Shown: positions 1-64,000 of the stretch, piece by piece
How positions within the stretch are numbered: position 1 is the stretch's first letter
Layout: each line of letters starts with the position of its first letter
NCBI GenBank assembly: GCA_024639785.1
Contig: JAHEGI010000021.1
Span: forward strand, 133,857 to 197,856
DNA length: 64,000 nt
Reading direction: 5' to 3'
Source: Cryomorphaceae bacterium
GTDB taxonomy: Bacteria > Bacteroidota > Bacteroidia > Flavobacteriales > Schleiferiaceae
Program-made: the position numbers and the translations under genes
Notes under the pieces: model-generated
The model's database searches: none
The model's input: only the letters and a program-made list of their open reading frames with translations
Told to the model about the DNA's origin: nothing

Positions 1-1265
1 AATCCCAAAATGCCATTCGTATGTAAGCTGACGTGCCCAATGACCCGATCATAGCGCTGGCCCCATTCCCGGAAATATAGGAAGGCACTATAGTCATTTG
101 GACAATTCCAGTGGTTCGCTTCGGAGAATTGGAGATCCCATCGCATCGCAGTAGCATCCCATTCCGCCAAGTGGTATTCCAAGTACCCTTGCTTTACTAG
201 GATGCTCCCTCGATAAGCTCCCTCGGCTTCATCATAACTGAGCTTATACTCCTGGGTGGGTCGGTATTGATTGAAGTCTCCAATGATGTATAGCTCCCGT
301 TGACCACTCTGTTCAATGTCATTGACCCAAATATCCATCCAGATATAGTCCGCTTCGGTTTCTGCGCTCGCGCCTTGTTTCCTCGGGACAAATGCCCCAC
401 GTGCATCATCTTGATTGACGAAGGGATCTATGCCACGTGGCTTGTCTTGCACCACATAGGCACGCCATAGATCCTGCAAATCGTATTTGGGAATACGCAA
501 GGTGGGTACAGGGATGTTTTTACTATCCACAAAGCGAAAAATGTTGTTCCCCGGGAAGGCATTTTCTCCATTGTTGTAATCAAAATCGTAGTATCCATTG
601 CGCAAATAGCGCGGGGCGAGGGTGCGAAGGCTCTGCCAATTTCGGTTTTGGACGATACTCAATTGGACATCTTCAAAGGGGTTTTGTACCGAGAAATTAC
701 TAAGGTCTACCAGCGCATCAATTTCTTGGTGAGTTTTGGCAAGTTCCACATTGGCGGTGCGATGAATGGAACTTTGAATGCCGGTTAGGCTCTCATAAAA
801 TACGACTGGGTATTTCACGAGGTAATCATTCGGGTCGCTCTCGTAGATCAAAAGGTAATAATTACCGGATATGCGGGGCATGCAGCTGGCCTGAGGTAGG
901 CGATCAGTAAAATGACTGTAGGGCATATAGGTATTGAAGGAAAGGCTTCCTTGATGCAGTTGTCCTTCAATGAAGCCCTCTAGGTACTCTGCGGAAAGCA
1001 GGGGAGAGGGGGCCCAATTTCGGTTACAATGGATCCATGTATAATTCAGCGCTTGCGTGTTGGCTGTCACATCATCGAACTGAAGTAGTAGGGAGGCCGC
1101 TTCGCCAAGTGGTGCTACCGCTAGCGATTGCGGATTTCCATCGGGGTATAATTGAAAGCTTCGAAGATCGTCGTAGATGTAGATTTCAGGGCCCATCCAC
1201 TGAGCGGATAGGGCTAGACTCCAGGAACAAAAAAGGATTGGCAGAAAGAAATTTTTAATCACCAC
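1..1265 (-). CDS. Type IX secretion plug-like protein (DUF5103), 3' end beyond the window
   Basis: About 420 codons are visible. The protein begins with a signal peptide (positive start IKN, hydrophobic FFLPILFCSWSLALS, then AQW) and continues as a beta-rich secreted protein with the composition of the DUF5103 family, which Bacteroidota annotation calls the type IX secretion system plug domain. Family knowledge: one such protein occludes the SprA translocon on the periplasmic side. An in-frame TAG stop (1266-1268) lies directly upstream of two consecutive GTG codons (1263-1265 and 1260-1262), so the start must be GTG; no ATG occurs before the signal peptide. The gene is cut by the window edge, but at about 420 residues it is probably almost complete. 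It is divergent from nqrA. Two T9SS cargo genes in this window (18404 and 60961) fit the assignment. Family assignment was made by eye only. Confidence 0.65.
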   Translation of the reverse strand, partial: MVIKNFFLPILFCSWSLALSAQWMGPEIYIYDDLRSFQLYPDGNPQSLAVAPLGEAASLLLQFDDVTANTQALNYTWIHCNRNWAPSPLLSAEYLEGFIEGQLHQGSLSFNTYMPYSHFTDRLPQASCMPRISGNYYLLIYESDPNDYLVKYPVVFYESLTGIQSSIHRTANVELAKTHQEIDALVDLSNFSVQNPFEDVQLSIVQNRNWQSLRTLAPRYLRNGYYDFDYNNGENAFPGNNIFRFVDSKNIPVPTLRIPKYDLQDLWRAYVVQDKPRGIDPFVNQDDARGAFVPRKQGASAETEADYIWMDIWVNDIEQSGQRELYIIGDFNQYRPTQEYKLSYDEAEGAYRGSILVKQGYLEYHLAEWDATAMRWDLQFSEANHWNCPNDYSAFLYFREWGQRYDRVIGHVSLHTNGILG

Positions 1266-1306
1266 CTAAAGTTGAGGAAAAACTTTTTAGCCCCGTCTAT
1301 GCTTTG

Positions 1307-1314
1307 TACCTTTG
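1307..1314 (+). promoter_or_regulatory. Bacteroidota -7 box of the nqr operon
   Basis: TACCTTTG matches the TAnnTTTG -7 consensus. It ends 36 bases before the nqrA ATG, giving a leader of roughly 30 bases. No clean TTG lies 19 bases upstream, so the -33 element is weak. Confidence 0.5.
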
Positions 1315-1350
1315 CAGCGAATTTTTTTCGAGACCATTTTAACCTTGGAC

Positions 1351-2691
1351 ATGTCGAAAACCCATACCATCCGCAAAGGCCTGAACCTACCCTTAGTAGG
1401 AGCACCTTCTGCGCAGGTGGAGGACTTTCCCCTCGGGACTTCCTTCGCAGTTAATCCAGATGAATTTGTAGGCGTTGCCCCCAAGCTTGCCGTCAAGGAA
1501 GGCGACCGTGTGCAAGCCGGTGAGCCGCTCTTTTATGACAAGAAGGATCCCCGCATTCAAATCACCTCTCCGGTGAGTGGCACAGTGCGCGCCATTGTGC
1601 GTGGGCCCAAGCGTCGCCTGGATCAAATCCAAATAGAAGCAGATGCGACCACTTCGTACCATGACTTTGGCAAAGGCTTTCCTCAGGATGCCGAGACGGC
1701 CAAAGCCACGCTGCTTAACTCGGGAGCCTGGACCCTCTTGGAAATGCGGCCCTATGCCCGCATGGCGAGCCCCAATGATAACCCCAAAGCCATTTTTGTG
1801 AATGGGATGTCAAGCGCTCCGTTTGCTACGGAAGCCTCGATTGCGCTTGCGGGACGCGAAGAAGCCTTCACGGCTGGCTTGAAAGTGTTAAATCTGTTGG
1901 CCCCTCAAACGGTATTGAGTCTCCATGCGGAGGAAAGTGCCCCGGTACTCACTCAAGCGACGGGGGTTGATATTCACCGCTTCTCCGGAAAGCATCCCGC
2001 AGGAAACACGTCCGTGCATATTGCCGCGGTGTCTCCCTTGAACAAAGGAGAAGTGATTTGGACCATCACGGCCCAGGATGTCGCCATCATCGGTGATCTC
2101 TTCCTGAAAGGCCAGTATTGCCTAGATCGGGTACTTTCTGTAGCCGGAAGTGGCATGGAGACGGCGCAATATTATCGTTTGCGCGGTGGGATGAATCTAT
2201 CGGCACTCTTTGCTGCCAAGGCAAAGCCTGGAGCCTACCGCTATATCTCTGGTTCGGTACTGACGGGTCAGCGCATTGGTGCTGAAGGCTATCTTCAGGT
2301 AAACGCTCAACAAGTGACCGTCATCCCCGAAGGTCAAGGCACAGATTTCATGGGTTGGGTACTCCCCGGCTTCGGGAAATATTCGGTTAGCCGCACATTC
2401 CTGAGCTGGTTGACTCCTGGGAAAAAATATGACCTCAACACCAAGTTGCACGGGGAGGAACGGGCCTTTGTAGTTACTGGTCAATACGACAAAGTTTTCC
2501 CATTCGATATCTATCCAAATCAATTGCTTAAGTCAGTTTGGGCCAAAGATTTGGAAAAGATGGAAGCACTGGGCATCTATGAGGTAGCTCCAGAGGACTT
2601 TGCCTTGTGCGAAGTGATCTGTACCTCCAAGCAACCCTTACAGCACATGGTGCGTGAGGCTTTGGACATCCTTCATACCGAAATGAACTAA
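1351..2691 (+). CDS. nqrA: Na+-translocating NADH:quinone reductase subunit A
   Basis: First gene of a complete nqrABCDEF operon. NqrA is the cytoplasm-facing subunit that contributes to ubiquinone handling in the sodium pump. The 446-residue product has the usual family length and no membrane segments. I take the ATG at 1351 (MSKTHTIRKG): it gives the normal NqrA N-terminus. In-frame upstream codons would add residues that overlap the promoter region. The gene ends 15 bases before nqrB. Identity is supported by sequence and by five following nqr genes in canonical order. Confidence 0.95.
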   Translation: MSKTHTIRKGLNLPLVGAPSAQVEDFPLGTSFAVNPDEFVGVAPKLAVKEGDRVQAGEPLFYDKKDPRIQITSPVSGTVRAIVRGPKRRLDQIQIEADATTSYHDFGKGFPQDAETAKATLLNSGAWTLLEMRPYARMASPNDNPKAIFVNGMSSAPFATEASIALAGREEAFTAGLKVLNLLAPQTVLSLHAEESAPVLTQATGVDIHRFSGKHPAGNTSVHIAAVSPLNKGEVIWTITAQDVAIIGDLFLKGQYCLDRVLSVAGSGMETAQYYRLRGGMNLSALFAAKAKPGAYRYISGSVLTGQRIGAEGYLQVNAQQVTVIPEGQGTDFMGWVLPGFGKYSVSRTFLSWLTPGKKYDLNTKLHGEERAFVVTGQYDKVFPFDIYPNQLLKSVWAKDLEKMEALGIYEVAPEDFALCEVICTSKQPLQHMVREALDILHTEMN

Positions 2692-2706
2692 CCGCGGACG
2701 AAGACT

Positions 2707-3903
2707 ATGAAATTCATTCAAAATATTTTTGACGCGACCCGCCCGGCGGTCACAACTGGAAAACTAAAGCCGTTATATCCATTGCACAATGCCTTGGAGA
2801 CGATGATGTTTGTGCCAGACCACAATGCGCATAGTGGAGCGCACGTTCGCGATGCGATTGATCTGAAGCGCACCATGGTGACGGTCATTTTTGCCTTGGT
2901 TCCCGCGTTGCTCTTCGGCATTTTTAACGGAGGCTACCAGCATTATAAAGCGTTGGGCCTGCTCAACGAAGCCATGGGTTGGGGACAATTCTTCACCTTG
3001 GACAACTTCATTTTTGGGGCATGGAAGATTGTTCCCATGATTGCTGTGACGTACATGGCTGGTCTGGGCGTAGAGATTTACTTCGCTGGCATCAATAAGC
3101 ATCCAGTCAATGAGGGTTTCTTGGTTTCTGGATTGCTGATCCCCATGACCATGCCCATCGACATGCCGTTATGGATGGTGGCTATTTCGACCATCTTCGC
3201 GGTATTGATCGGCAAAGAGGTCTTTGGGGGCACAGGGATGAACATTCTAAATCCAGCCTTGACCGCACGGGCTTTTGCCTTCTTCGCTTATCCCTCCTTT
3301 ATGTCCGGGGACAAGGTTTGGGTCAATACCTCCGTTGAAGCGGGACAATCCGTGGTAGATGGATTTTCAGGAGCCACAGCCTTGGGTCAATATGCGACGA
3401 CCGGTTCAACGAGCTTCGGTGCGTGGGATGCCTTTTTGGGCTTGATTCCTGGATCGATTGGGGAAACAAGTACCTTACTCATTGTCCTTGGAGGAATTTA
3501 CCTCATTGCCACGGGCATTGGATCTTGGAAGATCATGCTGGGCTCTACCCTTGGCGCAGTAGCTATGGGCTTGCTGTTCAACTGGGCAGCTCCTCATATG
3601 ATCACCGAATCTCAGCAGCAGTTCATGAGCATTCCCTTCTACTATCACTTAGTATTTGGTAGCTGGGCTTTTGCTACGGTCTTTATGGCTACCGATCCGG
3701 TTTCAGCGGCACACACGGAACGAGGGAAGTGGATTTATGGCTTCCTCGTAGGTTTCTTGGGCATTATGATCCGGGTCTTCAACCCCGCATACCCCGAGGG
3801 CATGATGTTGGCCATCCTCTTTATGAACGTAATGGCCCCGATGATTGACCATTATGTCGTTAATGCGAATATTCAAAAGCGTCTCAAGCGCGTAAAAGCC
3901 TAA
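2707..3903 (+). CDS. nqrB: Na+-translocating NADH:quinone reductase subunit B
   Basis: A 398-residue polytopic membrane subunit. It carries covalent FMN and, by family knowledge, riboflavin, and forms part of the sodium channel. The flavinylation motif D-G-F-S-G-A-T is visible at about residues 218-224, with Thr224 as the expected FMN-bearing residue; ApbE (7252) is the enzyme that attaches it. A soluble N-terminal stretch (about 1-55) precedes the helices. It lies 3 bases upstream of nqrC, so the two are surely co-transcribed. Confidence 0.95.
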   Translation: MKFIQNIFDATRPAVTTGKLKPLYPLHNALETMMFVPDHNAHSGAHVRDAIDLKRTMVTVIFALVPALLFGIFNGGYQHYKALGLLNEAMGWGQFFTLDNFIFGAWKIVPMIAVTYMAGLGVEIYFAGINKHPVNEGFLVSGLLIPMTMPIDMPLWMVAISTIFAVLIGKEVFGGTGMNILNPALTARAFAFFAYPSFMSGDKVWVNTSVEAGQSVVDGFSGATALGQYATTGSTSFGAWDAFLGLIPGSIGETSTLLIVLGGIYLIATGIGSWKIMLGSTLGAVAMGLLFNWAAPHMITESQQQFMSIPFYYHLVFGSWAFATVFMATDPVSAAHTERGKWIYGFLVGFLGIMIRVFNPAYPEGMMLAILFMNVMAPMIDHYVVNANIQKRLKRVKA

Positions 3904-3906
3904 GTC

Positions 3907-4656
3907 ATGGATATCAATTCAAACAAGTACACATACATCTTTGCGGTGGTCATGGTGGTCCTAGTGGCTGCATTGCTTTCCATTGCAGCGACGTCTTTGA
4001 AGCCTTTCCAGGATAAGAACGTTGAACTTGAGAAGAAGTCGGACATTCTTCGTTCCGTTGGAATTGAAGGCGAGAATGTGGAAGAGCTTTTCACGCAATA
4101 CATCGAGGAGCAGCTGGTCATCCAAAACGGAGCAGCGGTGGAGTCAGAGGTTTCAGCTTTTGACATCGACATGGCAAGCGCTGTCGCGCTCAGCGCTGCA
4201 GAGCGCCAAGTTCCATTGTACAAGGCAGATGTTGAGGGCAACACCTATTACGTTCTTCCCTTGCGCGGCAAAGGCCTATGGGGCCCGATCTGGGGCTATG
4301 TGGCCCTCGAAGGCGACGGTAATACCATCTTGGGTGCCACCTTTGGCCACAAGACAGAAACTCCGGGCTTGGGAGCGGAAATTGCGACAGCAATTTTCCA
4401 GGATCAATTCCCAGGTAAGAAGTTGTTCACCGCTACCTATGAAGGCATTGAAGTTCGCAAGGGCGATGCCTCTGGGGACCAACAAGTGGATGGCATCTCT
4501 GGAGGAACCATCACCTCTGTGGGGGTTCAGGATATGATTGCTGACTGCTTGAAGCCTTACAAATCCTATTTAATGAGCATCGCCGCCGCGGCTGCAGCCC
4601 CTGCAGTTGAGTTGGCGCCTGTTGTTGATTCCACTCTAATCACGGCTGCGTTATGA
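3907..4656 (+). CDS. nqrC: Na+-translocating NADH:quinone reductase subunit C
   Basis: 249 residues: one N-terminal membrane helix (about 10-30) followed by a periplasmic FMN-binding domain. The covalent FMN site is D-G-I-S-G-G-T at residues 195-201, so the consensus Ala before the acceptor Thr201 is Gly here. The last 25 or so residues are an Ala/Val-rich low-complexity tail after YLMS. The TGA stop overlaps the nqrD ATG (ATGA, 4653-4656), which implies translational coupling. Confidence 0.93.
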   Translation: MDINSNKYTYIFAVVMVVLVAALLSIAATSLKPFQDKNVELEKKSDILRSVGIEGENVEELFTQYIEEQLVIQNGAAVESEVSAFDIDMASAVALSAAERQVPLYKADVEGNTYYVLPLRGKGLWGPIWGYVALEGDGNTILGATFGHKTETPGLGAEIATAIFQDQFPGKKLFTATYEGIEVRKGDASGDQQVDGISGGTITSVGVQDMIADCLKPYKSYLMSIAAAAAAPAVELAPVVDSTLITAAL

Positions 4657-5315
4657 GCACTGAACAGAAACCTGCAAAAGAAGGCTTATTCTCAAAGAAG
4701 AACCGAAGCCTCCTGATCGACCCAATGAACGCAAATAACCCAATCACTGTGCAGGTATTGGGTATTTGTAGCGCCTTGGCCATCACCGTGAAATTGAAGC
4801 CTGCCATCGTCATGGGCCTCTCTGTTTTGGTCGTGACGACGATGGCCAATTTGATCACATCCTTGATGCGCAACATGATTCCGAATCGGATTCGTATCAT
4901 CGTTCAGCTTGTCGTGGTCGCCGCCTTGGTGATCCTGGTAGACCAGGTTTTAAAGGCCTTTGTCTACGACGTATCCAAGCAGTTGTCCGTATTCGTTGGT
5001 TTGATCATCACCAACTGTATCATTATGGGCCGTATTGAGGCGTTCTCTTTGGGCAATACGCCTTGGAAGTCGGTCTTAGACGGATTGGGAAATGGTGCGG
5101 CATATGGTGGCATTCTGATCATCGTTGCTTTCTTCCGCGAATTGCTCGGAAATGGTACCCTCTTGGATTACCCTGTAGTCGATATGCTCGGCTTATACGA
5201 TTTGGGGTATAAAAACAATGGTATGATGCTATTGCCTCCAATGGCCTTGATTGTGGTTGCCTTGATTATCTGGGTACAGCGGGCCAAAACTCCTTCACTG
5301 ATCGAAAAAGACTAA
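4653..5315 (+). CDS. nqrD: Na+-translocating NADH:quinone reductase subunit D
   Basis: 220 residues, about six membrane helices. NqrD and NqrE are paralogous, inverted-topology subunits that together hold an iron centre in the membrane through conserved cysteines. Here the cysteines SIC and NCIIMG (near residues 31 and 113) are in the right places. The start overlaps the nqrC stop by four bases. NqrM-type proteins are thought to be needed to insert this iron, and a candidate sits at 8432. Confidence 0.94.
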   Translation: MSTEQKPAKEGLFSKKNRSLLIDPMNANNPITVQVLGICSALAITVKLKPAIVMGLSVLVVTTMANLITSLMRNMIPNRIRIIVQLVVVAALVILVDQVLKAFVYDVSKQLSVFVGLIITNCIIMGRIEAFSLGNTPWKSVLDGLGNGAAYGGILIIVAFFRELLGNGTLLDYPVVDMLGLYDLGYKNNGMMLLPPMALIVVALIIWVQRAKTPSLIEKD

Positions 5316-5327
5316 GCCTAAGAAGCC

Positions 5328-5945
5328 ATGCAAGATTTACTCAACATTTTTGTCAAGAGCATCTTTATTGACAACATGATTTTTGCCTACTTCCTAGGCA
5401 TGTGTTCCTACTTAGCCGTTTCCAAAACGGTAAAGACTGCGGTGGGCCTGGGTTTGGCTGTCACCTTCGTATTGACCATCACGCTGCCCGTGAACTACTT
5501 GCTTGAGACCAAAGTGCTCAAACAAGGTGCCCTCACGTGGTTGGATCCCTCTTTTGCGGACTTGGATTTGAGCTTTCTGAGCTTCATCATGTTCATTGCC
5601 GTCATTGCGGCCATGGTGCAATTGGTTGAAATGGTCGTAGAAAAATTTGCGCCTGCCTTGTACTCTGCCTTGGGCATCTTCTTACCCTTGATTGCGGTAA
5701 ACTGTTCCATCCTTGGTGGATCCCTCTTCATGCAGGAGCGTGCCTATGAGAACATTGGACAGGCTACCGTGTTTGGATTTGGATCGGGTATTGGTTGGTT
5801 GTTGGCCATTGTGGCCATTGCAGCCATTCGTGAACGACTTAAGTACAGCCATGTGCCTGCGCCTCTGCGTGGCCTCGGCATTACGTTTATTATAACGGGC
5901 TTAATGGGCATGGCCTTTATGAGCTTCATGGGAATTAAACTCTAA
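5328..5945 (+). CDS. nqrE: Na+-translocating NADH:quinone reductase subunit E
   Basis: 205 residues, six predicted helices, partner of NqrD. The conserved cysteines are visible in GMCSYLAVS (about residue 26) and AVNCSILGG (about residue 126). It follows nqrD after 12 bases and precedes nqrF by 15 bases. Confidence 0.94.
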
Positions 5946-5960
5946 TCTGACATAGAAACT

Positions 5961-7268
5961 ATGTTTTTAGCTGCTTCAACTACGGTTCTTTTGCTGAGCA
6001 TTCTGGTGTTCACCTTGGTAATTTTAGCCTTGGTCACCATCCTTTTGCAAGCCAAAGCCCGTCTCAGCCCATCGGGCCCGGTTAAACTTGAAATCAACGG
6101 TGACACGGTCGAGGTGGAATCTGGGAGCACCCTCCTGGGCACCTTGAGCAATCAGAAAATCTTCCTTCCTTCTGCCTGTGGCGGTGGGGGTACCTGCGGT
6201 ATGTGTAAGTGCCAAATCATGGAAGGTGGTGGTGAAATCCTGCCAACAGAAACGGGCTTCTTCAACCGCAAACAAATTGCGGATAACTGGCGCTTAGGAT
6301 GCCAAGTGAAAGTGAAGAACGACATGAAGGTCAAAGTTCCCGATGAAATCTTTGGTATCAAGAAGTGGGAGTGCGAAGTGGTTTCTAACTACAACGTGGC
6401 CTCATTCATTAAGGAATTCGTTGTGAAATTGCCCGAAGGGGAAAGCCTAGACTTCCTCGCAGGAGGCTACATTCAGGTAGATGTACCTGCCATTGATGTA
6501 GACTTCAAGAATATGGACATCACGGCGCACCCACGTTTGGGCAAGAAGCCGGATGAATTCCAATCAGAGTGGGATAAGTTTGGCCTTTGGGACCTTAAGA
6601 TGAGCAACCCGGAGCCATTGTTCCGCGCATACTCTATGGCGAACCACCCGGCTGAAGGGAACATCATCATGTTGAACATTCGTATCGCGACACCACCATG
6701 GGATCGCTCCAAGAACGGATGGATGGATGTGAATCCAGGGGTTTGTTCTTCCTATGTGTTTGATCTTAAGCCGGGAGATAAGGTGACTATTTCTGGTCCT
6801 TACGGAGAGTTCCACATCAAGGACACGGATTCAGAGATGATCTATATCGGTGGCGGAGCAGGGATGGCGCCTATGCGTTCTCACTTGTTTCACTTGTTCC
6901 ACACGCTCAAGACGGGCCGAAAAGTATCCTATTGGTACGGCGGGCGCTCACGTCGCGAGCTGTTCTACATCGATGACTTTTTGAACATTGAGAAAGAGTT
7001 CCCCAACTTCAAGTTCAACATGGTCCTTTCCGAGCCCTTGCCGGAGGACAATTGGAATGCGAAGTCAAGCATGGATGACGAAGGCGATGGCTTTGTCGGA
7101 TTTGTTCACCAAGCCTTGATTGACAATTATTTGTCAAAGCACGATTCGCCTGAAGATATCGAGTACTATTTCTGTGGTCCTCCTATGATGAATGCGGCCG
7201 TGTTGAAGATGGTTGATGACTTTGGGGTACCACCCGAAAACGTTTCCTTTGATGACTTTGGAGGCTAA
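5961..7268 (+). CDS. nqrF: Na+-translocating NADH:quinone reductase subunit F
   Basis: 435-residue NADH-oxidising entry subunit. One N-terminal helix (about 5-30) is followed by a plant-type 2Fe-2S ferredoxin domain with Cys73, Cys79, Cys82 and Cys114. Next come an FAD domain with the RAYSMAN motif and an NADH domain with [11 protein letters not shown]. Length and domain order match the family. The 3' end overlaps the start of apbE by 17 bases, and a strong intrinsic terminator follows 13 bases after the stop. Confidence 0.96.
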
Positions 7269-8316
7269 TCCATTCAAAGACAAAAAAGCGGCCTCGGCCG
7301 CTTTTTTTGGCGCTCTGCTGCTCGTGGCGGGCTGCCAGTCTCCGGACAACGCCCTTTACTTTGAAGGGGAAGCTCAAGCGACCACCTTTCACATCACCGT
7401 CTACGGCGATGCGCGCGTTGAGGCCTCCGACATCCAGCGTTGGCTGGCGGAGTACAACCACGTAGCCTCGCCCTGGGACAGCACGTCCTTGATCTCCGCG
7501 CTGAACGGGCCGGTGTTGGTTGCACCCGACCATCCCTACCTCTGCGAGCTCCTGCAAATTGGGCGCGCCTTGTACTACGAGACCGAGGGTGCGCTCGATC
7601 CCACCTTAGCACCCGTTATTGAGGCCTGGGGCTTTGGGGTTGGACCCGCTACCTTGCTGCCTGGCGACACTCTGGCTTTAGCGGCCCTCATGCATCACGT
7701 AGGGGATACCAGCTGGTTTTCATTGGCCCACCTCTGCACGGGTAACTCTCCGGCCAAATTGGCCTTTGACCAAGGGATTCCTGCTCCTGGTCGTGAGGGT
7801 TTACGTACACAGTTGAACTTTATGAGTTTCTCGCAAGGCCATTCGGTCGATATCGTGTGCGATTCGCTGCGCGCACGAGGCGCCACCGCGGCCTTTGTAG
7901 AAATTGGCGGAGAACTGCGCACCTTCGGCATCAAGCCTGATGGAAGCTCCTATTCGGTTGGGATTGAATTGCCCCAAGAGGGAAAGACCTCTGATTTTGC
8001 GTACACCTTGACGATCGATGAACGTGCCCTGGCCACCAGCGGAAATTATCGCAATTACAAGGTTGATCCGCGCACGGGACAGCACTATGGTCACACTTTG
8101 GACGCAAAGACGGGATGGCCCATCCAAACCGATGTTTTGAGCGCCACCCTGATAGGTCCAACTTGCGCCGCCGCCGATGGCATGGCGACAGCGGCCATGT
8201 CGATGGGACTCGAGAAAACGAAACAGTGGCTGGCTGCGCATCCGGAGTGGGATGCCTTACTCATCTACGGGAATGAAGCCGATGGACTAAAGGTCTGGGC
8301 TTCGATGGATTTGTAA
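7252..8316 (+). CDS. apbE: FAD:protein FMN transferase, lipoprotein
   Basis: 354 residues. ApbE moves FMN from FAD onto a Thr of target proteins in the periplasm; the natural targets here are NqrB and NqrC. The ATG at 7252 lies inside nqrF. It is chosen because it alone gives a full lipoprotein signal: n-region KDKK, hydrophobic AFFGALLL, lipobox LVAGC with Cys28. Downstream family motifs are [16 protein letters not shown] and the AADGMATA stretch near the C-terminus. Oddity: codons 11-19 of this gene form the GC hairpin and T-run of what looks like the nqr operon terminator (7282-7308), so any transcript of apbE from the nqr promoter must pass it. Confidence 0.9.
7282..7308 (+). terminator. 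Intrinsic terminator after nqrF, embedded in apbE
   Basis: Perfect inverted repeat AGCGGCC / GGCCGCT preceded by six A and followed by seven T, 13 bases after the nqrF stop codon. It is also in-frame coding sequence for KKAASAAFF of the ApbE signal peptide. Strength judged by eye. Confidence 0.75.
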
Positions 8317-8431
8317 GACGTGAGAGGTGATGGGCTCAATAGATAATGGAGTAACTCATCATCACGAAAGAAAAGCGTTGTAACCCGAAATACGCCGTGA
8401 TAATCTCAAGCGGTAGGATAACAGGGATTAC
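8317..8431. other. Intergenic region between convergent apbE and nqrM-like gene
   Basis: 115 bases. I see no gene and no convincing terminator. A loose GTGATG...CATCAC inverted repeat with a long loop is the only structure noticed. Confidence 0.4.
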
Positions 8432-8635
8432 TTACTCTTGCTTCTGGCACTGCTGCTCTGGAAGGGCTCCACAGAAAGAACAGGCTTCGCCTTCTTTGTT
8501 TAAAAAGGGAGAATTGGAAGCGCATGTGCCCGCGAATTCACCGTCTTTTTTGGCCCAAATTTTTACCGCCATGCCAAGCAGACCAAGGCCCAACAGCACG
8601 ACGGCTACGAGGATGAGTTTAAGCGTTGCAATCAT
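8432..8635 (-). CDS. nqrM: Small one-helix four-cysteine protein, likely NqrM-type Na+-NQR maturation factor
   Basis: 67 residues: one N-terminal membrane helix (about 4-28), then a short cysteine-bearing tail with Cys38, Cys52, Cys55 and Cys63. This helix-plus-four-Cys layout is that of NqrM (DUF539), a small protein required for maturation of Na+-NQR and thought to help deliver the iron held by NqrD/NqrE. In many Bacteroidota the equivalent is only labelled membrane or secreted protein. Its position beside nqrA-F and apbE supports the call. It is on the opposite strand with its own promoter (TTG at 8667-8669, 19-base spacer, TACCTTTG at 8640-8647), so it is not simply read with the operon. 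The ATG comes only four bases after the -7 box. Function is inferred, not shown. Confidence 0.7.
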   Translation of the reverse strand: MIATLKLILVAVVLLGLGLLGMAVKIWAKKDGEFAGTCASNSPFLNKEGEACSFCGALPEQQCQKQE

Positions 8636-8639
8636 AGGG

Positions 8640-8669
8640 CAAAGGTAGGGTCAAACCACAAATCCACAA
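8640..8669 (-). promoter_or_regulatory. Consensus promoter of the nqrM-like gene, leaderless geometry
   Basis: TTG (8667-8669), exactly 19 bases, then TACCTTTG (8640-8647), then CCCT and the ATG. This is the cleanest protein-gene promoter in the window; the expected start of transcription falls on the start codon. Confidence 0.75.
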
Positions 8670-8680
8670 GGTGATGTAGA

Positions 8681-9700
8681 TCACCCAATGAGGTTCACTT
8701 CTGGCTCAAGTTGGATTCCGAATTGCTCGAAGACACTGGCTTGCACGCGTTGTGCATGTTCCCAAAGTTCTGGTCCGCTTGCGCCGCCATAGTTCACTAG
8801 GACGAGTGCTTGTTGGGTATGCATACCCACATTCCCTACGCGCTTTCCCTTCCAGCCGGCGTGTTCAATCAGCCATCCCGCTGCGACTTTGATCGTGCCG
8901 TCCGCTTGCGGGTATTGCGGTAGGCCCGGGTGGAGTTCGGCCAAGGCCGTAACTTCTTGTGCGGGTAATGCTGGATTTTTAAAGAAACTACCGGAATTCC
9001 CGAGCACTTTCGGATCGGGAAGCTTGCTTTGTCGGATGGCCATGACCGCATCCGAAATACTTTCCACAGAAGGGGCTACGCCTGTCGATGCCAAGGCATC
9101 TTGGATGGCCCCATATGAGGTTTGAAAGCGATGATCTCGCTTGGTCAAGCGGAAGGTCACAGATAGAATTACTCCCTTGCCTTTTAGTTGCTTTTTGAAC
9201 ACACTATCTCGGTAGCCAAAGCCACAATCCGCGGCATCCATCGTGCGAATTTCTTGACGTGTCCAATCAAAAAAGCGCAGGGAATCAAATGAATCAGCCA
9301 ATTCTACGCCATAGGCACCAATGTTTTGGACCGGGGCGGCACCGACGAGTCCCGGAATGAGTGACAGGTTCTGCAAGCCGCCCCAATGTGCTTGGACGCT
9401 GAATCGAACGGTTTCATGCCAGGATTCTCCTGCCGCGACCTCGAGCCACACATGGTCTTCTGTTTCGCGTACCACGGTTCGTCCCGTCCAGGCAATGCGT
9501 GCCGTCGTTCCAGGGACATCGGCACACAAGAGCATATTGCTGCCTCCGCTGAGAAGCAAAGTCTGTTTCGCTAAGCCATCCGGGTGTAGCGCATAGGCGG
9601 CCACATCGGCTTCCGATTCCAAATGCACCAAGCGCTCCGCCTTGGCGTCAATGCCAAAGGTGTTGTAGGGCGCCAAAGAGGCATTGGATTCCCAAATCAT
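8681..9700 (-). CDS. murB: UDP-N-acetylenolpyruvoylglucosamine reductase
   Basis: 339 residues, NADPH- and FAD-dependent reductase that makes UDP-N-acetylmuramate for peptidoglycan. The opening NTFGIDAKAERLV, the FAD-binding LLSGGSNMLL, GAYGVEL and GNSGSFFKNP with the catalytic Ser are characteristic. It is the longer type-I form (like E. coli) judging by length. It overlaps the upstream aminotransferase by four bases (ATGA) and has no promoter of its own. Confidence 0.95.
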   Translation of the reverse strand: MIWESNASLAPYNTFGIDAKAERLVHLESEADVAAYALHPDGLAKQTLLLSGGSNMLLCADVPGTTARIAWTGRTVVRETEDHVWLEVAAGESWHETVRFSVQAHWGGLQNLSLIPGLVGAAPVQNIGAYGVELADSFDSLRFFDWTRQEIRTMDAADCGFGYRDSVFKKQLKGKGVILSVTFRLTKRDHRFQTSYGAIQDALASTGVAPSVESISDAVMAIRQSKLPDPKVLGNSGSFFKNPALPAQEVTALAELHPGLPQYPQADGTIKVAAGWLIEHAGWKGKRVGNVGMHTQQALVLVNYGGASGPELWEHAQRVQASVFEQFGIQLEPEVNLIG

Positions 9701-10893
9701 GCGCGATGCGGATAAGCGTTTAGTCCAGCTTCTAGAGCATTCATGGCGCGCTCGAGCTCAGCCACTTCAAGTACATAAGCGATTCGGACTTGTTGTTTGC
9801 CAACCTCGGCATGGGTGTAGAATCCTGCGGCGGGGGCCATCATAACCGTTTCGCCTTGATGCTCAAAGGACTCGAGCATCCATTGGCAGAAGTGGTCTGC
9901 ATCTTGGACAGGCAATTTTGCTACGGCATAGAAGGCGCCAGACGGCTTAGGGCAGAAAACCCCTGGGATGGCATTCAAACGCCCAATCACGTAATCGCGG
10001 CGGGTGCAATACTCTTTATTGACCTCTAGAAAGTAGCTATCCGGTGTTTCCAAAGCGGCTTCTGCGGCCATTTGTTCAAAGGTGGGAGGGGAGAGACGCG
10101 CCTGGGCGAACTTCATCGCTGCCGCCATAAAGGCTTCATTTTTCGATGCAAGCAAACCAATCCGCGCGCCGCACATGCTGTAACGTTTGGAGACCGAATC
10201 AATGAGGACCGCATGTTGTTCCATACCCGCTAGATTGAGGACAGAGGTGTGCGTTGCTCCATCGTAGGTGAACTCGCGATATACTTCATCAGCAACCACA
10301 TAGAGATCATGCTTTAAAGCCATGTCGCGCACTTGCTCTAACTCATTTCGGTCGTACAGTTTCCCGGTAGGATTGCCTGGATTGCACAGAAGGATAGCTT
10401 TGGTCTTCGGGGTGATTAAAGCTTCGAGGTCGGACATCGGAGGTAAGGCAAAGCCATCTTCAATCCGACTCAACACAGGGACCACGACGGCTCCCGTCGC
10501 GGTGGCGAAGCCTAAATAATTGGCATAATAAGGCTCTGGAATGATGATCTCGTCGCCCGGATCCACAATGCTACCCATAGCGATGGCTAGCGCTTCGGAT
10601 CCGCCCGTGGTGACGATCATATCGGAGGCACTCAGGGCGATGCCATGTTTTTCATAATAACCAACAAGTTTCTCTCGGTAACTCGCGAATCCCGCAGAAT
10701 GTGAATAAGCAAGCACGGTGACTTCATGCCGTTTCAGTGCATCCATTGCCACTACTGGGCTTGGAATGTCTGGCTGACCAATGTTGAGGAAGTGCACTTT
10801 GACTCCCTTTTTCTGGGCGCCTTCGGCGTAGGGTACTAATTTCCGAATCGGAGAGGCGGGCATCGATTGACCGCGGGAAGAGACGTTGGGCAT
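9697..10893 (-). CDS. PLP-dependent aminotransferase, class I/II
   Basis: 398 residues of the aspartate-aminotransferase fold type I. The PLP lysine is in DSVSKRYSMCGARIG, the conserved Asn/Pro-Gly segment is CNPGNPTGKLY, and YANY and VADEVYREF are also visible. The N-terminus (RGQSMPASPIRKLVPYA) matches a family common in Bacteroidota and archaea-like aminotransferases whose substrate is not fixed by sequence. A weak box GAAATTTG ends four bases before the ATG. It is co-transcribed with murB; I see no functional reason for the pairing. Confidence 0.85.
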   Translation of the reverse strand: MPNVSSRGQSMPASPIRKLVPYAEGAQKKGVKVHFLNIGQPDIPSPVVAMDALKRHEVTVLAYSHSAGFASYREKLVGYYEKHGIALSASDMIVTTGGSEALAIAMGSIVDPGDEIIIPEPYYANYLGFATATGAVVVPVLSRIEDGFALPPMSDLEALITPKTKAILLCNPGNPTGKLYDRNELEQVRDMALKHDLYVVADEVYREFTYDGATHTSVLNLAGMEQHAVLIDSVSKRYSMCGARIGLLASKNEAFMAAAMKFAQARLSPPTFEQMAAEAALETPDSYFLEVNKEYCTRRDYVIGRLNAIPGVFCPKPSGAFYAVAKLPVQDADHFCQWMLESFEHQGETVMMAPAAGFYTHAEVGKQQVRIAYVLEVAELERAMNALEAGLNAYPHRA

Positions 10894-10907
10894 GGCGCAA
10901 ATTTCAA

Positions 10908-10936
10908 CAAAAAACCCGCTGCTTTCGCAGCGGGTT
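10908..10936 (-). terminator. Intrinsic terminator of the DUF1573 gene
   Basis: AACCCGCTGC / GCAGCGGGTT stem (10 pairs, GAAA loop on the minus strand) followed on the minus strand by a T-run. It separates the DUF1573 gene from the aminotransferase. Confidence 0.85.
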
Positions 10937-10963
10937 GCTTAGATTCAACGTGATGACGCCGAA

Positions 10964-11410
10964 TTACTTAGAAACTTTGGAAGTGCCTGTGGTTGTATTC
11001 ACTGGAGCGGTAGTCGTCGCGGCTGGCGCAAGAATCTCTCCTTTGATGGTCAATACTTCGGTAGCATTGGACGCGTTGCTTTGCACGGTCACCGTCTTTT
11101 GGAAGCGACCAACCCGGCGGGTATCATACTTCACCTTAATCGCTGCCGTAGCGCCTGGGGCAATGGGAGTGCGTGGCCACTGAGGTACCGTACAACCGCA
11201 AGAACCGACACAGTTAGAGATGATTAAAGGCTCTTTGCCGTTGTTCTTAAAAGTGAATTCACGCTCGCCATTGGCATCTTTTTCAAGTTTACCATAGTCG
11301 ATTGTTTTGTTCTCAAACGCAATATTTGCAGCGTTGGGATTAGCTTCTTGGGCATACATGGCCAGGCTGGAAGCAAATACCAGAGCGGCGGTGGCGAAGA
11401 AATTTTTCAT
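10964..11410 (-). CDS. DUF1573 secreted protein
   Basis: 148 residues. A signal peptide (MKNFFATAALVFASSLAMYAQ) precedes a single immunoglobulin-like DUF1573 domain with the hallmark GSCGCTVPQWP. The C-terminus is a Thr/Ala-rich linker. The family is abundant in Bacteroidota and is thought to be periplasmic or surface exposed; no activity is established. The ATG at 11410 is chosen for the signal peptide. Own promoter and terminator, so monocistronic. Confidence 0.85.
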   Translation of the reverse strand: MKNFFATAALVFASSLAMYAQEANPNAANIAFENKTIDYGKLEKDANGEREFTFKNNGKEPLIISNCVGSCGCTVPQWPRTPIAPGATAAIKVKYDTRRVGRFQKTVTVQSNASNATEVLTIKGEILAPAATTTAPVNTTTGTSKVSK

Positions 11411-11445
11411 GGCTTTTATGCTTGAATATTGTTTGACATGGACGG

Positions 11446-11475
11446 CAAATGTAACCGCCAATTTGGTTACTGCAA
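11446..11475 (-). promoter_or_regulatory. Promoter of the DUF1573 gene
   Basis: TTG at 11473-11475, a 19-base spacer and TACATTTG at 11446-11453. The leader before the ATG is about 30 bases. Its -33 element abuts the position expected for the divergent valS -33. Confidence 0.7.
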
Positions 11476-11491
11476 AAAAAGTGCCAACTCC

Positions 11492-11499
11492 TACCTTTG
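11492..11499 (+). promoter_or_regulatory. -7 box of valS
   Basis: TACCTTTG ends six bases before the valS ATG. CTG (11470-11472) stands where the -33 TTG is expected with a 19-base spacer. Confidence 0.55.
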
Positions 11500-11505
11500 C
11501 GCTCT

Positions 11506-14118
11506 ATGGAAATTGCCTCAAAATATGCTCCCGGTCAGGTAGAGCGACAATGGTATACTCGTTGGATGGATGGAAAAGCATTTTCGTCTACGCCCGATGC
11601 TCGACCCGCCTATACCATTGTCATTCCGCCACCGAATGTGACAGGCGTCCTCCACATGGGGCACATGCTCAACAACACCATTCAAGATGTCTTGATTCGA
11701 CGCGCCCGGATGCGCGGCTACAATGCCTGCTGGGTCCCCGGCACAGACCATGCCTCCATTGCCACGGAAGCCAAGGTGGTTCAGAAGTTACGCGAATCCG
11801 GAATTAAGAAGTCGGATCTAAGTCGAGCGGCTTTCCTTGAGCATGCCTGGGAGTGGACCCACAAGCACGGAGGAATTATTCTGGAGCAGCTCAAGACCTT
11901 GGGCGCTTCCTGTGATTGGGATCGTACGGCATTCACCATGGATGAAACGCGCAGCCAAAGTGTTTTAAAAGTTTTTGTTGATCTCCACGAAAAGGGACAT
12001 ATCTATCGCGGTCAACGCATGGTCCACTGGGATCCAGAGGCAAAGACCTCGTTGAGCGACGAAGAAGTGTTGCACAAAGACGTACAAGCGAAGCTGTATT
12101 ACGTGCGCTACGAAGTCGTAGAGACTCCAGGAACCTACCTGACGGTAGCCACTTCGCGCCCGGAAACCATCATGGCCGACCGCGCCATTGCGATCAACCC
12201 GAAAGACGAGCGCTACACGGCACTGCATGGCTTGCATGTTCGGGTCCCCCTGGGAGGGATGGAGATTCCCATCATCACGGACGAGTATGTGACGCCGGAT
12301 TTTGGCACGGGCTGCTTGAAAGTGACGCCTGCGCACGACTGGAATGATTTCGCGATTGGCCAGAAGCATGGCCTCGATGTAATTGATGTTTTGAACGAGG
12401 ATGGCACCTTGAACGAACACGGCCTGGAATGGGCAGGTATGGATCGCTTTGCCGCCAGAAAAGCCACTGCAGCTTACCTGGAAGAACGCGGCGATTTGGT
12501 CAAGGTTGAAACCTATGCCTCCACCGTGGGAACTTCTGAGCGCACCGGAGCGGTCGTCGAGCCTCGTTTGTCCCTTCAATGGTGGATTCGCATGCCGGAG
12601 TTAGCCAAGCCTGCCTTGGACGCGGTAATGAGCGATGAGATTCAGCTCATCCCGGAAAAATTTAAGAATACCTACCGCCACTGGATGGAAAATGTCAAGG
12701 ACTGGTGCATCTCGCGCCAACTTTGGTGGGGCCACCAGATTCCCGCATACTTCTTCGGGGAAGGCGAAGCGGACTTTGTCGTGGCATTAACGATCGAAGA
12801 AGCGTTGGAAAAGGCGCGCAAGGCGTCAGGTAACTCGGGGCTCCAAGCAAGCGATTTGCGCCAAGACGAAGATTGTTTGGACACTTGGTTCTCGAGTTGG
12901 TTATGGCCTATATCGGTATTTGACGGAATCAATCACCCCAATAACCCCGAACTCGACTATTACTATCCCACCCAAGACCTCGTGACGGCCCCCGAAATTC
13001 TGTTTTTCTGGGTTGCGCGCATGGCGATGGCGGGCTACGAATACACGGGTAAAAAACCCTTTGAAACAGTCTACCTCACGGGCATTGTCCGCGACAAGCA
13101 GGGCCGCAAAATGTCCAAGTCCCTCGGTAATTCTCCCGATCCACTGACCTTGATTGAGCACTATGGAGCGGATGGGGTGCGCATGGGTATGCTCATGAGT
13201 TCCCCTGCCGGAAACGACCTACCTTTTGATGAAGACCTCTGCCTTCAAGGCCGAAACTTCTCCAATAAGGTCTGGAACGCCCTACGCCTGGTCAAGGGCT
13301 GGGAAGCGGGTGACGTGGAAGTCGATGCGGCCTCTGAGTGGGCGATGACCTGGTTTGAGCAGGTGCTCTCGGAAACCCTCACACACCTTGAAGATGACTT
13401 CCAGAAGTACCGCCTATCGGATGCGCTGATGCGATTGTACAAGTTGATTTGGGATGATTTCTGCTCCTGGTACCTCGAAATGGTCAAGCCTGCCTACGGT
13501 GAGCCCATTGCGGCACCCGTTCTCGCGAAGACCCTGGATTTCTTTGAGGCGCTCATGAAGGCCTTACATCCCTTTATGCCTTTCATCACGGAGGAGGTTT
13601 GGCACGTGTTGCGCGAGGTGGATTCGGACGACTTCTTGAACTTGCAAGCTTGGCCTGAACCCGGCACCGCCGACCGAGACCAACTCGCGGCATTCGCGCA
13701 TGTGGAAGAACTCATTGTGGCCCTGCGCAACGTTCGCAAGGAGCGCAATCTATCCTTCAAACAGCCCATGGACCTTCGCTTTAAGGGCGATGCGCCCTCC
13801 GGTTTGGCTGTGGTGGAGAAACTGGTAAATGCCCCCGGCGCTTGCGCTGAGGTGCCCGAAGGCGCCTTGGCGCTTCTCGCAGGTACCCGCGAGTACTTCC
13901 TCGTTTTCTCTGCGGAGGAGTCGGCCTTGAGCGACGAAGATCGCGCCCAAATTGAAAAGGACATCGCCTACTACACGGGTTTCATTGCTTCTATCGAAAA
14001 GAAACTAAGCAATCCAGGCTTCGTCAACAATGCCCCTCCTGCGGTCATTGAGATCGAACGCAAAAAGGTCAGCGACAGCCAGGCTAAATTGTCGGCGTTG
14101 CAGGCACGTTTGGGCTAG
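11506..14118 (+). CDS. valS: Valine--tRNA ligase
   Basis: 870 residues, class I aminoacyl-tRNA synthetase. Signature HMGH in [14 protein letters not shown] loop in [10 protein letters not shown], the editing domain (about residues 190-340) and a C-terminal coiled coil ending the protein. ATG 11506 is preferred over the in-frame TTG at 11497, because that TTG lies within the promoter box. The gene ends in the intergenic repeat region described at 14119. Confidence 0.97.
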
Positions 14119-14280
14119 GAAGCGCCCGCGGCGCGTTGGGAAGCTAGGTAACTCGGGCTTTGCCCTCGCGCTAGGAAGCTAGAGAGCTAGGGTGAATCAT
14201 GCATCCTAACCAACAAACGAAAAAACCAACAAACCGAGGGGGCGCGCAGCGCCCCCTTAAACCCTTAAACCTTTAAACCT
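14119..14280. repeat. Intergenic region of short repeated words between convergent valS and rlmB
   Basis: 162 gene-free bases built of repeats: GCTAG five times from the valS stop (14114, 14143, 14170, 14178, 14186), including a direct repeat GCTAGGAAGC (14114 and 14170); ACCAACAAAC twice (14209 and 14225); and the imperfect tandem TTAAACCC/TTAAACC/TTTAAACC/TCTAACC from 14257 into the rlmB stop. Between the last two lies a GC hairpin. No open reading frame is evident. Confidence 0.7.
14237..14257. terminator. GC hairpin between convergent genes, possible two-way terminator
   Basis: AGGGGGCGC / GCGCCCCCT with a GCA loop. There is no clean T-run on the plus strand; the minus strand continues into a T-rich stretch. 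It is placed where both valS and rlmB would need to stop. Confidence 0.5.
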
Positions 14281-15006
14281 CTAACCGCGCTGCCGCAGCA
14301 CCTCATACAAGGCCATTCCAGCGGCTACAGATACGTTGAGGGAACCGAGCTCGCCCACCGTTGGGATTTTGGCGTGCGTTCGGCAGCCCTTCCACACAGC
14401 AGGGGAAATGCCATCCTCTTCAGAGCCCAATACGAGCGCCACGGGAAGGGTAAAGTCGGCTTCGGCGAGGAGGGAATCGCCTTTTTCGGTGCAGCCTACA
14501 ATCGAGAGGCCGCTATTTTCGAGATCCGCCAGGGCGTGTGAAAGATTCTTTACCCGGCAAATAGGTAGACGGAGCATGGCGCCGGCGGAGGATTTGACGG
14601 CGTCCGCGTTCATGGGGGCAGATTGTTGCTCGGGGATGACCAGGGCATGCGCGCCACAGCATTCAGCACTGCGGGCGATAGCTCCCACATTGCGGACATC
14701 GGTGACGCGGTCGAGCACTACGATGAGCGGCGTTTCACCCCGTTCGTAGCAGGCGCCTACGACATGGTCTAATTCGGCAAAACTGACCGCGCTGAGGAAG
14801 GCGATGACGCCTTGGTGGTTCTTTTTAGTGAGGCGCTGCAGTTTTTCGACGGGGACAAATTTGACATGGATTCCGCGGGCTTTCGCGGCCTCCAGCACGG
14901 GATCCACCGAGTCTTGACGTCCTCGCGTGACAAAAATGCGGTCTACTTCTTGGCCCGATTCGAGCGCTTCAAGCACGGGGTGCACCCCGTAAATCATGCC
15001 TTCCAT
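14281..15006 (-). CDS. rlmB: 23S rRNA (guanosine-2'-O-)-methyltransferase RlmB family
   Basis: 241 residues, SPOUT (knotted) methyltransferase with an N-terminal L30e-like domain (about 1-80). Motifs: IVVLDRVTDVRNVGAIARSAE start of the catalytic domain, VLGSEEDGI and the C-terminal LNVSVAAGMALYE. RlmB methylates G2251 of 23S rRNA. The ATG directly follows the rmuC stop (TAA ATG), so translation is coupled. Confidence 0.9.
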   Translation of the reverse strand: MEGMIYGVHPVLEALESGQEVDRIFVTRGRQDSVDPVLEAAKARGIHVKFVPVEKLQRLTKKNHQGVIAFLSAVSFAELDHVVGACYERGETPLIVVLDRVTDVRNVGAIARSAECCGAHALVIPEQQSAPMNADAVKSSAGAMLRLPICRVKNLSHALADLENSGLSIVGCTEKGDSLLAEADFTLPVALVLGSEEDGISPAVWKGCRTHAKIPTVGELGSLNVSVAAGMALYEVLRQRG

Positions 15007-16272
15007 TTAACTAGGGGTATCGGTGGATTCTTCCTCGGAGGGGGCGGCATCCATGGCGCGATCCACGAGGTTGGGATGCACCGTTTTACTGTTTTTGAGG
15101 CCAAGTACCCGCAGGTTCTCGGTGCGTCGTACAAGATTGCCCTTTCCTTCCACGAGCATTTTCATGCTGTTTTCATAACTCCGCTTGGCGGTATCCATTT
15201 GGCTTCCCACCTTGATCAATTCCTCTGAGAAGCCCACAAATTTGTCGTAGAGGTCGGAGGCTTGACGGATGATTTCCTGAACATTGGCATTCTGACGTTC
15301 CTGGCGCCAGAGGGTGCCGACGGTACGCAGGGTGGACCATAGGCTCGTGGCGCTCACTAAGGCAATGTTCTTGTCGAAGGCTTCCTGGTAGAGGCCGGGT
15401 TCGGCCTGTAACGCCACCGAATAAGCGCCTTCAATGGGTACAAAAAGGATGACAAAATCTAAGGAAACCCCGTAGAGGTTCTGGTAGTTCTTTTCGCTGA
15501 GCCCGCGAATGTGGTTCTTTAACGATTGAATGTGTTCCTTCAATGCCACGGCCTGTTCTTCCGGATTATCGGCATTGACAAAACGCTCATAGGCCACTAG
15601 CGAAACCTTGGAGTCTATGATAATATTTTTACTCTCAGGTAGGTGCAATACCACATCCGGTTGGAAGCGTTTCCCATCCTCCGTGGTGACACTTTCTTGG
15701 ACTGAGTATTCTTGACCCTTTGTTAATCCGGTTCGTTCCAAAAGCCGCTCAAGGACCATTTCGCCCCAGTTGCCTTGCATTTTTACGTCGCCGCGCAGGG
15801 CCTTGGTCAATTGATTGGCTTCGTTCTTCAGTTTTTCGTTTTGCTCGACCAGTTTGGTTACCTCGGTCTTTAATTCAATCCGTTCTTTTTGCCCTTTATC
15901 ATGGCTTTCCTGCACGCGCTGGCCGAAGATGTCTAATTTCTCCCGGAAGGGGGCTAGAATGACCGAAAGTTGAGCCGAATTTGCTTCTTTCATTTGCTTC
16001 TGAAGCGCCTCGGTCTGCGCTTGCAGCGCCTCATGGGCCATGAGCTTAAACTCCTGACTCATTTGTTCTTTTTGTCCCTCGAGCTGGTTTAAACGCTCTT
16101 GCAACCGTGCCCCTTCAATTTCTGCGGCGCGCAGGGCCTCCTCGAGTTCACGGATACGAAGTTGCAAGGCGCTGGACCCATCGCTCTCCCCTTTTTGGCG
16201 TTGCAACCAAACCAGATAAACCGAAGCAGCCGCAGCCACCGCAAGAAGTACAAGAATGAGGGTATTGGTCAT
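15007..16272 (-). CDS. rmuC: DNA recombination protein RmuC family
   Basis: 421 residues: an N-terminal membrane anchor (MTNTLILVLLAVAAAASVY), a long coiled coil (about 30-150) and the RmuC endonuclease-like domain with GNWGEMVLERLLE and NIIIDSKVSLVAYE. The family limits sequence inversions in E. coli; the mechanism is not settled. Start 16272 is chosen because it overlaps the ung TGA (ATGA). A longer in-frame start exists but would run 30 bases into ung. Confidence 0.9.
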   Translation of the reverse strand: MTNTLILVLLAVAAAASVYLVWLQRQKGESDGSSALQLRIRELEEALRAAEIEGARLQERLNQLEGQKEQMSQEFKLMAHEALQAQTEALQKQMKEANSAQLSVILAPFREKLDIFGQRVQESHDKGQKERIELKTEVTKLVEQNEKLKNEANQLTKALRGDVKMQGNWGEMVLERLLERTGLTKGQEYSVQESVTTEDGKRFQPDVVLHLPESKNIIIDSKVSLVAYERFVNADNPEEQAVALKEHIQSLKNHIRGLSEKNYQNLYGVSLDFVILFVPIEGAYSVALQAEPGLYQEAFDKNIALVSATSLWSTLRTVGTLWRQERQNANVQEIIRQASDLYDKFVGFSEELIKVGSQMDTAKRSYENSMKMLVEGKGNLVRRTENLRVLGLKNSKTVHPNLVDRAMDAAPSEEESTDTPS

Positions 16273-16961
16273 GTGATCAAAGGTAAGCCCTCCAAGCACC
16301 AGTTGATGGGTTCAAGGCCTTGAGCTTGGAAGAATTGATTCGTTTTTGAAAAGGGTTTGGAGCCAAAAAACCCCCGATAAGCCCCCAGGGGAGAGGGGTG
16401 GGCGCTGCGTAGAATCACATGCCGCTCCGTCGGTAGCGAGGCTCCTACTTTTTGGGCGTCATTCCCCCAAAGCCAAAATGCTCTTGCACCCGGACGCGTC
16501 GCCAGATGGCTGAGAATGGCCTGAATCATGGGACCATAGGGCAAATCTCGATGGCTGCCTGCAGAACCGGCGCGCACACTTAAGGAGGTATTTAGCAGGA
16601 GGACCCCTTCGTTCTTCCAAGGCGTCAAATCTCCGCTGACAGGCATGGCAAAGCCGGTGTCATGATGGTATTCCTTAAAAATATTCCTCAGAGAGGGAGG
16701 GATTTTTTGTCCCTGTGGGACCGAAAAAGCGAGTCCATTGGCTTGATGCTCCCCGTGGTAGGGGTCTTGTCCCAAGATCACTACGCGTACCTGATCGGGG
16801 CGCAGTCCATCCAATGCGGCCCACAATTGATGGGCTGGAGGGTAGCAGGTCTCCGAATTATACCGATCCTGAATTTCCGCTATGACCTCCCTCCATTGGC
16901 CTTCGGGAAAGCTTTGTTCGAGGATGTTTTTCCATGACTCGGGAGGAGGAGGGAGCTGCAT
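16269..16961 (-). CDS. ung: Uracil-DNA glycosylase
   Basis: 230 residues, family 1 UDG that removes uracil from DNA. Water-activating motif GQDPYHG with Asp66, and the DNA-intercalating loop HPSPLGAYRGF. The ATG at 16961 (MQLPPPPESW) gives the usual family length; an upstream in-frame extension of 68 codons has no family counterpart and overlaps the divergent small gene. It heads an ung-rmuC-rlmB operon of DNA/RNA maintenance genes. Confidence 0.95.
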   Translation of the reverse strand: MQLPPPPESWKNILEQSFPEGQWREVIAEIQDRYNSETCYPPAHQLWAALDGLRPDQVRVVILGQDPYHGEHQANGLAFSVPQGQKIPPSLRNIFKEYHHDTGFAMPVSGDLTPWKNEGVLLLNTSLSVRAGSAGSHRDLPYGPMIQAILSHLATRPGARAFWLWGNDAQKVGASLPTERHVILRSAHPSPLGAYRGFFGSKPFSKTNQFFQAQGLEPINWCLEGLPLIT

Positions 16962-16974
16962 ACTGCGAAAGTCG

Positions 16975-16982
16975 TACTTTTG
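16975..16982 (+). promoter_or_regulatory. -7 box upstream of the tiny lipoprotein gene
   Basis: TACTTTTG fits TAnnTTTG and ends 15 bases before the ATG at 16998. No TTG at the -33 position. Confidence 0.4.
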
Positions 16983-16997
16983 AACAAATTCCTTGGA

Positions 16998-17126
16998 ATG
17001 AAACGTGTACTTGCTTTTGCCCTCGTGTTGTTGTTTGTAGTAGGCTTGGCCTCTTGCGGATCTGCGGAAAAGTGCCCTGCCTTCATCGGTGCGGTGCCCG
17101 GAGGTGCTCCAACACATACGGCATAA
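16998..17126 (+). CDS. Tiny lipoprotein, 42 residues
   Basis: MKR, a hydrophobic core (VLAFALVLLFVVG), lipobox LASC with Cys20, then a mature peptide of only about 23 residues containing a second Cys26 in EKCPAF and a Gly/Pro-rich end. The signal peptide is textbook, so I believe it is real despite its size. The stop codon TAA is followed immediately by the ytxJ ATG, and a -7 box precedes it, so it is the first gene of a ytxJ-lipA transcript. Very short lipoproteins with a C-x-A-(Y/F) motif just after the lipobox are something I associate with Bacteroidota, but I know no function. Confidence 0.7.
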   Translation: MKRVLAFALVLLFVVGLASCGSAEKCPAFIGAVPGGAPTHTA

Positions 17127-17483
17127 ATGAATTGGACCGTCCTCGAAGGGGCGGCGGAATTGCATGCCTTAGAGGCAGCCTCGGGAGACCGGGGCTTCTT
17201 GGTTTTCAAGCATAGCACCCGCTGTCCTATTTCGAGTCAAGCTCAGCTATCCCTTCAGCGATGGGAAGCCAAAGCGGATGCCCCCGCGATCTACCTTCTG
17301 TATGTGGTAGAAAATCGGGCCCTGTCCCTCGATTTAGCCGATCGTTGGGGCGTTTGGCATGAGAGTCCCCAGCTGCTTTGGTGGCGTCAGGGATCGGTCC
17401 AAAGGCACTGTAGTCATTTCGAGGTGCGAGGCACCACCCTGGATGCTTGGCTAGAGGAAACAAAAACGTCCGCCTGCGGTTAA
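17127..17483 (+). CDS. ytxJ: Bacillithiol-system monothiol bacilliredoxin-like YtxJ
   Basis: 118 residues, thioredoxin-fold protein of the YtxJ/DUF2847 family. The single-cysteine active site is STRCPIS (Cys33), the family hallmark CPIS. These proteins are predicted to remove or exchange bacillithiol on protein thiols. Its presence agrees with bshB1 at 59174. It starts directly at the stop of the tiny lipoprotein and is followed by lipA after nine bases. Confidence 0.85.
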   Translation: MNWTVLEGAAELHALEAASGDRGFLVFKHSTRCPISSQAQLSLQRWEAKADAPAIYLLYVVENRALSLDLADRWGVWHESPQLLWWRQGSVQRHCSHFEVRGTTLDAWLEETKTSACG

Positions 17484-17492
17484 TATAGCTCC

Positions 17493-18359
17493 ATGTCAGA
17501 AGTCAGTTCCCCCACTCCCGTCCGCAAGCCCAAATGGCTTCGGGTCAAATTACCTACGGGAGAAAATTACAAGCATGTTCGATCTCTCGTGGATCAGTAT
17601 AAGTTGCACACGATTTGTGAATCGGGACATTGTCCGAACATGGGCGAATGTTGGGGAGAGGGTACGGCAACCTTCATGATTTTAGGCAACATATGCACGC
17701 GCTCATGTGGTTTTTGCAACGTTGCGACGGGTCGGCCTCTTCCCGTGGATTGGGATGAGCCGGATCGCGTGGGTCGTTCCATCAAGCTCATGAAAGTGAA
17801 GCATGCAGTATTGACTTCGGTCGATCGGGATGACCTTCCAGATGGTGGTTCTATTCTATGGGCCGAAACCATCAAGGCGGTTCGACGCATCAGTCCAGGA
17901 ACGACGATGGAAACACTCATTCCAGACTTTCGAGGAAACGAATCCCAACTGGATCGCATTCTAGAAGCGGCTCCCGAGGTTATTTCGCACAACATGGAAA
18001 CCGTTCGACGGCTCACTCGGCAGGTCCGCATTCAAGCACAATATGACCGCAGTCTAGCTGTTTTGAAATACTTAAAAGACCATGGCGCCCATCGAACCAA
18101 AACGGGTATCATGCTTGGGCTGGGCGAAACAATCGATGAAGTGCGCGAGTCGCTCCATGAACTTCGTGAAGCGCGCGTGGATGTCGTAACCCTTGGCCAA
18201 TACTTGCAGCCAACCCCGAAGCATTTACCGGTTCAACATTTCGTTGAGCCTGAGGTTTTTCAGCAACTTGAAGTTGAAGCCAAATCCCTTGGATTCATCC
18301 ATGTAGAGTCGGGTCCGCTAGTCAGATCCAGTTATCATGCGGAAAAACACATACTGTAA
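17493..18359 (+). CDS. lipA: Lipoyl synthase
   Basis: 288 residues, radical SAM enzyme that inserts two sulfurs into octanoyl groups of 2-oxoacid dehydrogenases and GcvH. The radical SAM triad is CTRSCGFC (CxxxCxxC). The auxiliary cluster is CESGHCPNMGEC (Cx4Cx5C), and the C-terminal RSSYHAE supplies the serine ligand. All cluster ligands are present. Likely co-transcribed with ytxJ. Confidence 0.97.
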   Translation: MSEVSSPTPVRKPKWLRVKLPTGENYKHVRSLVDQYKLHTICESGHCPNMGECWGEGTATFMILGNICTRSCGFCNVATGRPLPVDWDEPDRVGRSIKLMKVKHAVLTSVDRDDLPDGGSILWAETIKAVRRISPGTTMETLIPDFRGNESQLDRILEAAPEVISHNMETVRRLTRQVRIQAQYDRSLAVLKYLKDHGAHRTKTGIMLGLGETIDEVRESLHELREARVDVVTLGQYLQPTPKHLPVQHFVEPEVFQQLEVEAKSLGFIHVESGPLVRSSYHAEKHIL

Positions 18360-18403
18360 GCGATTTACGCTGTATTTTTAACGAATTGAAAACCATCCGA
18401 ACG

Positions 18404-21400
18404 ATGCAAACACGTACGAAAATCTATATCCTTAGCTCCCTCGCTGCCGCAGCTGTCACTGCGTTTACCTTACTTCCGAATGCGACTCCAGTCGCAAAAT
18501 ACCATCCTCGGCATGCCGAAGCGGATAGGGCGATTGCAGGGACTCAAGACTATTTACACATGCTTCGTGCCAACGGAGTGACGGGCGAAATCGACCCTTC
18601 TGACGTGGCTCAAGCGTGGCAATCACTCCAAAACATGGCTTCGGCCAAGACGAGCACACTCATGTGGGACACCAAAGGTCCTGACAATATGGGTGGCCGT
18701 ACCCGAGCGCTTTTGGTGGACAAAGGGAATTCAGCCCATGTTTTTGCCGGATCCGTAGGTGGCGGTTTGTTCAAGTCTACGAACGGAGGCGCTACTTGGA
18801 ATGTCGTGAGCGATCCTGGAGCAAATCAATCGGTGGCAAGTATTACGCAAGCGTCCAATGGGGACATCTACTACGGTACGGGAGAAATTTTCTTGGGCTA
18901 CGGTGGTACAGGTCAGAATACGACGCCCAACTTTGCGGGTGGCGGTATCTATAAGTCTACCGACGGTGGGAATTCCTTCACCTTGTTGGCCTCCACACAA
19001 CCTGCCTCGGTTTCAGGCTCAGGCGACTGGGCGGCCGTAGCAGATATTGCGGCACACCCCACGGATGCCAACACGATTTATGCAGCGACCAATAGTGGCT
19101 TCAAAAAGACGACAGACGGTGGAGCTACGTGGAGCACCTTGCTCACTGGAGGAATCACAGACTTTGCCATTTCGCAGACTGGAAAGATCTTTTTGAACCG
19201 TTCAGGCCAAACCATGTATTCTTCCGACGGTACCTCTTTCACGGAGATCTCCACGCCGGTCGTGACGAGCACGAGCCTTCCCCGACGGACGGGTAGCCGC
19301 ATGCGCTATGCCATCAGTCCTCAGGATGAAAACTACGTGTATGTCATTCAAACCAATGGTAGCAAGTTAGCGGCCGTGTATCGTTCCATGGATGGGGGTA
19401 CCACGTGGGGTAAAATCGGTCAACGCGGTAACAACTTTGATCCCTTGTGTAACGGTTCAGGTACGGGTCAATATTGCCAGGGCATCTATGACTTGCTCTT
19501 CGCAATCTCCCCCACCGACAAAAATCACATCTGGTTGGGTGGAATCACCGTATGGCAGTGGCAAGAGACGCAAGGATGGAGCCAAGTGAGCACCCTGAAC
19601 AATTTTGGAGGGGGCAATCCGTTCTACTTGCACGCGGATAGCCATGAAATGATTTTTGATCCCAACAACGGAAACATCGCTTACACGTCGAATGATGGTG
19701 GCGTTTTCAAATCAACCGATGGCGGTCAAACATGGACCGAGCGCAATTTGGGCTACAACACCTTCCAATACTTTGGATTTGGCGTAGGTAAGGACCGTAA
19801 ATTGATAGGTGGTTGCCAAGATAACGGCACCTCGTATCTCGATGGGACGCTAGTTTCCGCGAATGGTGCCAAGGACGTATTTGGAGGCGATGGAGGTCAT
19901 TCAGACATCTCATGGTTGCGCCCTAAAGTCATGTTTGCCGAAACGCAGAGTGGAAATTTCTATCGCTCCGATAATGAGGGTCAATCTTGGAGTTCTTTCG
20001 CTTCTCCGGTAATGAACTTGGCAAGCCAGCGTGGTTTCCCCTTGTCGAACTGGATGATGCCCTTTGAATTATGGGAAACAAGCAATGATGTGAATTCGGA
20101 GGATACCGTTGTTTTTGAGCTACTTCCAGCCTTGCGCTCTATGGGGTATGGCGATGGAATCAAAAAGGTCTTCAAAGGCAAAATGCGCCATGGCCAAGAT
20201 GCGGCAGAGTACTTAGCCGGAACCTTTGAGGTCGTCGCTGGGCCAGTAACCTTGACGGCAGATGCCCAAGGCAACATCAGCGGACCAGATGGTTCAGGAA
20301 CTTTTGTTGCGGACTCGGGATATTTTGAAATCACCTTCACATCAGCTCCCTTGGCGGAGGTGATCATGACCTGTGATGTCTTCTTGCCCGCTGCCTCCAA
20401 CTTGACACTGCCTTCAGCTATTGGTGGTTTGCCCATCGAGGTAACGACCACTGGTGTGATGAATGTGGGTGATATCTACAAAACGCAAGACCCAGTTCAA
20501 TCGATGTTCTTTGCAGGCTTGAGCTCATGGAGTGATGCCGCTTTCCCAACGATTGGGGGTATTTGGATGACCCGCGAAGTACATCAGTTCGGAAGCACAG
20601 AGTGGTGGCAAATTGCGCACCTGGGCTATGGGACTACCCCACAGTACATGAAGATTTCTAATGATGGAAATACCTTGTTTGTAGGAACCACCAATGGTCG
20701 ACTGTACCGTATTTCAAATCTTCAGAATGCACGCACCAAGAACGAGGCAAGTATTGACTCTGTGAGCTCCTATGTGATCACAGTAGACCAAATCGGAACG
20801 TTCTCGAACCGAGTTGTTACGGGGATTGATGTGGATCCTAACGATGCCAATCGCGTAGCCGTATCCTTGGGTAACTATGGAAACACCAACTTCGTCTACG
20901 TTTCGACCAATGCGCTTTCCGCCGCTCCAAGCTTCTCTCCGAAGCAAGGAAACTTGCCAAACGTACCTGCTTATGCCGTGTCATTTGACAAGGGCAACTC
21001 GGGTCGTCTCGTGGTGGGTACCGAATGGGGAGTCTTCATGACTGATAACCTGAACTCAGGAGCCCCAACGTACACGGAGGAAAATGATGGCATGGCTCGT
21101 ATTCCAGTTTTTGAGATTGAGCAGTACCGTACCAATGAGAATTATGACCCGAATGCCGCTGGGAGCAGCGAGACGGAAGGAGACTTCTTCATTGCAACGC
21201 ACGGCCGTGGTCTTTTCCATACGACGACGACCTCAACGAGCCGACCTGTGAGCATTGTAGAACGCCCAGCAGATCAAAAAGGCTTAGCCCTTGGAGTTTA
21301 CCCAAATCCTTCTACAGACCGCATCCAAGTTCCTATGGATGGTCAAGGAGAAGTGCGAATTTCGGTGCGCACGTTGGATGGACGCGTGGTGCGCCGTATG

Positions 21401-21529
21401 GACTTGAAGCGTGTGCCTTCCGGACAAAGCACGTTGACCGTAGATGTGTCTGGCTTAGCCAAGGGCAGCTACGTGGTGACCCGTACCCAGAATGGGGAAG
21501 GAGTCAGCGAAGTCATCGTAATTCAGTAA
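18404..21529 (+). CDS. Large secreted BNR/Asp-box repeat protein with T9SS type A sorting domain
   Basis: 1041 residues. A signal peptide (KIYILSSLAAAAVTAF) precedes a sortilin/Vps10-like beta-propeller with repeated Asp boxes: STNGGATW, STDGGNSF, TTDGGATW, SMDGGTTW, STDGGQTW. A block of about 150 residues (about 540-690) without repeats interrupts the propeller. The last 80 or so residues are a type A C-terminal domain starting LGVYPNPSTDRI and ending EVIVIQ, the signal for export and surface attachment by the type IX system. Asp boxes are shared by sialidases, but no sialidase catalytic set is evident, so no enzyme name is justified. ATG 18404 is chosen over a TTG 18 bases upstream. A strong terminator follows. 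Confidence 0.85.
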   Translation: MQTRTKIYILSSLAAAAVTAFTLLPNATPVAKYHPRHAEADRAIAGTQDYLHMLRANGVTGEIDPSDVAQAWQSLQNMASAKTSTLMWDTKGPDNMGGRTRALLVDKGNSAHVFAGSVGGGLFKSTNGGATWNVVSDPGANQSVASITQASNGDIYYGTGEIFLGYGGTGQNTTPNFAGGGIYKSTDGGNSFTLLASTQPASVSGSGDWAAVADIAAHPTDANTIYAATNSGFKKTTDGGATWSTLLTGGITDFAISQTGKIFLNRSGQTMYSSDGTSFTEISTPVVTSTSLPRRTGSRMRYAISPQDENYVYVIQTNGSKLAAVYRSMDGGTTWGKIGQRGNNFDPLCNGSGTGQYCQGIYDLLFAISPTDKNHIWLGGITVWQWQETQGWSQVSTLNNFGGGNPFYLHADSHEMIFDPNNGNIAYTSNDGGVFKSTDGGQTWTERNLGYNTFQYFGFGVGKDRKLIGGCQDNGTSYLDGTLVSANGAKDVFGGDGGHSDISWLRPKVMFAETQSGNFYRSDNEGQSWSSFASPVMNLASQRGFPLSNWMMPFELWETSNDVNSEDTVVFELLPALRSMGYGDGIKKVFKGKMRHGQDAAEYLAGTFEVVAGPVTLTADAQGNISGPDGSGTFVADSGYFEITFTSAPLAEVIMTCDVFLPAASNLTLPSAIGGLPIEVTTTGVMNVGDIYKTQDPVQSMFFAGLSSWSDAAFPTIGGIWMTREVHQFGSTEWWQIAHLGYGTTPQYMKISNDGNTLFVGTTNGRLYRISNLQNARTKNEASIDSVSSYVITVDQIGTFSNRVVTGIDVDPNDANRVAVSLGNYGNTNFVYVSTNALSAAPSFSPKQGNLPNVPAYAVSFDKGNSGRLVVGTEWGVFMTDNLNSGAPTYTEENDGMARIPVFEIEQYRTNENYDPNAAGSSETEGDFFIATHGRGLFHTTTTSTSRPVSIVERPADQKGLALGVYPNPSTDRIQVPMDGQGEVRISVRTLDGRVVRRMDLKRVPSGQSTLTVDVSGLAKGSYVVTRTQNGEGVSEVIVIQ

Positions 21530-21550
21530 GGAGACCGATTTTAACGAATC

Positions 21551-21582
21551 AAAAAGCCCCGGCCATCGGCCGGGGCTTTTTT
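21551..21582. terminator. Bidirectional intrinsic terminator
   Basis: AGCCCCGGCC / GGCCGGGGCT stem with a 3-base loop, flanked by five A and six T. It serves the BNR protein gene on the plus strand and the gatB-operon lipoprotein on the minus strand. Confidence 0.9.
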
Positions 21583-21622
21583 ATATGTGTCGTCAAGAGA
21601 CAGCGCACATCCTTCGAAGCGC

Positions 21623-22366
21623 TTAACGGCGCTCGGGTTGTGCGGGGGCGTTGGCCATACGCATCACCTCTTCGGCGAAGATTTGGGCCAAAGGATGGGT
21701 AGGATGGGCCTCCAGGATAGCCATTGCGTAGGCCTGCATGACCGCCATGTCTGAGCCAGGACGGAAAATGGGCACTTGACCTACTTGCTGGAAGAAAGCG
21801 AAAACGTTAGACAGGTTGGTGCTGTCTTGGGCGATGACGGCTTGAATTTCATCGCGGTGGGCCAAATAACGGGCTTGCAATAGCTCAAAGTGGCGATTCT
21901 CACGTTCTAACATCACATCGGCGCTATCGGTACGACGATTTTGGCGAAACACATCTAAGGAATCCAAGAGGCGTGAAGAGGTCAACACAGGGCGGTAGAG
22001 CGCCAAGAGTTGCTCGCTCATGGGTGAACCGGTGAGGCTGTATTCTGTCATGGGCGTGGTGGCGTCCACGGTGCCTTCAATTTCATCGCCGGGCGCAATG
22101 CCCAAACGCAAACTGCCGCCCGTGTCAAAGAGCAAGAAGTAGAAGGTATTCAAGGTACTGTCCACCGGAAGCTCGATGGATAGGTGTCCGTCCACGATAT
22201 CCAGGGTATCAAAGGGGACGCTATGGTCTCCTTCAATGCGCACGACAATGGCTTCGGTAGCACCTTCAATGGCCAGGTTTACCTCGGCTGCATCTTTGGT
22301 GCAGGCCGTAACGGCTCCAAAGATGAACGCGGCCCATAAGGACGCTCGTAAGAACGGTTTTCTCAT
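21623..22366 (-). CDS. Lipoprotein resembling DUF4369 N-terminal domains, no thioredoxin domain
   Basis: 247 residues. Lipoprotein signal with Cys22 in AVTAC. The following 100 residues look like the beta-rich DUF4369 domain that precedes TlpA-type thioredoxin domains in Bacteroidota (DTLDIVDGHLSIELPVD, then IAPGDEIEGTVD). Then comes a helical region with many Arg/Glu/Gln, ending before any CxxC. So it resembles a TlpA-family lipoprotein that stops before the redox domain. It is the last gene of the miaA-lpxK-gatB transcript, 22 bases after gatB. Family assignment is tentative. Confidence 0.6.
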   Translation of the reverse strand: MRKPFLRASLWAAFIFGAVTACTKDAAEVNLAIEGATEAIVVRIEGDHSVPFDTLDIVDGHLSIELPVDSTLNTFYFLLFDTGGSLRLGIAPGDEIEGTVDATTPMTEYSLTGSPMSEQLLALYRPVLTSSRLLDSLDVFRQNRRTDSADVMLERENRHFELLQARYLAHRDEIQAVIAQDSTNLSNVFAFFQQVGQVPIFRPGSDMAVMQAYAMAILEAHPTHPLAQIFAEEVMRMANAPAQPERR

Positions 22367-22388
22367 AATCAAATACGTTAGCGCTGCT

Positions 22389-23846
22389 TTAGGATTCTAA
22401 CCGCTGTTGAATCAATCGGCTCGTGACTTTTGGATCTGCGGCTCCGCGGCTCCGTTTCATAACTTCTCCCATGAACAAGCCCATTAGGCCTTTCTTGCCT
22501 GCTTTGTATTCTTCTACCTTGTCGGGAAAAGCAGCCAAGGCGGCATCAACATGGGCGAGCAAGGCGTCTTCATCGGATTCCTGTAGGAGTCCATGCGTCT
22601 CGGCCAGCGCTTTGGGGTCAGAATCGGGAGCAGCGATTAATAAAGGGAATAACTGCTGGGCGGCGGCACTAAAACTTACCGTGTTGGATTCGACCAAGTG
22701 GATAAGTTTTGCCAGGCTGGCGGCAGGCATAGCCCATTGGTTCCAATCCAAGGCGCGTTCATTCAGCCAAGCTTGCACGGGCCCCATGAGCCAGTTAGCG
22801 CCCGATTTTGCGGGGCAGCCGGTGGCCAAAAGTGCTTCATAGTACAAAGCCGTCTCCTTTGATTCGGTCAATAGTTGTGCATCATAGCGACTAAGGCCCA
22901 GCTCCTCCTGGTAGCGCTTGACCAAGGCTTGAGGTAGCGGAGGCATGGATGCGGCAATAGACGCTTTAAAGGACTCAGTCACGCGCACAGGCGCCAGATC
23001 GGGCTCGATAAAGTACCGGTAATCGTTCGCGTCTTCTTTCGAACGCATCGCAGTGGTGCTGCCTTTGGTCGCATCGAAGGTCCGAGTCTCTTGAAAAAGC
23101 TGCCCTCCTGAATTCAATACTGCGCATTGACGTTCGTATTCGTAGTCAATCGCGCGCTGCACGTTTCGGAAAGAGTTTAGGTTTTTGACTTCTATTTTGG
23201 TTCCAAATTTCTCACGCCCTACTGGACGAATGGAGATATTTACATCACATCGCAACGATCCCTCCTCCATGTTGCCATCGGAGATGTCTAAGTAGCGCAC
23301 CAATTTGCGAATTTCCTGTAAGTAGAGGTAGGCCTCTTCTCCGCTTCGAAAATCCGGTTCCGAAACAATCTCCAGGAGGGGAACTCCCGCACGGTTGAGG
23401 TCCAAAAGGGTGTGGAAGGGGTCCAAGTCGTGAATCGACTTGCCCGTGTCTTCTTCCATATGAATCCGCGTGAGTCCAATCATTTTTGGAGCCATGGTTT
23501 CCGAAGAGATCCAAACGCCGCCGCCGGTACAAATGGGCGTTTCATCCTGGGTGATTTGGTAGCCTTTCGGCAAGTCGGGATAGAAGTAGTTTTTTCGAGC
23601 GTAGGCGTTGTATTCCCGAATCTGACAGCCGCATGCAAGGCCAAGGCGCACCGCGTTGCGCACAACGGCGGAATTTGCCTTGGGTAAAGTTCCGGGATGA
23701 CCCAAAGTAATAGGAGAAACTTGGCTATTCGGGGCAGCCCCATAATCATAGCCATCCGAAGAATATGCTTTGGAGCGCGTGTTCATCTGCACGTGCACTT
23801 CCAGTCCGATCACCGCCTCATAGGCCGTCACTACCGCTTCGCTCAT
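22389..23846 (-). CDS. gatB: Asp/Glu-tRNA amidotransferase subunit B
   Basis: 485 residues. GatB activates the misacylated Asp-tRNA(Asn) or Glu-tRNA(Gln) and receives ammonia from GatA. Motifs: EAVIGLEVHVQ, LGHPGTLPKAN, KNYFYPDLPKGYQI, and the C-terminal YqeY-like tail with KGLMGLFMGEVMK. ATG 23846 (MSEAVVTAYEAV) is the family start. A TACCTTTG box ends five bases upstream and lies within lpxK, so gatB can probably also be transcribed separately as a leaderless message. The start overlaps the lpxK stop (ATGA). Confidence 0.95.
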   Translation of the reverse strand: MSEAVVTAYEAVIGLEVHVQMNTRSKAYSSDGYDYGAAPNSQVSPITLGHPGTLPKANSAVVRNAVRLGLACGCQIREYNAYARKNYFYPDLPKGYQITQDETPICTGGGVWISSETMAPKMIGLTRIHMEEDTGKSIHDLDPFHTLLDLNRAGVPLLEIVSEPDFRSGEEAYLYLQEIRKLVRYLDISDGNMEEGSLRCDVNISIRPVGREKFGTKIEVKNLNSFRNVQRAIDYEYERQCAVLNSGGQLFQETRTFDATKGSTTAMRSKEDANDYRYFIEPDLAPVRVTESFKASIAASMPPLPQALVKRYQEELGLSRYDAQLLTESKETALYYEALLATGCPAKSGANWLMGPVQAWLNERALDWNQWAMPAASLAKLIHLVESNTVSFSAAAQQLFPLLIAAPDSDPKALAETHGLLQESDEDALLAHVDAALAAFPDKVEEYKAGKKGLMGLFMGEVMKRSRGAADPKVTSRLIQQRLES

Positions 23847-24919
23847 AAGGGCAAAGGTACGCGGTATCCGTGGGCCTTCCATTGGTTTTGGAGCCAAAGG
23901 AGGAAGGGATTTCGGTCCTCTCCAAAATCGGCTTCATGTGGGAGGCAATAGACGTGCACGTCGGCCCATTCATCCGGTTTGTGCTGAAGGCGCGCAAGGT
24001 CTTTTGCGGTAGTAATCACGGCATTGCAAGCGCTCTGGTACGCGTCTGACGCAATTTGGGCGCATCGAGCGGCATCGAGCGGGCTGTGGTCAGGAAAGCG
24101 TAATGTGACGGCGGCTACTCCACCTTGAACATAGCGATCTGGATGGCTGGCGAACGTCTCAAAATGCCCCGGGTCTCCAATGCCAGAAAATACGAGGGCG
24201 GTTTCATCTCCACGCCATGCGGGTGCCCCCCACCAAGGGACTGGTTCCCCCATCAATTCTTGGGCGGCAAATAGCTGTTGGTCTTTACGCAGACCGAGCC
24301 GTTGGGCAATGGCTAGGCGTTCGTGCGCATCTAAGGGGTGGGGGCATTTACTGATCAAAATGGCGGTCGCACGGCTTGCGGCAGAAGGGTCTTCTCGCAG
24401 TGGACCAGCAGGCAACACGGCGGCATCGGTATACCATTCGCCATAGGGGCAAATTAGCAGGGATACGGGGCTTCTCAAGTCCCAATGCTGAAACGCATCA
24501 TCCAAGATCACGGGGCATCGGGGCGGGAGCATGGCGAAAGCTTCGCGGCGCTTTCGGGCGACTAAAACGTGGACATCAGGCGAATGCCCGAAGACGCGTC
24601 GCACAAGGCGGGCCTCGTCTCCTACCTCTTCGGCCCGGTCTTCCAATTCCACGCGCCGACTCTCCTTGGTTTTCCGCCCATAGCCACGAGACACATAGGC
24701 TACATCCTTGACATGGGGCTGAAGTTGTTCGAGAATCCACAATGCAATGGGCGTTTTACCCGTACCTCCCGCATGTAGATTTCCCAAGGTCAGGGTGGGT
24801 TGGCTTGGGAGAAAGGGGACGATGATTTTCCATTCGTAAATGCTCCGATGGATCGCCACCGCCAGCAAGTAGAGGGGACTTAAGAATCGCCAGCGAGGGT
24901 GAGGTTGGCGGTTTTTCAT
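23843..24919 (-). CDS. lpxK: Tetraacyldisaccharide 4'-kinase
   Basis: 358 residues, membrane-associated kinase of lipid A synthesis that phosphorylates the 4' position. N-terminal hydrophobic segment (about 10-40), P-loop-like LGNLHAGGTGKTP, AYVSRGYGRK and ILDDAFQHWDL. It overlaps miaA upstream and gatB downstream by four bases each, so all three are one transcript. Confidence 0.93.
   Translation of the reverse strand: MKNRQPHPRWRFLSPLYLLAVAIHRSIYEWKIIVPFLPSQPTLTLGNLHAGGTGKTPIALWILEQLQPHVKDVAYVSRGYGRKTKESRRVELEDRAEEVGDEARLVRRVFGHSPDVHVLVARKRREAFAMLPPRCPVILDDAFQHWDLRSPVSLLICPYGEWYTDAAVLPAGPLREDPSAASRATAILISKCPHPLDAHERLAIAQRLGLRKDQQLFAAQELMGEPVPWWGAPAWRGDETALVFSGIGDPGHFETFASHPDRYVQGGVAAVTLRFPDHSPLDAARCAQIASDAYQSACNAVITTAKDLARLQHKPDEWADVHVYCLPHEADFGEDRNPFLLWLQNQWKAHGYRVPLPL
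23852..23859 (-). promoter_or_regulatory. Internal -7 box for gatB inside lpxK
   Basis: TACCTTTG, five bases from the gatB ATG, inside the last codons of lpxK. No clear -33 TTG. Confidence 0.45.
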
Positions 24920-25806
24920 GCCCTAAGGAGTTTTTCGGCGGTAGTGCCAAGTTCCACGGGGCGAACGCCCGTTTGCTTTTTAAGCCAGGTGAGCTGACGT
25001 TTGGCGTATTGACGGGTGTGGGTTGCAATCAATGAAGCTATGGATGCATCATCCGCATCCGGATGGGCATAGAATTCGCGATAACCGACCGTTTGCATGG
25101 CCGTTAATGATTTGTACGCGGCGAGATTTTCTGCTTCTTGCCGGAGGCCTTTGGCCAGCATTTGCCCACTCCGCTGCTGTATTCTTTGGGTGAGAGCTTC
25201 CATAGGGGGCCAAAGGGCGATCTCACGAAGGTCTGCGTCAAAATGCGCCTTGGCTTCTCGGCCCATCGTGCGTTGGGCTGAATAGGGCTGACCACTCAGG
25301 GTGATGACTTCTAGCGCACGGATGACACGCCTTGAATTGCTTAAATCTGCTTGTGCGGCGTAGGCTGGATCACGGCGTACAAGTTCTTGCACCAGGGCCT
25401 CTCGGTCTGTGTTCCAACGGGCCTCCAGGTCGGTGCGCACTGTCGGATCTGCCGCAGGCAAGGCATCCGTTTCATAGAGCAAGGCTTTGGCATAGAGTCC
25501 TGATCCTCCAACGATCACGAGATGTCCATGGCGTGACAGCTCTTCCTGTACAATGGGACGCGCCCATTGGGCGAAAGACATGGCGGTGAGGGGGCTGTGA
25601 ATGGAATGACTCGCAATCCCTTTGTGATGGGCAGCGGCCAATTCTTCGTCACTGGGCCGGGCAACTCCAATATTGAGTTCTTGATATACCTGGCGGGCGT
25701 CACAGTTTAATACGTTGGCTTGCAGCTTGTTGGCCAGCGCAATAGCGAGGGCCGTTTTTCCCGAGGCCGTGGGTCCATGAAGCATCCAAATGTGAGGGCG
25801 TGACAT
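24916..25806 (-). CDS. miaA: tRNA dimethylallyltransferase
   Basis: 296 residues. MiaA adds dimethylallyl to A37 of tRNAs that read U-initial codons. P-loop GPTASGKT, LNCDARQVYQ, VVGGSGLYAKALLY and the C-terminal RQYAKRQLTWLKK. The ATG at 25806 follows a TACCTTCG box by four bases. A longer in-frame start would overlap the divergent gene at 25856 and lacks family support. Confidence 0.95.
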   Translation of the reverse strand: MSRPHIWMLHGPTASGKTALAIALANKLQANVLNCDARQVYQELNIGVARPSDEELAAAHHKGIASHSIHSPLTAMSFAQWARPIVQEELSRHGHLVIVGGSGLYAKALLYETDALPAADPTVRTDLEARWNTDREALVQELVRRDPAYAAQADLSNSRRVIRALEVITLSGQPYSAQRTMGREAKAHFDADLREIALWPPMEALTQRIQQRSGQMLAKGLRQEAENLAAYKSLTAMQTVGYREFYAHPDADDASIASLIATHTRQYAKRQLTWLKKQTGVRPVELGTTAEKLLRA

Positions 25807-25810
25807 ACTA

Positions 25811-25818
25811 CGAAGGTA
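25811..25818 (-). promoter_or_regulatory. -7 box of miaA
   Basis: TACCTTCG (one mismatch to TAnnTTTG), four bases before the ATG. A candidate box for the divergent gene, TAACTTGG (25839-25846), lies 20 bases away. Confidence 0.45.
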
Positions 25819-25855
25819 AATCCTCTGCGAGTTCTTCGTAACTTGGATATACGGC

Positions 25856-26155
25856 ATGGAAAAGATCATCTCAATACAGCGCGAGGAATTGAGTCAAAGG
25901 ACTCTAGGCAAGGCACCTTTGTTGGCTGAAGAAGATCGTCATGCTCGGTGGAAATCGCTGCACAAGGCTACCTTCGTGGGCAACCTGCGGGAGGAAAAAG
26001 TGCTCATCTTTCTTCAAAGTGAAGCGGAAGCGGTATATCGTGTAGAGACCACCTTGTGGGCCTGTACACCGGAGTGGGCCGTTTTCAAAGATGGCTTACG
26101 GATTCCAGTGGATGCGATTGTGCGCGTCGAATTTTACCAGGCATCGGAGGAGTAG
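25856..26155 (+). CDS. Conserved hypothetical protein, 99 residues
   Basis: No domain that I can name. It is soluble and charged, with no signal peptide; the middle has GKAPLLAEEDRHARWKSLHKA and the end IPVDAIVRVEF. My impression is that similar 100-residue proteins sit next to miaA in other Flavobacteriales; this is memory, not a search. It is divergent from miaA, and its 3' end overlaps the end of the convergent pRiA4b-like gene by 22 bases. Confidence 0.65.
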   Translation: MEKIISIQREELSQRTLGKAPLLAEEDRHARWKSLHKATFVGNLREEKVLIFLQSEAEAVYRVETTLWACTPEWAVFKDGLRIPVDAIVRVEFYQASEE

Positions 26156-26649
26156 CCGTCGAGATCTTCCTCGTCAAAGCCATACTCATCTTCTTCTTCA
26201 TCCTCATCGTCGGCATAAGCCAGCCCGCCTTCCCCTGCGAATTCGGGATCTGGAGCCTCTTTAGGTCGGTCGCCATAGGATAAGGTGACCTGCGCTTGGT
26301 CTTGGTCCCCCTCGTCTTGACGCACAAATTCAATCATAAAGGTCCACATGGCTAGGAAGTCGTAGACAAAAATCAGACGCTTCCCTGGGCTGCCCAAAAT
26401 GCGATCGAGGACATGGTCGCTCATGGCGCCTAAACCATTGGGGTCCATGGCAATGAGCGGAATTTCATCTAATTGTGTCCATTGATCATCCGTGGTGTAG
26501 AAGGAAGCCATTTGGCCTGCTTCTAATCGGTAGGCCGCGGCCACGGCATGGTGCAAATCCTCTAAGCTCGCCGCACTATCAATGGCGATATCACGAAATA
26601 CATCATCCGGACAATGTAAAATGGCGCGAAGGGTCAAACGTGTTTTCAT
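26134..26649 (-). CDS. pRiA4b ORF-3-like / IS1096 passenger TnpR-type protein
   Basis: 171 residues with MASFYTTDDQW, the LDRILGSPGKRLIFVYDF core and a long acidic C-terminal tail (DDEDEEEDEYGFDEEDL). This matches the plasmid pRiA4b ORF-3 family, labelled in Bacteroidota as IS1096 element passenger TnpR family. The name is historical. No transposase, terminal repeat or resolvase catalytic serine is visible, and the gene is coupled by ATGA to the cca gene, so I regard it as a chromosomal housekeeping gene of unknown role. Confidence 0.75.
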   Translation of the reverse strand: MKTRLTLRAILHCPDDVFRDIAIDSAASLEDLHHAVAAAYRLEAGQMASFYTTDDQWTQLDEIPLIAMDPNGLGAMSDHVLDRILGSPGKRLIFVYDFLAMWTFMIEFVRQDEGDQDQAQVTLSYGDRPKEAPDPEFAGEGGLAYADDEDEEEDEYGFDEEDLDGYSSDAW

Positions 26650-28064
26650 AGAGCAATCTGTGGTTCAATGCCCATGGATCGGGCTAATTCATAAGCTAGA
26701 CGTCGAGCGTCTTCAAAGGTATTCGGGATTTTCCCATCCAAGACCGCTTCGCGAATCGCGAGTTTGAGTTCGCCAATTTCGCGGCCAGGCGGTAGGCCAA
26801 ACCACTCCATAAGTTGGTTTCCATCCACTGGGGGTTGCCAATTGCGCAAGTGGTCACGGGCTTCCACTTCGACCAGTTTTTCCCGGACTTTCTGAAAGTT
26901 CGCTAAGTACTTGGTTTTCTTTTTGGGGTTTTTGGTGGTGATATCCGCCTCGCAGAGTTGCATCAAATCATCAATGGCCTCCCCAGCATCGAAAAGCAAT
27001 CGACGAACGGCAGAGTCCGTGGCCAAATCACTGGCTACTGCAATGGGGCGAGAGGACATTTGGACCAATTTGACCACATAATGCAAGCGATCGTCCAGCG
27101 GGAGGGAAAGCCGTTTAAAGATTTTCTTGGCCATTTTTCCGCCTAGATACTCATGGCCATGGAAGGTCCACCCTGTTCCTTTCACAAATCGCTTGGTCGG
27201 TGGCTTGCCGATATCATGTAACAAAGCTGCCCAGCGATGCCAGAGATTCGGCGAAACGGAGGCGAGGTTATCAAGGACCTCAAGCGTGTGCCAAAAATTG
27301 TCTTTGTGCAAATGCCCTTCCACTTCATCCACGCCGGCAAGTGCCGCCACTTCGGGCAAGAGGTAGGGGAGTAAGCCCGCCCGATGCATCCAAGCAAAAC
27401 CAATGCTTGGCTTGGGCGTTTCCATGATCTTGTTGAGTTCGGTTGCTATGCGGTCGGCAGAGAGAATTTCTAAACGCTGAGCGCATTGCTGAATTCCTGC
27501 CAGGGTATCCGGGTGTAGCTCAAAGTTCAATTGGCTCGCAAAGCGCACGGCCCGTAGCATACGCAAGGGGTCGTCTTCGAACGTTTTGATCGGGTCTACC
27601 GGTGTTTTTAAGATCTTGCTTTGGAGATCACCTTGACCGTCAAATGGGTCCAGTAATTCTCCAAAATTCTCCGCATTGACCGCATAGGCCATCGCATTGA
27701 TGGTGAAGTCCCGACGCAGTTGATCTTCTTGTAGGCTTCCCGGACGTACCGACGGATTGCGGCTGTGGGCGCTATAGCTTTCTGAGCGCGCACTCACGAA
27801 TTCGATATCCCATTCTTTCCAACGGAATTGAGCGGTTCCGAAATTTTTAAACACCGTGACTTTACCCGCTTTCAGTCGACGCGCCGATTCTTGAGCCAAA
27901 GGCAAAGCGTCCCCAACGACTACGAAATCGACGTCTTTTGAATTTCCGCGATCAAGTAAGCGATCACGCACCCAGCCGCCCACGACGTAACAGGGCACGC
28001 CTGCCGCATCCGCCGCGGCGCCTATGGTCTTAAAAACGGGATGAGAAAGCGCTGCAGGGCTCAT
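26646..28064 (-). CDS. CCA tRNA nucleotidyltransferase / HD domain protein
   Basis: 472 residues. Class II nucleotidyltransferase head with VGGWVRDRLLDR and DVDFVV, the RRDFTINAMAY and DPLRMLRAVRFA motifs, then an HD domain (HKDNFWHTLEV, LLHDIGKPPTKRF). It adds or repairs the 3' CCA of tRNAs; the tRNA-His gene here (62486) does not encode CCA and needs it. It starts two bases after the dapD stop. Confidence 0.9.
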   Translation of the reverse strand: MSPAALSHPVFKTIGAAADAAGVPCYVVGGWVRDRLLDRGNSKDVDFVVVGDALPLAQESARRLKAGKVTVFKNFGTAQFRWKEWDIEFVSARSESYSAHSRNPSVRPGSLQEDQLRRDFTINAMAYAVNAENFGELLDPFDGQGDLQSKILKTPVDPIKTFEDDPLRMLRAVRFASQLNFELHPDTLAGIQQCAQRLEILSADRIATELNKIMETPKPSIGFAWMHRAGLLPYLLPEVAALAGVDEVEGHLHKDNFWHTLEVLDNLASVSPNLWHRWAALLHDIGKPPTKRFVKGTGWTFHGHEYLGGKMAKKIFKRLSLPLDDRLHYVVKLVQMSSRPIAVASDLATDSAVRRLLFDAGEAIDDLMQLCEADITTKNPKKKTKYLANFQKVREKLVEVEARDHLRNWQPPVDGNQLMEWFGLPPGREIGELKLAIREAVLDGKIPNTFEDARRLAYELARSMGIEPQIAL

Positions 28065-28066
28065 GC

Positions 28067-28888
28067 TTACACGGCTACGTTATAGGTGCGTAAGGCGTCG
28101 TTCAGGGAGGTCTTTTTGTCGGTGCTCTCCTTGCGTTGCCCAATGATTAGCGCACAGGGAACTTGGTAGTTTCCTGCCGGGAATTCTTTGGTCTGGCTAC
28201 CTGGGATGACGACACTCCGCGCAGGGATCCGTCCTTTGTATTCCACTGGACTCGGTCCGGTAACATCAATGATTTTGGTGCTTGCCGTCAAAACGACATT
28301 GGCCCCAAGTACGGCTTCTTTCTCTACGTGAACGCCCTCAACGACAATACAACGCGAGCCAATGAATGCGCCATCTTCAATGATAACGGGCGCTGCTTGA
28401 AGCGGCTCTAACACGCCACCAATGCCCACGCCCCCGCTCAAGTGTACATCACTCCCGATTTGGGCGCAACTACCTACGGTGGCCCAGGTGTCCACCATCG
28501 TGCGTGCACCCACATAGGCGCCAATGTTTACGTAGGAAGGCATGAGGATAACGTCGCGATCGATGAAGGCACCATAGCGGGCTACCGCGTGAGGAACCAC
28601 CCGGATACCCTTTTCTGCGTAGCCTGTTTTGAGCGCCATTTTATCGTGGAATTCAAGCGGACCTGCTTCAAAGGTTTCCATCTTGCGAATTGGGAAGTAG
28701 AGGACTACTGCTTTTTTCACCCATTCGTTCACTTTCCAGCCTTCTTGGCTTGGTTCAGCCACGCGTAAGGCACCGGCATCAATAGAGGCAATTACTTGGT
28801 CAATGGCAGCGATGGTCGAAGATTCGCTCAATAAAGCGCGATTTTCCCATGCTGATTCAATGAGATCTTGAAGGTGGCGATAATTCAT
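28067..28888 (-). CDS. dapD: Tetrahydrodipicolinate N-succinyltransferase
   Basis: 273 residues, left-handed beta-helix acyltransferase of the succinylase route to diaminopimelate and lysine. The hexapeptide-repeat core includes ARTMVDTWATVGSCAQIG and GGVGIGGVLEPLQ, typical for DapD. The start overlaps the ruvX stop by four bases. Confidence 0.95.
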   Translation of the reverse strand: MNYRHLQDLIESAWENRALLSESSTIAAIDQVIASIDAGALRVAEPSQEGWKVNEWVKKAVVLYFPIRKMETFEAGPLEFHDKMALKTGYAEKGIRVVPHAVARYGAFIDRDVILMPSYVNIGAYVGARTMVDTWATVGSCAQIGSDVHLSGGVGIGGVLEPLQAAPVIIEDGAFIGSRCIVVEGVHVEKEAVLGANVVLTASTKIIDVTGPSPVEYKGRIPARSVVIPGSQTKEFPAGNYQVPCALIIGQRKESTDKKTSLNDALRTYNVAV

Positions 28889-29304
28889 GGTCTATTTTTT
28901 TGAGTCAAAAAGCTATCGAGGATGAGACTGGCCGCCGCCGCATCCAGCATGCCTTTGTCTTTTTTGACACGGGCTTTCGCCCCGGCATGGTGGGCCGCTT
29001 GCGCAGCAATTTTTGAAGTGTAGCGTTCATCCACCCAATGGATCGTGAGTTCCGGCCATAAGGCTTGAATCTGCACTCCGAGCTGACGCGCATGTTGGCT
29101 GCCTTCCGTCTCTTGTCCCTGTAAATTCTTAGGCAGGCCGAGTACGATCCCTTCTAAGTCTTGAATTTGGTAGGTCTGGGACAGATGCGTCATGATTTCA
29201 GCCGTTCGATGGCAGCCCACAGGGAAGGCCATGCTCTGCAGCGGGTCTGATTCGGCCAAACCCGTGCGTACGGCGCCTACATCCAATCCAAGCCAAATTC
29301 CCAT
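28885..29304 (-). CDS. ruvX: Holliday junction resolvase-like YqgF/RuvX (pre-16S rRNA nuclease)
   Basis: 139 residues, RNase H fold. The catalytic start is LGLDVGAVRTGLAESDP, followed by IVLGLPKN, HWVDERYTS and DAAAASLIL. The family processes the 5' end of 16S rRNA in E. coli. ATG 29304 follows a consensus -7 box by four bases. It heads a ruvX-dapD-cca-pRiA4b operon. Confidence 0.92.
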   Translation of the reverse strand: MGIWLGLDVGAVRTGLAESDPLQSMAFPVGCHRTAEIMTHLSQTYQIQDLEGIVLGLPKNLQGQETEGSQHARQLGVQIQALWPELTIHWVDERYTSKIAAQAAHHAGAKARVKKDKGMLDAAAASLILDSFLTQKNRP

Positions 29305-29308
29305 TCTG

Positions 29309-29316
29309 CAAAGGTA
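29309..29316 (-). promoter_or_regulatory. -7 box of ruvX
   Basis: TACCTTTG, four bases from the ATG. It lies 11 bases from the def -7 box on the other strand, so the two promoters overlap fully. Confidence 0.55.
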
Positions 29317-29327
29317 GGTCAGGGCTG

Positions 29328-29335
29328 TATCTTTG
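29328..29335 (+). promoter_or_regulatory. -7 box of the def operon
   Basis: TATCTTTG, 15 bases before the def ATG. CTG at 29306-29308 sits at the -33 position (19-base spacer), inside the start region of ruvX. Confidence 0.55.
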
Positions 29336-29350
29336 CCCCAAAGAAAACGC

Positions 29351-29926
29351 ATGGTTTACCCAATAGTTGCATATGGCTCCCCAGTTCTAAAGCGTGTTGC
29401 GGAAGATGTGGAGGTGCCTAGCGAGGAAACAAAACAATTCATCGAAGATTTATTCGAGACGATGTACGCCTCCAAAGGTGTGGGTCTGGCTGCACCCCAA
29501 GTTGGTGTGTCTTCCAGAGTATTTGTCGTGGATGGCTCTCCCTTTGCGGATGATGCGGCTGATCCAGAGGAGGCAGAGGTGCTAAAAACCTTTAAACGGG
29601 CATTCATCAATCCCATCATTTTGGAAGAATCCGGCGAGGCTTGGGGCTTTGAAGAAGGCTGTTTGAGTATCCCGGACATTCACGAAACGGTCCAACGCAA
29701 GCCAACCATTGTGGTGGAGAGCCAAACCCTCACCGGTGAATTTCTGGAAGAAACCTTTACGGGCCTGCCAGCCCGGATTATCCAACACGAATACGATCAC
29801 ATTGAGGGAGTGCTTTTTCTCGATCGACTCAGCCCCTTGAAGCGTCGGATGCTCAAAGGACGACTCACGGACATTGCTGGGGGAAAAGTCAGTGCTTCCT
29901 ACCGCATGGTATTCAATGTAAAATGA
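29351..29926 (+). CDS. def: Peptide deformylase
   Basis: 191 residues, metallohydrolase removing formyl from nascent chains. All three motifs are present: GVGLAAPQVG, EEGCLSIP with the metal Cys, and QHEYDHIEGVLF. ATG 29351 (MVYPIVAYG) matches the family start; a longer in-frame start lies inside the promoter. The stop overlaps the next ATG (ATGA). Confidence 0.96.
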   Translation: MVYPIVAYGSPVLKRVAEDVEVPSEETKQFIEDLFETMYASKGVGLAAPQVGVSSRVFVVDGSPFADDAADPEEAEVLKTFKRAFINPIILEESGEAWGFEEGCLSIPDIHETVQRKPTIVVESQTLTGEFLEETFTGLPARIIQHEYDHIEGVLFLDRLSPLKRRMLKGRLTDIAGGKVSASYRMVFNVK

Positions 29927-30462
29927 AGAAGTTATTCCTTTTTATTACCGCCTTGACTGCCTTGGCAGCATGCCAGCGTCCCGCGGAGGAAGCGGAAGCG
30001 GCCATTGAATCCTTGCTCGCAGATGTAAGCAATCCCTTGTCCTTGACCTTAGAGGATACGACGGGATGGCGCAACACCCTGAGCGTCTTGGAGCGCGCTT
30101 CGGCATCGGTTGAGAGTGACTCGCTCTGGGCGCGTTATACCCTCGTGTCTGCCGATGTACAGGCCCAGCTTCCTGGTGGCGCATTGTATGCCATTCGCAG
30201 CTATATCGCTGTCTTCGATTCCTTGCCTCAGCGGGTGGAGGGCGCTTTAGGCTTATTGGGTGCAGCCATGGTTTTCGAAGAGAAACTTGAAGATCATGGG
30301 CGGGCCATTCAAACGTTAACCATGCTCACGGACGCCTATCCCAACACCGCCATTGCACGAACCGCAATGGAGTTAAGGGATGTCATCACTTTTGAAACCG
30401 AGGCCAGCCTATTGGATAAAATTCACCAATGGGAAGCCCAAGAATTACCTCAACAACCATGA
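29923..30462 (+). CDS. Lipoprotein with helical repeats, unknown function
   Basis: 179 residues; signal MKKLFLFITALTALAAC with lipobox Cys17. The mature part is all-helical with TPR-like spacing (ALGLLGAAMVFEEKLEDHGRAIQ, then LTDAYPNTAIARTAMEL). It is coupled on both sides by four-base overlaps to def and the DUF5606 gene. I cannot name a function. Confidence 0.7.
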   Translation: MKKLFLFITALTALAACQRPAEEAEAAIESLLADVSNPLSLTLEDTTGWRNTLSVLERASASVESDSLWARYTLVSADVQAQLPGGALYAIRSYIAVFDSLPQRVEGALGLLGAAMVFEEKLEDHGRAIQTLTMLTDAYPNTAIARTAMELRDVITFETEASLLDKIHQWEAQELPQQP

Positions 30463-30914
30463 AATCGATCAAAACCATTTTGGCCATTGCTGGCCGCCCC
30501 GGGCTGTACAATTTGACCGCTCAAACTCGGACAGGTATACTGGTGGAATCCCTCGATGACCAAAAGCGCATCACCGTTTCGGCGCAGCAGCAAGTGCATG
30601 CACTCGATGAAATCGCTATGTATACCCTCGAAGGGGAGGTGCCTTTGCGCGAACTCTATGAATCCACGGGCAAATCCTTGAAGGGAGCAAAAACAGTTTC
30701 TCACAAGGCGGAATCAGCCGAAATTTTGGCCGCCTTCCAAAGCCATGTGCCCAATTATGACGAAACCCGTGTGTACATCAGCGACATGAAGAAGTTTGTC
30801 AACTGGTACAACCTGCTCGTCGATTATGGCTTCTTCGAAGATGAAGCCAAGCCCGCCAAAGCGCCAAAGCCGAAGAAAACAGCAGAAAGCACAGCGGATG
30901 GCAAATCCGAGTGA
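30459..30914 (+). CDS. DUF5606 family protein
   Basis: 151 residues. The N-terminus KTILAIAGRPGLY and the internal ALDEIAMYT are typical of DUF5606, a small cytoplasmic Bacteroidota family of unknown function. The C-terminal 20 residues are Lys/Ala/Pro-rich and probably disordered. The start overlaps the lipoprotein stop, and the end overlaps mazG by 17 bases. Confidence 0.85.
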   Translation: MKSIKTILAIAGRPGLYNLTAQTRTGILVESLDDQKRITVSAQQQVHALDEIAMYTLEGEVPLRELYESTGKSLKGAKTVSHKAESAEILAAFQSHVPNYDETRVYISDMKKFVNWYNLLVDYGFFEDEAKPAKAPKPKKTAESTADGKSE

Positions 30915-31677
30915 AGCGCAAGCGGCCTTTTTACGATTGCTCGGCATCATGGACGATCTGCGGACAAAATGTCCATGGGATCGGGAGCAAACGGCGGAAT
31001 CCTTGCGAAAACTCACCATTGAGGAGACCTATGAGTTGGCGGATGCCATCGATGCTGGGGATTGGGAGGAGTTAAAGAAAGAACTTGGAGATCTTTTCTT
31101 GCACCTTGTTTTTTACAGTAAACTGGGGGAAGAGCGCGGCGCATTTGATGTCACCGAAGTATTGCATGGCGTTTGCGAAAAGTTAATCCGTCGTCATCCG
31201 CACATCTATGGGGATGTGGAGGCCACAGATTCCAAGGCCGTCAAAGCCAATTGGGAAGCAATCAAACTGCAAGAGAAAGGGGCAAAACGGAAATCGGTTT
31301 TGGAGGGGGTGCCCAAGGCCTTACCTGCCATGGTGAAGGCCTATCGCATGCAAGAAAAAGTCCAAGGGGTTGGTTTCGATTGGCCCGATGGGGAAGGGGT
31401 TTGGGCAAAAGTCCAAGAAGAACTGCAAGAAATGCGCGAAGCGACCACAGTGGAAAGCGAAACCATGGAATTAGGCGATGTGCTATTCGCCTTGGTCAAC
31501 TATGCGAAACACCGGGGCTTAGATCCGGAGCAGGCCCTCGCCTTGAGTAATGCCAAATTCGCACGCCGCTTTCAAGCCATGGAAGCCCTTGTTGTGCAGG
31601 AAGGGGGTTCTGTATCAGAAATGGATCTCGATGCCTGGGAAGCGCTGTGGCAGAGGGTAAAAGCAACGGAATCGTGA
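30898..31677 (+). CDS. mazG: Nucleoside triphosphate pyrophosphohydrolase MazG
   Basis: 259 residues with two tandem MazG domains. The first has CPWDREQT, the EETYELADAI helix and ELGDLFLHLVFY (the EExxE...ExxD metal set). The second is around MELGDVLFALVNYAKH. It hydrolyses canonical or aberrant NTPs. ATG 30898 is chosen for the family N-terminus; upstream in-frame codons overlap DUF5606 much further. Last gene of the def operon. Confidence 0.93.
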   Translation: MANPSEAQAAFLRLLGIMDDLRTKCPWDREQTAESLRKLTIEETYELADAIDAGDWEELKKELGDLFLHLVFYSKLGEERGAFDVTEVLHGVCEKLIRRHPHIYGDVEATDSKAVKANWEAIKLQEKGAKRKSVLEGVPKALPAMVKAYRMQEKVQGVGFDWPDGEGVWAKVQEELQEMREATTVESETMELGDVLFALVNYAKHRGLDPEQALALSNAKFARRFQAMEALVVQEGGSVSEMDLDAWEALWQRVKATES

Positions 31678-31744
31678 ACTTGACTTAATGTCAATTTAAT
31701 ACCGACGCACGACCTTCCCCGCCTAACTATCTACGCTTCGTCCG

Positions 31745-32242
31745 ATGAAAACGGTTTACCTCGTTCGCCATGCTAAATCTTCTTGGGACTATCCTCATTT
31801 AGATGATCGGGATCGTCCATTGAAGGGTCGTGGTATCCGGGATGCCCATTTGATGGCGGACTATGTTGCAGAGCAGACCGATGTGACGCCTACGCTATAT
31901 GCTAGCCCTGCCACTCGGGCATTGCACACCGCCATGATTTTTGCTCGCCATTTTCAGATTTCACTGGATGCGGTGCGCGTCCAAGAGGAACTATACGAGT
32001 CCACGGCGGAACGGGTCCGAACTTTATTGCGTGGATTACCCCAAAATGAAGATGCGGTAATGATTTTTGGACATAATCCAACGTTTGAAGAGTTTATCGA
32101 CCAATGCCTTCATCAGCCCTTAGGCCATGTGCCCACTGCCGCGGTTGCTTGTCTTCATTTTCCAGTGGAAGCGTGGCAAGACCTTGATTTTGAAGCAGAA
32201 TTGCTATTCTTCGATTTCCCTAAAAATCTTAAGGCCACTTAG
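31745..32242 (+). CDS. sixA: SixA-type histidine phosphatase
   Basis: 165 residues, histidine phosphatase branch 1. The catalytic RHG-equivalent is LVRHAKSSW, later ASPATRALHTA and the second His in MIFGHNPTFEE. SixA proteins dephosphorylate phospho-histidine in phosphorelays. It is followed 14 bases later by ppk1 in the same direction. The 67 bases upstream hold no perfect promoter box. Confidence 0.88.
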   Translation: MKTVYLVRHAKSSWDYPHLDDRDRPLKGRGIRDAHLMADYVAEQTDVTPTLYASPATRALHTAMIFARHFQISLDAVRVQEELYESTAERVRTLLRGLPQNEDAVMIFGHNPTFEEFIDQCLHQPLGHVPTAAVACLHFPVEAWQDLDFEAELLFFDFPKNLKAT

Positions 32243-32256
32243 CCGAACTTTAGGCT

Positions 32257-34338
32257 ATGATTCAAGGTGCACGTACTCGGTTTGTGAACCGTGATCTCAG
32301 CTGGTTGCATTTTAATGCGAGAGTCTTGCAAGAGGCTCAAGATGAACGCAATCCGCTGATCGAACGCGTTCGTTTTTTGGGAATATTCTCCAATAACATG
32401 GATGAATTTTTCCGTGTACGCTATGCCAGTATTCAGCGTCTATCCAAGCTTCCCAACCAAAAGAAAGTTCGAACGCAGTTGGGAGGATGGGATGCGCACG
32501 ACTTGATGCACGCCATTCAGGTGGAGGTTAACATGCAAACGCAGCAAGTAGAATCTACCTACGAGCAGTTGATGGTGGCTTTGGAAAGGGAAGGCATCGT
32601 GCTGATCACGGAAAAGGACTTGTCGAAAGGGCAGGAGGAATTTGTCCGTAAGTACTACATCGAGAAGATTAGCCCTTCCGTCTTCACCATGATTCTCCAA
32701 AATGATCTGCGCTTCCCCGAACTAAATGACGGGTCTATTTACCTGGCCATTCGGTTGTTCGCCGATGCGACATCTTCACCGATCCAATCGCTCATCGAAA
32801 TCCCAACGGATCTTCATGGACGGTTTGTCTCCTTGCCGAAGTATGGCAAGAATTATCTGATGTATTTGGATGACGTCTTGCGATACAATTTGCGCTATGC
32901 CTACTTCATATTTCCCACCAATCGAATTGAGGCGCATTCGTTTAAAATCTCTCGAGATGCGGAATTAGACATGGACCATCATGACGTGTCCAAAACGATG
33001 CTCGACCGTGTGCGCCGCGGCTTGGAAGATCGTATGGGGGGCGACCCAGTGCGTATGGCCTATGATCAAGACATGGATTCTGGGTTTTTAGAGTCCTTGG
33101 TAGAGCGGATCGGATTTGAGGATACCGACGCCCTAAATCCGGGTGGGCGCTATCACAATAAACGTGATTTAATGCGCTTTCCCAATGTGGGTGGACCACA
33201 CTTAGAGCATCCTCCGTTGCCTCCGTTGAATCATCCGGATTTAGATTTGGAGCGATCCTTATTGCAGGTCATTCGTCAGAAGGATGTTTTGATATTTACT
33301 CCCTATCACACCTTCTCCTACATTATCCGTTTCTTGCGTGAGAGTGCTATGGATCCCTTAGTTGAGTCCATTTCCATCACCTTGTATCGCTTGGCATCCC
33401 AATCGCGCATCATTTCTGCCTTGATCAATGCGGCAAAAAATGGAAAGCGCGTGCGCGTGGTAATCGAATTGCAAGCGCGTTTTGATGAGCAAAACAACAT
33501 CCATTATTTGGAGAAGATGCGCAAGGAAGGGATTGAGGTCCAAACGGGAGTAGAGGGACTCAAGGTGCATAGCAAGATCATTTCCGTCGAACGTCGAACA
33601 GGCCAAGGACGGGAGCTGTTCTCCGTGGTAGGAACAGGCAATTTCCATGAAGGTACCGCCCGAGTTTACACGGATTATTTCCTCTTCACGGCAGATAAAC
33701 GCATTACCAAGGAGGTTGCCAAAGTTTTTCAGTTTTTAGCAGAGCCTTACCGCGTGCAGAAATACAAGCACCTGCTTGTTAGCCCGCATTTTACCCGGAA
33801 AGGCCTTGTCAAGTGCATCGATCAAGAGATTGCCCATGCCAAAGCAGGGCGTACTGCCGAGATTTGGATGAAGTTCAACAGTCTATCGAGCTATGATTTA
33901 GGTCAGAAGCTCTACGAGGCGAGTCAAGCGGGGGTGAAGATCAAGCTCATTGTCCGTGGAGTGTGTTGTGTCAAGCCAGGTATCCCAGGACTCAGTGAGC
34001 ATATCGAAGTCATTTCTGTCGTTGATCGATTCTTGGAGCACAACCGCGTGTATGCCTTCAGCAATGGAGGTAAGTGGAGCATGTATGTGGCCTCCTTTGA
34101 CTTAATGACCCGAAATTTGGACCTCCGAGTCGAAGTAGGGGCACCCATTTATAGCCCTTCCGTGCAAGCCGAAATTTTGGATCATATGGCATGTATGTGG
34201 AAAGACAATGTCAAAGCACGTATGCATGGGGAATCCTCCATGAATGCCTACCGAAAAATCCCTGGACCACGCATTCGCAGTCAAGAGGAATTGTATCGCT
34301 ATGCGCAGAATCAACTGAAAACGGGAGGTCACTCATGA
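32257..34338 (+). CDS. ppk1: Polyphosphate kinase 1
   Basis: 693 residues. Makes polyphosphate from ATP through an autophosphorylated His. The N-terminal domain opens NRDLSWLHFNARVLQEA. The PLD-like halves contain KVHSKI (catalytic His region), VGTGNFHEGTARVYTDY and the second half DRFLEHNRVYAF. Length is standard. The stop overlaps the ppx ATG. Confidence 0.96.
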   Translation: MIQGARTRFVNRDLSWLHFNARVLQEAQDERNPLIERVRFLGIFSNNMDEFFRVRYASIQRLSKLPNQKKVRTQLGGWDAHDLMHAIQVEVNMQTQQVESTYEQLMVALEREGIVLITEKDLSKGQEEFVRKYYIEKISPSVFTMILQNDLRFPELNDGSIYLAIRLFADATSSPIQSLIEIPTDLHGRFVSLPKYGKNYLMYLDDVLRYNLRYAYFIFPTNRIEAHSFKISRDAELDMDHHDVSKTMLDRVRRGLEDRMGGDPVRMAYDQDMDSGFLESLVERIGFEDTDALNPGGRYHNKRDLMRFPNVGGPHLEHPPLPPLNHPDLDLERSLLQVIRQKDVLIFTPYHTFSYIIRFLRESAMDPLVESISITLYRLASQSRIISALINAAKNGKRVRVVIELQARFDEQNNIHYLEKMRKEGIEVQTGVEGLKVHSKIISVERRTGQGRELFSVVGTGNFHEGTARVYTDYFLFTADKRITKEVAKVFQFLAEPYRVQKYKHLLVSPHFTRKGLVKCIDQEIAHAKAGRTAEIWMKFNSLSSYDLGQKLYEASQAGVKIKLIVRGVCCVKPGIPGLSEHIEVISVVDRFLEHNRVYAFSNGGKWSMYVASFDLMTRNLDLRVEVGAPIYSPSVQAEILDHMACMWKDNVKARMHGESSMNAYRKIPGPRIRSQEELYRYAQNQLKTGGHS

Positions 34339-35240
34339 ATATCGTCAAGCTTGCCGCCATTGACATTGGGTCGAACTCGCTGCGCTTGTTGGTGAGTAAT
34401 GTCATCCCAACGACGGAGTACACGCACTACAAGAAGGCCTCGATGACTCGTTTGCCCGTGCGATTAGGAGAAGACGTGTTCAAAACAGGTCGGATTTCAA
34501 AAGAGACGGGGGAGCGCCTGGTCGAATCGATGCGCGCCTTCGCGGCCATCATGAAAGTAAATGGGGTAGTATCCTATCGCGCCTGTGCTACGAGCGCCAT
34601 GCGGGAGGCCAAAAACGCCGCACGCTGGATTCGCAAGATTCGACGAGCTACAGGCATCCACATTGAGGTCATTGATGGAGATGAGGAAGCCCAGTTGATT
34701 TATCATGCCAAATTATTTGACAAAATTCAACCGGAAGAATCCCACTTGCTCTTCATTGACGTCGGAGGAGGTTCCACAGAATTGACCTTTTTCTCCGATG
34801 GTGAAGCGGGGATGTCCCGCTCCTTTCCAATTGGAACCGTGCGTAGTTTGAATGCCGTTGATAGTCAGCGTGAATGGGCCACCATGCAAGCATGGGTGGA
34901 AGAACATGTGAGAAAGTTAGGGGCTTCCGTAGCGCTTGTTGGCTCCGGCGGAAACATCAATAAGGCCCATAAACTTTCGGGCAGACCCCTGAGCGAGCCT
35001 TTATCCCGTCAGTACTTGGATCGATTGAGTAATCAAATTTCCGCGTTAAGTACGGAGGAACGCGTCATGCAAATGGGGCTAAATCTAGATCGGGCAGACG
35101 TCATTGTTCCTGCACTTCAGATTTACCGACGCGCCATGAAATGGGCCGGGGCGACATGGATCTATGTGCCTAAAATTGGTGTCTCCGATGGAATGATTCG
35201 TGAACTCTATCACCGTGAATTTAAAGCTTTCCTTGAATGA
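34335..35240 (+). CDS. Exopolyphosphatase / Ppx-GppA phosphatase
   Basis: 301 residues, actin-like ATPase-fold phosphatase. Phosphate loop AAIDIGSNSLRLLV, the YRACATSAMREA and VIDGDEEAQLIY motifs, and second phosphate loop LFIDVGGGSTELTFF. It has only the Ppx/GppA core; the C-terminal HD extension of E. coli Ppx is missing. It hydrolyses polyphosphate or pppGpp. The start overlaps ppk1 by ATGA, pairing synthesis and degradation in one message. Confidence 0.92.
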   Translation: MNIVKLAAIDIGSNSLRLLVSNVIPTTEYTHYKKASMTRLPVRLGEDVFKTGRISKETGERLVESMRAFAAIMKVNGVVSYRACATSAMREAKNAARWIRKIRRATGIHIEVIDGDEEAQLIYHAKLFDKIQPEESHLLFIDVGGGSTELTFFSDGEAGMSRSFPIGTVRSLNAVDSQREWATMQAWVEEHVRKLGASVALVGSGGNINKAHKLSGRPLSEPLSRQYLDRLSNQISALSTEERVMQMGLNLDRADVIVPALQIYRRAMKWAGATWIYVPKIGVSDGMIRELYHREFKAFLE

Positions 35241-36439
35241 GACCGGTCGTTGTTTATCTATTCCTTGGGCTGAGTATGGGCCTGTTGAGCACCCTGGCCT
35301 GCACCCGGTCAGGACAAAATACATTCGAGGTACATATTGCGGTGGAGACGACGGAGCCTCTCCTCGAGGGCGATACGATGTTTATTACCGGGAACATACC
35401 CGAATTGGGCTCGTGGAACGGCCGAGGACTTCCAATGACCCGGGTGCAGCCCAATCGATGGGAGGCCCACTTTAGCCCTAAGGACTCTGCCTTTGCATAC
35501 AAACTCACCCTTGGGGATTGGTCCCGTGAAGCGGAGTTAGTCGAAGGTCTAGCATATCGTGACTTAGGTGGTTGGCATGGATTGGACACGTTGCTGCATG
35601 CCAAAACATTCGGCCCAGCGCAGCGCCATAACGATGGCCAAGTGAGCGGCTATCTTCACGTTGTCGACGCGCCGGTGGATCCAGCAGGAATCATTCCTTC
35701 TCGGAAGTTGTGGTTCTGGACGCCTTATGATCTCAAAAATACCGAGCTCGCCGGACCGATGGACTTGCTCCTTATGTCCGATGGCCAAAACTGTATTGAT
35801 CCAGCGACCAGCACCTTTGGGGTGGATTGGGCGGTGGATGAGGCCATTCTGTCCTTGATGGAAGCTGGCCGAATTCGACCCACTATGGTTGTTGCCTTAG
35901 CATGTGCCACCGAAGGCGGAAATCGTCGTCGTTTGGAATACGGCCCGGGTGAATTGGGCGAAGCCTTCACGGACTATTTGGTGCATACGGTATTGGCACA
36001 AGCCCTGGAAGACCCTAATCTGACGGAAGAAAGTCATATATACTTTGCCGGTTCGAGTATGGGGGGCGTCCTGGCCTTTCGCTTGTTGACGGAGTACCCT
36101 GGCGTGTTTGATGGAGCGCTTTCCTTTTCACCTGCTGTCTATGTAGAAACCTCTACGGGGCTTGCGGTCGATGCGATTAGCCCATGGAAAGCCAAGGGGC
36201 GACCTGCGCCTTCAGGCACCTTGTACATGGACAATGGGGGCATTGGATTGGATGCGCAGCTGCAGCCCGGGATTGATCTCCTGATGGCGGAGCTTCGTTC
36301 CATGGGATTCATGGATCAAAAAAACACCTTCAAGTGGGTTTTGGATAAAAAAGCAGATCACAGCGAAGTGGCTTGGCGTCAACGCTTCCCGGAGGCCTTC
36401 GCCTGGCTTTCCAGCGGAGGTAACGATTCTGCAGAATAA
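35237..36439 (+). CDS. Lipoprotein: CBM20-like domain plus esterase-D type alpha/beta hydrolase
   Basis: 400 residues. An N-terminal hydrophobic signal with a Cys at 22 (LLSTLAC) is followed by a starch-binding-like beta-sandwich (about 30-105; FITGNIPELGSWN is the CBM20 hallmark). From about 150 an esterase-D/Fes-type hydrolase follows, with nucleophile Ser274 in AGSSMGGVLAFR and a late His in the KADHSE segment. Probably a surface or periplasmic esterase acting on something sugar-linked. It is coupled to ppx by a four-base overlap, an unexpected partner. The substrate is unknown. Confidence 0.8.
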   Translation: MRPVVVYLFLGLSMGLLSTLACTRSGQNTFEVHIAVETTEPLLEGDTMFITGNIPELGSWNGRGLPMTRVQPNRWEAHFSPKDSAFAYKLTLGDWSREAELVEGLAYRDLGGWHGLDTLLHAKTFGPAQRHNDGQVSGYLHVVDAPVDPAGIIPSRKLWFWTPYDLKNTELAGPMDLLLMSDGQNCIDPATSTFGVDWAVDEAILSLMEAGRIRPTMVVALACATEGGNRRRLEYGPGELGEAFTDYLVHTVLAQALEDPNLTEESHIYFAGSSMGGVLAFRLLTEYPGVFDGALSFSPAVYVETSTGLAVDAISPWKAKGRPAPSGTLYMDNGGIGLDAQLQPGIDLLMAELRSMGFMDQKNTFKWVLDKKADHSEVAWRQRFPEAFAWLSSGGNDSAE

Positions 36440-36466
36440 AAAAAGCCCGCCGAAGCGGGCTTTGTT
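36437..36466. terminator. Bidirectional intrinsic terminator
   Basis: AGCCCGC / GCGGGCT stem with a CGAA loop, seven A before and TTTGTT after. The T-run is better on the minus strand (for tpx) than on the plus strand (for the polyphosphate cluster). Confidence 0.8.
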
Positions 36467-36479
36467 GGTCTGATTTCTC

Positions 36480-36977
36480 TTACAGAGCGGCCAAAACCGC
36501 CTCATAGTTAGGCTCTTGGCCCGTCTCAGAGACCTGCTCCGTGTGCGTGATTTGGCCCGAAGCATCTACCACCACCACGGCGCGGCTAAATAAGCCCGCA
36601 AACTTGCTATCTGCAAAGGTTACACCGTATTCAGCCCCAAAGGAAGGAGCTTTGAATGCAGATAAGAAGGCCACATTTTCAAGGCCTTCTGCGGCACAAA
36701 AACGCGCTCCAGCAAAAGGGAGGTCCATGCTGATGTTCAACAATTGAACGCCATCCATCGCATTGAGCTTTTCACTGAAAGCACGAACGCTCTTTTGGCA
36801 AACGCCGGTGTCGATAGAGGGAAAAATATTCAAAACGACGTGCTTGCCAGAATAATTCGACAAAGAGGCATCGCTCAAATCTTGCGATGTCAAGGTAAAA
36901 GCTGGGGCCGCGGTTCCGATTGCAGGTAGGTTGCCTACAGTGGTGCATGGGCTGCCGCCAAGTGTGATATGTGCCAT
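36480..36977 (-). CDS. tpx: Thiol peroxidase
   Basis: 165 residues, atypical 2-Cys peroxiredoxin. Peroxidatic Cys60 in SIDTGVCQKS and resolving Cys94 in ARFCAAEG, spacing as in E. coli Tpx. The ATG at 36977 (MAHITLGGSP) is the family start. It follows the ZIP transporter gene closely on the same strand (14 bases), so it may share that promoter. Confidence 0.95.
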   Translation of the reverse strand: MAHITLGGSPCTTVGNLPAIGTAAPAFTLTSQDLSDASLSNYSGKHVVLNIFPSIDTGVCQKSVRAFSEKLNAMDGVQLLNISMDLPFAGARFCAAEGLENVAFLSAFKAPSFGAEYGVTFADSKFAGLFSRAVVVVDASGQITHTEQVSETGQEPNYEAVLAAL

Positions 36978-36991
36978 AGTGTTTGTGCGTT

Positions 36992-37702
36992 TTAATGAAT
37001 GAATTGGGAAAGGCCAAATCCGGAGAGGAGACCAATAATAACGATGAGCCACAGTCCGGTTGGTAGGCGGTGGTCTTTTTGAAGTTCAAAGAGGATTGTG
37101 CTCGAAACATGAAGAAAAATACCGACGACGAGCCCGCCAATAAATCCTTCCATGCCAGGTAAATCCAAGGGTAGGAGGATGCCAAAACCTGCTCCAAGCG
37201 GTGCGGCCAAACTCATGCCAACCAAAGCAAATAGAACCTGCCGCAATGGGATGCCACATTGTCGTAACCAAAAGGCTAAGAGCGCAGCGATGGGCAGGTT
37301 GTGCACGCCCAGCGACAACGCAAAGGCCAATTGTTCCGTCTCCGGCAAGCGAAGCATGGGGACGCCCTCGACCACAGAGTGAATGAGCAAACCGATATAG
37401 GCAGGCCATGGGTTGGGGTCATGGTGGTGAATATGTCCATGTTCCAATCCTTTGGATCGGCTGTCCAAGGCGAATTGGAGAAAATAACCGAGGACGATCC
37501 ACAAACCCCACGGCAAGCTTCGATCCGGTTCGACATGCGCCAATTCTGGAATCCATAAGAAGACCGTCACGGCAAAAAGGAAGGCACCAGAAAATGCGTT
37601 GCTTTTAGCCAGCCAGGCACTAGGTATGGAGCGGAATCCCGCCATGCCTCCCAAAAAAATGGGGAGCATTAAAACGAAAATGGAAAGTAAAGACGTGGAC
37701 AT
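36992..37702 (-). CDS. ZIP family metal transporter
   Basis: 236 residues, seven to eight helices. A His-rich cytoplasmic loop (HGHIHHHD) and the metal-binding helices HSVVEGVPM and HNLPIAA are the ZIP signature. Probably imports zinc or another divalent metal. A TAACTTTG box ends four bases before the ATG and overlaps the stop codon of the upstream transporter. Confidence 0.88.
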   Translation of the reverse strand: MSTSLLSIFVLMLPIFLGGMAGFRSIPSAWLAKSNAFSGAFLFAVTVFLWIPELAHVEPDRSLPWGLWIVLGYFLQFALDSRSKGLEHGHIHHHDPNPWPAYIGLLIHSVVEGVPMLRLPETEQLAFALSLGVHNLPIAALLAFWLRQCGIPLRQVLFALVGMSLAAPLGAGFGILLPLDLPGMEGFIGGLVVGIFLHVSSTILFELQKDHRLPTGLWLIVIIGLLSGFGLSQFIH

Positions 37703-37706
37703 GCGG

Positions 37707-37714
37707 CAAAGTTA
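37707..37714 (-). promoter_or_regulatory. -7 box of the ZIP transporter gene
   Basis: TAACTTTG, four bases (CCGC) before the ATG. Its TAA is also the stop codon of the upstream TauE/SafE gene. Confidence 0.45.
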
Positions 37715-38479
37715 GGTCATCGCTTTGTAGATGGACTGCAACGCGCCAAAAAGGATGACCGCGATCAGAACCCAACGCACGTAGGGTTGGGCTTTGGGAA
37801 TTCGCACGATGTAGCGCCCGCCAATCCATGCGCCGAGGGTGGACCCTATGGCCAGAATTAACGCGGGTCGCCATGCTACCAAGCCGCTTTGGATGTAGAG
37901 AATCCCCGCTGGGACCGCCAAAACAAGGGCCATGAGGAGTTTGATCACATTGGCATCCCGGAGGCTCCATCGATCTGCAAGGACGAGTACGGAGAGCATG
38001 AGAACCCCAATACCCATTTGTATGTAGCCGCCATAAAAACCGATAAAAAAGAAGAGCAGCGCGTTCTGCCAAGGCTTGAGCGTGCGTTCAATTTCCGAAG
38101 CGGAGCCCCAGGAAGCGGGCTTCCAAAAAAGGGTCACCAACATGGAGAGCATGACAATGGCAATGGACCACTCCATTCCATCAGCCGAAATACGGCTGCC
38201 CAGCCATCCTCCGACTAAGGAACCGACTAAAGTGGGTAAAATGAGGCCCTTGCCCTTTTGCAAGAGATAGCGCTTACGAGCGCTTCGCCGAACACTGGCT
38301 ATGCTTGTGAAGGTTTGCGTGATGACCCCAACGCGATTGCTTGCATTGGCAACGGCACCATCCAGACCGCCAAACATCAGGAGACTAACGGTAATGGCGG
38401 AACCATTTCCAGCCAAGGTATTTACGATGCCGGCGATTAAGCCGCCGAGAAAAAAAAGGAGGTCCATTTCCCACGTCAT
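37712..38479 (-). CDS. Sulfite exporter TauE/SafE family protein
   Basis: 255 residues, about eight helices, TSUP family. The N-terminal repeat has GLIAGIVNTLAGNGS and ASNRVGVITQT, the second repeat GFYGGYIQMGIGVLML, the usual internal duplication. The transported anion cannot be told from sequence. The start at 38479 follows a consensus -7 box by six bases. Confidence 0.9.
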   Translation of the reverse strand: MTWEMDLLFFLGGLIAGIVNTLAGNGSAITVSLLMFGGLDGAVANASNRVGVITQTFTSIASVRRSARKRYLLQKGKGLILPTLVGSLVGGWLGSRISADGMEWSIAIVMLSMLVTLFWKPASWGSASEIERTLKPWQNALLFFFIGFYGGYIQMGIGVLMLSVLVLADRWSLRDANVIKLLMALVLAVPAGILYIQSGLVAWRPALILAIGSTLGAWIGGRYIVRIPKAQPYVRWVLIAVILFGALQSIYKAMT

Positions 38480-38485
38480 GCCCCC

Positions 38486-38493
38486 CAAAGATA
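38486..38493 (-). promoter_or_regulatory. -7 box of the TauE/SafE gene
   Basis: TATCTTTG, six bases from the ATG and 11 bases from the divergent box at 38505. Confidence 0.5.
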
Positions 38494-38504
38494 GGGGAGG
38501 GTTG

Positions 38505-38512
38505 TACCTTTG
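38505..38512 (+). promoter_or_regulatory. -7 box of the lipoprotein-rRNA methyltransferase-pfkA-priA transcript
   Basis: TACCTTTG, 18 bases before the ATG at 38531. Confidence 0.55.
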
Positions 38513-38530
38513 ATTAGATTCTTTAAGACA

Positions 38531-38911
38531 ATGAAAAAATTCGCGATTTTCTCCATTTTGGCCGGTTCTTCCTTGTTCATGGCCTGCACTCAACCCAATG
38601 TGGTGAATGCTACGCCGGAGGAACATCATGAAATCCCTTATGAGATGGCCTCTCAGTTGGATACGGTGGAGCTAGGCGAAAGCCGAGTTTATGCGATCCA
38701 TTATACGTGGGTTGGGGGCATGAAGGATACCAGCATCGTGTATTATCTGAGTTTGTATGCGGGTAAGGCTTCAGAATCGGATACCTTGTATGAATACTTG
38801 GCTGCGGGTGACACCGTCCAAGGTGATTATATTTTCAGTAGCGTGCCGGTCAGTTCGGGCACGGCAGCCTATAAAACGCATTTAGAACCCTATACCACAC
38901 ATGGCAAATAA
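38531..38911 (+). CDS. Small lipoprotein of unknown function
   Basis: 126 residues, signal MKKFAIFSILAGSSLFMAC with Cys19 as the lipid anchor. The mature domain looks beta-rich (SRVYAIHYTWVGG, SIVYYLSLYAG) and has no further cysteines. It overlaps the next gene by 11 bases. Not recognised. Confidence 0.7.
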   Translation: MKKFAIFSILAGSSLFMACTQPNVVNATPEEHHEIPYEMASQLDTVELGESRVYAIHYTWVGGMKDTSIVYYLSLYAGKASESDTLYEYLAAGDTVQGDYIFSSVPVSSGTAAYKTHLEPYTTHGK

Positions 38912-40043
38912 TCATGCCCCCGATGAGGTTTTCATCGCCAAGACCCTGATGGGCTTGGAAGACGTTCTTCGCGATGAACTTCTAAAACTCGGTGCGCGTG
39001 ACTTGACCCCGATGACTCGGGCAGTGAAATTTAAAGGGGACCTCGGCTTTCTCTACAAGGCCAACTTGTGCCTTGGTACGGCGGCACGAATTCTGCGCCC
39101 CATTAAATATATCGAAGTGAACTCCCCCGATGATTTGCTGATGGGGGTGCAAAAAATACCATGGGAAAAGTGGTTTCACCCAGACAAGACGTTTGCCGTG
39201 TACGCCTCAGGGAGCCATCCAGCCTTTTCTCATACAGGCTATGCTGCCTTGGTCGTCAAGGATGGCATCGTCGACCGCTTTCGCATCAAAACGGGCAAAA
39301 GGCCTTCGGTGGATCGTGAAAATGCCATGGTTCGAATCGAGCTCCATCTGAATAAGCGCCACTGTACCGTCAGCCTAGATGCATCGGGAGATTCCCTACA
39401 CAAACGGGGTTACCGTCAAGAAATGACCATGGCTCCTATGAGCGAAGTGTTGGCAAATGGACTCATTCGACTCACGGGATACCGCGGAGATCGCGCCTTG
39501 TATGATCCCATGTGTGGCTCCGGAACGTTGGCGATCGAAGCGGCCATCATTGCGGATCGCCTCCCCGCAGGGATTTACCGAAAGAGTTTTGGCTTCATGC
39601 ATTGGTTGGATTACGACAAGGAGTTACATGCACTCATAGAAGCGGCGGCGCTCAAGCGGATCTCCGAATCTCCGATGCCCATCTTTGCCTCAGATATTGA
39701 TCGGCGTGCCATGGATGTTGCCGAGAATAATGCGGTGTCTGCTTTGGTCGATGAGCGAATTACCTGGTCTGTGGAAGCATTTGAATCCACGCGGCCACCC
39801 GCAGAACGCGGTATCCTCGTGATTAACCCGCCCTATGGTCGTCGGCTAGAAACAGATGTTGAAGAAACGTTTAGCCGCATTGGCGCCCACCTGCGCGAAC
39901 ACTACACCGGCTGGACGGCCTGGGTGGTGGTGCCGAGTGCTGCGGCGAACAAGGCCTTGCAAATGAAAGCCGCACAACGGATTCCATTTCAAAATGGTGA
40001 TTTGGATTGCATGTGGCAACAGTTTGATATTTACGAATCATGA
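38901..40043 (+). CDS. THUMP-domain 23S rRNA guanine-N2 methyltransferase (RlmL N-terminal type)
   Basis: 380 residues. An N-terminal ferredoxin-like/THUMP region (about 10-160) is followed by a Rossmann methyltransferase with DPMCGSGTLAIEAA (SAM site) and NPPYGRRL (catalytic motif IV). It matches the RlmL N-half, which methylates G2445 of 23S rRNA; the C-terminal RlmK half is absent, as is usual in Bacteroidota. Coupled to pfkA by ATGA. Confidence 0.9.
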   Translation: MANNHAPDEVFIAKTLMGLEDVLRDELLKLGARDLTPMTRAVKFKGDLGFLYKANLCLGTAARILRPIKYIEVNSPDDLLMGVQKIPWEKWFHPDKTFAVYASGSHPAFSHTGYAALVVKDGIVDRFRIKTGKRPSVDRENAMVRIELHLNKRHCTVSLDASGDSLHKRGYRQEMTMAPMSEVLANGLIRLTGYRGDRALYDPMCGSGTLAIEAAIIADRLPAGIYRKSFGFMHWLDYDKELHALIEAAALKRISESPMPIFASDIDRRAMDVAENNAVSALVDERITWSVEAFESTRPPAERGILVINPPYGRRLETDVEETFSRIGAHLREHYTGWTAWVVVPSAAANKALQMKAAQRIPFQNGDLDCMWQQFDIYES

Positions 40044-41008
40044 AACATATAGGAGTACTAACCTCGGGAGGAGATTCTCCAGGAATGAATGCCTGCGTGC
40101 GTGCAGTGGTGCGCACGGCTACGTTGAATGGCATGGAAGTAACCGGATTTTACCGAGGCTATGAAGGTCTGATGGAGGATGACGGAGTAGCCCTGAGCCG
40201 ATACGATGTGCGGAACATCATTCACCGGGGAGGAACCTTTCTACAGACGGCACGCAGCCAAGAGTTTCGTCAACCTGAAGGGCGGAGTAAAGCCGCTCAA
40301 AACCTTCAAAACCGTGGGATCGAGGGACTCGTGGTCATCGGGGGAGATGGCTCCTTTACCGGGGCAAAATTCCTATCTGAGGAACATGGTATTTCCGTGA
40401 TGGGCTGCCCTGGAACCATTGATAATGATCTCTTCGGAACGGATTATACGATTGGATATCAAACAGCCGTGGATACCGCCGTGGAGGCGGTGGATAAAAT
40501 CCGCGATACGGCGGCCTCACACAACCGATTATTTTTTGTGGAAGTGATGGGCCGGGATGCTGGTTTTATTGCCTTGCGTACGGGGATCGCTGCCGGCGCT
40601 GAAGGAGTGCTTATTCCTGAAACCCCAACGGATATTCATCGGTTGGTGTCCTACTTGAAGACGGACTTCCAAAAGAAGCGCCGTAGTGGCATTATCATCG
40701 TTGCCGAAGGGGATGATGGAGGAGGTGCCTACGATGTGGCCCAAAAGGTTCAGGCTGAATTTCCAGACTGGGAAACGAAAGTGACGGTGCTGGGCCATAC
40801 CCAACGCGGGGGCAAGCCAAATGCGTTTGACCGTATCCTGGCCAGCCGGATGGGGCATGCGGCAGTGCTGGCCTTAATGGAAGGCCGCAGTCGCGAAATG
40901 GTTGGCGTCCAAGGGAATCAGATTGCCTATGTTTCCCTCGAGCAAGCCATCAAGCACCATGCAACCATTTCGCCTTACTTGTTGGAATTGGTAGACGCCC
41001 TATCCTAA
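40040..41008 (+). CDS. pfkA: 6-phosphofructokinase, ATP type
   Basis: 322 residues. GGDSPGMNACVRA, GGDGSFTGA (the Gly favouring ATP over pyrophosphate), PGTIDNDLFGTDYTIG with the catalytic Asp, and GRDAGFIAL for the substrate site. Standard bacterial length. It lies between an rRNA methyltransferase and priA with no functional link apparent. Confidence 0.96.
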   Translation: MKHIGVLTSGGDSPGMNACVRAVVRTATLNGMEVTGFYRGYEGLMEDDGVALSRYDVRNIIHRGGTFLQTARSQEFRQPEGRSKAAQNLQNRGIEGLVVIGGDGSFTGAKFLSEEHGISVMGCPGTIDNDLFGTDYTIGYQTAVDTAVEAVDKIRDTAASHNRLFFVEVMGRDAGFIALRTGIAAGAEGVLIPETPTDIHRLVSYLKTDFQKKRRSGIIIVAEGDDGGGAYDVAQKVQAEFPDWETKVTVLGHTQRGGKPNAFDRILASRMGHAAVLALMEGRSREMVGVQGNQIAYVSLEQAIKHHATISPYLLELVDALS

Positions 41009-41014
41009 TTCCGA

Positions 41015-43285
41015 ATGTGGGTTGAAGTAATTCTCCCCGTTCCCGTCCATAGCACGTTTACTTATGCGTGGGACGCGGAGAGTCTCCCGGCTCCGGGCAT
41101 GCGTGTACATGTCCCTTTTGGCAGACAGCGCTGCCTGATGGGCGTCGTTCGTTCTGTGTTGCTGGAAGCCCCAACCCATGAGGTTAAAGGCATTCTCCGT
41201 GCGCTCGATACGCATCCGCGAATTCAACGTCAGCAACTCAGTCTTTGGGATTGGATGTCGGATTATTATGCGTGCAGCCTCGGGGAAGTCATGCAAGCGG
41301 CCTTACCTCATTTTTTTAAATTAGAAGAAGATGCAGAAGGGCCATTTACCATTTCGGACGGGGCCATGGCGCATTGGCGATGGATCGGGCGTCAGAGTGA
41401 CCAAGGTCAAATTTCCGCGGCTTTTGAACAGCTGAGTCGAGCAACTAAGCAGTCGGAGGCCTTACTACAATATTTTCAAGTGGCTCTTCGACTGCCGCAA
41501 GAAGAAGGGGATTTCTATCCCTGGGTAGCCCAAAACTCGCTTCTCGAAGAGGATGGCATGGACGCCTCAAGTCTTCGTGCCCTCCAAAAAAAAGGCTTCC
41601 TTGAAAAGACCCTACGGATGGAGTCTGAAGCCCATTGGCCCAATACGGAGGCCGATTTGGCTGCGTTGTCTTCGGCCCAAAGTAGGGCCCTAGCCGAGAT
41701 TCGCGAAGGAATGGAAGAAGGGAAGCCTGTACTTCTCCGGGGCATGACGGGGAGTGGGAAAACAGAATTGTATGTGCATTTGGCGGCCCAAGCCATGGAC
41801 TTGGGTCAGCACACCTTGTTATTGGTCCCCGAAATCGCCCTGACTGCTCAGTTATATCGACGTTTAGATCGATCACTAGGTCGAGGTCGTCTGCTCGTCT
41901 ATCATAGCCAAGTGTCCGATGGTCAACGTCGAGATGTTTGGGAGGCGATGCTGCGTCCAGATAGTGCGCCCAGGTTGATACTGGCAGCCCGATCTGGCTT
42001 GTTTTTGCCAATGGAACGCGTGGGGTGCATTATCGTCGATGAAGAGCATGAAACGAGCTATAAGCAGCAGGATCCCGCGCCACGCTATCACGGACGGGAT
42101 GTGGCTGTCTGGCTCGCTCATCAAATTGGGGCGGCATTGGTTTTGGGCTCCGCCACCCCCAGTTTAGAGTCTTATCAGAATGCGAGACAAGGAAAATATT
42201 TAGAGGTTGTTCTAAATCAACGCTTTGGAATTGCTCAAGCGCCAGCTATTGAAATGCTCTCCTTGGTCAAATATCAGGCGCTTCAGCAGATGGAGGGCCC
42301 TTTTACACGGCCTGCATTAGAGGCCATTGCCGAGGCCGTGGGCGAGAAGAAACAAGCCTTGGTTTTTCAAAACCGCCGGGGGTATTCTCCTTTTTTGACC
42401 TGCATGGCCTGCGGATGGACGGAGCCTTGTACGGATTGCGATGTGGCCGTGACGTATCATAAAACATCCAAAAGTCTTCATTGCCATTACTGTGGCCAAT
42501 CTCGCGAACCAAGCCCCCATTGTCCTTCTTGTGGGAAGTCGGCATGGCAATGGCGCGGACTGGGAACAGAACGCGTAGAGGAGCATGTGGAGGAGCTTTT
42601 TCCGGAAGCACGCATTCTGCGGATTGACTCGGATAGCACGCGCAAAAGAGCCGCCATGAGTCAATTCGTAGATTGGCTTGAACACGGAGAGGTTGATATC
42701 GTGGTAGGTACGCAGATGATTGGGAAAGGGCTTGATCTGAGTGGCTTAGATGTCGCCGTAGTACTGAACGCAGATAACGCCCTCCAGTTACCTGATTTTA
42801 GGGCACATGAGCGTGCATTTCAGCTCTTCACTCAAGTAGCTGGTCGGACTGGACGTCGCGATCTCCCGGGCAAAGTCCTCATTCAAACAGCGACTCCTGA
42901 GCATCCTGTTTTGCTCGCTGTACAACAGGGCGACTACGTGCCGATGGCGGAATCCCTTTTGGCCGATCGAAAAACACATCATTATCCTCCCTATGTTCGG
43001 ATGATCCGCGTCGAGGTGCGACACCGAAGGGAGTATGTGGCTCAGCAAGCGGCCCATTTTCTAGCAGGACAACTGAATGCGGCTTTAGGTGGTGGGGTAT
43101 TAGGTCCCGATGCGCCGAGTGTGGCTCGAATAAAAAATGTGTATCTCCAACACCTGTGGTTGAAGTTGCCCGCAGATCGAAGCCTTTCGGTCATCAAAAA
43201 GCGCCTGCGGCAAACGGCAGATCAACTGTCGTTTCACCCAGATTTTAAGTCAGTAAAGCTTGTGTTGGATGTAGATCCGGCTTAG
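41015..43285 (+). CDS. priA: Primosomal protein N' (replication restart helicase)
   Basis: 756 residues. N-terminal 3'-end-binding domain (opening WVEVILPVPVHSTFTYAW), Walker A GMTGSGKTELY, DEEH box in IIVDEEHETSYK, paired zinc-binding cysteines (CMACGWTEPCTDC, CHYC, CPSC) and helicase motifs QMIGKGLD and QVAGRTGR. It restarts stalled replication forks. Six bases after pfkA. Confidence 0.96.
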   Translation: MWVEVILPVPVHSTFTYAWDAESLPAPGMRVHVPFGRQRCLMGVVRSVLLEAPTHEVKGILRALDTHPRIQRQQLSLWDWMSDYYACSLGEVMQAALPHFFKLEEDAEGPFTISDGAMAHWRWIGRQSDQGQISAAFEQLSRATKQSEALLQYFQVALRLPQEEGDFYPWVAQNSLLEEDGMDASSLRALQKKGFLEKTLRMESEAHWPNTEADLAALSSAQSRALAEIREGMEEGKPVLLRGMTGSGKTELYVHLAAQAMDLGQHTLLLVPEIALTAQLYRRLDRSLGRGRLLVYHSQVSDGQRRDVWEAMLRPDSAPRLILAARSGLFLPMERVGCIIVDEEHETSYKQQDPAPRYHGRDVAVWLAHQIGAALVLGSATPSLESYQNARQGKYLEVVLNQRFGIAQAPAIEMLSLVKYQALQQMEGPFTRPALEAIAEAVGEKKQALVFQNRRGYSPFLTCMACGWTEPCTDCDVAVTYHKTSKSLHCHYCGQSREPSPHCPSCGKSAWQWRGLGTERVEEHVEELFPEARILRIDSDSTRKRAAMSQFVDWLEHGEVDIVVGTQMIGKGLDLSGLDVAVVLNADNALQLPDFRAHERAFQLFTQVAGRTGRRDLPGKVLIQTATPEHPVLLAVQQGDYVPMAESLLADRKTHHYPPYVRMIRVEVRHRREYVAQQAAHFLAGQLNAALGGGVLGPDAPSVARIKNVYLQHLWLKLPADRSLSVIKKRLRQTADQLSFHPDFKSVKLVLDVDPA

Positions 43286-43304
43286 AGCGGACTGACCCGG
43301 CGTC

Positions 43305-44321
43305 TTAGTCTCCGTAAATCCCAACAAAGCGATGTATTTCCTTGGAATTTCCTTTGAGTTGGCCTTTGGCGCCTCGATACATACCGGGTGAATTAAATTG
43401 AAGTACCGCCTGCCCTTGTGCATTGATCCCAATCAAACCGCCCTGGCCCGCATTGGCATTCAGTACATTGAATAACACATCATGCGCAGCATCCGCCAAA
43501 GTCTGATCTCCAAATTGCATGCGGGCATTAACTTGATAGGCCACCGCCTCGCGAATGAAATACTCGCCATGGCCCGTGCAGGAAATGGCTGAACCTTGGT
43601 CATCGGCATAGGTTCCTGCGCCCAAGACAGGGACATCCCCTACACGTCCCCATTGCTTTCCCATCATGCCGCCCGTCGAAGTGCCTGCAGCGAGGTGCCC
43701 TTCGCGGTCACGCAAAACCACACCAACCGTACCTCGTTTGTGCTGCTCTGCCCAGCGGGCATATTGGGCATGGCGACGATGGGTTAAAAAAGTATCGTTA
43801 TCGACCAAGTTCATTCCGCGCTCAACGGCAAAGGCCTCCGCGCCATTTCCTATTAAAAAGACATGATCACTATGCATCATGACCTCCCGGGCGAGCGCTG
43901 CTGGGTGAAGGATGTGCCGCAATCCGGCTACGGCTCCTGCGTGTTTCGTTTCACCATCCATGACGGAAGCGTCCAATTCAGCAATACCTTCCGAGGTAAC
44001 CACAGCGCCAATACCCGCATTAAAGAGGCTATCCGATTCGAGCATTCCAAGTACGCGCACCACCACATCCATTCGATCCTCCCCGCGCTCTAAAGCCGCA
44101 TAGCCTGAATCTAGCACCCGCTCCAAAGAGGATCGGACGAGTGCCTCCATCTCGGGACTCATGTTTTCCCGGGTGATGACCCCCGCACCGCCATGGATGA
44201 CAATTGCCGGGCCGTCAAATTCAAAATCAGGGGCATGCGCCGGTTGTCTTTGATACCAAGAATACGAGGCGATGGCCAAGACAATAAGCGCTGAGGCCCA
44301 CCAGGGGAGATGTCGTTTCAT
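43305..44321 (-). CDS. Isoaspartyl peptidase / L-asparaginase, membrane-anchored
   Basis: 338 residues, Ntn-hydrolase. The precursor cleaves itself before Thr198 (KRGTVGVV), which becomes the catalytic N-terminus; GTSTGG and GHGE are further family motifs, and FDGPAIVIHGGAG starts the alpha chain. An N-terminal hydrophobic anchor (about residues 7-21) predicts export to the periplasm, whereas many relatives are cytosolic. Box TACTTTAG ends four bases before the ATG. Confidence 0.9.
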   Translation of the reverse strand: MKRHLPWWASALIVLAIASYSWYQRQPAHAPDFEFDGPAIVIHGGAGVITRENMSPEMEALVRSSLERVLDSGYAALERGEDRMDVVVRVLGMLESDSLFNAGIGAVVTSEGIAELDASVMDGETKHAGAVAGLRHILHPAALAREVMMHSDHVFLIGNGAEAFAVERGMNLVDNDTFLTHRRHAQYARWAEQHKRGTVGVVLRDREGHLAAGTSTGGMMGKQWGRVGDVPVLGAGTYADDQGSAISCTGHGEYFIREAVAYQVNARMQFGDQTLADAAHDVLFNVLNANAGQGGLIGINAQGQAVLQFNSPGMYRGAKGQLKGNSKEIHRFVGIYGD

Positions 44322-44325
44322 TATC

Positions 44326-44333
44326 CTAAAGTA
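44326..44333 (-). promoter_or_regulatory. -7-like box of the isoaspartyl peptidase gene
   Basis: TACTTTAG, a one-base variant of TAnnTTTG, four bases from the ATG. A hairpin ACCGCC...GGCGGT (44332-44351) overlaps its upstream edge. Confidence 0.4.
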
Positions 44334-44390
44334 CCGCCTTTTCGATGGCGGTCGATCAGAAGCCTCCTGTTACGGAGTTCACTGTAGGGC

Positions 44391-45083
44391 TTAGGCGCCT
44401 AGTGCCTTCCAAAGCACCTCTTCAGGGAGCGGAGCAGTCAGTTCAATGCGCTCTTGACTCACCGGGTGTGTGAAAGCAATACGTCGTGCATGTAGATGGA
44501 TTCCGCCCCCGGGATTTGAGCGTTTTGAGCCGTATTTGAGATCTCCTTTGATGGGGTGACCGATGGCTTGCATTTGCACGCGAATTTGATGGTGACGGCC
44601 AGTTTCCAAATCAATTTCTACCAGCGTGTACCGGTCGCCAACTTGACGAACTTGGTAGCGGAGGATGGCTTCTTGTGCCTCTGGCCGCTGGGAGATAAAG
44701 CTCTTTTTCGTCTTCCCATCGCGAAGGATGTGATGCACAAGACGGCCTTGGGCAGGATGTACGTGGCCCTCTACAATGGCCCAATAGGTTTTTTCGATGT
44801 CGCGACCCGAAAAAACGGCATTCATACGACTCAAGGCTTTAGATGTTTTGGCCAGCACAACGATTCCAGAAGTGGGCCGATCCAACCGATGGGGGAGGCC
44901 AATGAAGGCTTTGCCCGGCTTGTGGAATCGCTTGGCGACGTCTTCTTCTGCCCAATCTTTCAGGCATCGGTCGCCTGTAATATCCCCTTGCACCAGCATG
45001 CCCGCTGGTTTGCTGACGATCAGTAGATGGTTATCCTCCCAAAGAATTTGCGGTTCTTGCACCTTAGTAGCTTTCGGCGTCAT
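44391..45083 (-). CDS. RluA family pseudouridine synthase
   Basis: 230 residues, catalytic Asp in [14 protein letters not shown], substrate-binding RHHQIRVQM. Modifies uridines in rRNA or tRNA; there is no S4 domain, so the target is uncertain. It starts 20 bases inside the end of panB, so the two are coupled. Confidence 0.92.
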
Positions 45084-45882
45084 TTGGAAAATCGCGTCGC
45101 TTCACGTCATCCACATACTGGCCAATGGCCGCCGGGATTTGCGCAGCAAGGTCCAGATAGCGGCGAAGAAAACGAGGGCTAAAGTCAGTGTTCATCCCAA
45201 GCATGTCGTGCAAGACCAGGACCTGACCGTCCACATCGCCACCTGCCCCAATTCCAATGGTAGGTATAGCGATGGATTCGCTTACTTCCTTCGCGAGCTT
45301 GGCGGGAATTTTTTCTAGAACCAAGGCAAAGCAACCGGCTTGCTCTAAGGCCTTCGCATCGGCCAAAAGTTGTTCTGCTTCGGCCTCCTCTTTAGCCCGA
45401 ACGGCATAGGTGCCGAATTTGTAAATACTCTGCGGCGTAAGCCCCAGGTGGCCCATGACAGGAATCCCGGAGCCGACAATGCGTTCGATCGTTGAGGCAA
45501 CTTCTTTCCCGCCTTCGAGTTTCACCGCGTGTCCACCGGATTCCTTCATGATGCGGATAGAAGAGGAAAGCGCTTCTTTGGCATTGCCTTGATACGAGCC
45601 AAAGGGTAAATCCACGACTACCAACGCACGGTCGACGGCGCGAATGACGCTAGAGGCGTGATAGATCATGTGATCCAGCGTAATCGGTAGGGTGGTTTCA
45701 TGACCCGCCATGACATTGGAGGCCGAATCTCCAACTAGGATCACATCGATGCCTGATTGGTCCACTAATTTCGCCAGACTATAATCATAGGCGGTGAGCA
45801 TGGCAATGCGTTCACCGCGCTGCTTCATCTCAAATAGGGAGTTGGTTGTGACCTTTTTGTATTCCTTTTTTGCCGTAGACAT
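45064..45882 (-). CDS. panB: 3-methyl-2-oxobutanoate hydroxymethyltransferase
   Basis: 272 residues, (beta/alpha)8 enzyme making ketopantoate for coenzyme A. Motifs: [35 protein letters not shown] and [23 protein letters not shown] 45882 gives the family start ([10 protein letters not shown]). A -7 box lies 16 bases upstream. Confidence 0.96.
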
Positions 45883-45898
45883 CTTCTGGGATTTTGTC

Positions 45899-45906
45899 CA
45901 AAAGTA
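45899..45906 (-). promoter_or_regulatory. -7 box of panB
   Basis: TACTTTTG, 16 bases before the panB ATG and 16 bases from the divergent box at 45923. Confidence 0.45.
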
Positions 45907-45922
45907 CAACGCAGTTCCGTGG

Positions 45923-45930
45923 TATCTTTG
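45923..45930 (+). promoter_or_regulatory. -7 box of the lipoprotein gene at 45937
   Basis: TATCTTTG, six bases from the ATG. Confidence 0.5.
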
Positions 45931-45936
45931 AACCCT

Positions 45937-46989
45937 ATGATGGGAAAGAACCTTTGGATTGCCTTCGTCACCGCGCTTGCCCTGACTGCGTGTGATAACA
46001 CTTTGGATGTGACCGCACCATTCGAAAACGTGCCCATCGTCTACGCTACGCTGAATCCGGATTCAGACACCCAATACGTCCGAATTGGTCGTGCGTACTT
46101 AGGTCAAGACGGTCCCAATGGCGGGGTAGCTCATCCAGATAGTTTGTACTACCCTAGCTTGGTTGCACACATTCAGGCATTCAAAGAGAATGGCGATTTC
46201 GCATGGGAAAAAGCCTTAGAAGTCACCTATGATATTCCCAAGGATTCCGGTCTGTTTACCACCCAAGGTCACCGGTTGTATCGATTGATTCTTCCAGGAT
46301 TTACCGCCAACAGTAGCCGTTTGGATTGGGAGTACAAGTTGGTTTTAAAGAAAGATTCGGTGAGTCCGGTGTTTGCTACGGCGGTCACTCCATTGGTTAA
46401 TTCGGAGACGTTCACCTTGAAAAAGCCCACTCCCATTGGCATTCAACGCTTGAATCTCACATCCACTAAGGGTCAAGAAATCGAGTGGTATCAGGCCAAA
46501 AATGCACGTGCCTACCAAGGATATATTGATTTCTTGTACATGGAAATGCCTGAGCACCAGCAGTCGGATTCCACCCGCCACGTGGTGCGCTATTATTTAC
46601 CCTATCAATTGGGCAGTACGCTGAACGGGGGTGCCACAACCAAGACCACCTTGACCTATCAGGAGTATTACCAGTTTTTGGCGGAGTCCATTCCCGTGCG
46701 CGCGGGCCACATTCGCTTTTTTCGCGGGTTCACATTGTATTTGACGGCAGGAACGGATGACTTGGCCACGTATATATCGGTCACGCAACCTTCGAACACC
46801 ATCCTTCAAGATCCGCCTTTCTTCTCGAATGTGCAGGGCGGTGCGGGCATTTTTGCTAGCTCAGCCGGGCTGATTCGCCCCAATTTGGGATTGGCGGATC
46901 GTTCTCATGACAGTTTAGTTTTTGGCAAAGTGACATGCGAATTGCGCTTTGCGAAGGCCACCTTCCTGGATACTTTGACATGTAACTGA
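45937..46989 (+). CDS. Lipoprotein, possibly DUF4249-like
   Basis: 350 residues; ATG-ATG start, hydrophobic signal with LTAC lipobox. The mature start ([28 protein letters not shown]) and the beta-rich body resemble Bacteroidota outer-membrane lipoproteins of the DUF4249 type, which often sit beside TonB-dependent receptors; no such receptor is here. Own promoter, divergent from panB. The family call is a guess from appearance. Confidence 0.6.
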
Positions 46990-47002
46990 CATTTTGTCTC
47001 AC

Positions 47003-47032
47003 TTGAGGCTTTGGTACGGGGTTTGACCTTTG
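47003..47032 (+). promoter_or_regulatory. Promoter of dnaK
   Basis: TTG (47003-47005), 19 bases, GACCTTTG (47025-47032; first base off consensus). The leader is about 30 bases. No CIRCE-type inverted repeat is visible. Confidence 0.6.
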
Positions 47033-47065
47033 GATGTCAAATTCAAAACAACTCAAGTATTCAAA

Positions 47066-48958
47066 ATGGGTAAAATCATAGGTATTGACTTAGGCACCAC
47101 CAATTCGTGTGTGTCTGTCATGGAAGGCAATGAAGCGGTGGTCATTCCCAACGCAGAAGGCAAGCGTACCACCCCATCCGTTATCGGATTTGTGGAAGGT
47201 GGCGAGCGCAAAGTAGGCGATCCCGCCAAGCGTCAGTCCATCACCAATCCTAAGAAGACCATCTTCTCAGTAAAGCGCTTTATGGGTGAGTCGTACAGCA
47301 ATGTGGCCAAAGAAGTGGGTCGTGTTCCGTACGAAGTGGTCAAAGGCGACAACGATACTCCACGGGTTCAAATTGACGATCGTCAATACACCCCACAAGA
47401 ACTTTCTGCCATGATTCTTCAGAAAATGAAGAAGACGGCAGAGGATTACCTCGGCACGGATGTGAATGAGGCAGTCATTACGGTTCCCGCCTACTTTAAC
47501 GATGCGCAACGTCAGGCTACCAAGGAAGCGGGCGAGATTGCTGGTTTGACGGTCCGCCGAATCATTAACGAGCCAACGGCCGCTGCATTGGCTTATGGCA
47601 TCGACAAGCAAAACCGCGATATGAAAATCGTCGTGTTTGACTGCGGTGGCGGTACGCATGACGTGTCTATCCTTGAATTGGGTGACGGCGTTTTTGAAGT
47701 AAAATCTACCGATGGCGATACGCATTTGGGTGGGGATGATTTTGACGATCGCATTATCAACTGGCTAGCGGAAGAATTTGAAAAGGAAGAAGGGATTGAT
47801 TTGCGCAAAGACGCCATGGCTCTTCAACGTCTAAAGGAAGCCGCTGAAAAAGCCAAGATTGAGCTTTCCAGCACGACGAGCACAGAAATCAACCTTCCCT
47901 ACGTTACGGCTACGGCGAGTGGACCTAAGCACATTGTCAAGACCATGACTCGTGCTGATTTTGAGCGCTTGGTAGCTGATTTGATTGAGCGCACCATCGC
48001 TCCATGTAAGTCTGCATTGAAGAATGCGGGACTTTCCAATGGCGACATTGATGATGTGATTTTGGTGGGTGGATCTACCCGGATTCCAGCAATTCAGGAA
48101 GCGGTAAAGAAATTCTTCGGAAAGGAGCCCAATAAAGGAGTGAACCCGGATGAGGTGGTGGCCATTGGCGCCGCGATCCAAGGCGGTGTCCTTGCGGGCG
48201 ACGTGAAAGACGTGCTTTTATTGGACGTTACGCCCTTGTCTTTGGGTATCGAAACCATGGGCAGCGTAATGACCAAATTGATCGAAGCCAACACCACGAT
48301 TCCTACCAAAAAATCCGAAGTGTTCTCCACGGCAAGCGACAACCAACCAAGTGTGGAAATCCACATTTTGCAAGGTGAGCGCCCCATGGCCAAGGACAAC
48401 AAGACGATTGGCCGTTTCCACCTCGATGGTATTCCTCCCGCGCCACGTGGCGTGCCCCAAGTGGAAGTCACGTTTGACATTGATGCGAATGGTATCTTGA
48501 ACGTCAGCGCCAAGGACAAGGCCACAGGCAAAGAGCAGAAGATTCGCATTGAGGCTTCTTCGGGCTTGAGTCAGGAAGAGATCGAAAAGATGAAGAAGGA
48601 AGCTGAGGCGAACGCCGATTCAGACAAGGCCGCTAAAGAGCGCGTGGACAAGCTGAATGCGGCAGATCAAATGATCTTCCAAACCGAGAAGCAGTTAACT
48701 GAGTTTGGCGATAAGCTGGGCGACAAAAAAGGTTCGATCGAAGAATCTTTGGAGAACCTCAAGAAGGCTCACGCTTCTCAAGAAATTTCCGCGATCGATG
48801 CAGCGATGGAGCAAATCAATGAAGCATGGAAAAATGCTTCGGAAGAGATGTATAAAGCGCAGCAAGAAGCTGGAGACGGCGGTCAGCCTGGACCCGATGC
48901 CCCTGCCGGTGGCGGTGCCGATGACGTGACCGACGTAGAGTTTGAGGAGGTGAAATAA
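47066..48958 (+). CDS. dnaK: Chaperone DnaK (Hsp70)
   Basis: 630 residues. ATPase domain with [30 protein letters not shown] (Cys where Leu is usual) and [10 protein letters not shown]; the substrate domain starts near [14 protein letters not shown]-terminal tail [12 protein letters not shown] as in most bacterial DnaK. ATG 47066 is the family start. Neither grpE nor dnaJ is adjacent. Confidence 0.98.
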
Positions 48959-48984
48959 TCTCCAAAAACGAAACGCTTATATGC

Positions 48985-49016
48985 AAAACGCGGCCCCGCA
49001 GGGCCGCGTTTTTTCT
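48985..49016. terminator. Intrinsic terminator between dnaK and the convergent glycosyltransferase
   Basis: AACGCGGCCC / GGGCCGCGTT with a CGCA loop, extended by A/T pairs, six T on the plus strand and four on the minus strand. Confidence 0.9.
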
Positions 49017-49032
49017 TTTATACGAACGTGAT

Positions 49033-49752
49033 TTAGCGAAGCTTAAAGGCTCCGTACTTCAAAATGCAGTAAATCGCACGAAATCCATCCTTCCAGCCGA
49101 TTTTCTTGCCTTCTTCGAAGGTGCGGCCGTAATATGAGATGCCCACTTCGTAGATGCGGACTTTGGGGATACGCGAAATTTTAGCCGTCACCTCGGGCTC
49201 AAAGCCGAAGCGCTTTTCGGTCAAATGCAGAGATTGCACCATCTCGCGCTTAAAGAGTTTATAGCAGGTTTCCATATCGGTCAGGTTCAAGTTGGTGAAC
49301 ATGTTGGATAGGAAAGTCAAGAACTTATTCCCGATGCTATGCCAGAAAAAGAGAATGCGGTGCGGATTTCCGCCCAAGAAACGCGACCCATACACCACGT
49401 CAGCTTGACCAGCAAGCACGGGTTGCAGCAGGAGGTTATACTCCTCTGGATCGTATTCTAAATCGGCGTCTTGAATGATGACGTAGTCTCCCGTAGCCTG
49501 AGCAATGCCTGTATGCAAGGCTGCGCCTTTGCCCTGGTTGTAAGCGTGCGCGTGATAGCTGATGGGAAGAGCGGGATGGCCGGCGGCCCACTGATGGATG
49601 GCTTCCTCGGTGTGATCTTTGGAGCAATCATTCACGATGATTACTTCTTTTTTCCAATCCTTAGGTAAGGTTACAGCCAACACTTTATCCAAAATCAAAT
49701 GGATGGTTGGACCTTCATTATAGGCTGGAATTACAATACTGAGTGTGGGCAT
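49033..49752 (-). CDS. Family 2 glycosyltransferase, DPM1-like
   Basis: 239 residues, GT-A fold. Nucleotide site [14 protein letters not shown], DxD-equivalent [18 protein letters not shown]. Closest in style to polyprenyl-phosphate mannosyl/glucosyltransferases without the C-terminal membrane domain. ATG 49752 follows TATTTTTG by six bases; an upstream TTG lies within that box. Confidence 0.88.
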
Positions 49753-49758
49753 GGGGGG

Positions 49759-49766
49759 CAAAAATA
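49759..49766 (-). promoter_or_regulatory. -7 box of the glycosyltransferase gene
   Basis: TATTTTTG, six bases (all C) from the ATG; a weaker TAACTTGT for corA (49781-49788) is 14 bases away on the other strand. Confidence 0.45.
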
Positions 49767-49792
49767 GGTATTTTCCATGCTAACTTGTGGTC

Positions 49793-50776
49793 ATGAATGC
49801 CAGTGCTACCCAAGAGACCCGATGGCTGCATTTTGATGCCTCAGCGGTACAGGATGTCCAGCTTTCAAATCCGACCTCCTTTATTCAGCGCCCTGAAGCG
49901 GGAGTGCACTGGGTTAACTTTTTGGGATATCCCGAAGAATCCACTTGGTTGGAATGGCGCGAGGTATTGGGATTGAATCCGCATATGATGATGGACGCCG
50001 TAGACGCGAAACAGCGGCCACTCATGGAGGAGTATCCCGAAGCTTTGTTTCTATCGGTAAAAAGTATTGTTAAGCGAAAGGGATCTCGGGTAAAAATGGA
50101 GCATATTTCCTTTGTGCTCACCAACGACTACGTGCTGTCCATCCAACAAAAAGTGCAAGATCGCTTTGAAGCCGTCTATACGCGGATTCAAGAAGGCCGG
50201 GGTATTGTCCGCCAGCGCTCCGTGGACTATTTGCTCTATCGCTTGCTCGAAGCCGTTATTGCGCCCTATGGTATGGCCTTGGGCTCGATGGAGGATCACT
50301 TAGAAAAGCTGGAATTGGCCGTGGTCCAATCCCCGAGCCCCGAGGTGATGATGCAAGTGCTCCAATTGAAACGGGATCTGACGAATTTGCGTCGGGCACT
50401 CATCCCGATGAAAGAGGTTCTGGGTAGTATTGAAACGTCGGCCTTCATCAAGGCTGAGCATCATCCGTATTTCCGTGATGTCCGAGATCAGGCGATGCAA
50501 TGTGTGGATCGCATGGATTCGCTCCGTTCAATGCTGGAGTCTTTAGAATCCCTCTACTTATCCAGTGTGGGCCAGCGAACGAATGAAGTCATGCGGGTCC
50601 TAACCGTTTTCTCGGCTATTTTTTTACCGATCACCTTTCTCGCGGGCCTGTATGGGATGAACTTCCAAAATATGCCCGAGACGGAGACTCAAAATGGGTA
50701 TTTCGTGGTACTCTCCATCATGTGCGCCACCGTGGGGGGCATGTTGTGGTGGATGCGTCGAAAAGGCTGGATTTAA
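49793..50776 (+). CDS. corA: CorA family magnesium/cobalt channel
   Basis: 327 residues. A large cytoplasmic N-domain with a long helix, two C-terminal membrane helices and the selectivity motif YGMNF at the end of the first, followed by NMPETE. The 3' end overlaps the convergent nhaC gene by four bases. Confidence 0.93.
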   Translation: MNASATQETRWLHFDASAVQDVQLSNPTSFIQRPEAGVHWVNFLGYPEESTWLEWREVLGLNPHMMMDAVDAKQRPLMEEYPEALFLSVKSIVKRKGSRVKMEHISFVLTNDYVLSIQQKVQDRFEAVYTRIQEGRGIVRQRSVDYLLYRLLEAVIAPYGMALGSMEDHLEKLELAVVQSPSPEVMMQVLQLKRDLTNLRRALIPMKEVLGSIETSAFIKAEHHPYFRDVRDQAMQCVDRMDSLRSMLESLESLYLSSVGQRTNEVMRVLTVFSAIFLPITFLAGLYGMNFQNMPETETQNGYFVVLSIMCATVGGMLWWMRRKGWI

Positions 50777-52209
50777 GCCTTGCGAATTCGGAAGCCGATG
50801 AGCGCCCATGTCGCATTGATGATGGGGCTCAACCAATTAAATAGGGCATAGATCGCATAGTCGGCAGCACTCACGTGTAGCGTGGCATATTGATACGCAC
50901 CACAGGTATTCCATGGAACCAACACAGAGGTCACGGTTCCGCTGTCTTCGAGTGCGCGCGATAGGTTCTCAGGGGCGAGGCCGCGGTCTTCGTAGGCCTT
51001 TCGGAACATTCGGCCGGGAACGACAATGGCCAAATATTGATCGGCCGCCGTAGCATTGAAAAACCCGCAGGTCGCCAAGGTGGCAATGATCAAGCCCGCT
51101 GAACCATGGGCCATACGCAAGAAGAGGGCGGTGATAACCTCCAAAAATCCCGAAGCGGCTAACGTACCACCAAAGGTCATCGCGCAGAGAATGAGCCAAA
51201 TGGTTCCCAGCATTCCCGACATCCCGCCAGATTCCATCAAATCGTTCAGCAAGGGATTGCTCATAGGGATATGGGTGTCGCCGTAGGTGCTGATGAAGAG
51301 CTGCTGGTAGATGTGCGTCCAGTCAAACGCGTCGACGCCTAAGCGTTCCATAGTTAAATCGACGAGGAGGTCGTATTGGAAGAAATAGGCCGCAATGAGT
51401 CCTGCGAGCGTCCCTACGCCCATCGACACGATGGCATCAACCTTCAAAATAATCAGGCCAATACTGAGCGCGGGGATGAGCATCAGCCATGGGCTCAGGT
51501 TGATTCGGCCACTCAGCTCTTGGGTGAGCAGGCTCAAGTCGTCCAGGCTGCCTTCTCCGCCGTTCATGCCCATAAAGCTGAAGGCGATCAAAGTAATGAC
51601 GATGGCGGGTCCGCTGGTAAGCGTCATGTACCGAATGTGGGTCATTAAATCCGTTCCGGCCATGGCAGGGGCCAAATTGGTCGTGTCCGAAAAGGGCGAC
51701 ATCTTATCGCCAAAGTAGGCGCCTGAAATCACAGCCCCCGCGACCATGGCGGAGGAAAAGCCCATGCTTTGGCCTACGCCCATGAGCGCAATACCAATCG
51801 TAGCCGTCGTGGCCCATGAAGATCCAGTAGCCAAACTCACGATAGCACAGACAATCACCGTGGCGGGGAGGAAAATAGAGGGTGATAACAGGTCTAAACC
51901 GTAGACAATCAAGGTGGGGATAATGCCCGAGATGAGCCAGCTTCCTGCGAGAGCGCCTACCATGAGCAAGATTAATATGGCCTTGGAACTGTCTTGAATG
52001 TTGTGTTGGATGCCTTCCCAAAGGGTTTTGGCCTGTACGCCATTGAATGCAGCTAATCCGGCCGTCACGCCCGCGGCGGCGAGCAAAATCAGTTGATTGC
52101 TTCCATCTAAGCTGCTGTCCCCAAAAATGCGCACATTGATCGCAAGGGCGACAATGAGGAAGAGAACAGGAAGGATGGCAAGGAGGAGGCTGGGCTGCTT
52201 AGCATTCAT
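50773..52209 (-). CDS. nhaC: Na+/H+ antiporter NhaC family
   Basis: 478 residues, about 11-12 helices. LATGSSWATTATIGIALMG, DKMSPFSDTTNLAPA and the late VLVPWNTCGAY match NhaC. With Na+-NQR in the same genome it can use or balance the sodium gradient. The box TACCTTAG (52215-52222) ends five bases before the ATG. Confidence 0.9.
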   Translation of the reverse strand: MNAKQPSLLLAILPVLFLIVALAINVRIFGDSSLDGSNQLILLAAAGVTAGLAAFNGVQAKTLWEGIQHNIQDSSKAILILLMVGALAGSWLISGIIPTLIVYGLDLLSPSIFLPATVIVCAIVSLATGSSWATTATIGIALMGVGQSMGFSSAMVAGAVISGAYFGDKMSPFSDTTNLAPAMAGTDLMTHIRYMTLTSGPAIVITLIAFSFMGMNGGEGSLDDLSLLTQELSGRINLSPWLMLIPALSIGLIILKVDAIVSMGVGTLAGLIAAYFFQYDLLVDLTMERLGVDAFDWTHIYQQLFISTYGDTHIPMSNPLLNDLMESGGMSGMLGTIWLILCAMTFGGTLAASGFLEVITALFLRMAHGSAGLIIATLATCGFFNATAADQYLAIVVPGRMFRKAYEDRGLAPENLSRALEDSGTVTSVLVPWNTCGAYQYATLHVSAADYAIYALFNWLSPIINATWALIGFRIRKA

Positions 52210-52214
52210 ATGCC

Positions 52215-52222
52215 CTAAGGTA
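52215..52222 (-). promoter_or_regulatory. -7-like box of nhaC
   Basis: TACCTTAG, one mismatch to TAnnTTTG, five bases from the ATG; 27 bases after the maf stop. Confidence 0.4.
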
Positions 52223-52248
52223 CGCTTTCGAGGAATGCTTGAAAAGTG

Positions 52249-52869
52249 CTAACGCAGCCAGGGTCGCAGGACGCGCAGCACGGAAACCAGGGATAGTCCT
52301 TTCACGTTGTCAAAGTCCCCTTCCATTTTGGTAATGGCCACATGGCCAATCCATTCTTGGGCCCCGTAGCCACCGGCTTTATCTAAGGGCTGGCAGGTGT
52401 CTACATACCACTGCAGCCAGGAGTCAGGGAGATCGGCCATCGTGACAAGGGTCGTATTCTCGCTGGTTTCCCAACGTTGCCCATCCGTAGCCCAAACGGC
52501 CGTAATGACCTTGTGGGTGCGACCACGTAGGCGTTGCAGCATGGTGAGGGCATGGGCGAGGTCGCGCGGCTTTCCAAAGCGCTCTCCGTCCATCCAGACT
52601 TCGGTGTCTGCCGTAAGGAGGATTTCGCCGGGTTGCAAGGTGGCGACCAGGGCCTCGGCTTTCTCTTTGGCGACAAAACGCACGGTTTCGACATCGTTCA
52701 AGTCTGCAGGGGCGATTTCCGCGGTGTCGGCGGTGCGCACCTCAAAGGGCAGCCCAAAGAGGCTGAGGAGTTCTTTTCGCCGGGGAGAACCGCTTCCAAG
52801 CACTAGCTGACCATCCAGCGCAATGGGACAGGCGAGGCCTACCAGTTCCGATCCGAAGGCAGGTTCCAT
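52249..52869 (-). CDS. maf: Maf family nucleotide pyrophosphatase
   Basis: 206 residues. LVLGSGSPRRKELL at the N-terminus, LLTADTEVW and LDKAGGYGAQ are the Maf motifs. It hydrolyses non-canonical or pyrimidine NTPs. The first 20 or so residues overlap kdsC (31 bases), so the true start might be the later LVLGSGSP region, but no ATG lies between. Confidence 0.92.
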   Translation of the reverse strand: MEPAFGSELVGLACPIALDGQLVLGSGSPRRKELLSLFGLPFEVRTADTAEIAPADLNDVETVRFVAKEKAEALVATLQPGEILLTADTEVWMDGERFGKPRDLAHALTMLQRLRGRTHKVITAVWATDGQRWETSENTTLVTMADLPDSWLQWYVDTCQPLDKAGGYGAQEWIGHVAITKMEGDFDNVKGLSLVSVLRVLRPWLR

Positions 52870-53357
52870 TTGCCGTGCACTTTTAAGGTTTGTTCAATGA
52901 GGTCACGGACACAGCCCTCTCCGCCATTGATTGGGGAGATGTAATCGCAAATGCTCCGAATTTCTGGGGCCGAATCATGCGGGCAGGTTGCTAATCCGAC
53001 GCGTGTCAAAACTTCATAGTCCGGCAGGTCATCCCCCATGTAGGCGATCTCTTCAGCCTTGAGTTCATAGGCTAGCATCAGCTCTTCCAAGGCTTCTTCC
53101 TTGTGTCGTGCGCCGAGCCAAACATCCGTGATGCCCGCGGATACAAATCGTTCCTTGACGGCTTCAGACTTTCCTCCCGTGATGATCGCAATCCGGTACC
53201 CTTGGCGCAGGGCAACTTGCAAAGCATAGCCATCCTTGGAATGAAAGGTTCGAATTGGCTCCTGTCCGGGAAGAATGAGGATATGTCCATTGGTGAATAC
53301 CCCGTCTACGTCAAAGACGAACGTGGTGATCCCGTGCAGTTTGCTTTTATAGTTCAT
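52839..53357 (-). CDS. kdsC: KDO 8-phosphate phosphatase (KdsC family)
   Basis: 172 residues, HAD superfamily without cap. DxD nucleophile in FVFDVDGVFTNG, ITGGKSEAVKERF, and MGDDLPDYEVL. It makes 3-deoxy-manno-octulosonate for lipopolysaccharide. It overlaps the DUF2520 gene by ATGA. Confidence 0.9.
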   Translation of the reverse strand: MNYKSKLHGITTFVFDVDGVFTNGHILILPGQEPIRTFHSKDGYALQVALRQGYRIAIITGGKSEAVKERFVSAGITDVWLGARHKEEALEELMLAYELKAEEIAYMGDDLPDYEVLTRVGLATCPHDSAPEIRSICDYISPINGGEGCVRDLIEQTLKVHGKWNLPSDRNW

Positions 53358-54073
53358 GACTGAGACGCGTGGAAGCGTTGAATGCTCTCGCTGAGTGCAA
53401 GATACAGGTCGCGAAGCTCTTCGGGGAGCTCTCGGAGGTGCCGTTCCATCGTGGCCTGGTCCCCGCGTAAGGCTGGGCCCGTTTGGAGGGTCTTCGCATC
53501 ACCGAGCAAAGCGTTTTGGACGGATTCTAAAAACATAGCTTCCAATCCGGTCACCCCGGTTTGTGCCTGGTACGTTTGAAAGAGGGCGGCGAGATGATTG
53601 GGGAAATTGTTTGCCCATACCGCGCCCAAATGATAGGCCCCTCGCTGTTCGGAAGTGGCCCATTCGCCTGGGACGGGTATGCCCAAAGCTTGGTGCCAGT
53701 CGTTCAAGGTGGAAGCGAGGGTATCATTCTCCCAAAAAATGCGGAATTGGCCCCAGGGTACGTCAGGACTTCGAAATGACTGCATTGGATACCACACCCC
53801 GCTCAGAGGCACGGAGGCCAGGGCACTTAATGGTGTCGCACCGCTGCAGTGAAATACGGGATACGTTGGATGATGCGCGACTAAGGCCTCGGCGGCTGCA
53901 GCAAGGGCGTCGTCTGGGAGGGCCAAGAAGAGTGCTCGGCTGTTAGCGGAAGGAAGGTCTATTCCTTCGGACCATGCCCGAGCAGAAACGTGTTGAAATG
54001 AACCCCCACGAGCACGCAAGCGATGGGCTAATGCCGTGGCAACTTTACCATGACCGGCGATGCACCACGTCAT
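53354..54073 (-). CDS. DUF2520 Rossmann-fold protein
   Basis: 239 residues. Nucleotide site WCIAGHGKVATALAHRL, FLALPDDAL, VFHCSGATPLSAL and the helical C-terminal dimer domain (GAVWANNFPNHL). A ketopantoate-reductase/pyrroline-5-carboxylate-reductase-like architecture; the substrate is unknown. Coupled by ATGA to ccmF and kdsC. Confidence 0.85.
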   Translation of the reverse strand: MTWCIAGHGKVATALAHRLRARGGSFQHVSARAWSEGIDLPSANSRALFLALPDDALAAAAEALVAHHPTYPVFHCSGATPLSALASVPLSGVWYPMQSFRSPDVPWGQFRIFWENDTLASTLNDWHQALGIPVPGEWATSEQRGAYHLGAVWANNFPNHLAALFQTYQAQTGVTGLEAMFLESVQNALLGDAKTLQTGPALRGDQATMERHLRELPEELRDLYLALSESIQRFHASQS

Positions 54074-56562
54074 TTTGCTCCTTCACTCAGGCTTCGGTAG
54101 ATCCGCTTCCACACTGCGAGCAGACTGCCGATCCCCATGAGGATCGAACCTAGCCAAAGCAAGTTGATATATGGGAAAATAAACGCCTGCATCAAAATGA
54201 AGGGCGGGTCATTGGCCTTTTTCTGCCAGGCAGTAATGCCATAGCTACCTTCTTCATCCTTCACTCCATCAAAACGCAGCTTGATACCTAGCGCTTCCAG
54301 TTGGACTTCTTCGTTGGAGACGGAATTGCCATCCAATAGATAGGGCAAAAGAATGGGATAGGTTTGGCCATCCATCGCTTTCAAGGTCATACTCAGCGCG
54401 AGTTCAAGATGCGTGAGCTCTCCACTTGCTGGATCAAAGGCGGCATCGACTACCACCAGCGTGTCCCCATGGAGCAAGTACTCGTTAAAAAGGAATACCT
54501 CATCGCCCGTTTTGAGCGAGGCTTCCATCGGTTCCTTCCAGTCGCCTTGCTGCTCCTCCGCGTTCCGCAGATCGGCGTAGCTGACATAGGTGTAGATATC
54601 CTTATTCCAAAAATGCTTTGTACTCGGTTCCCGAACGTTGCCCATGCGCGCATTCATCTGAATGAAGGGCTGCAGGCTAAAGCTGGTTTTGAGGTGCTTG
54701 CGCTCTCCGTCGGCCCAGGAGGCCAGGGGGGATTCCACCTCATAAAATTCTACATCGTAGACGCGGTTGTGTCCTTCCATGCGTTCTCCTTTCCAACTGA
54801 CATAGTAGGGGAACATGGAAACCGTATCGCCCATCGGCAAGAGGACATTCTCGTTCGCGGGAAAATCCTCGTGAATAAAGGTGGCATTGGTGGAAATGGC
54901 CTCCTTTTTTGCGTTGCTAATCAGGGCGCCAATGAGGACCAGCGCGAAGCCCAAATGCGCTAATGCCATTCCGCCCGCGGTCCACTTGCCTTTGAGGTAG
55001 CGGAGCCAGTAATCGGCGTTTGCAAAGAAGGCAAAAAGAGATGCGCCCAAGAGAGCCACGTACAGGATGTCCCACAAGTCCAAGCCCCACGCAATGACGA
55101 AGGTCAAGACGACGGAGATGATCAAAGACAGGGTGGCTCGACGGATTAAGGCGTTTGGACTTTCTTTCCAGCGCAAGAAAGGACCCATCGCCATGAGGAT
55201 AGAAATAATGATGGCAAAAGGAATCTGCAGGCTGTTATAGTGCCTTGCGGCATCGGCAGGAGGGGCCATTTTGGCATCCAAAAGCGGTAGTAAGCCTTCG
55301 GGACCGATTAACTTATTGAATACGGGAATGCTCGTGGAAAGGGTAATTTGACCGGCCGAAAGGAGCAAGGTTAGGGCGCCAATAAACATCCAAAACTCAC
55401 GGGAGGAAAAGGCATCTTCGGAAGCGCTTTTGGGAAGGGAGCGCGCGCGCCAGAAGAAGACCACCAAGCTTCCCACCGTAAAGAATCCTAAGAAAGCTAG
55501 GAGTTGGCCGTTGAGACCCAAGTCAACAAAGGCGTGTACGGAGCTATCTCCAAGGATGCCGCTTCGGGTCAAAAAGGTGGAGTACAACACCAGTAAGAAG
55601 GAGAGAATGGCTAAAAAGAGCGTCGTGCCCGGTGCGGTCTTTTTGTGCTTGACGATCATCATCAAATGTCCAGTGGCCACCAGGGTAAGCCATGGGACGA
55701 GGGAAGAGTTTTCTACTGGATCCCAGGCCCAAAATCCGCCGAAACTCAAGGCTTCGTAGGCCCACGCGCCGCCCATGAGGACTCCGGTTCCCAAAATCGC
55801 TACACCAAAGAAGGTCCAGGGTAGCGCGGGCAGAACCCAGTCCGTGTAGCGCTTCTCAATTAATGCCGTGATGGCAAAAAGGAAAGGAATGGTGACCGAA
55901 GCAAAGCCCAAGAATAAGGTCGGTGGATGGATGACCATCCAATAGTTTTGAAGCAAAGGGTTGAGGCCCTGCCCATCGCGGAAAGCGGGAATGCGCATTA
56001 AGTAGTCCCTGAATTCGGTCCATGGCAGTCCTATGTTCTCAGGGAGTTCGCGAATGAGCACGAAAGGGGAGGAGCCGAGCTTTACCTCGCCGAAGTACAC
56101 CCCAAGTAGCATGGAGGCTAGAAATAACTGAACGATGGCCAATCCGAAGAGCGTGCCATATTCCCATGTTTTGGCGGTCTTGATGAGAACCCATCCGAGA
56201 ATCATATGCCAGGTCAGCCAAAGCAGGAAGCTTCCTTCTTGACCTTCCCAAAAACAGGAAGCGATGTATTCGAGCGGCATATCGAGCGAACTGTGGCGCC
56301 AGACATAATCGAATTCAAACCAGTGATTGAACAGCGCCGCAAAGAGCACTCCGATGGTGCCTAAAACCCCGAGGCTATGCAGTCCAAAGGCCCATCGACC
56401 AGCCGTGCGAAGGGAATGAACAGGGCGCTCTTCGCGCGCAGCTGGAGACCGAAAAACCTGCAACCCATAAAAAAACGCAGCAACGAATGCCCCTGCAAAG
56501 GAAAGGGCGACAAACAAGCGCCCGGCGAGGGACCAAAGGTGATGTTCTCCGAGGTATTGCAT
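54070..56562 (-). CDS. ccmF: Cytochrome c heme lyase CcmF/CcsA family
   Basis: 830 residues, about 14 helices plus a large C-terminal periplasmic part (about 570-790). The haem-handling WWD-type motif is GGFWAWDPVENSSLVPW (about 275-290), with IHPP near 211. CcmF attaches haem carried by CcmE to apocytochromes. Upstream ccmE shares bases (TAATG). Confidence 0.92.
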   Translation of the reverse strand: MQYLGEHHLWSLAGRLFVALSFAGAFVAAFFYGLQVFRSPAAREERPVHSLRTAGRWAFGLHSLGVLGTIGVLFAALFNHWFEFDYVWRHSSLDMPLEYIASCFWEGQEGSFLLWLTWHMILGWVLIKTAKTWEYGTLFGLAIVQLFLASMLLGVYFGEVKLGSSPFVLIRELPENIGLPWTEFRDYLMRIPAFRDGQGLNPLLQNYWMVIHPPTLFLGFASVTIPFLFAITALIEKRYTDWVLPALPWTFFGVAILGTGVLMGGAWAYEALSFGGFWAWDPVENSSLVPWLTLVATGHLMMIVKHKKTAPGTTLFLAILSFLLVLYSTFLTRSGILGDSSVHAFVDLGLNGQLLAFLGFFTVGSLVVFFWRARSLPKSASEDAFSSREFWMFIGALTLLLSAGQITLSTSIPVFNKLIGPEGLLPLLDAKMAPPADAARHYNSLQIPFAIIISILMAMGPFLRWKESPNALIRRATLSLIISVVLTFVIAWGLDLWDILYVALLGASLFAFFANADYWLRYLKGKWTAGGMALAHLGFALVLIGALISNAKKEAISTNATFIHEDFPANENVLLPMGDTVSMFPYYVSWKGERMEGHNRVYDVEFYEVESPLASWADGERKHLKTSFSLQPFIQMNARMGNVREPSTKHFWNKDIYTYVSYADLRNAEEQQGDWKEPMEASLKTGDEVFLFNEYLLHGDTLVVVDAAFDPASGELTHLELALSMTLKAMDGQTYPILLPYLLDGNSVSNEEVQLEALGIKLRFDGVKDEEGSYGITAWQKKANDPPFILMQAFIFPYINLLWLGSILMGIGSLLAVWKRIYRSLSEGAK

Positions 56563-56975
56563 TAGGGCGCAGGCTGGGTTTGGTTATAGGTGCCATCCGC
56601 AACGACGCCTTCGCCATCCGTGTATTTGGATGGACATTTCATGAGGATTTCGGTCGCGATGAACGCGTCGTCTTTGTAGTGACCTGTGAGGGTGATTTCT
56701 TCACTGCGCTCAAAGTCGGTTGGCTTGGGCTGGTTGTAAATAACCGTCGAAGCGACTCCTTCCTTGTCCAAAGCGGTGAAGGTGAGTAATGAGCTTTCCG
56801 CTTGAAAATCCATGGGCTTTTCTACATCCAAAACTGCGACGACCGTCACGGTTTCAGGTTGCTGTTTTTTGGCCATGGTGAACGTAGCGTAGACGCTGGC
56901 ATCCTGGAGTGTAACCAACAGGGCCCCAATCAAAATCGCTACTACCGCGAGAAGGATGATGGAACTGCGCTTCAT
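56562..56975 (-). CDS. ccmE: Cytochrome c maturation protein CcmE, Cys-type
   Basis: 137 residues: one N-terminal helix (about 5-23) and an OB-fold periplasmic domain (ITLTGHYKDDAFIATEIL). The haem-binding His of classical CcmE (HxxxY) is replaced by Cys114 in CPSKY (Cys114, Tyr118). Variants with CxxxY are known from archaea and sulfate reducers that lack CcmG and CcmH. ATG 56975 overlaps the ccmD stop. Confidence 0.92.
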   Translation of the reverse strand: MKRSSIILLAVVAILIGALLVTLQDASVYATFTMAKKQQPETVTVVAVLDVEKPMDFQAESSLLTFTALDKEGVASTVIYNQPKPTDFERSEEITLTGHYKDDAFIATEILMKCPSKYTDGEGVVADGTYNQTQPAP

Positions 56976-57136
56976 GGCTTTTGCTCCAATTTTTTGATCC
57001 GTCGATCCATCCAAATGAGATAGGCGACCAATCCAACAAAAACGATTCCCAAAACGACGAGAACGACCAACATCTTTCCTTCAGAACGAAAGATATCGGC
57101 CATTTCAGCGGGGGGAGCTTGTAAAAATGTGTTCAT
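56972..57136 (-). CDS. ccmD: CcmD-like small membrane protein
   Basis: 54 residues with one helix (about 22-43) and a positive C-terminal tail (DRRIKKLEQKP). Position between ccmC and ccmE and topology fit CcmD, which helps release haem-CcmE from the ABC complex. Two bases separate it from ccmC; it overlaps ccmE by four. Confidence 0.8.
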   Translation of the reverse strand: MNTFLQAPPAEMADIFRSEGKMLVVLVVLGIVFVGLVAYLIWMDRRIKKLEQKP

Positions 57137-57138
57137 GG

Positions 57139-57810
57139 TTAGTGATTGTTTCGGTAACGCAGGCGCTCGAGCCGGACGCGAAGGGTGGCGATCCACCATC
57201 CCATGAGAATCCATCCCAGAACGGCCGGGTAGAATACCATCCGCATTCCATTGTCTAAATCATAATTTCCAAAGGCGGGATTTCCGCCATTCCCTGGATG
57301 CAGGGAATCAGTCATTCGGGGAAGAATCCCGATGAAGACAATCATTAAGACAAACGCAAAAACATTATACACTGCCGCAAGACGAGCCCGTTTTTCTGGA
57401 TCATCGATGCTGGTGCGCAAAATGAAGTAAGCCGCATAGATCAACAAGGTTACGGCCGTGCCTTGCAGCTTGGGGTCGGCCGTCCAGTAAGCCCCCCAGG
57501 TTGCTTTGGCCCAAATCATCCCGGTAAAGAGCCCGAGCATGGCAAATACCATGGCAACTTCGGCAAAAGAACGCGCCTGATTATCCCGATCGAGGTTCGA
57601 TGGTTGACCTTCAGTGCCGGAGCGTAAAAAACGGAATGAATAGGCAAGAGAGCCGCCTAGAAGCGCAATCATGCTGAACCACATCGGAACGTGGAAATAG
57701 AGGTTTCGGATGGTTTCGTTCAAGATGACGAGCCGCGGCACGTCAAACATGAGACCGGCATAGAGGGAGTAGCCCACTAGCACTATGGCAAGAATTTTCC
57801 AAGCTTTCAT
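57139..57810 (-). CDS. ccmC: Haem handling protein CcmC
   Basis: 223 residues, six helices. The WWD-type motif is WAKATWGAYWTADPKLQ, with NLYFHVPMWFS before it. It loads haem onto CcmE. The ATG overlaps the ccmB TGA (TGATG). Confidence 0.92.
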   Translation of the reverse strand: MKAWKILAIVLVGYSLYAGLMFDVPRLVILNETIRNLYFHVPMWFSMIALLGGSLAYSFRFLRSGTEGQPSNLDRDNQARSFAEVAMVFAMLGLFTGMIWAKATWGAYWTADPKLQGTAVTLLIYAAYFILRTSIDDPEKRARLAAVYNVFAFVLMIVFIGILPRMTDSLHPGNGGNPAFGNYDLDNGMRMVFYPAVLGWILMGWWIATLRVRLERLRYRNNH

Positions 57811-58487
57811 CAGGAGCGCCAAAGGTACGGAAAGAGCAGCCCGCCGAGGGCTAATGGAATGGCCGCCATGAGAATTTCTCCCGCCCAATTCGGGTATAAA
57901 ACGAGAGGTGTTTCGCCCAACAGGGCCAATTTGCTCGCCCGCATCGAGACCAAGAGGGTTGGCAATAAAAGTGGAAGGCTCAAAATCGCCATCATCCCGG
58001 TGCCCCGGTCCATCTTGGACGCTAACGCCGCGGTGAAACTCAATGTGGCCGAAATGGCTATAGCACCCAAGGAAATACTCACAAGAAAAGGCCAGGTAGC
58101 CACGGAGGCATCCGTTTCTGGAATGTGCGGCCAGCCTAGCCAGAGGCCAAAGAGTAACAGGCCAGTCCAGGTGACCAAGAGGCTGCTTCCCGCGGTGCTC
58201 ATGGTTTTACCCAAAAGCAATTCGATAGGTTGTACAATCTGGTTTAGATAGAGCCATTGACCCGCACTTGCGGAGAAACTTCGGCTGGCAGTCTGCAAGG
58301 CGCTGAAGACAATGGTCATCCAAAGCAATGCCAGCCAAACGGTAGGGCTGGGCTCTCGCACTAGGAGGGAACATAAATACGCTACCATGGCCGCAAAGAG
58401 GACGGGTAGGAACCAGCCATTTGATCGGCGGTATTCCAATTCCCACTCCCAACGAAGCATTTGACGGATAGCTTGAGGACGAATCAC
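57810..58487 (-). CDS. ccmB: Haem exporter permease CcmB
   Basis: 225 residues, six helices, opening with a basic, Trp-rich segment (LRWEWELEYRRSNGW) and FSASAGQWLYLNQIVQPIELLLGK. GTG 58487 is preferred because it follows a consensus -7 box by four bases. An ATG nine codons later is the alternative. The ATPase ccmA is not beside it. Confidence 0.88.
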   Translation of the reverse strand: MIRPQAIRQMLRWEWELEYRRSNGWFLPVLFAAMVAYLCSLLVREPSPTVWLALLWMTIVFSALQTASRSFSASAGQWLYLNQIVQPIELLLGKTMSTAGSSLLVTWTGLLLFGLWLGWPHIPETDASVATWPFLVSISLGAIAISATLSFTAALASKMDRGTGMMAILSLPLLLPTLLVSMRASKLALLGETPLVLYPNWAGEILMAAIPLALGGLLFPYLWRS

Positions 58488-58491
58488 GGCA

Positions 58492-58499
58492 CAAAGGTA
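58492..58499 (-). promoter_or_regulatory. -7 box of the ccm operon
   Basis: TACCTTTG, four bases (TGCC) before the GTG start of ccmB. It supports GTG as the true start and a leaderless message. Confidence 0.55.
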
Positions 58500-58564
58500 G
58501 GGCTGGGCTGAACTTAGCCTAGCCATTTGCGGTTAACAAGTGGAATGGCTGGATAAATCAGCCG

Positions 58565-58572
58565 TATATTTG
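58565..58572 (+). promoter_or_regulatory. -7 box of the gpx-bshB1 transcript
   Basis: TATATTTG, seven bases before the gpx ATG. Confidence 0.5.
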
Positions 58573-58579
58573 TTTAAAC

Positions 58580-59149
58580 ATGAAAAAGACCTTTACTTTT
58601 TTTGCCATGGGATTACTCGGTATGCTTCTCGGTTGTGGCCACAGTGTGGCACAGCCTGTCCATGGTGCCGTGGACTTTTACAGTCTTTCTGCTCAGACGC
58701 TAGATGGCGAGACTTTTGACTTTGAGCAATTGCGTGGCAAGCGGGTGCTGATTGTGAATACCGCCTCGGAATGTGGATTTACTCCCCAGTACAAAGACTT
58801 ACAAGCGCTTTGGGATCAGTCCAATCACGAAGAGTTCATCATTCTAGGTTTCCCATGCAACGATTTTGGTAACCAAGAATCTGGGTCAGCCGATGACATC
58901 AAGTCATTTTGCAGCAAGAACTACGGTGTCACCTTCCAAATGATGGAAAAAGTGTCGATCAAAGGGGAGCACGTGCATCCAGTATATCAGTGGTTGACGC
59001 AAAAGGATCAGAATGGCAACAGCAACGCCAACGTGCGCTGGAATTTTTGCAAATTCGCTGTGAATGAAGAAGGGCAATGGTCTGCGTCCTACTTGATGAC
59101 TACCTCTCCATTGAGCAAAGACATCAAGCAATTCGCAGGAGTTCAATAA
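58580..59149 (+). CDS. Glutathione-peroxidase family thiol peroxidase, exported
   Basis: 189 residues. Peroxidatic Cys65 in NTASECGFT (Cys instead of selenocysteine), Cys93 in FPCN, Gln99, and Trp154-Asn155 in RWNFCKF. An N-terminal hydrophobic signal with MLLGC may make it a lipoprotein, or it is cleaved after SVAQ. Such enzymes usually take electrons from thioredoxin, and the organism appears to use bacillithiol rather than glutathione. It is followed 24 bases later by bshB1. Confidence 0.88.
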   Translation: MKKTFTFFAMGLLGMLLGCGHSVAQPVHGAVDFYSLSAQTLDGETFDFEQLRGKRVLIVNTASECGFTPQYKDLQALWDQSNHEEFIILGFPCNDFGNQESGSADDIKSFCSKNYGVTFQMMEKVSIKGEHVHPVYQWLTQKDQNGNSNANVRWNFCKFAVNEEGQWSASYLMTTSPLSKDIKQFAGVQ

Positions 59150-59173
59150 GCTCATCGCGTTACGAATTACGTC

Positions 59174-59902
59174 ATGTCTCAACTGCCCACTATAGATATC
59201 CTTGCTATTGGAGCACATCCAGACGATGTCGAGCTGGGCTGTGGTGGAACCTTGGCTAAGCATGTGGCTCAGGGAGATCGGGTGGCTATTTTGGACTTGA
59301 CGCGCGGAGAAATGGGGACGCGGGGCACTGCGGAGCTGCGCGACCAAGAAGCCATACATGCGGCGCAGATTTTAGGGGTTTCGGCCCGATACAATGTGGG
59401 CTTGCGGGACGGTTTTCTCGAAAATTCCGAAGCCAATCAACGGGCCTTGATACCGTTTCTCAGAGCCTTGCGCCCCCGTATTGTACTCTGCACAGCGCCA
59501 CGGGATCGTCATCCTGATCATGGGCATGCCTCCAATCTTGTCGTGGATGCTGTTTTCAAATCGGGCCTTCGTGCGATCGAAAGTCAATGGGAAGGGCAGG
59601 AACAGGAGGCATTTCGCCCCGCTCATCTTTACCATTATATTCAATTTTACGATTTGGTTCCAGATTTTTCGGTGGATATCTCTGGCTACATGGAAGTGAA
59701 AATGCAAAGCGTTTTGGCCCATAGTTCGCAGTTTTTTGACCCCTCAAGCCAAGAGCCAGAAACAGTGATTTCCTCTAAAGGCTTTCTGGATAGCATTGAA
59801 TCGCGCGCCCGTGAATGGGGCAGGATTATGGGAGTAAGCCACGCAGAAGGTTTCATCGTGGAGCGCCGCCCTGGAGTGGACTTACTTTCGGACCTTCGAT
59901 AA
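59174..59902 (+). CDS. bshB1: Bacillithiol biosynthesis deacetylase BshB1
   Basis: 242 residues, zinc-dependent LmbE-type deacetylase. Metal motif GAHPDDVELGCGGT (His15, Asp17-Asp18) and the second metal His in RHPDHGHAS; FYDLVPDFSVDIS is typical for BshB1. It deacetylates GlcNAc-malate to GlcN-malate, the second step to bacillithiol. Its end is six bases from the end of the convergent glycosyltransferase. Confidence 0.93.
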   Translation: MSQLPTIDILAIGAHPDDVELGCGGTLAKHVAQGDRVAILDLTRGEMGTRGTAELRDQEAIHAAQILGVSARYNVGLRDGFLENSEANQRALIPFLRALRPRIVLCTAPRDRHPDHGHASNLVVDAVFKSGLRAIESQWEGQEQEAFRPAHLYHYIQFYDLVPDFSVDISGYMEVKMQSVLAHSSQFFDPSSQEPETVISSKGFLDSIESRAREWGRIMGVSHAEGFIVERRPGVDLLSDLR

Positions 59903-59908
59903 CTCCGA

Positions 59909-60937
59909 CTATTTTTTGGTTGGTGTGTAAAGCGCCACAATATCCTTAGCGATCACCTCGCTTCGGAATCGGTTCATTTGTAGGGGGACATCACTCCATT
60001 TTTCCGCTATGGCGAGGTGATGAATGAGGTCTTCAAGGCTATGGTCTTTGCGATACGTGATTCCCGCTTCCGTGTATACGCTCTGTGGCCCGGGAATCGG
60101 GGTGCATAGCACAGCCATTCCGCGTTCTATGGCTTCGCCTATGACCATGCTAAAGGTTTCTCGTGAACTATTTACCAGGAGGATGTCGTGATGCAGCATG
60201 CGCTGGTGGACCTCATTGGGGGTCGCAGGTCCAACATAGATGGCTCCACGGGGCACATGGTCAGAATGGATTCCATGCGCTTGGGTGCCGCCCACCAACG
60301 TCAGGGTATCCCCTGGATAGCGCAAATGGTGAACTTCCCAAGCCTCTAATAGCTGTTGTAGCCCTTTAAGCGGTGTCAGGTCGCCCACCCATAGGTAGCG
60401 TCGATGCGTCGCCTCACTGCGTTCTACAGGAATTGTGGGCGGAGTCAAACTATTGGGAATAACTTGAATCGCTGCCCCCGCACTGTGCGGCTGCATCAAG
60501 CCCGCTAACCATGCGGAAACGGCTGTCCGCACGTGCGCCAAGCGCAACGTCCAAATGGCTCCTGATGATGGGTGATCCGCCCATTGACTTTGATGCTCCG
60601 TGACGACACGCCGGATGCGCGAACCATAGAGCATGTGGATGAGTAAAAAGGCGAGCGCCGTATCCTTTCCCGCTCCATGGACGTGAACTACGTGGGGTTG
60701 GTCTTCGGATAAAAGTGTTTTTAGCAGGCGCCATTTAGCGCGAAAGCCATCCGTGCTTGGGGCATGCAATTGGAATTCCTCGGTGAAAAGATGCCCTCCG
60801 GCTCCCTGACCATCCCAAATCACCACGCGTTGCTGTACATGGGGGGCGAGCGAACGGAGGTGCGCAACGACGAAACTTCCGTGCTGCGGATCCTTGGCCG
60901 TGGGCCACATGCGTGCAATGTGAATAACGGAGCTCAT
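59909..60937 (-). CDS. Family 4 glycosyltransferase
   Basis: 342 residues, GT-B fold. Acceptor half HGAGKDTALAFLL, donor half YLWVGDLTPLKGLQQLLEAW and the EX7E motif SRETFSMVIGEAIERG. Despite sitting next to bshB1 it does not look like BshA; the acceptor is unknown. A GACCTTTG box ends four bases before the ATG. Confidence 0.85.
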   Translation of the reverse strand: MSSVIHIARMWPTAKDPQHGSFVVAHLRSLAPHVQQRVVIWDGQGAGGHLFTEEFQLHAPSTDGFRAKWRLLKTLLSEDQPHVVHVHGAGKDTALAFLLIHMLYGSRIRRVVTEHQSQWADHPSSGAIWTLRLAHVRTAVSAWLAGLMQPHSAGAAIQVIPNSLTPPTIPVERSEATHRRYLWVGDLTPLKGLQQLLEAWEVHHLRYPGDTLTLVGGTQAHGIHSDHVPRGAIYVGPATPNEVHQRMLHHDILLVNSSRETFSMVIGEAIERGMAVLCTPIPGPQSVYTEAGITYRKDHSLEDLIHHLAIAEKWSDVPLQMNRFRSEVIAKDIVALYTPTKK

Positions 60938-60941
60938 CCTT

Positions 60942-60949
60942 CAAAGGTC
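60942..60949 (-). promoter_or_regulatory. -7-like box of the family 4 glycosyltransferase gene
   Basis: GACCTTTG, same first-base variant as dnaK, four bases from the ATG. Confidence 0.4.
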
Positions 60950-60960
60950 GGCTCCAGTGA

Positions 60961-62370
60961 TCACTCTACCACCATCCGACGGGTCACACTTTGACCGTTT
61001 GCCTGGATTTTCACCAGATATACCCCTGGAGAAAGCTTAGCTTGAATTGGAATGCGCTGCAGGTTCTCGGTGGACTTTTGGTACACTCTGCGCCCCATGA
61101 CGTCCCAAATCTCTACCGTAACCTTGGCCGCCGTTTGGCCCAAATCCACGGAGAAAGTGCCTTTGGAAGGGTTCGGCATGAGTTTGATTTCCACGGGGCT
61201 AGCCTCGCGCAGGCTGATGCCCGCTACCGTGTAGCAAGTGGAAGTATCTGTGCAGCCGTTTTGGGTCACAATGACCGCGTAGCTGCCATTGGCTGTAGCG
61301 GTATACGTTTGACTCGTAGCGCCAGAAATGGAGGCTCCGCCATTCCCGCAATCGATCCATTGGTAGGTCGCATTGCTCGCATCAGCCGTCAGGATATTCA
61401 TCGTTTGCAACGTGCCACTTTGAGTCACGCCCGTTTCGACCGTGTCAATGGTGAGTTGCAAGTAAATCGTTGAGTCGCACCCGTTGGCCATCGTGTAGGC
61501 ATACGCGTAGGTGCCACTGCTTGTGTAGGTTGTGCCTAGCGGGTCGGTAAAGGAACTACATGCAGAGGCACTCACCGTCGTGTCTTTTCCTCCAGAGAGA
61601 CTCACTCCTGCCACAAAATTGGAGCTACTTCCCGTCAATGCGAAGTTGTACAAGGTGCCGTGCTGATTGCCCACGGCATCGGTCAAGGTCGAAATGGCGG
61701 AATTGTTCCCGGAAGCAATTCCTTGATTCGCCTGGTAATATGCGACTAAAGTGATTGGAGGGCTACATAACTCCTTGGTGTAATTCGCAGCAATTTGGGC
61801 TGCCGTACGGGCTGTATTCCAAATACGCACTTCGTCAATTTCCCCAGTAAAAGGATTGGTCCCATCGACGCGTTTCCCTATCTGAGCGTAGGTGCCTGTC
61901 GACGTATTGGTGGAGACGGTCAGATTACCTTGCGCATCCAGTTGCCCATCAACATAAATCTTGTATTGATTTGTCGCATTGGGGTCATAGGTAACCGCAA
62001 CATGATGCCAATAGCCGTCATTGACCGCCGTGACGCCACTGAGTCCGTTCCCGCCCACTTCAATGCGCGGGGCATTGGCCCAAAGCAAGTTGAAGGTGAA
62101 TCGAGTACCTGTGGCAAAGACACCCCAGTCAACAATGGTTTGTTGGATCCCTCCCCCTGCGCCAGGGATGCAATTCGCCGTGGTCCGTATCCAGGCCTCT
62201 ACCGAGCGGGCCGAGTTGCCACTAGCTCCTTGATGAGTGGTGACAACATAATCATCGGTCCCATCAAAATGCAAGGCATTGCTTGGGATCGTTTGTGCCT
62301 GCATACTAGTTAGTGAAAATAGCGTAGCGCACAGGCCTAGGGCGCTTCGTCGGAGTATAGTTTGCTTCAT
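60961..62370 (-). CDS. LamG-domain surface protein with T9SS type A sorting domain
   Basis: 469 residues. Signal peptide (ALGLCATLFSLTSMQAQ), a concanavalin-like LamG domain (about 30-200; ALHFDGTDDYV, YIDGQ-type DGQLDAQGNL, GEIDEVRIWN), then Ser/Thr-rich linking modules each with Cys pairs (about 270-390). Last comes a type A C-terminal domain starting EIKLMPNPSKGTF and ending MVVE. Exported by the type IX system, probably a surface adhesin or glycan binder. Confidence 0.88.
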   Translation of the reverse strand: MKQTILRRSALGLCATLFSLTSMQAQTIPSNALHFDGTDDYVVTTHQGASGNSARSVEAWIRTTANCIPGAGGGIQQTIVDWGVFATGTRFTFNLLWANAPRIEVGGNGLSGVTAVNDGYWHHVAVTYDPNATNQYKIYVDGQLDAQGNLTVSTNTSTGTYAQIGKRVDGTNPFTGEIDEVRIWNTARTAAQIAANYTKELCSPPITLVAYYQANQGIASGNNSAISTLTDAVGNQHGTLYNFALTGSSSNFVAGVSLSGGKDTTVSASACSSFTDPLGTTYTSSGTYAYAYTMANGCDSTIYLQLTIDTVETGVTQSGTLQTMNILTADASNATYQWIDCGNGGASISGATSQTYTATANGSYAVIVTQNGCTDTSTCYTVAGISLREASPVEIKLMPNPSKGTFSVDLGQTAAKVTVEIWDVMGRRVYQKSTENLQRIPIQAKLSPGVYLVKIQANGQSVTRRMVVE

Positions 62371-62485
62371 CTGATCTATAGGATGTGGTATTAACGAAGT
62401 TAAAGTACACCGAATTTCTCGTTAAAACATATGGATACCCTATTTGCACGGTGCATGGTGTAGTGTATATTTGCCGACCCAAATG
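62371..62485. other. Intergenic region upstream of the LamG gene and tRNA-His
   Basis: Holds the tRNA promoter (62444-62473) and the leader of the LamG gene. An inverted repeat TTAACGA / TCGTTAA (62391-62397 and 62419-62425) lies between them. Confidence 0.5.
62444..62473 (+). promoter_or_regulatory. Promoter of tRNA-His
   Basis: TTG (62444-62446), 19-base spacer, TATATTTG (62466-62473), then about a dozen bases to the tRNA. Full match to the Bacteroidota consensus and a good calibration for the protein-gene boxes. Confidence 0.8.
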
Positions 62486-62559
62486 GTGGTTGTAGCTCAG
62501 TAGGTTAGAGCGCCTGATTGTGGTTCAGGAGGTCGTGGGTTCGAGACCCATCTTCCACC
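62486..62559 (+). tRNA. tRNA-His, anticodon GTG
   Basis: Full cloverleaf by hand: D stem GCTC/GAGC, anticodon stem CCTGA/TCAGG with loop TTGTGGT (anticodon GTG), T arm GTGGG-TTCGAGA-CCCAT. G at 62485 supplies the His-specific G-1 opposite C73 (62559). The acceptor stem GTGGTTG / CTTCCAC has two adjacent T-T mismatches (62490-62491 with 62553-62554). CCA is not encoded. Confidence 0.95.
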
Positions 62560-62564
62560 CAACG

Positions 62565-62597
62565 AAAAAGCCCAGCAGAAATGCCGGGCTTTTTTTA
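62565..62597. terminator. Intrinsic terminator after tRNA-His
   Basis: AGCCCaGCA / TGCcGGGCT with one mismatch, GAAA loop, five A before and seven T after. It can also end the convergent cytochrome gene on the minus strand. Confidence 0.85.
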
Positions 62598-62613
62598 TTT
62601 AATACCCTCGATA

Positions 62614-62997
62614 TCAGTGGTGATGCCCGTCCCCTTCTATGGCCATGCCTTGAGCGAAGAGGTAGCGGAATATGGCTTGTTCGCCGGACTTGGTAACCAC
62701 CTCTCCTCCTGATTTTTGGTTCGCCTTGCGGGCCATGTTGGGGATGATGGCGGTCCATTGTTCTTCATTCAGAATGGACGCCGGGTGGAGTGTATGACAA
62801 CGGTTGCATTGAGTTTGGTACAGTGCTTCACCTGCTTGGTATTCAGTCAACGTGTACCCTGGGAATTTGGCTTGCAAGGCCGAGTCTGATAAATTACTCG
62901 CCGCGGTCGTTTCTGTTTTTGGCGCAAATAAGGCTCCGCAGGCGCTTAGGATTAACAAGAAAGAACACACGGTGGTCCATTTAAAAAATGTAGTCAT
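62614..62997 (-). CDS. Lipoprotein monohaem cytochrome c
   Basis: 127 residues. ATG 62997 gives a lipoprotein signal with Cys20 (LILSAC). One haem site CNRCH (Cys64, Cys67, His68) and a likely distal Met88 in IPNMARKA. The chain ends in GDGHHH. A small membrane-tethered electron carrier, plausible client of the ccm genes at 54070-58487. Upstream, no TAnnTTTG box is clear. Confidence 0.85.
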   Translation of the reverse strand: MTTFFKWTTVCSFLLILSACGALFAPKTETTAASNLSDSALQAKFPGYTLTEYQAGEALYQTQCNRCHTLHPASILNEEQWTAIIPNMARKANQKSGGEVVTKSGEQAIFRYLFAQGMAIEGDGHHH

Positions 62998-63105
62998 GGT
63001 GGGATAGGATTTTTGGAAAGTTCGTGAAAATTTGACAGACGAAACAGGGAGTAACATCGTTGAAAAGTTGTGGCGCTCTGCATTTCATTGCACCCACAGA
63101 CCTTT

Positions 63106-63113
63106 TACATTTG
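63106..63113 (+). promoter_or_regulatory. -7 box of the LysM protein gene
   Basis: TACATTTG, four bases (ATCT) before the ATG. Confidence 0.5.
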
Positions 63114-63117
63114 ATCT

Positions 63118-63738
63118 ATGCGTCCTGCGAGCTTGATTTTGCTTCTCTTCTTGTCGGTTTCCGCCCAAGCAGTGCAGCCGATTTACTATTATCCCAGCCT
63201 GATTCGGGGTACGCAAATGCTTTGGCAACATGGCCAAGAGGGCAACCCAAATAGTGCGGTGCAATTTGTCGGTCCATATGGCCTGCACCCGGTAGCCGTC
63301 GCAAAGTTTGGTTATCCGGTGGAGGCATTTCAAGATTCAGCGCTCTCATTTCACGTAGCGGAGCACCTTTGGCTGGATTACTATTGTGTGATGGGGGACT
63401 CCGCGTTGGCCGATTTGGCCTTAATGTTGGGGCCAGCCTATGTCCGGCGACAAAATGAAACCGAATTGGCTCTGCAATGCCTCACGGTGGAACAAGCGAA
63501 ATCCAATCCCAGCTTGGCGATTCGTGCGAGCTATGACTCGCCTATATCCGCCCAGAAGCGGGAGGAGGGGCCGAACTTGGCCTCCATTCCACAGTTTGAG
63601 CGCTATACCGTGCGTCCAGGCGATTCACTTTGGAAAATTCATCAGCGCTTTCCGCAGCACTCCCTCGCTTCACTCATTGAGGCCAATGGGGGGAAAGAGA
63701 CGATTTATGTAGGCCAAATCCTTCAAATCCCTTTGTGA
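63118..63738 (+). CDS. Secreted LysM-domain protein
   Basis: 206 residues. Signal peptide (LILLLFLSVSAQA), a central region of about 130 residues I do not recognise (YYYPSLIRGTQMLW, with Tyr/Trp and two Cys), and a C-terminal LysM domain (about 162-206; YTVRPGDSLWKIHQRF, IYVGQILQIPL) that binds peptidoglycan. The next gene starts three bases after its stop. Confidence 0.85.
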   Translation: MRPASLILLLFLSVSAQAVQPIYYYPSLIRGTQMLWQHGQEGNPNSAVQFVGPYGLHPVAVAKFGYPVEAFQDSALSFHVAEHLWLDYYCVMGDSALADLALMLGPAYVRRQNETELALQCLTVEQAKSNPSLAIRASYDSPISAQKREEGPNLASIPQFERYTVRPGDSLWKIHQRFPQHSLASLIEANGGKETIYVGQILQIPL

Positions 63739-63741
63739 TCG

Positions 63742-64000
63742 ATGGGAGTAGAAAACCGGCCCCCATGGGTCACAGCGGCATTTATCCTATCGGTTCTCCT
63801 GATTTTTGGCGGCTTGGCCTATGTGAACCCTACCCCTGAATATTCACTAAGCCCTTCCGTGACTTGGCGCTTCCCCACGTGGCATCCCTGGGAAGATTGG
63901 GCGGAAGAGGAAAGGGAAAATGCCTGGGCCCAACACGTAGCGGACTCCATCGAGGCCTTCGCTTTAGCGGATACCTTGCCCAAGGAGGCTGTTCTGCGTC
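63742..64000 (+). CDS. Membrane-anchored protein, 5' part only
   Basis: 86 codons are visible before the window ends. A short cytoplasmic start, one hydrophobic helix (about 10-27), then an acidic, Trp-rich extracytoplasmic stretch (WHPWEDWAEEE). It is in one transcript with the LysM gene, so it may act at the cell wall. Not recognisable from this fragment. Confidence 0.65.
   Translation, partial: MGVENRPPWVTAAFILSVLLIFGGLAYVNPTPEYSLSPSVTWRFPTWHPWEDWAEEERENAWAQHVADSIEAFALADTLPKEAVLR

Follow-up and report, generated by a model that had tools for sequence, protein, structure and literature searches.

The genome of the Cryomorphaceae bacterium studied here contains a set of cytochrome c maturation (ccm) genes that very probably represents the Bacteroidota form of System I*, and its membership in the System I* family as such is near certain. 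The cysteine-type haem chaperone CcmE that marks this set appears, from the sequences compared and as far as sampled, to be the rule in Bacteroidota and not an oddity of this genome. The window, i.e. the whole analysed stretch of DNA with its 64,000 nucleotides, includes ccmB-C-D-E-F as one tight run on the minus strand (Table 1). Most joints between these genes are short overlaps (the ATG of ccmC at 57810, for example, overlaps the stop of ccmB), which suggests a single transcript. The real start of ccmB may be an internal GTG or ATG and that of ccmD is probably an internal ATG near 57136. All five products score above the Pfam cut-offs (CcmB; Cytochrom_C_asm for CcmC; CcmD_alt; CcmE; Cytochrom_C_asm and CcmF_C for CcmF), in agreement with the initial annotation, which had placed ccmB, C, D and F around ccmE. 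Its further statement that ccmF is followed by DUF2520, kdsC and maf instead of ccmG or ccmH was borne out by matches to PF10728, a KdsC-type HAD phosphatase and PF02545. The span that it had given for the cluster (56562-58487) covers ccmE to ccmB and leaves ccmF outside. Inspection by eye revealed no ccmI in the cluster. The BCDEF order is conserved throughout the family and in a large part of the class, and as this order is kept together with an invariant CPSKY motif in CcmE the set cannot be attributed to chance. Within the family also the glutathione peroxidase-family gene stays beside ccmB (synteny, loci L137-L140). With the NCBIfam models none of CcmA, B, C, E and F reaches its cut-off here, and the scores for B, C, E and F are far below. 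This shortfall constitutes an annotation gap, and automatic annotation may overlook the ccm set.

Table 1. Genes of the ccm cluster, their neighbours and a possible client cytochrome (positions within the window)
Feature	Position	Strand	Remarks
Maf-like protein	52249..52869	-	conserved neighbour; PF02545, 171.2 bits
KdsC-like HAD phosphatase	52839..53357	-	conserved neighbour; PF08282, 30.8 bits
DUF2520 protein	53354..54073	-	conserved neighbour without known haem link; PF10728, 72.7 bits
ccmF	54070..56562	-	cytochrome c synthetase, 830 aa; PF01578 and PF16327
ccmE	56562..56975	-	haem chaperone, CPSKY replacing HxxxY; PF03100, 39.9 bits
ccmD (CcmD_alt)	56972..57214	-	PF20077, 56.3 bits
ccmC	57139..57810	-	WWD-family haem handler; PF01578, 76.8 bits; matches E. 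coli CcmC (7f02)
ccmB	57810..58526	-	membrane component of the ABC complex CcmAB; PF03379, 34.8 bits, above cut-off
Glutathione peroxidase-family gene	58580..59149	+	divergent from ccmB; PF00255, 136.1 bits
Monohaem CXXCH lipoprotein	62614..63057	-	possible client; CNRCH and LSAC lipobox; weak PF13442 match, 23.2 bits, below cut-off of 27

Counted from the ATG at 56975 CcmE comprises 137 amino acids, contains ILMKCPSKYTDG and shows the motif Cys114-P-S-K-Tyr118, with exactly the numbering given in the initial annotation. A search of the genome (1.82 Mb, 98% complete, 22 contigs) returned this Cys-type protein as the single CcmE; neither a second nor a His-type CcmE was found. The structural model consists of a membrane helix and an OB fold (pLDDT 88.5), and its best matches in the PDB are the CcmE structures 8ce8, 1lm0 and 1j6q. 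The Cys-type CcmE of Desulfovibrio vulgaris (2kct) occupies rank 6 and has the highest target-normalised TM-score of these four. At two other loci (L162:6594-6974 (-) and L165:6609-7034 (-)) the Cys-type ccmE is directly followed by the gene of another CcmE-like protein, in which the CPSKY end is entirely missing.

CcmE is encoded in 192 of 296 sampled Bacteroidota genomes, all of which are 90% complete or better, and in 82 of 88 genomes of the family. The initial annotation had proposed an alignment of CcmE across the phylum and had implied that the Cys-type is rare. The comparison demonstrated the opposite, namely a Cys-type motif throughout: in all 109 genomes read (78 from the phylum sample, 30 further ones from the family and the genome described here), which cover 43 families, the motif is CPSKY (108 genomes) or CPSRY (one genome) and never of the His-type. 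The Pfam model used for CcmE is not biased towards cysteine since it also matches the control proteins of E. coli and Caulobacter, which we take to be His-type. A further 80 loci came from named records, including Pedobacter, Chitinophaga, Sphingobacterium and Mucilaginibacter. CcmE was found in 72 of them with CPSKY in every case, although this series is less independent because the loci were collected with CcmF as query and CcmE was then located with a Cys-type profile. Among these records is an Owenweeksia MAG, the CcmF of which shares 68% identity with that of the present genome.

CcmH (PF03918) exceeds its cut-off in only two of the 296 genomes, with at most 30.5 bits, and both passers are unusual double-domain zinc-ribbon proteins from other classes of the phylum. 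The weak PF03918 matches in the phylum were therefore rejected as ordinary CcmH, being mostly proteins of this type. They are membrane proteins with an N-terminal zinc ribbon followed by two tandem divergent CcmH-like domains (CxCGxC...CxC; loci L064-L068, L070 and L187-L194), are found with a profile of their own in 10 of the 296 genomes and could be a CcmH of new layout.

In the genome described here PF03918 has no match, with positive controls in E. coli, Caulobacter, Thermus and Deinobacterium, and the profile of the divergent zinc-ribbon proteins has none either. A DsbE equivalog, as would be expected for CcmG, was likewise not found in this genome, where the best score with TIGR00385 is 55.6 bits versus a cut-off of 123.15. 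The best matches to this model are TlpA/ResA-like thioredoxins with WCxPC motifs. As these occur together with a full-length DsbD (N-terminal, membrane and thioredoxin parts) a thiol-reducing route is available. CcsA of System II was not detected; the only two PF01578 proteins of the genome are CcmC and CcmF, and System II was rejected as the real maturation route on this ground. The initial annotation had read the cluster as a reduced System I and had regarded a His-type CcmE or a full ccmGHI set elsewhere in the genome as evidence to the contrary. Its reading is sustained by the single Cys-type CcmE and by the failure to find CcmH, CcsA, a CcmG equivalog or a His-type CcmE in this genome. 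From its proposed genome search for ccmA, ccmG and ccmH only ccmA emerged, in an unlinked position.

Neither here nor in the class-mates examined does the gene of the ABC ATPase reside beside ccmB; in several other Bacteroidota lineages ccmA-B-C-D-E-F are linked. A profile of linked ccmA genes from outside the class Bacteroidia gave 1.7e-35 in the present genome, which lies within the range of CcmE-negative genomes and thus represents background. Loss of ccmA was nevertheless rejected, because a wider sequence set, a phylogenetic tree and synteny located the gene at C7. The wider profile and the tree took in unlinked ccmA genes from twenty other genomes. In this reconstruction a short ABC protein (C7:48694-49389) groups with ccmA of the class Bacteroidia (support 95/95); the inner forks are weaker, with moderate support, and the divergent, fast evolving sequence sits on a long branch. 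The gene lies between lpxA and efp in the arrangement lpxC/fabZ-lpxA-ccmA-efp, whereby the names lpxC, fabZ, lpxA and efp, given by homology and gene order, are presumably correct. The order lpxC/fabZ-lpxA-ccmA is found in all eight CcmE-positive class-mates examined and in none of 12 genomes from other classes. Judged by its place in the tree and the lpxA-linked synteny C7:48694-49389 is ccmA, and with it the ccm set is complete for A to F. In the class Bacteroidia ccmA is thus located in the lipid A gene cluster, far from ccmBCDEF (loci L304:5694-6389 (-) and L197-L204).

The WWD region of CcmC reads IWAKATWGAYWTADPK. Both periplasmic haem-ligand histidines of CcmC are conserved in 47 of 47 sequences, and the positions Trp114, Trp119, Trp123 and Asp126 are retained here. 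The position of Arg128 is occupied by lysine, a residue that works at this site in E. coli (PMC9616876), and that of Trp125 (E. coli numbering) by alanine. At the latter position most other classes possess Trp or Phe, and within the class Bacteroidia Asn, Gly, Ala, Ser or Phe occur. Loss of Trp125 was rejected as a hallmark of the class, since in the named records the site is occupied by Asn, Phe, Ser, Ala, Pro or Gly and is merely variable.

The model of CcmF (pLDDT 89.7) matches CcmF from Thermus thermophilus (6zmq) with Z 34.7 over 566 residues. His212, His299, His343 and His536 are invariant in 48 relatives and presumably correspond in position to the P-His and TM-His ligands of CcmF. With 830 residues the protein is considerably longer than the 6zmq chain (660 residues), and a β-rich periplasmic segment of about 245 residues (553-797) is found between its last two helices. 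As to a known fold for this extension, the search with the CcmF model returned only partial matches (Z < 8, residues ~673-786). The β-rich domain might compensate for the missing CcmH. A bolder version, which we put forward tentatively and consider rather doubtful, is that in Bacteroidota this domain took over from CcmH/CcmI both the binding of apocytochromes and the thiol work. CcmF would then be a self-sufficient synthetase on its own, taking haem from thioether-linked CcmE. If this were true, System I members throughout the phylum would run maturation on cysteine haem-chaperone chemistry.

System I* is known from archaea, Desulfovibrio and other bacteria. It was defined with CPSKY as the commonest CcmE motif and, among bacteria, was assigned to delta-proteobacteria, chloroflexi and firmicutes; about one third of the bacteria with Cys-type CcmE retain CcmH (PMC3601427), so that the Cys-type chaperone and the absence of CcmH do not form one unit. 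In the literature found, including PMC3601427, Bacteroidota are not named as holders of System I*, and no experimental work on any CcmE from this phylum was encountered. Cytophagia and Chitinophagia have been counted as System I classes (PMC12077264). With System I* the present set shares a CxxxY-type CcmE (mostly CPSKY), the presence of CcmABCDF and the lack of CcmH and of a dedicated CcmG in the cluster; it differs in that ccmA is unlinked from ccmBCDEF and, from the archaeal System I*, in the presence of CcmD. In comparison with the classical System I of E. coli (CcmABCDEFGH) the families and folds of CcmA to CcmF are the same and the haem-ligand histidines of CcmC and CcmF are kept. In contrast, the position of His130 in CcmE is occupied by cysteine, CcmH and a CcmG equivalog were not found in the genome and Trp125 of CcmC is replaced. 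A WWD-family protein that attaches haem to CXXCH is also typical for System II (CcsBA or ResBC), the hallmark of which, CcsA, distinguishes it from the present set with PF01578 only in CcmC and CcmF. The System I* variant itself has already been described, and the new points are small ones: the Cys-type is universal among the CcmE proteins of the phylum as far as sampled, ccmA is linked to lpx genes and CcmF contains a large domain.

In the known System I route CcmCD bring haem to the WWD site, from where it passes to CcmE, is released by CcmAB and is transferred by CcmF to CXXCH (PMC12077264). For the present set we infer each step of the haem traffic from the studied systems. CcmC together with CcmD would present haem in the WWD site of CcmC, Cys114 of CcmE would attack a haem vinyl group and Tyr118 would become a ligand of the iron. 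CcmA and CcmB would then release holo-CcmE by ATP hydrolysis, and CcmF alone, without CcmH, would hand the haem to the CXXCH motifs of apocytochromes, the thiols of which would be kept reduced by DsbD and the TlpA/ResA-type thioredoxins. Maturation of this kind has a precedent in the Desulfovibrio ccm operon, with which E. coli produces mature cytochromes c although CcmG and CcmH are absent (PMC3601427).

Covalent attachment of haem to the cysteine of CcmE is the most likely mode of binding, and we consider it probable. It is not certain, because the Cys-type CcmE of D. vulgaris reportedly bound ferric haem non-covalently through C127 (PMC3884852), and on this model CcmE of Bacteroidota would be a non-covalent haem shuttle with Cys114 serving for iron coordination only. 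We regard such a shuttle as unlikely, since the Cys-CcmE of D. desulfuricans, if produced in E. coli together with its own Ccm operon, carries covalently bound haem (PMC3601427), the CXXXY motif of CcmE from Methanosarcina acetivorans is needed for haem attachment (PMC9084895), and both Cys and Tyr of the motif are invariant in the Bacteroidota sequences compared.

Two other readings concern the set as a whole. According to the first, a CcmH-like protein so divergent that it escapes recognition stands in for CcmH. This idea gains some credit from the zinc-ribbon proteins with two CxCGxC domains in other Bacteroidota classes; we deem it improbable, as neither their profile nor PF03918 finds a match in this genome and their ten carriers compare with 192 genomes that possess CcmE. 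The small genome (1.8 Mb) and the divergent ccmA would fit with a decayed remnant of a ccm set next to another system that matures the cytochromes c, but every ccm gene is open with its key residues conserved, CcsA was not found in the genome, CcmE is retained in nearly the whole family and CXXCH proteins with signal sequence or lipobox are present. This last reading is already largely refuted and has only a minimal probability. The reading as System I* of Bacteroidota type is preferred.

As a possible client of the system the initial annotation had proposed the lipoprotein at 62614. With its CNRCH motif and lipobox this protein is a plausible client, but a specific link to the ccm genes was not found and other CXXCH proteins exist. 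Those seen in the portions of the genome that were read are a protein resembling di-haem peroxidases (L051) and two monohaem proteins at C7 (L298), all with signal sequences.

If a thioether bond in Cys-CcmE were as stable as those in cytochromes c, release of haem from the chaperone would be a puzzle, and in the literature found only Desulfovibrio and Methanosarcina have been studied in this respect. The question becomes broadly testable with the Bacteroidota, since all CcmE proteins read from this phylum are of the Cys-type and cultured members such as Pedobacter, Chitinophaga and Sphingobacterium carry it. The set of the present genome is ordinary for its group, and for the chemistry of cysteine haem chaperones the Bacteroidota offer a large and as yet unstudied reservoir.
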